Assembly: GCA_938009735.1 (NCBI GenBank)
Contig: CALLIG010000004.1
Span: 1-32,983, forward strand
Source of the DNA: an uncultured Flavobacteriaceae bacterium
Lineage (GTDB): Bacteria > Bacteroidota > Bacteroidia > Flavobacteriales > Flavobacteriaceae
Length of the DNA: 32,983 nucleotides
Reading direction: 5' to 3'
Below, one piece after another: positions 1 to 32,983 of this stretch; within the stretch, counting starts at the first letter, position 1; the number at the start of each line of letters is the position of its first letter. The position numbers and the translations under genes are program-made. The notes under the pieces are model-generated. The model made no database searches. It worked only from the letters and a program-made list of their open reading frames with translations, and was not told where the DNA came from.

Positions 1-243
1 GGACAACCGTTTAGAGCAGGTACACCAGCTTCATTCGGACAATCATCATCTTTATCTGCGATTCCGTCACCGTCAGCATCTGGGCAACCCGCCAATTCAG
101 CAAGACCAGCTTCATTTGGACAAGTATCATCTTTATCAGCAACTCCGTCACCATCGCCATCTGGGCAACCACCAAGGGCGGCAAGACCAGCTTCATTCGG
201 ACACGCATCGTCACTATCGGCAACTCCGTCTCCATCTGCATCT
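1..243 (-). repeat. 81-bp (27-codon) in-frame tandem repeats encoding TSP3-like Ca-binding units
   Basis: The ggRcaacc unit recurs at about 1, 82 and 163, exactly 81 bp apart. Each unit encodes D(A/G)DGDG(V/I)AD(K/S)DD.CPNEAG....G.CP. Confidence 0.85.
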
Positions 244-353
244 GCTACCATTGCTACAGGGTCTGAATCATCGCTACCACATGCAACAGGGACTGTTGCT
301 AGGGCAAAAAGTAAAATAAAAAGTGAAATTTTAAAGAAATTAATTCTTTTCAT
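1..353 (-). CDS. Thrombospondin type 3 / calcium-binding repeat lipoprotein, partial (C-terminus beyond window edge)
   Basis: ATG at 353 on minus strand. Reads [117 protein letters not shown]. Signal peptide with lipobox-like VACG, then repeated DxDGDGVxDxDDxCP units. Missing from the ORF track because it runs off the edge. Confidence 0.85.
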
Positions 354-387
354 AGTCAAGTAATTTAGGGTTTTGATTATTTTTTTT

Positions 388-395
388 CAAAATTA
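388..395 (-). promoter_or_regulatory. Possible flavobacterial -7 element (TAATTTTG) upstream of the TSP3 lipoprotein
   Basis: Minus-strand TAATTTTG fits the TAnnTTTG consensus, about 35 nt upstream of the ATG. No clear -33 TTG. Confidence 0.3.
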
Positions 396-618
396 TCTAT
401 TGTAAAACTATTTAACATCCTATTAAAAAGCAACTATATTTATAATTAATCACCAATTAGTAGAAGGTTTCATCTTGTCTTTTTCAATGTTTTGGTATCC
501 TAAGAGTTATAACTTATTTATTGTCTAATTAGTATTTTAACAGCTTAAAACCTTTAAATAGCTAAACAATTAGTTCTTCAAAAACCCTAAATTAGATTCC
601 ATTTAATAGATAAAGTGC

Positions 619-1302
619 ATGGTTTCTTCGTTTAAACAATTAATTCAATTTTTAGAATCACCAAAACTCGTTTTAGATGAGTCCATTAAGTTAGATGACT
701 ATTGCGTCTTAGATCTAAGCATTAATAATAAAGAACTTGATATAGTAAACATTGGTAATCCTAATCTTTGTCAAGGCTATATTGACAAGGTTCTAGAAAG
801 AGGTAATGCCCAAGTGGCATTTGGTGGATATTTAGAAAAACGAAACTTATATAGTAACAACGATAATTTTTCCGAATTTAATTCTAAAAGAAATATTCAT
901 TTAGGAATTGACTTTTGGACAAAAGCTGGGACAAAAGTGATAGCTCCTAAAAAAGGTAAAGTGCATAGCTTTCAAAATAATAATGCAACGGGAGATTATG
1001 GACCAACAATTATTCTAGAGCATTATTATGAGAATATAAAGTTTCATACGCTTTATGGGCACTTATCAATTCAGTCGCTAGAAAATTTAACTATAGGTCA
1101 AATATTTGATAAAGGGGAAACCATTGCCACTTTGGGGACACCTGATATTAATGTGAATTATGCACCTCATCTTCATTTTCAAATTATCATTGATATGGAA
1201 GGAAAAAAGGGTGACTATCCTGGAGTTTGTTCTGAAGGAACTTTAGCGTTTTATTCAGAAAACTGCCCAAATCCTAATCTCCTTCTGCATTTACCCTCTT
1301 AA
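619..1302 (+). CDS. M23 family peptidase / peptidoglycan DD-metallopeptidase
   Basis: HLGIDFWTKAGTKVIAPKKGKV...LYGHLS...G..IATLGTP....APHLHFQI, matching LytM/M23 motifs. Confidence 0.85.
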   Translation: MVSSFKQLIQFLESPKLVLDESIKLDDYCVLDLSINNKELDIVNIGNPNLCQGYIDKVLERGNAQVAFGGYLEKRNLYSNNDNFSEFNSKRNIHLGIDFWTKAGTKVIAPKKGKVHSFQNNNATGDYGPTIILEHYYENIKFHTLYGHLSIQSLENLTIGQIFDKGETIATLGTPDINVNYAPHLHFQIIIDMEGKKGDYPGVCSEGTLAFYSENCPNPNLLLHLPS

Positions 1303-1307
1303 ATTTT

Positions 1308-1406
1308 CGATTAAAAGCATAATGGTTCGGTGAAATGAAAAACGATGAATATACTTTCATCGAAGCTTTTTTGCACTTTATCTTAAGTTGTGTCGATTAC
1401 CGAAAA
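1308..1406 (+). promoter_or_regulatory. Conserved upstream block (copy A): CGATTAAAA-N11-CGGTGA-N40-CACTTTATCTT-N13-TACCGAAAA
   Basis: Same four motifs with identical spacing at 14229-14327, upstream of a paralogous gene. Hand count about 64/99 identical, ungapped. Confidence 0.6.
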
Positions 1407-1486
1407 TAGAGGATTCTTCGACGAATGAGAACCTATCAAAGTACACTTGCGCGAGTTATTATTATTATTATAACAAAACGCAAGAC

Positions 1487-1741
1487 ATGAAAACTATAAT
1501 CACTTTAATATTTGTTCTTTTTATCTCAGTTGCCGCACAAGCTCAAAACAATACCAAAGACTTTAAAGTAGAGACTATCGAAATGAATATAGTTACTTTG
1601 ACTTTTATCGAAGAAGTTTCTTTTGAAGCATTTACTACAGGGAATGAAACTGAAGTTGCGCGTTTATACAAATTCAAAAACTCAAGAATTAAAAAAGCGT
1701 TGACTTTTATTACTAAAAGAAATAAAGCGAAAATGGTTTAA
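1487..1741 (+). CDS. Small exported protein (84 aa) with conserved cationic C-terminal tail, copy A
   Basis: MKTIITLIFVLFISVAAQAQ signal peptide. C-terminus ETEVARLYKFKNSRIKKALTFITKRNKAKMV is shared with 14403-14690. The track start at 1388 puts 33 residues before the signal peptide and is unlikely. Confidence 0.75.
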   Translation: MKTIITLIFVLFISVAAQAQNNTKDFKVETIEMNIVTLTFIEEVSFEAFTTGNETEVARLYKFKNSRIKKALTFITKRNKAKMV

Positions 1742-1749
1742 TCTAATTT

Positions 1750-2445
1750 CTAAAGCAAGTCCTTTAAAACAACCCAAACATTATCTCTAACTATTTTTTG
1801 ACCTTCTGCTGTTGGGTGGATGCCATCAGGTAAATTCAAATCAGGATTTCCCCCAACACCATTCAACAAAAAAGGAATTAATTGTAATTCGTTTTTTGCT
1901 GCTAAATCAGGAAAAATAGTCCGAAACTCTTTCGTATACTCTTGCCCCATATTAGGAGGGATTTGCATTCCTGCCAATACAATGTGCGTTTCCGAATTTT
2001 TAGCCCTGACAATATCAATAATAGTTTGAAGATTATTTCTTGTTTCTGTTAAGGGAATGCCTCTTAATCCGTCATTCGCACCGAGCTCTAAAACAAATAC
2101 ATCCACTTTTTGTTTTAATACCCAATCTAATCTGTTTTTTCCGCCAGATGTTGTTTCTCCACTCAGTCCTGCATTTACTACGGTGTATTCTAATTTTAGA
2201 GAATCAATCCGGTCTTGAATTAATGATGGAAATGATTCTTCGGTGTCTAAGCCATATCCAGCAGTTAAACTATTTCCGAAGAATAAAATAGTTTTTGTAT
2301 TGACTTCATCCGAAGAGCTTTCCAAAACTTCTTTTTTATTATTTTCAATCGTGCTATTTGATTCCGCTTTTTTTGCAGTAGTTTCTCCACAAGAAAACAA
2401 TCCAAAAAGGAGTAAAAAATAACTTAATTTTAAGAGAATACGCAT
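1750..2445 (-). CDS. SGNH/GDSL hydrolase, arylesterase TesA-like lipoprotein
   Basis: Lipoprotein signal LFSCGE; FFGNSLTAGYG (block I), LELGANDGLRG (block III), DGIHPTAEG (block V). Divergent from a YbbA/YbbP-like ABC pair as in tesA-ybbAP loci. Confidence 0.85.
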   Translation of the reverse strand: MRILLKLSYFLLLFGLFSCGETTAKKAESNSTIENNKKEVLESSSDEVNTKTILFFGNSLTAGYGLDTEESFPSLIQDRIDSLKLEYTVVNAGLSGETTSGGKNRLDWVLKQKVDVFVLELGANDGLRGIPLTETRNNLQTIIDIVRAKNSETHIVLAGMQIPPNMGQEYTKEFRTIFPDLAAKNELQLIPFLLNGVGGNPDLNLPDGIHPTAEGQKIVRDNVWVVLKDLL

Positions 2446-2510
2446 AGTTGTTAGATGTGTTTATCAGAATCAATTCGTTATTTTGCAAGTTGCTACAGAA
2501 TAAGAAATTT

Positions 2511-3197
2511 ATGACAAAGATATTAAACGTTCACAATCTAGGAAAGACTTATACAAGTGGTTCAAAACAGCTAACCGTATTAGATGATATTTCATTTGAT
2601 GTGGAAGCTGGGGCAACTTTTTCAATTGTTGGTCCTTCAGGAAGTGGAAAAACAACCTTGCTAGGTCTTTGTGCTGGACTAGATGACGCAGATACGGGTA
2701 CGGTAGAACTCTGTGGAACGGTTTTAGAAACATTAAGTGAAGATGAGAGAGCGTTATTAAGAAATAAAAATATTGGTTTTATTTTTCAAGACTTTCAATT
2801 ACTCCCCACCTTAACGGCATTAGAAAATGTTAGTGTTCCATTAGAATTACAAGGAGCAAGAGATGCTGCAGCTGTAGCGAAAGAACTTTTAGGAAAAGTC
2901 GGATTAGCAGAACGAATACATCATTACCCTTCTCAATTGTCAGGTGGTGAGCAACAAAGAGTCGCCTTGGCTCGCGCTTTTTCAAATAAACCACGTCTTC
3001 TTTTTGCTGATGAGCCTACCGGAAATTTAGACGAAGAAACTGGTGAGAAAGTCATTCAGTTGTTATTAGAGCTGAATAAAGAGGCAGGTACCACCTTGGT
3101 GATAGTAACTCACGATTTAGATTTAGCACAGCGTACGCAGCAAATTTTAAGATTGAAAGGTGGAAAAATATTGAGTAACGAAACTACTTCAATCTAG
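2511..3197 (+). CDS. ABC transporter ATP-binding protein (YbbA/LolD-like)
   Basis: Walker [10 protein letters not shown], signature LSGGEQQR, Walker B LLFADEP. ATG at 2511 ([14 protein letters not shown]) preferred over the track start at 2448. Confidence 0.85.
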
Positions 3198-5743
3198 TGA
3201 GCAATAACCAAATAACTTCGAAAGCAGGTTTTAGTTGGCTGCTTAAAATGGCATGGCGAGACGGAAAAGCAAGCGGTAAACGCTTACTGCTTTTTATGGG
3301 CTCAATTATCTTAGGAATTGCTGCTGTTGTAGCTATTCAGTCTTTCAGTAAAAATTTGGAAGAGAATATTGGCTTGCAATCTAAAGCTTTAATGGGTGCT
3401 GATTATATCATCGACTCTAATCAACTTCCTACGGAAAAAGTTCAAAAAATAATAGATTCTTTGGGGTCGAGTGGGAGAGAAGTAAATTTTGCGTCCATGG
3501 CAGCGTTCCAAAAAAATGGGCTGTCAAAACTAGTACAGGTACGCGGAATTGAAGGCGGATTTCCACTTTATGGTGCATTAGAGACCATCCCTGTATCGGC
3601 GGCAGAGGATTATAAAAGTCAAAACGGAGCTTTGGTAGATGCTACGCTAATGTTGCAATACAAATTAAAACCAGGAGATAGTGTAAAAGTAGGAGCGCTA
3701 ACTTTTCCAATTATAGGTTCTGTGATTTCGGCACCAGGTAGTAGTGCGATATCTGCAACTGTTGCCCCACCTGTAATTTTACCTTTTGAATATATTGAAG
3801 CTACTGGTTTATTGCAGACTGGGAGTCGCATGAAATACAATTACTATTTCAAGTCAGAACCTACTTTTGATGTTGAAGCATTAGATAAGGCTATTGACCC
3901 TATTTTGGATGCAGAGAATGCCGATTTTGATTCACATACATCCGTAAGTCAGCGATTAGGGAAGCGTTATGATAATTTTGCGCGATTTCTAAATCTTGTT
4001 GCTTTTATTGCTCTGCTTCTAGGGTGTGTAGGTATTGCAAGCTCGGTTCATATTTATATCAAAGAGAAACTGCGTGGTATTGCAGTTTTAAAATGTTTAG
4101 GAGCTACCAGAAAGCAAACATTTTCAATTTTTCTCATTCAAATTGCTGCTTTAGGATTCATTGGAGGAATAATTGGTACGCTTGTTGGAATTGCTCTGCA
4201 ACAAGCCTTTCCTCTGTTTTTGAAAGATTTTTTACCTTTTTCAGTTCAAATATCTATAAGTTTTCAACCGATTATTATGGGGCTACTTTTGGGTATTTTT
4301 ATGTCGGTTTTGTTTGCATTGTTTCCCCTACTTTCAACCTGGTATGTCTCGCCGCTTGAGGTTCTTCGGGTTCAAGATAGTAATGCACCCAAGTCAAGAA
4401 AAGCCGCAGTTGTAGTATTGTTAAGTATTATGACGTTTATCTTTTGCTTTTCGTTCTGGCTTTTGAAAGATTGGCGTTATGCACTAGCATTTGTCTTAGG
4501 CATATTGGTAACTTTTTCCATATTAGTAGGTATTTCTTTGCTATTTATGAAAGGGATAAAAAAATACTTCCCTAGTTCTTGGGGCTTTATTGCGCGGCAG
4601 AGTTTACTGAATCTATATAGACCTAACAATCAGACAATGGTTTTAATTTTAGCCATTGGTGTAGGATCATTTTTGATAAGTACGTTATATTTTACAAAGG
4701 ATATTTTGCTAGCTAAAGCAACCTTAGAAGAAAATATGAAGAGTCCGAATATTATATTATTAGATATTCAGACGAATCAAAAAGATGAGGTTGCAAAAAC
4801 TATTACACCAAAGGGATTACCGATTCTAGATAATATTCCGATTATTACCATGCGGATGCATAGTATTAAAGGAAGACCGGTTAACGATATTAGATTGGAT
4901 ACCACATCAACTATAAATCAATGGATCTTAAATCATGAATTTCGCGTCACCTATCGCGATTCGATGATTGCTTCTGAAAAGCTGGCATCTGGTACATGGA
5001 AAAATGACATTCCTGAAAACGGTCCAATACCAATTTCATTGGCAGACAATGTTGCGAGAGACGCTCAAGTAATTATTGGTGATACACTTATGTTTAACGT
5101 GCAGGGTGTTTTGATGGAAACTAAAGTAGCAAGTATTCGAACTGTTGATTGGGGGCGCATGCAATTGAATTTTTCTGTTGTTTTCCCAGAAGGTATATTA
5201 GAAAAAGCACCACAATTTCATGTGATAACTACAAATGCACCAGATGAAAAAGCCTCTGCTCAATTGCAACGTGAGTTGGTTACTAAATTCCCGAATGTAT
5301 CTGTAATTGATTTAAGACAGGTGCTTACCGTCGTTCAAGGCATACTTGATAAAATATCGTGGGTTATTAACTTTATGGCGTTTTTTAGTATTCTCACAGG
5401 CATTATTGTTTTGATTGGATCAGTAAGAACGAGTAAGTATCAACGTATAAAAGAAAGCGTTTTACTTAGAACCTTAGGGGCAAAGAGTAGTCAAATTTTG
5501 AAGATAACGGCATTAGAATATTTGTATCTAGGCCTTTTAGGTAGTGGTATTGGCATCTTCCTTTCTTTAATTAGCAGTCAGTTATTGGCATGGCTTGTTT
5601 TTGATTCTCCGTTTATTCCGTCGTGGGTGCCATTTGTTATCCTTTTGCCTGGTATAACGCTACTTGTTTTGTTTATAGGCTTGAGTAATAGCAGAAGTGT
5701 TTTGAATAGTCCACCATTAGAAGTGTTAAGAAAAGAGAGTTAA
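3197..5743 (+). CDS. ABC transporter permease, FtsX family (YbbP-like)
   Basis: GTG start overlapping the upstream TAG by one base (TAGTG). Two FtsX-like multi-TM blocks (REKLRGIAVLKCLGATRKQ; RIKESVLLRTLGAKSSQI). Confidence 0.85.
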   Translation: MSNNQITSKAGFSWLLKMAWRDGKASGKRLLLFMGSIILGIAAVVAIQSFSKNLEENIGLQSKALMGADYIIDSNQLPTEKVQKIIDSLGSSGREVNFASMAAFQKNGLSKLVQVRGIEGGFPLYGALETIPVSAAEDYKSQNGALVDATLMLQYKLKPGDSVKVGALTFPIIGSVISAPGSSAISATVAPPVILPFEYIEATGLLQTGSRMKYNYYFKSEPTFDVEALDKAIDPILDAENADFDSHTSVSQRLGKRYDNFARFLNLVAFIALLLGCVGIASSVHIYIKEKLRGIAVLKCLGATRKQTFSIFLIQIAALGFIGGIIGTLVGIALQQAFPLFLKDFLPFSVQISISFQPIIMGLLLGIFMSVLFALFPLLSTWYVSPLEVLRVQDSNAPKSRKAAVVVLLSIMTFIFCFSFWLLKDWRYALAFVLGILVTFSILVGISLLFMKGIKKYFPSSWGFIARQSLLNLYRPNNQTMVLILAIGVGSFLISTLYFTKDILLAKATLEENMKSPNIILLDIQTNQKDEVAKTITPKGLPILDNIPIITMRMHSIKGRPVNDIRLDTTSTINQWILNHEFRVTYRDSMIASEKLASGTWKNDIPENGPIPISLADNVARDAQVIIGDTLMFNVQGVLMETKVASIRTVDWGRMQLNFSVVFPEGILEKAPQFHVITTNAPDEKASAQLQRELVTKFPNVSVIDLRQVLTVVQGILDKISWVINFMAFFSILTGIIVLIGSVRTSKYQRIKESVLLRTLGAKSSQILKITALEYLYLGLLGSGIGIFLSLISSQLLAWLVFDSPFIPSWVPFVILLPGITLLVLFIGLSNSRSVLNSPPLEVLRKES

Positions 5744-5844
5744 TATTCATAAAAATATTAGAACTAGAGTTATAAGTTAATTCTGTAACAAATTCCATAC
5801 ATTAGTGACCTATGGAAATATAATATCAATCAATAAACTAGAAC

Positions 5845-7893
5845 ATGAAAAAAGTAATATTTGTAGCAGTAGCTATTATGTCTTTCACTTTTGGTGAAGC
5901 TCAAAACGCATCGATTAGTGATGGTGCACCTTTGCCAGGAATAGTATTAGATAACATGAAACCAGAGGTTAATCCAAAAGATGACTTTTACAATTTTGTA
6001 AATGGTACTTGGATGGACGAAACAGAGATACCTGCAGATCGATCAAGTTGGGGTGGGTTTTCAGTTCTTCGTAAATCAACCGATAACGATGTTCTTGAAA
6101 TTTTAGCGATAGCGAAGGCTAGTGGAAAATATGGTCCTGAGACTGATCAAGCCAAAGCCTTAGCACTTTTTGATAGTAAATTAGACACTATTGCAAGAAA
6201 TAAGGCGGGTTTAGCTCCATTACAGTCTGCTTTAGACGCAATTGCTGGAATTAAAAACCTAGCCGACTTACAAACAGTTACAGCAAAAAACCCAGCTGTT
6301 TCTACTCCATTCTTAGGTCTTGGCGTTTTTGCAGATTTAAATAACAGCGCCATGAATGCGGTTTATTTGGGTCCAAATGGTTTAGGTCTTCCTGATCGTG
6401 ACTTTTATTTAGAGCAAGACGAAAAATCTAAAGAGATACGTGAAGAGTATAAAAAGCATACAGCTCGTATGTTGCAGATGTTAGGAGATAGCGAAGTGAA
6501 TGCTAAGGCAGCTGCTGAGAAAATCTTAGCTATGGAAACTATTTTGGCCGAACCAAGATTAGATAAGGTAGAAAGGAGAGATGTTCGTAACATGAATAAT
6601 CCACGATCTTTAGGTGAGGCTGATGCGATGCTAAGTAGTATGGATTTTAGTAAAATGATCGCTGATTTAGGGATAACTAAGAAATTTGACACCATTATGG
6701 TAACTCAGTTAAAGTATACTGAGGCATTAGATAAATTTTTGAACGAAACACCTATTGAAGATATTAAAACATTAGTACGATGGGATACTTTTAATAGTGC
6801 GGCGGGCAGACTTACTACCGAAACAGAAAAAGCAGATTGGAGCTTCTATAGTAAATATTTAAGAGGTTCTGAAAAGCAAAGACCAGCTGATGAACGTGCT
6901 TTGGCTACTGTAAATGGAGCTGTTGGTGAAGCACTAGGACAATTGTATGTGGATGCTAAATTTCCACCAGAAGCAAAGGCAAAAGCAGAAAAGATGATTG
7001 CAAATGTAATTGAGGCTTTTAAAGAGCGTATTCAAAAATTAGATTGGATGGGGGCAGAAACCAAAACTAAAGCTATTGAAAAGCTTGATAAGTTTACGGT
7101 TAAAATTGCATATCCAAATGAATGGGAAGATTATTCAACAATGATGGTTGCTGCAAATAAATCTTACTTTGAGAATAGAGCGGCTGCAAGCAAATGGAAT
7201 CAATTAAAAAGTTATTCTGAAATAGGAGAGCTTGTAGATAAAACAGAATGGGGTATGTCTCCACAAACTGTAAATGCTTATTTCAATCCGTTGAATAATG
7301 AGATTGTTTTTCCAGCTGCAATTTTACAACCACCTTTCTATAATTATCAAGCTGATGAAGCTGTAAACTATGGTGGAATAGGCGCTGTAATTGGACACGA
7401 AATATCTCATGCTTTTGATGATAGTGGTTCTCGTTTTGATGCTGATGGTAATGTAAAAAATTGGTGGACTGATGAAGATTTAGCTGCTTTTACAGAGCGT
7501 GGTGATGCTTTGGCTGCACAATATGATGCTGTTCAAGTATTAGATAGTGTGAATGTAAACGGAAAATTTACTTTAGGAGAGAATATAGGTGATCTAGGAG
7601 GTCTTTTAGGAGCCTATGACGGACTTCAAAGATTCTTTAAGGAAAATGGCCGTCCTGATGATATTGATGGCTTTACGGCAGAACAACGTTTCTTTATGTC
7701 ATGGGCTACAGTATGGAGAACCAAGAGTAGAGATGAAGCTTTGAGAACTCAGATTAAAACAGATCCACATTCTCCAGGAAGAATCAGAGCAACACAACCT
7801 TTATTAAATATTCAAGCGTTCTACGATGCTTTTGATATTAAAGAAGGTGATGCCATGTACTTGTCACCAGAAGAGCGCGTAAATATTTGGTAA
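5845..7893 (+). CDS. M13 family metallopeptidase (neprilysin/PepO-like)
   Basis: Signal peptide; NPxDDFYNFVNGTWMDETEIPADRSSWGGF; zinc motif GHEISHAFDDSG; ENIGDLGG. Confidence 0.92.
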   Translation: MKKVIFVAVAIMSFTFGEAQNASISDGAPLPGIVLDNMKPEVNPKDDFYNFVNGTWMDETEIPADRSSWGGFSVLRKSTDNDVLEILAIAKASGKYGPETDQAKALALFDSKLDTIARNKAGLAPLQSALDAIAGIKNLADLQTVTAKNPAVSTPFLGLGVFADLNNSAMNAVYLGPNGLGLPDRDFYLEQDEKSKEIREEYKKHTARMLQMLGDSEVNAKAAAEKILAMETILAEPRLDKVERRDVRNMNNPRSLGEADAMLSSMDFSKMIADLGITKKFDTIMVTQLKYTEALDKFLNETPIEDIKTLVRWDTFNSAAGRLTTETEKADWSFYSKYLRGSEKQRPADERALATVNGAVGEALGQLYVDAKFPPEAKAKAEKMIANVIEAFKERIQKLDWMGAETKTKAIEKLDKFTVKIAYPNEWEDYSTMMVAANKSYFENRAAASKWNQLKSYSEIGELVDKTEWGMSPQTVNAYFNPLNNEIVFPAAILQPPFYNYQADEAVNYGGIGAVIGHEISHAFDDSGSRFDADGNVKNWWTDEDLAAFTERGDALAAQYDAVQVLDSVNVNGKFTLGENIGDLGGLLGAYDGLQRFFKENGRPDDIDGFTAEQRFFMSWATVWRTKSRDEALRTQIKTDPHSPGRIRATQPLLNIQAFYDAFDIKEGDAMYLSPEERVNIW

Positions 7894-7913
7894 GTCAATA
7901 GCGATTAAAACAT

Positions 7914-7947
7914 AAAACCGATTTCTTATTAATAAGAGATCGGTTTT
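7914..7947. terminator. Bidirectional intrinsic terminator between convergent genes
   Basis: AAAACCGATTTCTTATT/AATAAGAGATCGGTTTT: 17-nt arms with a single T-G mismatch and flanking T-tracts. Confidence 0.85.
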
Positions 7948-7981
7948 TTTATGTGCAAAATATTCTTCTATTTTATTATTC

Positions 7982-9340
7982 TTAGTTTCTCATTAGTTCC
8001 TCTAACTCTTCTGGAGTACGAGGTAAATTTTTACTCAAAACTTCGCATCCGTTTTCGGTTACTAGAATGACATCTTCTGTAAAAACTGATATTTGATCAT
8101 CGTGATTGTAATACCAAGGTTCGACGGTAAAAATCATTCCTGGTTGTAATCGCGCATCTGATAGATTGGGATCTCCAGTTGATAATCCTAAATGATGTCC
8201 GAAGAACAAACCAACTTGCATATATTTTTTTGCATCTTTTGGAATAATTTGATCTGTCAATTTTTTGATGTCAGCGAAAGTTATTCCCGGTTTAATGAAT
8301 TCTATAATTTGATCTGCAACACCGACCTCCATGGTTAAAATCTCTTCTTGCTTTTCGCTGAATTTACCGGAAACGGGAAACGTTCTTCCCACATCACTAA
8401 CATAATTTTGATATTCGCAGCCTACATCAAAAATGACCAATTCGCCATTTTGTAATATTCTATTACGCCGATTATAATGCGTTGCTAGAATACGCCAGGG
8501 CCAAAGGGAATTTGGTCCCGACTTAATAATAGAACCAAAAGCTAAGCGGTTTGCACCATTCATTTTATAGCTACCTTCTAAAACACCTTCTAGGTAACGT
8601 TCATCAATCCCAGCTTTTATTGTTTTAGCAGCCGTGGCGATGCTCGCTATATTGATAGCGGTAGATTTACTCATGATTTCAATCTCAGCAGGAGATTTGA
8701 TCATTCGAACTTTTGCTATTGATTCATACATGTTTGCAAATTGTAACTCCTTATGTTTTGTTTGTAAAGCTTTTAAAAGGATTTGAACCGGAGTAGGGGA
8801 TGTAATATAATTGTCAGAAGCAAAACGAAGATCACCCGGTCTTCCATTATCAAGAAATACAATAGATTTCTGGATTGCTCTTTCATCGATCAACATCGAA
8901 AAATCGGTAACGTTTTTTAATGCCAATCCAGATAGGGCGGCAATGTCTAAATCATTTAATAATGGCCTGCCTGGAAAATCATTTGGTCGCGAAGTACTTT
9001 TAAAACGCAAGTCTTCTTCTGGAGTAAATATTATTGCTGACTTTTCTTCAATATCTATAACCAATAAACTATTAGGCAGTTCTAGGCCCGTGAAATAGTA
9101 GAAATTATCTAACTGCCTAAAGGTTTCGCCATATGAAAAGCCATCTCTAGCCGGAATGATAACCAATCCTGTTTGTCCAGTATCTTTGATAGTATCTATT
9201 AACTTCGATCTGCGTTCTACTAATTCCTCCTTTGAAAACGGCATTGCTGTCCATTCAAAATAATGCTGCTCAGGCGTTTGTGCTTTTAAGTCAAAGCCAT
9301 AATAAAGAATAGTAACTAGAATTAATAGTTTGAGTTTCAT
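7982..9340 (-). CDS. Aminopeptidase P family protein (M24, Xaa-Pro peptidase), exported
   Basis: IFDVGCEYQNYVSDVGRTFPVSGKFS, HHLGLSTGD, FTVEPWYY, FTEDVILVTENGCEVLS: metal-binding M24 motifs. Confidence 0.88.
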   Translation of the reverse strand: MKLKLLILVTILYYGFDLKAQTPEQHYFEWTAMPFSKEELVERRSKLIDTIKDTGQTGLVIIPARDGFSYGETFRQLDNFYYFTGLELPNSLLVIDIEEKSAIIFTPEEDLRFKSTSRPNDFPGRPLLNDLDIAALSGLALKNVTDFSMLIDERAIQKSIVFLDNGRPGDLRFASDNYITSPTPVQILLKALQTKHKELQFANMYESIAKVRMIKSPAEIEIMSKSTAINIASIATAAKTIKAGIDERYLEGVLEGSYKMNGANRLAFGSIIKSGPNSLWPWRILATHYNRRNRILQNGELVIFDVGCEYQNYVSDVGRTFPVSGKFSEKQEEILTMEVGVADQIIEFIKPGITFADIKKLTDQIIPKDAKKYMQVGLFFGHHLGLSTGDPNLSDARLQPGMIFTVEPWYYNHDDQISVFTEDVILVTENGCEVLSKNLPRTPEELEELMRN

Positions 9341-9759
9341 TTGTTGGTTTCAAGTTTGTAAAAGGAATCTTCGTCTACCATAATTGTAGTAAGTTCTACT
9401 GTATGATCATCTAAATCTTGAGTATATATAGAACGAAAATAATGGTGATCTTTAACTTGAAAAGTCAACCCTAATTCTTCATATCTCTTTTTTGCTTTTT
9501 CGAAATTTTGATTGGTCACATTAAAAGCAAAATGATCAATTCGAATATCGTCGGGATTTACAATTTCTTTTGTATTTGATTTGGCAGGAAATAAAGCAAC
9601 TCCTGTCTTACCTGATAGCATGAAAATAGGATATTCGCCCCATTTTTCTAATTTAAACTTTTTGAGTCCCAATACTTTATGATACCATTCTGCAGAAGCG
9701 TTTATGTCTTTTACGTTTATTGCTACGTGGTCTAAAAATTCGAGTTCGAATGCTGACAT
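9337..9759 (-). CDS. VOC family protein (glyoxalase/bleomycin-resistance fold)
   Basis: LDHVAINVKDINASAEWYHKVLGLKK ... RIDHFAFNV ... YTQDLDDHTVELTT. Overlaps the M24 start by 4 nt. Confidence 0.85.
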   Translation of the reverse strand: MSAFELEFLDHVAINVKDINASAEWYHKVLGLKKFKLEKWGEYPIFMLSGKTGVALFPAKSNTKEIVNPDDIRIDHFAFNVTNQNFEKAKKRYEELGLTFQVKDHHYFRSIYTQDLDDHTVELTTIMVDEDSFYKLETNK

Positions 9760-9817
9760 GCTATTCTCATTTAGATTTGAAAATAGCGATTAATTGGTAA
9801 AGCGATGTACAATGAGA

Positions 9818-11374
9818 TTATAAAATATCTTTTGGAAGAATTTTGCGCGTCCAAGTTTTGATACGTTTTACATTACTAACTTCAGCATCAGGATTATATT
9901 CTAAGGTAGTTTCCCAAGCGTTTTCAGGTTTGAATTCTTCTTCCATGCCAACAAGCACCTGTTTTGAAACTTTTTCAGAATGAATGATTGCCAAACATTC
10001 GGTGTTGAGGTTAGCGCTTCGTGGGTCTAAATTAAAAGTGCCAATTACTGTAATTTTTCCATCGACAATCATACTTTTCGAATGAAGTCCGAAAATAGGT
10101 TGATAATCAATGGTGGCTTGTAATTCACCTGTCATGATTTTCTTGCGCTCAGCGGCATCGGGTCGAAATTCGAAAATACGAACACCCGTTTCAAGAAGTG
10201 CTTTCCGATCATTTTGGTATCCGCTAAAAGCTTCTAGGTTGTCTGTAGATGCTAAACTGTTGGTTAAGATTCGAATTTTTACTCCACGATTAGTGGCTTC
10301 TTGAAAAAGTTCACGAGCCAATTCGGTTGTAATCAAATACGGACTTTGAATGTCAATGGAAGTCTTGGCGTTTTTTACCAAACGCATAAGTTTACTTGTT
10401 GATATTCCGCCACCTCCTAGTCCGCTCTTGCCATCATTCTTTCCAGGTACATCTGAGGCAAACTCAACATCATCTACCCAAACTACAGCACCTGAGTTTA
10501 TCATTATTGGAAAAGCAGCTGGTAAGTTTTTAATTTTCTCTCTAACCTGCGGCCAAAAATTATCAGGATTACAAGCGTATTCATGAAGCTTATCAAAACG
10601 ATTTGTGCTGCTAATATTATCAGGAATATCTTCAATTAATCCGGATACTGGCACACTTAGTTCGTTGCTCCAGAATTTTTCAAATGATTTGTTCACTTTT
10701 TTAGTTTCTTTTCCTAAAAGCAACACATCTCTATCTCTGAAATTATATTCATGGTCGTAATCAAAGTATTCATCGGCTATATTACGCCCACCAGTAATCA
10801 CCACTTTACCATCAACAATAAAAGTTTTATTATGCATCCGCTGGTTGGCTGAGCGAAAATCGGTGGCAAATTTGTCCAGTTTATCAAAAATATTTTTTCC
10901 TAAGTTCACTCCGGGATTATACACTTTAATGCTAATATTTTCATGTGAATCTAAGGTTAGAATATCCTGTACATCCGCATCAACCATGATATCATCTACT
11001 AATAAACGAACTTTCACTCCTCTATCAGCAGCACGCACCAAATAGTCGCAAGCAATTAAGCCCACATTATCCATAGAAAAAATAAAATATTGAATATCAA
11101 TGGTTTCTTCGGCGTATTCCGTTAGCCATGCTCTTGTTACCATAGCACCGCCACCATCTTCTAAAACATACACTCCTGTTTTAGTTTTCATCAACTCAGA
11201 AATGGGTTCTAATTCTTCAGATAAACTAATAGAATCATTTCGATGAATATCAGCGCAAAAGTTTGTGGTTAACTCACCAACTAAAGGATTCTTTTTTTCT
11301 TTACAGGATACAATGAATAGAAGTATGCATATGCAGCAAATAATGGTTTGGGAAGAATAGAATGATTTGTTCAT
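9818..11374 (-). CDS. Phospholipase D / cardiolipin synthase-like family lipoprotein
   Basis: Lipobox-like IVSC at the N-terminus; two HKD motifs, HNKTFIVDGKVVITGGRN and HSKSMIVDGKITVIGTFN. Confidence 0.88.
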   Translation of the reverse strand: MNKSFYSSQTIICCICILLFIVSCKEKKNPLVGELTTNFCADIHRNDSISLSEELEPISELMKTKTGVYVLEDGGGAMVTRAWLTEYAEETIDIQYFIFSMDNVGLIACDYLVRAADRGVKVRLLVDDIMVDADVQDILTLDSHENISIKVYNPGVNLGKNIFDKLDKFATDFRSANQRMHNKTFIVDGKVVITGGRNIADEYFDYDHEYNFRDRDVLLLGKETKKVNKSFEKFWSNELSVPVSGLIEDIPDNISSTNRFDKLHEYACNPDNFWPQVREKIKNLPAAFPIMINSGAVVWVDDVEFASDVPGKNDGKSGLGGGGISTSKLMRLVKNAKTSIDIQSPYLITTELARELFQEATNRGVKIRILTNSLASTDNLEAFSGYQNDRKALLETGVRIFEFRPDAAERKKIMTGELQATIDYQPIFGLHSKSMIVDGKITVIGTFNLDPRSANLNTECLAIIHSEKVSKQVLVGMEEEFKPENAWETTLEYNPDAEVSNVKRIKTWTRKILPKDIL

Positions 11375-11418
11375 CTAGGCGAATCTATTGATTTACAGAA
11401 TTTACAAGAGATATAAAA

Positions 11419-12438
11419 TTACTTGACAAAATTTAACTGCGATGTTAGCTTGCGTTTATCTCCATCAGCACTTGAAACTTGAATATAGTTATCATCATTA
11501 ACTTCGATGATCTGACAGGTTAGTACTCGTTTTGGAATTTCATCATTTTCGGAATTTGCTAAATCTTCAACAGGAGTTAAAGTATACGTGCATTCATCTA
11601 ACCAATCGATTTTTAGTTTGAGTTTATATCCTATAGATTCATTTTCTTCTATTTGGTAATTCTTATTTCGCTTAATCTTTGTCAGGCCATTGCGAGAACT
11701 TTCAATTTGAAAATCACCAGTTTTAACACTTGAGCAATTACCACAACGCAAGTTGAAATCTGTAAGATATTCTTTGGTAATTGGTTGTCCACCTAGGTCA
11801 CGAGTCTCTTTCAAGTACTTCTTAGCATTATTACAGTCTTGACTATATAAATATACTATTGATAATTTATAGGTTGTATTGATGTATTTAGGGTCGTACG
11901 AATAGGCCTCTAACAATTTCTCTTTAGCCTTATTTAAATGTTTTGTTGCTTGCTTATAATTTGATCTAACCGTCGCATAGTATTCTCCTAAATACGTTGT
12001 TCCGTAGTCAGTTAGAATTGGTGCGCTTTCTGGATCGATTTTGAGACCTTGGCTATATTCTTCTCTTGCCAAGTCATAGGCTCCTAGAGCAGTATATACA
12101 GCTCCATATCCCCAATATATTCCTGAATTCTTCGGATTCAATAAATAGGCTTGATTAAAACGATACATAGCAGTTTTTAAATTACCTCTATATAAATAAT
12201 CAAAACCCAATCGAATCATTTCATGAGCGCCTTCAGTTTTACTCTTGCCAGATTCAACAATGTTATTTACGAATTTCTGGTTCGCTTCAATTTCATCTGC
12301 ACTTTTCTTAATGTTTCCATATTCTGGTAACATTCGTTTATTCTTTTTTGCTTCTGCTTGCCAAGATTTAAGGGAGTACTCTTGGGCATTAGACATGAAA
12401 GAAAACATAAGAAATAGGGGAATGAATAGGTAACGCAT
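11419..12438 (-). CDS. TPR-repeat exported protein
   Basis: Signal peptide MRYLFIPLFLMFSFMSNAQ; TPR-like helices (AMYRFNQAYLLNPKNSGIYWGYGAVYTALGAYDLAREEYSQGLKIDPESA). Confidence 0.75.
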   Translation of the reverse strand: MRYLFIPLFLMFSFMSNAQEYSLKSWQAEAKKNKRMLPEYGNIKKSADEIEANQKFVNNIVESGKSKTEGAHEMIRLGFDYLYRGNLKTAMYRFNQAYLLNPKNSGIYWGYGAVYTALGAYDLAREEYSQGLKIDPESAPILTDYGTTYLGEYYATVRSNYKQATKHLNKAKEKLLEAYSYDPKYINTTYKLSIVYLYSQDCNNAKKYLKETRDLGGQPITKEYLTDFNLRCGNCSSVKTGDFQIESSRNGLTKIKRNKNYQIEENESIGYKLKLKIDWLDECTYTLTPVEDLANSENDEIPKRVLTCQIIEVNDDNYIQVSSADGDKRKLTSQLNFVK

Positions 12439-12498
12439 AGTTTCGATTTAACCTGAATATAACGAGTTCTCGCTTATTTTGTTGCTGTTTTTTTTAGT

Positions 12499-13209
12499 TT
12501 AAGTAGGCCTCGTACTTTTTTTATGATCGTAGGGGTTGGCACTATAATAATCGCGCATATTGAATTTTCGATCTTCAAATTGTTCGGGTAATATTTTAAA
12601 ATGCTGTATACGGTCGATTCTAAAAGCACGATAGTCTTTGCGAAGATGACACCAAGCCATTAAAATCCATTTGTTTTCAGTTGAAAGAATGGCACAAGGT
12701 TCTATTTTACGAAAAGAGATGTTTGGGTCATCTGCTTTGCGATAATTAATCTCAGTATAATTAAAATTGGTTATGGCTAATTGCAGTTCAGAGAGGGCAT
12801 TACTACTTATACTTTCTTTTCGAGTATCAAATACATGTAGTTGATTATTCAACACTTCACTTTTCTCAAGAATCGAAGATCTAAAAACTGATTTAATCTT
12901 TGTTAAGGCTTCTTCGAAATCAGTCACAAAAGAAGAGTCGTTACTTCTGTTAACTAAATGCTGCGCCGTAATTAAGGCATTGGCTTCTTTTTCTGTGAAC
13001 TGCACAGGTGCAACGGTATAACCATCCATTAGGGTATAGCCCCTGCCTTCAATTGTTATTACTGGTACACCAGCTTCAATAAGCTTTTGAATATCTCTAT
13101 AAACCGTACGTACGCTAACATTAAATTTATCAGATAACTCGGTGGCAGTCAAAAGTCGTTTCGACTTTAACAGCGTTAACACATGAATTAATCTGGCAAG
13201 TTGCGTCAT
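12499..13209 (-). CDS. YafY/WYL family transcriptional regulator (HTH + WYL)
   Basis: RLIHVLTLLKSKRLLTATELSDKFNVSVRTVYRDIQKLIEAGVPV plus WYL-type C-terminus (KWILMAWCHLRKDYRAFRIDRI). Start set to 13209 (MTQLARL) because the longer ORF begins inside a terminator hairpin. Confidence 0.85.
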   Translation of the reverse strand: MTQLARLIHVLTLLKSKRLLTATELSDKFNVSVRTVYRDIQKLIEAGVPVITIEGRGYTLMDGYTVAPVQFTEKEANALITAQHLVNRSNDSSFVTDFEEALTKIKSVFRSSILEKSEVLNNQLHVFDTRKESISSNALSELQLAITNFNYTEINYRKADDPNISFRKIEPCAILSTENKWILMAWCHLRKDYRAFRIDRIQHFKILPEQFEDRKFNMRDYYSANPYDHKKSTRPT

Positions 13210-13228
13210 ACTAATAGGTGTAAAACAA

Positions 13229-13259
13229 AGATAGCGAACCATGATATGATTCGCTATCT
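13229..13259 (-). terminator. Intrinsic terminator downstream of VOC gene
   Basis: AGATAGCGAA-N11-TTCGCTATCT, a perfect 10-bp stem, followed on the minus strand by TTGTTTTA. Confidence 0.65.
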
Positions 13260-13274
13260 AATAATTTGTTGAGT

Positions 13275-13646
13275 TTATTTCCAGGAATGAAGGGCAATTT
13301 TGTTTCCTTCAGTATCTAGAATATGAGCCATGTATCCGTTTTCTCCGATATCAGTTTTTGGCATCACAAGCGTACCACCTGCCTTTTCAACTCTTGCTAA
13401 GGGTATGCTTAAATCATCACCGCCATTTAGATATATAAATATACCTTCTTTTGAAGGAACACAGCCTTCCATCTCAATTAGTCCGCCACCTACTGCATTG
13501 TTATCTTCATCATAAGGAAACATGCCATACTTGACTCCGGGCATGGGAGCATCTTTGATTTCAATAGCTAACATAGTATTGTAGAATGATTTTGCTCTTT
13601 CGAAATTTTTAACTGGAATTTCAAACCAACTGATTGCATTTGACAT
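13275..13646 (-). CDS. VOC family protein
   Basis: ISWFEIPVKNFERAKSFYNTMLAIEI ... GMFPYDEDNNAVGGGLI ... HILDTEGNKIALHS. Confidence 0.85.
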   Translation of the reverse strand: MSNAISWFEIPVKNFERAKSFYNTMLAIEIKDAPMPGVKYGMFPYDEDNNAVGGGLIEMEGCVPSKEGIFIYLNGGDDLSIPLARVEKAGGTLVMPKTDIGENGYMAHILDTEGNKIALHSWK

Positions 13647-13670
13647 TGTATTTTGTTTTAGAAGTTAAAC

Positions 13671-13709
13671 TTGACACAAAGATATTTGTGACAATGTCAA
13701 ATTATGTCA
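13671..13709 (-). promoter_or_regulatory. Promoter/operator region of VOC-WYL regulator unit
   Basis: Minus-strand TATCTTTG (13677-13684) matches TAnnTTTG. Overlapping inverted repeats: TTGACA...TGTCAA, CACAAA-GATA-TTTGTG, TGACA-A-TGTCA, plus another TGTCA. Confidence 0.5.
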
Positions 13710-13732
13710 GGGGTTATTAAATTTGTTTCAGG

Positions 13733-14023
13733 TCAGCTTATCGGACTCATTTCATGAATGATAACTTCAAGCACGGCACCTTCCGTTGCTTTTCTATGAG
13801 CCGCGATGTGCGCACTTGCATTATGATTTAACCAAAGCTCACGGTTTGCCCAATTCTCATAGAAGAAAAAACGATTAGTATCGGTGTTATCTTCATGTAA
13901 ATCATAATTCAGACAACCTTCTTCTTTTAAGGTTGGAGGAATGAGTTTCAAAAGTGCCTGCTTTACTAATTCTCGTTTTTCAGGTTTGGCTATGATAGTA
14001 GCTGTAATTGTCAATTGTTTCAT
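13733..14023 (-). CDS. Putative quinol monooxygenase / ABM domain protein
   Basis: ITATIIAKPEKRELVKQALLKLIPPTLKEEGCLNYDLHEDNTDTNRFFFYENWANRELWLNHNASAHI: typical ABM dimer-fold protein. Confidence 0.85.
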   Translation of the reverse strand: MKQLTITATIIAKPEKRELVKQALLKLIPPTLKEEGCLNYDLHEDNTDTNRFFFYENWANRELWLNHNASAHIAAHRKATEGAVLEVIIHEMSPIS

Positions 14024-14049
14024 AAGTATAGATTTTGTCTTTTATTTTG

Positions 14050-14065
14050 ATGCAATTCATTGCAT
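14050..14065. promoter_or_regulatory. Palindrome ATGCAAT-TC-ATTGCAT upstream of ABM gene
   Basis: Perfect 7-bp arms with 2-nt spacer, 27-42 nt upstream of the ABM start codon. Confidence 0.35.
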
Positions 14066-14228
14066 ATAGATGTTATCGTCAATCAACCAATATATGCGTT
14101 GATTTGATTTTAATCTATACTAGTAAATATAAAGTTCATTAGCCAATAAATTGCGTTGTGACCTAGAGTATCTCCTTCATATTTAATGTGATTGACCAAA
14201 AATACCATTAGAAATCTCTAAAAAATAC

Positions 14229-14327
14229 CGATTAAAAACATTTCTTGTCGGTGAGTTGTTTTTCACTTGAAGAACAGTCGTCGAGCATTTTCTTCACTTT
14301 ATCTTGATTCTTGTCAAGTACCGAAAA
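14229..14327 (+). promoter_or_regulatory. Conserved upstream block (copy B): CGATTAAAA-N11-CGGTGA-N40-CACTTTATCTT-N13-TACCGAAAA
   Basis: Co-linear and ungapped with 1308-1406. Confidence 0.6.
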
Positions 14328-14402
14328 ATAAGGCGTTTCAGCGATTCGAAAAGAGCTTTTCCCTTCATCTGAGGTTATATTTATGTAACCCAAGTCAATA
14401 TT

Positions 14403-14690
14403 ATGAAAGCTATTTTAACTATTCTTTTTGTTCTTATCTGCGGAGCTGCTGCTCTTGCAAACACTAGTAGCAATCAATTAGTGTTAAACCCTCAAATCGA
14501 AAATCATGATGAAATTAAATTTACTGAAGTGGGCACTAATTTGGTTAGTGGCATTGTTGTTGCTACCAAGTATAATGAAGTTGAAACGGCAACTGAAACT
14601 GAAGTGGCTCGTTTATACAAATTCAAAAATTCAAGAATAAAGAAAGCATTAGCTTTTACAACAAAAAGAAACAAAGCCAAAATGGCTTAA
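14403..14690 (+). CDS. Small exported protein (95 aa) with conserved cationic C-terminal tail, copy B
   Basis: MKAILTILFVLICGAAALA signal peptide; C-terminus ETEVARLYKFKNSRIKKALAFTTKRNKAKMA. Confidence 0.8.
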   Translation: MKAILTILFVLICGAAALANTSSNQLVLNPQIENHDEIKFTEVGTNLVSGIVVATKYNEVETATETEVARLYKFKNSRIKKALAFTTKRNKAKMA

Positions 14691-14714
14691 CAGAACACTA
14701 AAAAATAACTTATT

Positions 14715-14834
14715 ATGATCTTAGCTACACTTTTAATATCGATTGCTCTTGTTGGTACTGCTGTCTTCGTTGCGAAGAAACAAGCATCAAATGTACGACC
14801 AATAAAAGTTCGTGTTAAGAACAACAAACGATAA
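14715..14834 (+). CDS. 39-aa putative single-pass membrane miniprotein with basic tail
   Basis: MILATLLISIALVGTAVFVAKKQASNVRPIKVRVKNNKR*. 24 nt after the preceding ORF and before a + strand terminator. Below the track's length cutoff. Confidence 0.5.
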   Translation: MILATLLISIALVGTAVFVAKKQASNVRPIKVRVKNNKR

Positions 14835-14922
14835 GTGATAAAATATTATATTAGCCTATAATGCTCTGAATGTGCCGCGTAGGTGGGAAAATTATAGTCC
14901 CCTCACACTATTTAACCAGAAT

Positions 14923-14962
14923 AAAAGTGCCCAACCTCCTGCCATGGAAATTGGGTGCTTTT
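14923..14962 (+). terminator. Intrinsic terminator
   Basis: AAAAGTGCCCAA ... TTGGGTGCTTTT followed by T-rich tract. 12-bp stem with two G-U wobbles on the + strand RNA. Confidence 0.75.
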
Positions 14963-14984
14963 TTATTTTTGTATTTATTAGAAA

Positions 14985-16577
14985 CTACTCCTTAACTCCG
15001 GGTTGCATTAATTTATAATCAGTTTTTGCTTTCTCAGCCGCAACCATATCTTTAACTTCTTTTAATAAAGCTTTGGAATCATATATGATTCCATCTTTGA
15101 TGGTGTATTTGACGCCACCTTCGCGAATAACTTCATTGTCTTCTGTTAGTTTAACGGCACCTGTACCGTATAATACTTTAATGTTTTTTAAAGGGTTAGC
15201 ATCAACGACAACAAAGTCTGCCCATTTGCCAATACTTACAGAACCTATTTTATCATCTAGACCTAAGGCTTCTGCGCCATTTAAGGTAGCAGAACGAATT
15301 ACTTCAAGTGGATGAAAGCCAGCTTCACGTAACAATTCCAATTCTCGGATGTATGCAAAACCATAGAGTTGATAAATAAATCCAGAATCAGAACCTGCTG
15401 TTACTCTACCGCCTCTATTTTTGTATTCGTTAATAAAAGTCATCCAAAGATTGTAGTTCTTTTTCCAAGCGACCTCTTGTTCAGTACCCCAATCGTGCCA
15501 GTAGCTTCCGTGTGAAATTTTACTAGGCTCGTAGAACTTCCATAAACTTGGTAAGGTATAATCTTCATGCCATTCAGCTCGCCTTGCTCGTTGTAAATCT
15601 CGACTTGCCTCGTAGATGTTAAACGTTGGGTCCATTGTGAAATCAAGTTCTAATAATTCTGTCATTACCTTTTCCCAATGTTCTGAATAAGGTTCTGCAG
15701 CTTGTGCCCAAAGTTTACCTGCATTCTCAAAGCGATGTTGTTCATTCTGATAGTTATAATCTAACGGATAATCTTGTACGGTTCTATCGTCAAATAAGGC
15801 TTCTGGTAGGCCGTACCAATGTTCCATAGAAGTTAGACCAGCTCTCGCAGAATGCAGCACATTCCATCGTGCTACGCTTAATTGGGCATGGTGACATGCA
15901 GAACCTAAGCCAAGTTTCTTATTCTCATCTAAAGCAGCAGCCATTATTTCGGGTTCCGCTCCAAAGAATTTAATACCATCGGCACCTTCTTTTGCATTTG
16001 CTCGAACCCAAGCACGAGCTTGCTCTGGAGTAGAAATTGGAATATCATTTAAAGGATTAAAATTTTTGCTTGTTTGTCCGAAGCCTGTATACGTATACAA
16101 GCGTGGAGCGACTATTTCATTCTTAGCACTTTTGCGTTTTAAATCTAAAGACCAATCAACACTTCTACCACCAACTTCACGAGCCGTTGTAACACCATGT
16201 GCCATCCAAAGTTTAAAAACATAGTCCGGTTCAGCTCCTTGCGATACACCACCAATATGGGTATGCATATCAACAAAGCCAGGTAACAAGTACATGCCCG
16301 TACAATCTAATTCTTTACCGCCAGCTTTTAATTTAGGGCGTTTAGATTCATCAATTTTCACTCCCGGATAACCGACTACTTGAATTTTTTTAATGATATT
16401 ATTTTCAACTACAATGTCAATAGGGCCTTGTGGTGGAGCTCCGTTACCATTTACTAACGTTACACCTCTAATTATTAGTTGTGCGTGTGGACCGTCTCCA
16501 GCTGCTGATTGAGCGAAAGATTGTGTTATCCCTGCTAAGAATAAAAGTAATAGGAGTAGAGTAGTTTGTTTTTTCAT
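14985..16577 (-). CDS. Amidohydrolase family protein (imidazolonepropionase-like), exported
   Basis: GMYLLPGFVDMHTHIGG ... GVTTAREVGG ... TAGSDSGFIYQLYGF ... SATLNGAEALGLDDKIGSVSIGKWADFVVVD. Confidence 0.9.
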   Translation of the reverse strand: MKKQTTLLLLLLFLAGITQSFAQSAAGDGPHAQLIIRGVTLVNGNGAPPQGPIDIVVENNIIKKIQVVGYPGVKIDESKRPKLKAGGKELDCTGMYLLPGFVDMHTHIGGVSQGAEPDYVFKLWMAHGVTTAREVGGRSVDWSLDLKRKSAKNEIVAPRLYTYTGFGQTSKNFNPLNDIPISTPEQARAWVRANAKEGADGIKFFGAEPEIMAAALDENKKLGLGSACHHAQLSVARWNVLHSARAGLTSMEHWYGLPEALFDDRTVQDYPLDYNYQNEQHRFENAGKLWAQAAEPYSEHWEKVMTELLELDFTMDPTFNIYEASRDLQRARRAEWHEDYTLPSLWKFYEPSKISHGSYWHDWGTEQEVAWKKNYNLWMTFINEYKNRGGRVTAGSDSGFIYQLYGFAYIRELELLREAGFHPLEVIRSATLNGAEALGLDDKIGSVSIGKWADFVVVDANPLKNIKVLYGTGAVKLTEDNEVIREGGVKYTIKDGIIYDSKALLKEVKDMVAAEKAKTDYKLMQPGVKE

Positions 16578-16620
16578 CTTTTGGATTGTTGGGTTTCTAG
16601 ATGGTTAGTTATTTGGATTA

Positions 16621-17331
16621 TTATTTTTTTATGGCCCTAATGTGCATAAAGCTAGGAAACTCATTTAGTTCTTTAAAATGTCTTGGATCTAATTTTTCAA
16701 ATTCAGCAACAGGTTTTGGTTCTATAAGTTGGTCAATTAAAAAACCGTTGTTCGTAATAGGTTGAATGCATTCATGTAATGATCGTCTGAAACTATGCAC
16801 TTTGACTGGTTTTCCAAACCCCGACCAAGTAGCATTAACTGGTTCAATTTCAAAATAGGCATCAGATTTAAAATACAAATATTCAAAAAACGGATGTTCT
16901 ATAGAAATTACCAAAGTTCCATTAGGTTTTAAAACTCTATGAAATTCTTGCATTGCTTTATTCCAATCTTCTAGATAATGCATTGCTAAGGCACATACTA
17001 CCGTGTCAAATGTGGCATTCTCAATCATGTTTAGAGGATTTGACATGTCGTGAACGAAAAAATCACCTAAGCCCTTGTTTCTATTTTTAGCATGAGCCAC
17101 CATTTTAGGGCTTAGATCGAAGCCCGTTATTTTTGCCCCCTGACTTAAAAGTATCTCCGCGTATTTGCCTGGACCACAAGCTGCATCCAAAATATGTTTT
17201 CCATTAACTTCTGGAATCAATTTTAAGGTGTTCGGGCGGTCGTAATAAGCATTATGCGGTTTATGGTCAATTAAGGCGTTGTAACTGTCTGCTAAATCTT
17301 CGTAAGCAGCAATTATCTTCTCTTTAGACAT
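16621..17331 (-). CDS. Class I SAM-dependent methyltransferase
   Basis: HILDAACGPGKYAEILLSQGAKITGFDLSPKMVAHAKN ... FDTVVCALAMHYLEDW ... VLKPNGTLVISIEHP. Confidence 0.9.
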   Translation of the reverse strand: MSKEKIIAAYEDLADSYNALIDHKPHNAYYDRPNTLKLIPEVNGKHILDAACGPGKYAEILLSQGAKITGFDLSPKMVAHAKNRNKGLGDFFVHDMSNPLNMIENATFDTVVCALAMHYLEDWNKAMQEFHRVLKPNGTLVISIEHPFFEYLYFKSDAYFEIEPVNATWSGFGKPVKVHSFRRSLHECIQPITNNGFLIDQLIEPKPVAEFEKLDPRHFKELNEFPSFMHIRAIKK

Positions 17332-17372
17332 TTGTTATATTAAATTCAGGTTTTTTCTAATCTACTAACTTA

Positions 17373-19907
17373 TTAATTCCTCGATGGTACACTAATCTTA
17401 TCCCCTAAAAATATAGCATTCAAGAAAAGCCTGTTCGTACCATACCAGCTTCCTCTAAAGTTCGGATTGTCAGCAAAGAGAACAACTCTTCCGCTTCCTA
17501 CCTTACTTACAATAAGAGATGCTGATGGTTTTAAATTTTCTTCCATATTCTTTTTTGTAATAAAACCATCAATATGTGGATTCTTAGCATACTTCGCTAC
17601 TGTAGCATATTCATTTTTGCTAGGTGCAAGCCATACTGTATTATTCTTGTAAACCGGTATGCTCTTATCATGATAACCGAATGCTAGGGGATGGGTAGTA
17701 TCGATATCTGCTTTTACAATAATGCCACCAACACTTTCTTTACCTAAATTTTCTCTAGCATTAACATAAGGTTTACGCTCCGCTATTTTTGTTGAATCTT
17801 TTTCTAATGAATCTTTAACTTTATTAGTTAGACTTTCTTTCACGATTTTTTTGTCAATGACCCATTTAGATGCAGTTCCGATAGTAATTAAAGTATTCCC
17901 CTTACTAACCCAAGTTTTGATTTTGTCTTGTTGTTTTTTGTTTAAATCATACCGTCCTGAAACCATCACTAGCGTAGTGTATTTATCCCAATTAGTGCGG
18001 TTGAAATTGCGCATTGGTATTTTGCTAATCGGCATATCGATTCGAGTATCAAGCAAATGCCATACTTCACCTGCCTCGTAAGAACGTGTTCCATTACCAA
18101 TGAGCATAGCCGCTTTCACTTTCTTAATTGGGCGGACAGAACCACTACCCAAGTCGATTCCTTTTGAACTGTAGCCAGAGTTTAATCCATACATTGGGAC
18201 TTCATATTTTTTCTGAGCATTTTGGAGTAAGGCATAAACTTCCTCTGAACTCTTCTTTTGTAATGAAACCGGAACAACCAAACTACCATAACTAAAAGAT
18301 TTGGAAGTGTTTCCCATCTTCGCACTAAAAGGTTTAAAAGCGGAAGAAATTACCAATCCATTTTGTTGCAAATAATTAAGTGCCGCTGGCGCATTATAAT
18401 CATCCCAATCAATGATATACGCGTATTCTGATTGATTTACTGGAGCAACTGTTATCAAATTTTCTACAGTTTCTATCTTTTCTCCTAAATTCAAAGAAGT
18501 AACAGGTTTGTACTTCATATTATAAAAATTGGCAACTGACCAAGCTGAGGCATCATAATAAACGCTGTCACGATATATTGAATAGGTTTCGAACATAGTC
18601 TGAACCATACGGTATTGCGGTTGCTTAGTTGGCACTACAAATCGATTTCCTGATTTATAGACATCAATTTCATGTACTAAAAGTTTATCAATAAAAGCTT
18701 TAGTTCTATTATTATCAGTAGCATCGCCGAAAGAATAGCCGCGAACTTTACTTCTTGTGGAATTAGTAAGTGCACTTTTGAAGAATTTTTGTTGGTACTC
18801 GCGCAGATAAGCCTTGTTTGCAACGGCTGTTTTTACAGTTGTAAGACTTGATGTATATTGATTTCGAATGGTAAAAGGAAAGGTGATTTTACCAAAAGCA
18901 GTCGTTTGTTCATGACCTCTAGAACTCGCTTGTTCGAATAATAAGGCCAAAGCACCTTGTAAATCTGGATACGAAGATCCGTAGCCAGGGTACGTACCAT
19001 CAAAAACTTCTTTGGTAAAATAAAAAGAACCAATACTATCTAGAGCTTTCGCAAAAGCATCACCAAATATGTTATTTAAATCCTCATAGTTTTCCTTAGG
19101 CATTATTGGGTTTAAGGAAGCATTTGCTTTCATAGGTTCAAAAAAGTAGCTGCTTTGGCTTCCCATTTCATGAAAATCAGTAACAACATTGGGGTACCAC
19201 TCATGATACCATTTTAATTTGCCCCTACTTTCAGGGTTTATTGCTAACAACCAATCTCTGTTTAAATCAAACCAATAGTGATTTGTTCTTCCACCAGGCC
19301 AATATTCGTTATGTTCTGCATCTTGTGGATCAGCTACATTTGGTGTGCCTTGATATGAATTTGCCCATTGTGTATGACGATCGCGCCCATCAGGATTGAT
19401 TGTTGGGTCAATCATTATGACTGCCTTGTCTAAATAATTTAGTACTTCTTTACTATTGGATGCTGCAAAAGTATACGCCGTCAACAAAGCGGCTTCTGAG
19501 CTTGAAGGTTCATTGCCATGTACATTATAAGCAAGGTTTATAAAAATTGGAACCTCACCATAATTCGAAACGTTTTTAGCAGGATCGGTAAATGCCAAAT
19601 GTTGTTCTTTTATATTATCAAGGTTGGATAAATTTTCGGGACTCGTAATTGTTAGAATAACTAGTTTCCGGCCTTCATGTGTTTTACCATATTCATAGAT
19701 GGATGCACGATCAGAAGTTTCTGCCAACTTTATTAAATAGGCAACAATTAAATCATGACGCGTATGATGCTCTCCAATTCCGTAACCTAAAAATTCCTCA
19801 GGACTCGGAACTGTTTCATTGAACGGTTGGTATTTTTCAAAAAAGTAATCTTGAGCTTGAATGGTAGTGCTGAAACAAAGCACCAAAAGGAGTAGTTTTT
19901 TTAACAT
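17373..19907 (-). CDS. M14 family zinc carboxypeptidase, exported
   Basis: Signal peptide; YNVHGNEPSSSEAALLTAYTFA zinc motif; INPDGRDRHTQWAN; DFHEMGSQSSYFFEP; C-terminal GATase1-like region. Confidence 0.88.
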   Translation of the reverse strand: MLKKLLLLVLCFSTTIQAQDYFFEKYQPFNETVPSPEEFLGYGIGEHHTRHDLIVAYLIKLAETSDRASIYEYGKTHEGRKLVILTITSPENLSNLDNIKEQHLAFTDPAKNVSNYGEVPIFINLAYNVHGNEPSSSEAALLTAYTFAASNSKEVLNYLDKAVIMIDPTINPDGRDRHTQWANSYQGTPNVADPQDAEHNEYWPGGRTNHYWFDLNRDWLLAINPESRGKLKWYHEWYPNVVTDFHEMGSQSSYFFEPMKANASLNPIMPKENYEDLNNIFGDAFAKALDSIGSFYFTKEVFDGTYPGYGSSYPDLQGALALLFEQASSRGHEQTTAFGKITFPFTIRNQYTSSLTTVKTAVANKAYLREYQQKFFKSALTNSTRSKVRGYSFGDATDNNRTKAFIDKLLVHEIDVYKSGNRFVVPTKQPQYRMVQTMFETYSIYRDSVYYDASAWSVANFYNMKYKPVTSLNLGEKIETVENLITVAPVNQSEYAYIIDWDDYNAPAALNYLQQNGLVISSAFKPFSAKMGNTSKSFSYGSLVVPVSLQKKSSEEVYALLQNAQKKYEVPMYGLNSGYSSKGIDLGSGSVRPIKKVKAAMLIGNGTRSYEAGEVWHLLDTRIDMPISKIPMRNFNRTNWDKYTTLVMVSGRYDLNKKQQDKIKTWVSKGNTLITIGTASKWVIDKKIVKESLTNKVKDSLEKDSTKIAERKPYVNARENLGKESVGGIIVKADIDTTHPLAFGYHDKSIPVYKNNTVWLAPSKNEYATVAKYAKNPHIDGFITKKNMEENLKPSASLIVSKVGSGRVVLFADNPNFRGSWYGTNRLFLNAIFLGDKISVPSRN

Positions 19908-20012
19908 GAAAGGGTGATTTAATTAGTCGCTTAAATATAGCGATTAACCTTATGATTTAATAGGGCAAAAATCACCTTTATAAAAAATTGTTTTTAGGGA
20001 AGAAAAACTTAA

Positions 20013-21227
20013 TTAGGCCAATGAAGGCAGTTGTGGATGAATTTCTTTAAACTTTACAATGTAGTGGGTTCCTTTTCTTGTAATATCTCGTGCAACAGAT
20101 CCACGTAGTTGTCTGGCTAGGTTATGAATAAGCTTAAGACCAAGAGATTTAGTAGTTTTATGATTGATAGTTTCAGAATACCCAATACCAGTATCACCAA
20201 TATTTAAAAGATATTCATCATTCTCACCTTTTCGAAGCTTGATGAAAATATGCCCTTGACTATCATCTGCAATTCCGTATTTAAGCGCATTGGTAACGGC
20301 TTCATTGATCAATAAACCTAGTGGAACCGCCGTATCAATATTTAATTTCACATCAGGTATATCTATATCTAAAGTGATATTGCTACTTGTGCCTTTTATA
20401 GAACGTACTAGGTATTCAGCTAGTTCTTGTACATAAGATTTGTAACCTATTTTTGAAATATCTTCTCGCATGTATAACATTTCATGTACCATCGCCATTG
20501 ATATTACACGATTTTGACTATTCTTCAATAGATCTTTAGTAGCATCATCAGGCGCGTTTCTAGATTGTAAACTAAGTAGACTAGAAACCGTTTGTAAGTT
20601 GTTCTTAACTCTGTGGTGAACCTCTTTCAATAAGGTTTCTTTCTCATTGATTTTACCCTCTAGTGCATTTTTGGTTTTGTACAAATTATGATGGGCATGA
20701 AGAAGATTCTTTCCGAAGACACCACCAAGCAGATATACCGAAAATAGAACGCTTAATAACGCGAATATATCTTTTGATTTATCAGGAATAACATTCGTTA
20801 CAAAACTAAACTCAGAGATACTTTGAGAGTAAATTAAAACGATGATTAATAGGTTTAAGTTTAAATAAAGGGAGCCGTAGGCCTTGGTCGTCACATAGCC
20901 AGCAACTACTATAAGTGCTAGTACAAATATAAAAGGACTGTTAATTCCACCGCTATAGAGCGTTATTATAGTCGCGCCTGCAAGGGTCATTACAGAAACA
21001 ATATTATAGGTAAGTGTAAGGTTTTTGTGATAATGGTAAAGGATAGCGTTCATTAAATTCAAGGTCCCGAAGCCTAAAAACACAAAAGGAATTACTTCTG
21101 TAATATCTAATGCAAACAAGCATATGCAACTGAGTAGTATAGAAAAAACAGAGGTAAAGTAATTGACACGCTGAACTAAACGTGCTTTACTCTTTAATCG
21201 ATCGTTTGGTTTATTCTCTTCTTGCAT
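20013..21227 (-). CDS. Membrane sensor histidine kinase (HisKA_2 type)
   Basis: Multiple TM segments, then LLKEVHHRVKNNLQTVSSLLSLQSR, and HATPase region (PLGLLINEAVTNALKYGI ... GDTGIGY ... SLGLKLIHNLARQLRG). Confidence 0.88.
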   Translation of the reverse strand: MQEENKPNDRLKSKARLVQRVNYFTSVFSILLSCICLFALDITEVIPFVFLGFGTLNLMNAILYHYHKNLTLTYNIVSVMTLAGATIITLYSGGINSPFIFVLALIVVAGYVTTKAYGSLYLNLNLLIIVLIYSQSISEFSFVTNVIPDKSKDIFALLSVLFSVYLLGGVFGKNLLHAHHNLYKTKNALEGKINEKETLLKEVHHRVKNNLQTVSSLLSLQSRNAPDDATKDLLKNSQNRVISMAMVHEMLYMREDISKIGYKSYVQELAEYLVRSIKGTSSNITLDIDIPDVKLNIDTAVPLGLLINEAVTNALKYGIADDSQGHIFIKLRKGENDEYLLNIGDTGIGYSETINHKTTKSLGLKLIHNLARQLRGSVARDITRKGTHYIVKFKEIHPQLPSLA

Positions 21228-21461
21228 TTGGCCAAGGTTAGTGGTTGGGCTTAGACCTGAAAATATTAATGTAACCGTACTTTAATTACTGTAAAGCTAA
21301 ATATGTTTTGGCATATTATGCAATAGAAATGCTTTATTATTTCCTATTAACTCAAAATACCAAGGTAGTTCACTAGTTATACGTTGCTTATGTAGAACTT
21401 AGATTGTATTAAATTAGTTATAATAGTTGTATTCAGAAGTTTTCATTTAATTATTTAAACA

Positions 21462-21489
21462 AAAAAGGTGACCAATGGGCCACCTTTTT
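21462..21489 (-). terminator. Intrinsic terminator downstream of secA
   Basis: AAAAAGGTG/CACCTTTTT 9-bp stem, 10-nt loop, T-rich tail on minus strand. Confidence 0.75.
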
Positions 21490-21507
21490 ACATTTTGTAA
21501 GATTAAG

Positions 21508-24500
21508 TTAGTCTTCCGTTAAGACCCATTCTCCTTTGCTTATTAATGGTTCTGCTTGTTTATACTTCACCACTTTGCTTTCGCCAGACATGATATTTTT
21601 AATTGTTACCCGATCATTTCTACCAATCTTTCTAGTTTCGCGAACTATAGTTTCAGTTACAGCAGGTCTTCCACCTTGATTTTGACCTATCGCTCTACTT
21701 TGAGCAGCACGTTCATCACTATTAGGAATCTCAGCTTTACTTGTTTTTAAATTGTCTTTAGGTCTGCTAACCGTTCTTGCTTCTTGAATTTCATCAGGGT
21801 TGCCACTCGGTAATTCGCCTTTATATAAGAAAGAAACAACTTCTTTATTTACTTTCTCAATCATGCCTTTGAAAAGTTCAAAAGCTTCAAATTTATAAAT
21901 CAATAAAGGATCTTTCTGTTCGTGTACAGCTAACTGCACAGATTGCTTTAACTCATCCATTTTACGTAAATGAGTCTTCCATGAGTCATCAATAATGGCT
22001 AATGATATGTTCTTTTCAAAATCAGTAACCAGTTGTGCTCCATTACTCTCATAGGCATCCTGAAGGTTTGTAACAACATTTAAAGTTTTTATCCCATCGG
22101 TAAAAGGAACTACGATACGTTCAAACTTATTTGCATTGTCCTCGTAAACCTTTTTAATCACCGGGAAAGCTATCGCAGCATTTTTCTCAATCTTTTCTTG
22201 ATAGTGATCATAAGCAGCTTTGTATAAATCACCTGCGATATCTTGTACGCCTTTCTTCAAAAAGTCATCTTCAGAAATAGGAGAAGTAATAGAAAAGTAT
22301 TTAATTAATTCGAATTCAAAGTTTTTGAAATCATTAGCTGCTCTGTTTTGCTCTGTAATTACTTCGCAAGTATCATATACCATATTGGCAATATCTACTT
22401 TTAAACGTTCTCCTTGCAAAGCGTGACGTCTTCTTTTGTACACTACTTCACGTTGTGCATTCATAACATCATCATACTCTAACAAACGCTTACGAACTCC
22501 GAAGTTATTTTCTTCTACTTTTTTCTGCGCTCGCTCAATAGATTTTGTCATCATCGAATGCTGAATAACTTCACCATCTTCGAGTCCCATCTTATCCATC
22601 ATTTTAGCTACACGATCAGATCCAAATAAGCGCATCAGATTATCTTCAAGCGAAACATAGAACTGAGAACTACCAGGATCACCTTGACGACCTGAACGAC
22701 CTCTTAGCTGTCTATCTACACGACGCGAATCATGACGTTCTGTACCCACAATTGCTAAACCACCAGATTCTTTTACAGCAGCAGAAAGTTTAATATCAGT
22801 ACCACGACCTGCCATGTTTGTTGCAATAGTTACAATACCTGCATTACCAGCTTCCTCAACAACATCAGCTTCCTTCTTGTGTAATTTCGCGTTCAAAACA
22901 TTGTGAGGTACTTTACGTACACTTAATAATTTTGAAAGTAATTCAGATATTTCAACAGAAGTTGTACCAATCAATACTGGTCTACCTGCTTGAGATAATT
23001 TGGTAACCTCATCAATAATTGCATTGTATTTTTCTCTCTTCGTCTTATAAATTAAATCGTTTCTATCGTCACGAGCGATAGGTCTGTTGGTAGGAATCTC
23101 CATTACATCCAACTTGTAAATTTCCATAAATTCACCAGCTTCTGTAATTGCCGTACCTGTCATACCAGCCAGCTTGCTATACATTCTAAAGTAATTCTGT
23201 AAAGTAACCGTTGCAAAAGTTTGAGTTAAAGCTTCAATCTTTACATTCTCTTTTGCTTCAATAGCTTGGTGTAATCCGTCAGAGTAACGACGGCCATCCA
23301 TAATACGGCCCGTTTGCTCATCAACGATCATTACTTTGTTCTCCATGACCACATACTCCACATCTTTCTCAAAAAGCGTGTATGCTTTTAATAATTGGCT
23401 CATGGTATGAATTCGTTCACTCTTGATAGTGAAATCTTTGAAAAGCTCTTCTTTCAGTTCAGCTTCTTTTTCAATTTCTAGATTTTGATTCTCAATTAAG
23501 GCAATTTCTCCACCTATATCTGGCATAACAAAGAAATCTTTGTTATCCTCTCCTGAAATATATTCAATCCCTTTATCGGTAAGTTCAATTTGATTGTTCT
23601 TTTCTTCGATTACAAACAACAAATCTTCATCAACCTTTGGCATTTCGCGGTTGTTGTCTTGCATATAAAAGTTCTCAGTCTTCTGCAGTAATTGCTTGAC
23701 ACCTTCTTCACTAAGAAATTTAATTAGCGCTTTATTCTTTGGTAAACCTCTATGAACACGAAGCAACAAGAATCCACCTTCTTTGGTATCGCCAGAAGTA
23801 ATTAGCTTTTTAGCTTCTGCTAATACGCCTGTTAAATGTTGTCTTTGTAACTGAACTATTTCATTAACCTTTGGCTTTAGCTCGTTAAATTCGTGGCGAT
23901 CTCCTTCAGGAACTGGTCCTGAAATAATCAAAGGCGTTCGAGCATCATCAACCAAAACAGAATCGACCTCATCAACAATCGAATAGTTATGTGGGCGTTG
24001 CACCAAATCTTTTGGTGTATGCGCCATATTATCTCTTAAGTAATCAAAACCGAATTCATTATTCGTTCCGTAAGTGATATCTGCATTATAAGCAGCCCGT
24101 CTACCATCAGAATTTGGTTTGTGATGATCTATACAGTCAATAGTAAGTCCGTGAAATTGAAATATTGGAGCCATCCACGCGCTATCACGTTTAGCTAGGT
24201 AATCATTAACTGTTACTAAATGCGCTCCGTTTCCACCAAGTGCATTTAAGTAAAGCGGAAGTGTCGCTACCAAGGTTTTACCTTCACCAGTATGCATTTC
24301 AGCAATATTACCTTGATGCAAACAAATACCACCAATCAGCTGAACATCATAATGTATCATGTCCCAAGTAATTGCTTTTCCAGCAGCATCCCAAGAGTTA
24401 TTCCAAACGGCATTATCGCCTTCTAATGTTACATAATCATTATCTCCAGAAAGCTCACGATCAAATTCTAATGCAGTAACTGTAAGCGTAGTATTGTGAG

Positions 24501-24870
24501 TAAAACGTTTTGCTGTTTCTTTTACAACTGCAAACGCTTCAGGTAAAATCTCGTTTAAAGTATCTTCAGATATTTTATAACCTTCCTCCTTTAATTTATC
24601 AATCTCTGCGTAGATATCTTCATTCTTGTCAATATCCTTCGAAGCTTTTACTTCTTCAGTTAGTGTCGCTATTTGATCATCAATAGCTTTTCTATCTTCT
24701 TTGATTTTGGCTTTGAATGTTGCAGTCTTTGCTCTTAAGTCATCATGACTCAATCCTTCTAAAGAAAGTTCAAAAGATCTAATTTGTTCGACAATAGGTT
24801 GCAGCGCCTTCACATCATTCTGTGATTTGTCTCCAACAAATACTTTTAATATTGAATTGATAAAACTCAT
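21508..24870 (-). CDS. secA: Preprotein translocase subunit SecA (1120 aa)
   Basis: MHTGEGKTLVATLPLYLNAL, VDEVDSVLVDDARTPLIISGP, GMTGTA, TNMAGRGTDIKL, GRSGRQGDPGSSQFYVSLED. Confidence 0.97.
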   Translation of the reverse strand: MSFINSILKVFVGDKSQNDVKALQPIVEQIRSFELSLEGLSHDDLRAKTATFKAKIKEDRKAIDDQIATLTEEVKASKDIDKNEDIYAEIDKLKEEGYKISEDTLNEILPEAFAVVKETAKRFTHNTTLTVTALEFDRELSGDNDYVTLEGDNAVWNNSWDAAGKAITWDMIHYDVQLIGGICLHQGNIAEMHTGEGKTLVATLPLYLNALGGNGAHLVTVNDYLAKRDSAWMAPIFQFHGLTIDCIDHHKPNSDGRRAAYNADITYGTNNEFGFDYLRDNMAHTPKDLVQRPHNYSIVDEVDSVLVDDARTPLIISGPVPEGDRHEFNELKPKVNEIVQLQRQHLTGVLAEAKKLITSGDTKEGGFLLLRVHRGLPKNKALIKFLSEEGVKQLLQKTENFYMQDNNREMPKVDEDLLFVIEEKNNQIELTDKGIEYISGEDNKDFFVMPDIGGEIALIENQNLEIEKEAELKEELFKDFTIKSERIHTMSQLLKAYTLFEKDVEYVVMENKVMIVDEQTGRIMDGRRYSDGLHQAIEAKENVKIEALTQTFATVTLQNYFRMYSKLAGMTGTAITEAGEFMEIYKLDVMEIPTNRPIARDDRNDLIYKTKREKYNAIIDEVTKLSQAGRPVLIGTTSVEISELLSKLLSVRKVPHNVLNAKLHKKEADVVEEAGNAGIVTIATNMAGRGTDIKLSAAVKESGGLAIVGTERHDSRRVDRQLRGRSGRQGDPGSSQFYVSLEDNLMRLFGSDRVAKMMDKMGLEDGEVIQHSMMTKSIERAQKKVEENNFGVRKRLLEYDDVMNAQREVVYKRRRHALQGERLKVDIANMVYDTCEVITEQNRAANDFKNFEFELIKYFSITSPISEDDFLKKGVQDIAGDLYKAAYDHYQEKIEKNAAIAFPVIKKVYEDNANKFERIVVPFTDGIKTLNVVTNLQDAYESNGAQLVTDFEKNISLAIIDDSWKTHLRKMDELKQSVQLAVHEQKDPLLIYKFEAFELFKGMIEKVNKEVVSFLYKGELPSGNPDEIQEARTVSRPKDNLKTSKAEIPNSDERAAQSRAIGQNQGGRPAVTETIVRETRKIGRNDRVTIKNIMSGESKVVKYKQAEPLISKGEWVLTED

Positions 24871-25013
24871 ATGCTAATTTTATATAGATTACCTCATGGC
24901 ATTTGTGCAATGATGGTAGTATCTCTTTTTAGATTTGTAATGTGCTGTATGGAACAAAAGGTATTCCAATTGCCGATATCTGACAAAATTACCGAAACCT
25001 AAGTAAAGCGCAT

Positions 25014-25043
25014 AAAAAAAAGCCCCCAAAGAGACTTTTTTTT
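25014..25043 (-). terminator. Intrinsic terminator downstream of DUF2795 gene
   Basis: On minus strand AAAAAAAAGUCUC-UUUG-GGGGCUUUUUUUU: A/T arms plus a GC/GU stem. G-U wobbles indicate the minus orientation. Confidence 0.65.
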
Positions 25044-25065
25044 ATTCTAATACTATAGATTCTTA

Positions 25066-25290
25066 TTAATACTCATCCTCATTCCAAAGATAATCTTCTT
25101 CAGTCGGGTAGTCAGGCCAAATTTCTTCAATAGATTCGTAAATTTCTCCACCTTCTTCTTCCATCGATTGTAGGTTTTCAACAACCTCTAAGGGCGCACC
25201 AGTACGAATTGAATAATCAATTAACTCGTCTTTCGTGGCAGGCCATGGTGCATCACTTAAATAAGATGCTAATTCTAATGTCCAATACAT
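25066..25290 (-). CDS. DUF2795 domain-containing protein
   Basis: MYWTLELASYLSDAPWPATKDELIDYSIRTGAPLEVVENLQSMEEEGGEIYESIEEIWPDYPTEEDYLWNEDEY. Confidence 0.85.
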   Translation of the reverse strand: MYWTLELASYLSDAPWPATKDELIDYSIRTGAPLEVVENLQSMEEEGGEIYESIEEIWPDYPTEEDYLWNEDEY

Positions 25291-25412
25291 GGTAATAATT
25301 TGATTTTAATATTTTGCAAAAATAATTTTTAAATGTTACTAGCCAAGTTTTTTAGCCTTTTTATTTAATATTCTTACGGTAATAATTGATTAACGAAGAA
25401 AAAACAGATTTA

Positions 25413-25988
25413 TTAGTCCTTTTTCTCAGGAATCCACTTTATTTCTTTCGCTTTAAGTTCTTTAGACAATTTTCGTGCCAATACGAAGAGGTAGTCTGAT
25501 AGTCTGTTCACATACATCAAGACTATTTCATCAATGGGTTCGCTGGCATTCAAATGTGAAATTAAGCGTTCAGACCTACGACATACAGTTCTTGCAATAT
25601 GACAGTATGACACGGTAGTATGCCCACCAGGGAGAATAAAATGGGTCATTTCAGGTAAATCTTCATTCATTTGATCCATCTCTTTTTCTAAAATCTCGAT
25701 ATCTGCTGTAGAAATTTTTGGAATATTGAGTCGTTCTTTTCCGTTTTTTAATATGGCTTTTTCAGGGTCGGTGGCTAAAATTGCTCCTACTGTAAAAAGT
25801 TTATCTTGAATTGTGGCTATTGTATTTGAAGCGTTCGGATCAATTTCTTGATCACGGATTAGGCCTAACCAAGAATTTAATTCATCAATGGTACCGTAGC
25901 TTTCAATACGAATATGATGTTTAGCAACTCTTGTGCCTCCGAAGAGTGCAGTTGTGCCATTATCGCCTGTTTTAGTGTATATTTTCAT
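25413..25988 (-). CDS. Cob(I)yrinic acid a,c-diamide adenosyltransferase (PduO type)
   Basis: MKIYTKTGDNGTTALFGGTRVAKHHIRIESYGTIDELNSWLGL ... ILPGGH ... HIARTVCRRSERL ... YVNRLSDYLFVLAR. Confidence 0.93.
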   Translation of the reverse strand: MKIYTKTGDNGTTALFGGTRVAKHHIRIESYGTIDELNSWLGLIRDQEIDPNASNTIATIQDKLFTVGAILATDPEKAILKNGKERLNIPKISTADIEILEKEMDQMNEDLPEMTHFILPGGHTTVSYCHIARTVCRRSERLISHLNASEPIDEIVLMYVNRLSDYLFVLARKLSKELKAKEIKWIPEKKD

Positions 25989-26064
25989 TGGAAAAGTAGG
26001 ATTTTGAACAGTTATGAGTGAAAAGTATTGATTTTAGAATTGTTTTCTAAAATCTAAACATTGC

Positions 26065-26208
26065 TTACTTCTTTTTATCTTTTCGATCAAAATCACCCAT
26101 AAACTTTCTCGATTTTCTTGCCTTAGATTTACTTCGTGTGGTCAATGTTACAATGATGTACAGCATAAATACTCCACCTAAAACCATATAAATAGTATTG
26201 TTACTCAT
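26065..26208 (-). CDS. 47-aa putative membrane miniprotein with basic tail
   Basis: MSNNTIYMVLGGVFMLYIIVTLTTRSKSKARKSRKFMGDFDRKDKKK*: one TM helix plus Lys/Arg-rich tail. Not in ORF track (short). Confidence 0.6.
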   Translation of the reverse strand: MSNNTIYMVLGGVFMLYIIVTLTTRSKSKARKSRKFMGDFDRKDKKK

Positions 26209-26239
26209 AATCTAATTGCTTAGTTCTAAAATTACACGA

Positions 26240-26734
26240 TTAAATCCGAATCTTAAAATGTTCTTTTGCTTGTTCTTTTCTAAAAAATAATGCGCCACAA
26301 TGAAACATGTCTATCGTTACGGTGACTTCTTCGTTTTCTTTTAAGGCTTCCCAAATTGATGATTTTTTTTTACTGCTATGTATGTTAGCTATTAAAAGCA
26401 TACTATCATTATCGAATTGTTCTTTATAAATAGATATTAGATCTACGGATGGATTATCAAAATACATCAAATCAAAAGGAGCAATGATTGTAGCTTTTAG
26501 GCCAAGTGTTTTTTGAATCAGATACTCAATTTGAGTATCCGAAGACAATACTTTAAACGCATCTATCTTAAAATACGGAATGCTTTTTAGAACTACATTC
26601 TGACTTTTAGAAGCCTTGTGTTTTGACTTGATATACAAACATTTGGTCACATAATCATAGACAAAAGGGGAGTGGACCCCGTGTTGATTGGTGCTGGTTA
26701 GCAAATGTTTTATGTATGCTATTAGTTTGTACAA
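26240..26734 (-). CDS. Hypothetical protein resembling a shortened flavobacterial class I methyltransferase
   Basis: N-terminus LIAYIKHLLTSTNQHGVHSPFVYDYVTKCLY and C-terminus VTVTIDMFHCGALFFRKEQAKEHFKIRI look like the ends of an O-methyltransferase-like family. No SAM motif I seen. Confidence 0.6.
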   Translation of the reverse strand: MYKLIAYIKHLLTSTNQHGVHSPFVYDYVTKCLYIKSKHKASKSQNVVLKSIPYFKIDAFKVLSSDTQIEYLIQKTLGLKATIIAPFDLMYFDNPSVDLISIYKEQFDNDSMLLIANIHSSKKKSSIWEALKENEEVTVTIDMFHCGALFFRKEQAKEHFKIRI

Positions 26735-26770
26735 CGTTTACAACTAAAAGTGCTTGATTGAAATTGAATT

Positions 26771-28660
26771 CTATTCCATTATGGCTGAAAGCTCAAACCA
26801 TCGTTCGGTCTTAGTTTCTATGCCAACGTTTATTTCGCTTAAGTTTTTTGATAGCTCAGTAATTTCGTCAACGGATAAGTCACCAGTCACAAACTGCTCT
26901 TCTATCTCTCCTTTTTTAAACTCCAGCTTTTTTATTTCTTTCTCTAATTTTTTGTATTCCTGTTGTTCTGAATAGGATAGCTTATTGCCTTTATCTTCTT
27001 TTTTCCAAGTGTTCTTGGCAGCATTTAATTCTTTGCTTTTTTCTTTTGCTTTTTCCTTGCCTACCCTAATTTCTATTGCAGAACTATCTTCATAAGCACG
27101 ATAATCAGAATAATTACCAGGAAAATCTTCAACAACAGCATTCCCTCTAAAAACAAAAAGGTGGTCTACTATTTTATCCATAAAATAACGGTCGTGAGAT
27201 ACCACAATAATACAGCCCGGAAAATCTAGTAAAAAACTTTCTAAAACATTCAGAGTAACAATATCTAAATCGTTAGTGGGTTCATCTAAGATTAAGAAAT
27301 TCGGATTCTGAATTAAAATGGTACATAAGTACAGTCGTTTTCGTTCACCACCACTCAGCTTTTCTACGAAATCATATGACTTTTTACGATCAAAAAGAAA
27401 ACGTTCTAATAACTGCTGTGCGGAAATTTGACGCCCTTTCATTAAGGGAATGTAGTCGCCAAACTCACGAATCACATCAATCACTTTTTGACCTTTTTTT
27501 ATTTCAATTCCCTTTTGGGTATAATAACCGAATTTAATGGTTTCACCTTTGATAACTTTACCAGAATCAGGTTGGTCAGCACCTGTTAGAATATTTAGAA
27601 AAGTAGACTTGCCGGTTCCATTTTTGCCAATGATACCAATACGTTCACCTTTTAAAAAGGTATACTCAAATTTATCAAGAATGGGTAAATTTGGGTAGGC
27701 TTTTGAAATTTTATGTAGCTCGAGAATTTTACTTCCAACCCGTTGCATGTTGATTTCTAGCTGTATTTCATGTTCTTTTCTTCGCTGACTAGCTTTTTCT
27801 TTTATCGCTGTAAAATCATCAATTCTAGATTTTGATTTTGTAGTACGTGCTTTTGGTTGACGACGCATCCATGTTAATTCTTTTTTAAATAGAATCTTAG
27901 TTTTATGGTGCTCAACTGCTTCTTGCTCAATACGTGCTTCTTTCTTTTCTAAATAATATGAATAGTTACCCTTGTACGGATAAAGCTTTCCATTATCAAG
28001 TTCTATGATTTCGTTACAAACACGTTCTAAAAAAAAGCGATCGTGAGTCACCATAAAAAGGGTCATGTTTTCTTTTGCAAAATAGAGCTCTAACCATTCT
28101 ATCATTTCTAAATCAAGGTGGTTGGTAGGTTCATCTAAAATCAACAATTCAGGCTTGTTAATTAGTGCGTTGGCTAGCGCTAGGCGTTTCTGTTGTCCAC
28201 CAGAAAGCAAACCGACTTTTACATCTAAATCTTCTAATTTTAGTTTAAAAAGTATTTGCTTGTACTGTGTTTCAAAATCCCAAGCTTGATGGTGTTCCAT
28301 GCCTTCAAAAGCTTCTTGATAAGCATCTTGATCATCAGGGTTTGCTAGTGCTTTCTCATAGCTGGCGATAACCTTTAAAACCTCATTGTCTGAAGCGAAG
28401 ATTGTTTCTTCAATAGTCAAATCAGGATCCATTTCAGGCTCTTGTTCTAAAAAGGAAACACGAATTCCTTTTCGATAACTTACTTGTCCGGTGTCTGGTT
28501 TATCGCTACCAGAAAGCATCTTTAAGATGGATGTTTTGCCAGTACCGTTTTTTGCAATCAAGGCAATTTTCTGATCTTTGTTAACCCCGAAAGAGAGATT
28601 TTCAAAGAGTACAAGTTCACCAAATGATTTGGATATATTTTCTACTGTGAGTAGGTTCAT
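26771..28660 (-). CDS. ABC-F family ATP-binding protein (Uup-like, two NBDs)
   Basis: Two Walker A (AKNGTGKTS; GKNGTGKST), two signatures (LSGGQQKR; LSGGERKR), two Walker B (LLILDEPTNHLD; FLILDEPTNDLD), C-terminal coiled coil. Confidence 0.92.
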   Translation of the reverse strand: MNLLTVENISKSFGELVLFENLSFGVNKDQKIALIAKNGTGKTSILKMLSGSDKPDTGQVSYRKGIRVSFLEQEPEMDPDLTIEETIFASDNEVLKVIASYEKALANPDDQDAYQEAFEGMEHHQAWDFETQYKQILFKLKLEDLDVKVGLLSGGQQKRLALANALINKPELLILDEPTNHLDLEMIEWLELYFAKENMTLFMVTHDRFFLERVCNEIIELDNGKLYPYKGNYSYYLEKKEARIEQEAVEHHKTKILFKKELTWMRRQPKARTTKSKSRIDDFTAIKEKASQRRKEHEIQLEINMQRVGSKILELHKISKAYPNLPILDKFEYTFLKGERIGIIGKNGTGKSTFLNILTGADQPDSGKVIKGETIKFGYYTQKGIEIKKGQKVIDVIREFGDYIPLMKGRQISAQQLLERFLFDRKKSYDFVEKLSGGERKRLYLCTILIQNPNFLILDEPTNDLDIVTLNVLESFLLDFPGCIIVVSHDRYFMDKIVDHLFVFRGNAVVEDFPGNYSDYRAYEDSSAIEIRVGKEKAKEKSKELNAAKNTWKKEDKGNKLSYSEQQEYKKLEKEIKKLEFKKGEIEEQFVTGDLSVDEITELSKNLSEINVGIETKTERWFELSAIME

Positions 28661-28686
28661 TTATGGATTGTTGGAATGTTATAGTT

Positions 28687-29874
28687 TTAGATAGTTGGTG
28701 ATTTGATTTGCTTGAAAAAATGAATCAAATACAAATATCTAATCGTCAAAGCTACAAGAATGAAAACTAGTAGGGGTGAAAAAATTTGAATTTTAAGTAG
28801 CCATAGAATAACCGCTATAGCAATAAAAGCAATTAGAACCCATAGTATCTTCATAACCCAATTTGCTGGGGTTTTACTTTTTAGAAGAATAAATGCTAAA
28901 ATCAGATTTATTGGGAAAGCCCAAAGTAGATTAAAGTTGTCTTTAGTAAAGGTGTGATCTGTCAAAAACCAAAGAAAGAATATGAGAAGCCCTGCCAAAC
29001 CAGTAATTAAGAAAAGACTGAAATCAAGCCATCTCGTACGTTTGTTCTTCTTGTGATCAAGATAGGTTAGTACAACAACAGCAAGTAATAATAAAATAAG
29101 CCAAAATAGGGGTTTAAGAATGAAAAGACCTTTATTTTGAATAGGTTTTGCGGTAATTAGCAGTTCATCACTAGAAACAAAGTCTTGCCCATTTACTGTT
29201 GTGTTTGCAAATTGCTCACTCACATAAAGTGGAAGAAATTGATGTTCCCAAGGTGTTGCTTTTTTGTCGATTATTGACCCTAAAGCCAAGTCTATTCCAA
29301 AAGTTTGCCAGTCATTTTCATCTAAATTTTGATGTATCAATTGCCTGAAGGTATATTGATTTTCAAGATGGTCGAAGTTAAATTTTAACTGATCACCCAA
29401 TCCATTTTTTAAAACTTCAGGTATTTTGGTAGCACAATTATCAAAAAGAAAATCATATCTATAATTTCGATTTTCTTTACGATAGTTGTTTTGAAGAAAG
29501 GCGAAAAGCTCATTTCGTTGATCTTGTGTTAAATTCAATGTTTGCTCTCGTACCCAACGATTTTCTTGCTGATATGCATTAAAGAAACTTTTGAATTTAT
29601 ACCCTGACATGTTATAGTCAAGTTTTCCTCGAGCAAATTTCCAGATAAAGAATGGGGCATCAAAGTCGAAACCACCATAGTCATAAATACGATCTACGCC
29701 TATAGAGGGGTCTTGAATGCGAAAACCGCTATGTCCGTATTTAGAATATACCTCATCGCCTGGTCCAATAGTCAAAAGACTAATTTTTGACAATGGTGAA
29801 AGCACACCTTCTTGCGCAAAGCCAAGGGCTGTAAAGGCAACAAAAAGAAACGGAATGAATTTTTTAAACTGCAT
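28687..29874 (-). CDS. DUF4105 (Lnb-like N-terminal periplasmic) domain membrane protein
   Basis: LLTIGPGDEVYSKYGHSGFRIQDPSIGVDRIYDYGGFDFDAPFFIWKFARGKLDY ... YDFLFDNCATKI, followed by TM helices. Confidence 0.85.
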   Translation of the reverse strand: MQFKKFIPFLFVAFTALGFAQEGVLSPLSKISLLTIGPGDEVYSKYGHSGFRIQDPSIGVDRIYDYGGFDFDAPFFIWKFARGKLDYNMSGYKFKSFFNAYQQENRWVREQTLNLTQDQRNELFAFLQNNYRKENRNYRYDFLFDNCATKIPEVLKNGLGDQLKFNFDHLENQYTFRQLIHQNLDENDWQTFGIDLALGSIIDKKATPWEHQFLPLYVSEQFANTTVNGQDFVSSDELLITAKPIQNKGLFILKPLFWLILLLLAVVVLTYLDHKKNKRTRWLDFSLFLITGLAGLLIFFLWFLTDHTFTKDNFNLLWAFPINLILAFILLKSKTPANWVMKILWVLIAFIAIAVILWLLKIQIFSPLLVFILVALTIRYLYLIHFFKQIKSPTI

Positions 29875-30064
29875 TTGAAATCAAAAATAACACGAATACA
29901 AATATCATAATAAATAACGGACTAAAGTGAATCCTTAAAATTTGTATTATTTTTACTCGACAATCAAAATTTAAAAGCTCTAAGGCTTGCCTAGAAATTT
30001 AAATGATGTTTCAATATGAATGCTTCGTGGACTTTCCGCAAAGTAGTTTACTCAAACCACAACA

Positions 30065-30823
30065 ATGAAAAGGCATATACCCAACCTAATTACCTTATTG
30101 AATGTTTTTTGCGGATGTGTCGCTGCTGTATTTGCAGTTTTAAATCAGCTTGAATTGGCGGCTTTTTTCGTTTTCTTAGGAATCATTTTTGATTTCTTTG
30201 ACGGCTTTGCGGCAAGAATATTAGATGTGAAAAGTGAATTAGGTTTGCAGCTTGATTCGCTTGCAGATATGATTACAAGCGGATTAGTGCCTGGCATCGT
30301 AATGTTTCAGATGTTTGCAATGTCTATAAAAGGGGGTTGGAATGTTACCAACGGAGACGGAGGACCAATTGTTGATCTATTTTCGAATTTAAACGGTAGT
30401 ACAGTTTTACCTTTTTTTGGCTTTATAATAACGATGGCATCTGCTTATCGCTTAGCTAAATTCAATATTGACGAAAACCAAGCTTCCTCTTTTATTGGTC
30501 TCCCGACTCCTGCAAATGCGCTATTAATTCTTTCACTCCCTCTAATTTTATTGCATCATGATATGGGCGGATTAAATGAAATCATTCTAAATCAATGGTT
30601 TTTGATAGGAGTGACACTATTAAGTGCGTTTTTATTAAATAGTAACATCGAGCTCTTTGCGTTAAAGTTTAAAAACTGGAGTTTTAAAGATAATGCTCTT
30701 CGTTATATTTTTATTATTGTGAGTTTGGTACTGTTGATTACAATGAAGTTTTTGGCCGTACCTATTATAATTGCTTTTTATATTTTGAGTTCGATACTAA
30801 GTAATGCAACGAGTAAAAACTAG
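30065..30823 (+). CDS. pssA: CDP-alcohol phosphatidyltransferase, CDP-diacylglycerol-serine O-phosphatidyltransferase
   Basis: CDP-OH-P motif DGFAARILDVKSELGLQLDSLAD (DGxxAR...G...D...D); N-terminus IPNLITLLNVFCGCVAAVFA. Confidence 0.88.
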   Translation: MKRHIPNLITLLNVFCGCVAAVFAVLNQLELAAFFVFLGIIFDFFDGFAARILDVKSELGLQLDSLADMITSGLVPGIVMFQMFAMSIKGGWNVTNGDGGPIVDLFSNLNGSTVLPFFGFIITMASAYRLAKFNIDENQASSFIGLPTPANALLILSLPLILLHHDMGGLNEIILNQWFLIGVTLLSAFLLNSNIELFALKFKNWSFKDNALRYIFIIVSLVLLITMKFLAVPIIIAFYILSSILSNATSKN

Positions 30824-30858
30824 ATTTTACTGAAACTTAATTTTTCCTTCGTTAGAAC

Positions 30859-31704
30859 ATGAATGATAACATCATACATTGGAATGTAGATCCTGAAATT
30901 TTTGTGATTGCCGATACTTTCCCTTTAAGGTATTACGGATTATCTTGGATGTTAGGGCTTTTCTTGGCGTATTATATTATACAACGCATCTACAAAAAGG
31001 AAGCCGTTCCTTTAGAAAATTTAGACCAACTTGCAACATACATTTTTGTAGGTGGCCTTTTAGGCGCGCGCTTAGGGCATTGTTTTTTCTATGAGCCGGA
31101 TTATTATTTTAGCCATCTTTTAGAAGTTTTGCTGCCTATTAGGGATGTCAATGGAGCCTATGAGTTTACAGGATTTCAAGGTTTGGCAAGCCATGGTGGA
31201 ACGTTCGGTGCGTTAATAGCAATTTTCTATTATTGGCGCAAAACAAAAACCAATCTGCTTTGGGTTTTAGACCGAGTAGCGATCGGAGCTGCCGTAACAG
31301 CGGCCTTGATTCGTCTGGGTAATTTGATGAATTCAGAAATATATGGCAAACCGACAGATGGTACTTGGGGTTTTGTTTTTGAACGTGATGATATGTTACC
31401 TAGACATCCAACCCAATTGTATGAAGCCATTTCGTATCTATTGATATTTGTTTTACTCTACTACATGTACCGTTCAAAGAAAATTAAAAATCGTCACGGA
31501 CTTTTCATAGGCACCTTTTTTATACTCCTATATTCTGCAAGATTTATTATTGAATTTTATAAAGAAAATCAGGTTGATTTTGAAAATGAAATGACTTTGA
31601 ATATGGGACAATGGCTAAGCATACCCTTTATTTTATTCGGAATATTTTTAGTATTTTGGAAGGAGTCACCATTTCATAAATTGTTCAATAATTCAAGTAA
31701 ATAA
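30859..31704 (+). CDS. lgt: Prolipoprotein diacylglyceryl transferase
   Basis: FPLRYYGLSWMLGLFLAYYI ... GGLLGARLGHCFFYEPDYY ... GLASHGGTFGALIAIFYY ... RLGNLMNSEIYGKPTDGTWGF ... PRHPTQLYEA. Confidence 0.95.
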   Translation: MNDNIIHWNVDPEIFVIADTFPLRYYGLSWMLGLFLAYYIIQRIYKKEAVPLENLDQLATYIFVGGLLGARLGHCFFYEPDYYFSHLLEVLLPIRDVNGAYEFTGFQGLASHGGTFGALIAIFYYWRKTKTNLLWVLDRVAIGAAVTAALIRLGNLMNSEIYGKPTDGTWGFVFERDDMLPRHPTQLYEAISYLLIFVLLYYMYRSKKIKNRHGLFIGTFFILLYSARFIIEFYKENQVDFENEMTLNMGQWLSIPFILFGIFLVFWKESPFHKLFNNSSK

Positions 31705-31720
31705 ATTAAAACATATTCTA

Positions 31721-31957
31721 ATGATTAAAAAATCAATGATTTTAGCTGTTATGGCTATTGGCCTAATAAGCGCCTGTGGAGACAAAAAAGCTAAAGAAGT
31801 TAAAGTTGATACTCCCATAGAAAAGGTAACGACAGAGATTAGTGAAGAAGCCTCAAAAGCTGATGCTGAATTGAAAGCTGCTAATAAGAAAGTAGAAGAT
31901 AGTCTGAGAAAAGTTGATAGCATTCAGCAGGTCATTGATCATGGTCATGCACATTAA
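31721..31957 (+). CDS. Small lipoprotein (78 aa), coiled-coil-like, His-rich C-terminus
   Basis: MIKKSMILAVMAIGLISACGDKKAKE (lipobox LISAC); charged helical body; ends IDHGHAH. Confidence 0.75.
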   Translation: MIKKSMILAVMAIGLISACGDKKAKEVKVDTPIEKVTTEISEEASKADAELKAANKKVEDSLRKVDSIQQVIDHGHAH

Positions 31958-31971
31958 TTCCAATAGAACTA

Positions 31972-32658
31972 TTGAATAGTTTCTCAAAAAATATACTAGC
32001 TTTTATACTGCTATGTTTTGTTTCAACTGTGGCTTACGCCCATGGAGTTGACGATGAAACACAAGCTTTTTTATTGGGTAATAAGGGCGTTGCTTTTGGT
32101 CCGTTTTTGTACATCGGTGCAAAGCATATGCTCACGGGTTATGACCATTTGTTATTTTTAGTAGGGGTGATTTTTTTCTTATATCGAACCCGTGAAATTA
32201 TTATGTACATCAGCTTTTTTACCATAGGTCATAGCTTGACGCTATTGTTTGGAGTTATGGCTGACATCAATGTAAATGCTTATTTGATTGATGCGATAAT
32301 AGCTTTATCTATTGTATATAAAGGTTTTGATAATCTCGATGGATTTAAAAAGTTCTTTGGAAAACAACCAAATACGAAACTTGCTGTTTTGATTTTTGGA
32401 TTGTTTCATGGCTTCGGATTAGCCACTAAATTACAGGAGTTTAAATTTGACAAAGAAGGTCTTTTTACCAACTTACTGGGCTTTAATTTGGGCGTGGAAA
32501 TCGGACAGTTTTTAGCTTTAGGTTTTGTACTGATACTACTTGGTATTTGGAGGCGATATAACAGTTATATAAAGTTTTCTAATATTACGAATACCCTGCT
32601 AATGGCAGCTGGTTTTGTTTTGTTAGGATATCAATTAATAGGATATTTCAATTCTTAA
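31972..32658 (+). CDS. HupE/UreJ family membrane protein
   Basis: IGAKHMLTGYDHLLFLVGVIFFLYR, FTIGHSLTLL, FGLFHGFGLATKL. Probably TTG start at 31972. Confidence 0.85.
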   Translation: MNSFSKNILAFILLCFVSTVAYAHGVDDETQAFLLGNKGVAFGPFLYIGAKHMLTGYDHLLFLVGVIFFLYRTREIIMYISFFTIGHSLTLLFGVMADINVNAYLIDAIIALSIVYKGFDNLDGFKKFFGKQPNTKLAVLIFGLFHGFGLATKLQEFKFDKEGLFTNLLGFNLGVEIGQFLALGFVLILLGIWRRYNSYIKFSNITNTLLMAAGFVLLGYQLIGYFNS

Positions 32659-32667
32659 ATCGTGAAA

Positions 32668-32983
32668 ATGAGTAATTCGAATCCGCAAGTGATGAATAAA
32701 AAGCAGTTGTTAAAATCAATTCTGATTGCATTGGTGATTGGTGGAATTGTATTGGTTGGTGCGGTACTTCCGGCTGAATACGGAATGGATCCTATAGGAA
32801 CCGGGAAGCTTTTTGGATTTGATAGATTATACGTTGCTGATACGAATGATAGTAATGACGGTTTGCAAGCCTTACCAATTATGGATTTTGAAACCATCGA
32901 ATTATCCAAATTAGGATCTCCGACAAGTATTCCGAAACCTAGAGCATCCGAAGACCCAATACCAGACGAGCAAATGGCCATAC
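32668..32983 (+). CDS. Single-pass transmembrane anchor-like protein, partial (runs off right edge)
   Basis: MSNSNPQVMNKKQLLKSILIALVIGGIVLVGAVLPAEYGMDPIGTGKLFGFDRLYVADTNDSNDGLQALPIMDFETIELSKLGSPTSIPKPRASEDPIPDEQMAI, open to the window end. One TM helix followed by LPAEYGxDPxGxGKLFG. Confidence 0.75.
   Translation, partial: MSNSNPQVMNKKQLLKSILIALVIGGIVLVGAVLPAEYGMDPIGTGKLFGFDRLYVADTNDSNDGLQALPIMDFETIELSKLGSPTSIPKPRASEDPIPDEQMAI

Follow-up and report, generated by a model that had tools for sequence, protein, structure and literature searches.

Introduction

The DNA sites of LytTR response regulators consist of two repeats of 9-11 nt with 11-13 nt between them, and the sites of different members share no common consensus (PMC4847170). 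In Escherichia coli, the LytTR regulator YpdB recognises GGCATTTCAT as a direct repeat (PMC4847170). A search of the open literature returned no described LytTR motif for Flavobacteriaceae. Here we analysed a window of 32,983 nt, a stretch of DNA from an uncultured member of this family, in which two non-coding blocks (1308-1406 and 14229-14327) stand upstream of two small-protein genes. We consider it probable, at roughly two chances in three, that these blocks belong to a LytTR-type operator.

Results

Two blocks in the window share a six-site array

The original prediction described four motifs at identical gaps, and both blocks indeed matched the pattern CGATTAAAA-N11-CGGTGA-N40-CACTTTATCTT-N13-TACCGAAAA exactly. 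The identity of about 64/99 without indels, counted by hand, was recomputed as 64/99 in the ungapped alignment, while the runner-up ungapped match of the first block in the window reached 45/99 on the plus strand and 46/99 on the minus strand (mean 27, sd 4.5). In the assembly of the same genome (3.99 Mb, 390 contigs, 85% complete), CGATTAAAA-N11-CGGTGA occurred exactly twice, compared with 0 occurrences of the reversed control. The block is unlikely to be coding, because the spacers diverge and because of the site pattern described below.

The exact gapped string was absent from the 59 other genomes scanned (0/59), and profiles were therefore used for the relatives. The scan proposed earlier thus failed for the letters but succeeded for the site pattern and its spacings, which were kept across the promoters of the family; loss of spacing in other genomes, named beforehand as a result that would count against the prediction, was not what we saw. 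The complete identity of the motifs held within this pair, but not across the family, in which the pattern and spacing were kept and the letters were not. In the upstream regions of homologues the alignment was near-gapless from about -180 to the ATG, so the 99-nt unit was conserved but had been drawn too small; downstream of the block, the conserved unit adds one further site and a promoter-proximal inverted repeat.

Conservation was concentrated in six short sites, A to F, with CG cores near alignment columns 19 and 39 on the plus strand and near columns 73, 94, 113 and 134 on the minus strand. All six followed a single motif, CG[A/G]TNA[A/G], with A-B on the plus strand and C-D-E-F on the minus strand. 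They formed two opposed runs of direct repeats, with 19-21 bp, or about two helical turns, from site to site within each run. Profile self-comparison recovered lattice periods of 20/21/19/21; direct repeats appeared at 20, 21, 19 and 40 columns, and the two runs matched each other in inverted orientation. The best direct pair scored 6.73, and the maximum in column-shuffled controls was 4.78 ± 0.44 (largest 6.15). All six sites were present in 39 of 75 non-redundant promoters, compared with 0.8 in shuffles.

In the first copy, the homologous-promoter profile placed site A at 1308-1318 (plus strand, profile columns 19-29), B at 1328-1337 (plus, columns 39-48, 20 from A), C at 1355-1363 (minus, columns 66-74), D at 1374-1385 (minus, columns 85-96, 21 from C), E at 1396-1403 (minus, columns 107-114, 19 from D) and F at 1416-1425 (minus, columns 127-136). 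The same profile placed the sites of the second copy at 14229-14239 (A) and 14249-14258 (B) on the plus strand, and at 14276-14284 (C), 14295-14306 (D), 14317-14324 (E) and 14336-14344 (F, also by the homologous-promoter alignment) on the minus strand. The four motifs noticed earlier, CGATTAAAA, CGGTGA, CACTTTATCTT and TACCGAAAA, correspond in this order to sites A, B, D and E; they were real, but they are copies of one motif and not four different elements. Site C sits in the N40 gap, site F lies just 3' of the block, and site E shows the greatest divergence among the six. The resemblance to a -7 box seen inside CACTTTATCTT did not hold up, as CACTTTATCTT is one copy of the array's own site.

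The strongest form of the site was TCGATGAAATGCAC, with the reverse complement GTGCATTTCATCGA, and site A had the form TCGATGAAATGCAC in promoters of Muricauda and Flagellimonas. In one genome (G014), three paralogous promoters (L032, L039 and L040) were near-identical from site C to the ATG and differed upstream, around A and B, which suggests that part of the promoter was copied or recombined together with the gene.

The array precedes a family of small secreted proteins

The genes downstream of the arrays encode proteins of 84 aa (1487-1741, plus strand) and 95 aa (14403-14690, plus strand), each with an N-terminus resembling a signal peptide and with a basic, conserved C-terminus, RLYKFKNSRIKKAL.F.TKRNKAKM. 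Searches of Pfam and NCBIfam with the small proteins returned no family, and the AlphaFold model of the 95-aa protein was of low confidence (pLDDT 56, pTM 0.22), with only the signal helix modelled confidently. Of 15 genomes of the genus, 14 contained homologues, as did 3 of 22 other genera sampled across the family. Multiple copies were frequent, and nine were detected in a single genome (G012). Named genomes carrying the family were those of Maribacter, Arenibacter, Zobellia, Muricauda/Flagellimonas, Cellulophaga, Eudoraea, Muriicola, Pricia, Kriegella and Ulvibacterium.

Searching 60 genomes with a sequence-only array model gave 51 matches at E < 1e-8. Fifty of them lay directly upstream of a gene of this family, and the remaining one was cut by a contig end. 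The same genome held at least two further array copies with a gene start, at the ends of contigs C202 and C209, and a few family genes had no recognisable array (e.g. G009:C12:81466). Wherever the locus could be read, the array stood upstream of the gene, next to a putative promoter.

The neighbouring genes were also considered as a source of the regulator. They contained no consistent transcription factor, and the neighbourhoods were plain synteny, with an M23 peptidase, a GDSL hydrolase and FtsX on one side and an amidohydrolase, an M14 peptidase, a HisKA_2 kinase and SecA on the other. The HisKA_2 histidine kinase of the window is encoded at 20013-21227 with no response regulator adjoining, and in Pricia, Kriegella and Arenibacter loci (L124, L104 and L154) its orthologue is located no more than about 2 kb from a small-protein gene. 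Directly after the second small-protein gene, at 14717-14836, there is a 39-aa ORF with one likely membrane helix, and no relative of it was found in the neighbourhood loci. At the left edge of the window (11-241, minus strand), Asp-rich repeats (GCPDADGDG-like), read by eye, seem similar to the thrombospondin type 3 repeats of a surface protein.

An inverted repeat lies between the array and the ATG

The -7 box of Bacteroidetes is TAnnTTTG. A TAnnTTTR element was found near the ATG in many homologues, and the other two promoter types fitted poorly, so that the -7 match was weak in two of three types. In the first copy, an inverted repeat, CTTGCG...GTTAT...ATAAC...CGCAAG, was read in the sequence at 1446-1484 (plus strand), next to the presumed promoter. 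In the second copy, the inverted repeat GGTTATATTTATGTAACC at 14373-14390 (plus strand), supported by sequence reading and homologues, contains TATATTTA as a candidate -7 element. The letters of this repeat varied among promoter subfamilies and the complementarity was kept, the outer arms being CTTGCG/CGCAAG, CTTGTG/CACAAG or CTTACG/CGTAAG and the inner arms GTTAT/ATAAC, GGTTA/TAACC or CGTTTTA/TAAAACG. The repeat may represent a short hairpin in the 5'-UTR or a palindrome in the DNA across the promoter.

The single site is enriched across genomes

Weak matches to the array profile elsewhere were mostly at chance level, and they pointed to GTGCATTTCATCGA before other genes. With one mismatch allowed, GTGCATTTCATCGA exceeded its reversed control by 26 to 1 in G002, 24 to 0 in G014 and 15 to 3 in the genome of the window. 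This enrichment extended over the whole genus and some other genera, with little in most other families. Among the sampled sites, most were intergenic. A second copy at +20/+21 gave some signal, and offset -9 gave the largest. Judging by their sequences, the genes adjoining GTGCATTTCATCGA seem to encode lipoproteins and other secreted proteins, DUF1800 proteins, MreB and sensor kinases, of which the kinases alone were domain-scanned. The letters of the motif were found in the literature only for unrelated organisms, as judged by titles.

In three species, a partial array with D-F-like sites (L165, L166 and L167) was conserved upstream of a gene for another secreted-looking protein (QVQQGFTPRF...), possibly a further target of the same regulator. 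In two genomes of genera without the array (G019 and G022), GTGCATTTCATCGA stood before a TPR/HisKA histidine kinase gene (L177, L234, L238 and L239), once more a sensor gene.

A LytTR response regulator co-occurs with the array

One enriched site in the genome of the window adjoined a LytTR response regulator gene, G000:C169:4033-4728 (hereafter C169), whose product has Response_reg and LytTR domains. The gene was followed by conserved tandem sites and then by a gene for a TPR/HisKA_2 histidine kinase, which suggests feedback. In 10 of 14 congeners, as in some other genera, tandem sites 20-21 nt apart followed this regulator gene; no such tandem was found beside the other 13 LytTR genes of the same genome.

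A regulator of the C169 type, 86-100% identical, was present in 27 of 28 array-bearing genomes (89-100% across the genus and in G015, 86-92% in 13 further genomes); it was not found in the remaining one, G001, which is 57% complete. Among the array-free genomes, 34 of 35 had remote paralogues alone (40% identity or less), the exception being G004, which has the C169 type and in which no small-protein gene was found. The co-occurrence gave p = 1.6e-15, a value that is uncorrected for kinship and overstates the evidence because the array-bearing genomes form one clade and are not independent. Two control LytTR proteins had a distribution unlike that of the C169 type. GTGCATTTCATCGA was enriched in G019, G022 and G023 despite the absence of a C169-type regulator, and it was not enriched in Cellulophaga G061 (12 vs 20 in the control), though the regulator and the array are both present there.

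Discussion

The block appears to serve as the regulatory region upstream of a class of promoters that is dedicated to a single small secreted-protein family of marine flavobacteria. Most likely, a signal would act through a kinase on a LytTR response regulator, which once phosphorylated would bind the phased repeats cooperatively and bend the DNA, and the bound array would then activate a weak promoter near the ATG. The C169 regulator may in addition be subject to feedback via the tandem sites after its own gene. This reading, in which activation is presumed, agrees with the earlier proposal of upstream activator sites at CGATTAAAA and CGGTGA.

The original prediction had left a choice between a regulatory DNA array and a structured 5' leader, and our results supported the non-coding DNA array and not the leader. 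In favour of a riboswitch-like or attenuator RNA, the inverted sites can pair on paper, five B-C pairs being kept in most sequences; yet this pairing arises solely from the presence of a single motif in both orientations. The consensus fold over 34 sequences had an RNAalifold energy of -0.64 kcal/mol, the co-variation of the inverted pair B-C equalled that of permuted partners (7.79 vs 7.79, z 0.1), so the covariance check revealed no conserved covarying secondary structure, and the block had no Rfam match. The same site also precedes many unrelated genes. We therefore rejected the structured leader, which is very improbable. The six sites might instead be the operator of a repressor or a nucleoid-type silencer that keeps the genes off until a signal releases its occupancy, and the inverted repeat that overlaps the presumed promoter speaks for this. 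Against such silencing, the sites would be placed 5' of the presumed promoter rather than across it, and the weak -7 match is like that of activator-dependent promoters; we regard repression as rather improbable.

C169 is the best single candidate for the reader of the array, and we propose it tentatively, at somewhat less than even odds. A serious competitor, which concerns the identity of the reader alone and overlaps with the LytTR-operator explanation, is that a core LytTR regulator of the family (L273:1081-1770, G000:C107), or several LytTR paralogues that overlap in specificity, read the array and C169 does not do so mainly; this too falls a little short of an even chance. Every array-bearing genome tested, and most of the others, had an orthologue of the core regulator (57-100% identity), and among genomes without the C169 type the enrichment of GTGCATTTCATCGA was higher when the core regulator was present (median log2 1.58 vs -0.34, p 0.03). 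However, enrichment was higher still where the C169 type was also present (median log2 2.95, p 0.035), no sites were found beside the core regulator gene, and this regulator also occurs in G024 and G028, which have neither array nor motif enrichment. Since the core regulator explains the enrichment in genomes lacking the C169 type, either or both regulators may read the array. Direct repeats about 21 bp apart are also bound by AraC-type proteins, and 2 of 100 neighbouring proteins were AraC-type, so an activator of another fold acting on direct repeats about two helical turns apart is conceivable. We consider it unlikely, as the site matches 9 of 10 bases of a proven LytTR repeat and conserved tandem sites adjoin a LytTR regulator gene.

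Taken further, the LytTR reading would make the array a six-site, helically phased two-way operator for small basic secreted proteins, undescribed, clade-wide and many-copied, controlled by a feedback-regulated LytTR/HisKA_2 system that also governs more envelope and secreted-protein genes. This wider picture is plausible, but we hold it with less than even confidence. For LytTR signalling in Flavobacteriaceae, the analysis supplies candidate regulators along with a motif and a list of targets, and it draws attention to a small secreted-protein family, as yet unnamed, throughout the Maribacter clade. With six sites in place of two, the array would be a natural operator on which the cooperation of LytTR proteins could be tested.

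Described LytTR operators consist of repeats of 9-11 nt, either direct or inverse, and the array agrees with this in having six sites that are direct within runs and opposed between them. The published gap of 11-13 nt corresponds to a period of about 20-24, and the periods of 20, 21, 19 and 21 lie at its short end, the D-E period of 19 falling slightly under the published range. GTGCATTTCATCGA holds 9 of the 10 bases of the YpdB repeat GGCATTTCAT, a match that is a lead and not proof, and could be partly coincidence, because LytTR sites share no consensus (PMC4847170). The YpdB operator at yhjX in E. coli (PMC4847170) is likewise made of direct repeats of similar length and comparable spacing, and it lies upstream of one target promoter, as the array probably does. 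Assignment to the YpdB operator proper was nevertheless rejected, as the kinase neighbouring the candidate regulator is of the TPR/HisKA_2 type and its best NCBIfam matches were far below the cut-off. The E. coli system belongs to a different phylum and has two repeats on one strand, a LytS-type kinase (YpdA) and a transporter as its target, whereas the array described here has six sites in two opposed runs, a candidate TPR/HisKA_2 kinase and a small secreted protein as its target. The operators of AgrA, VirR, PlnC and ComE share with it paired repeats of 9-11 nt that are 11-13 nt apart, but they differ in sequence and consist of pairs, not of six sites (PMC4847170).
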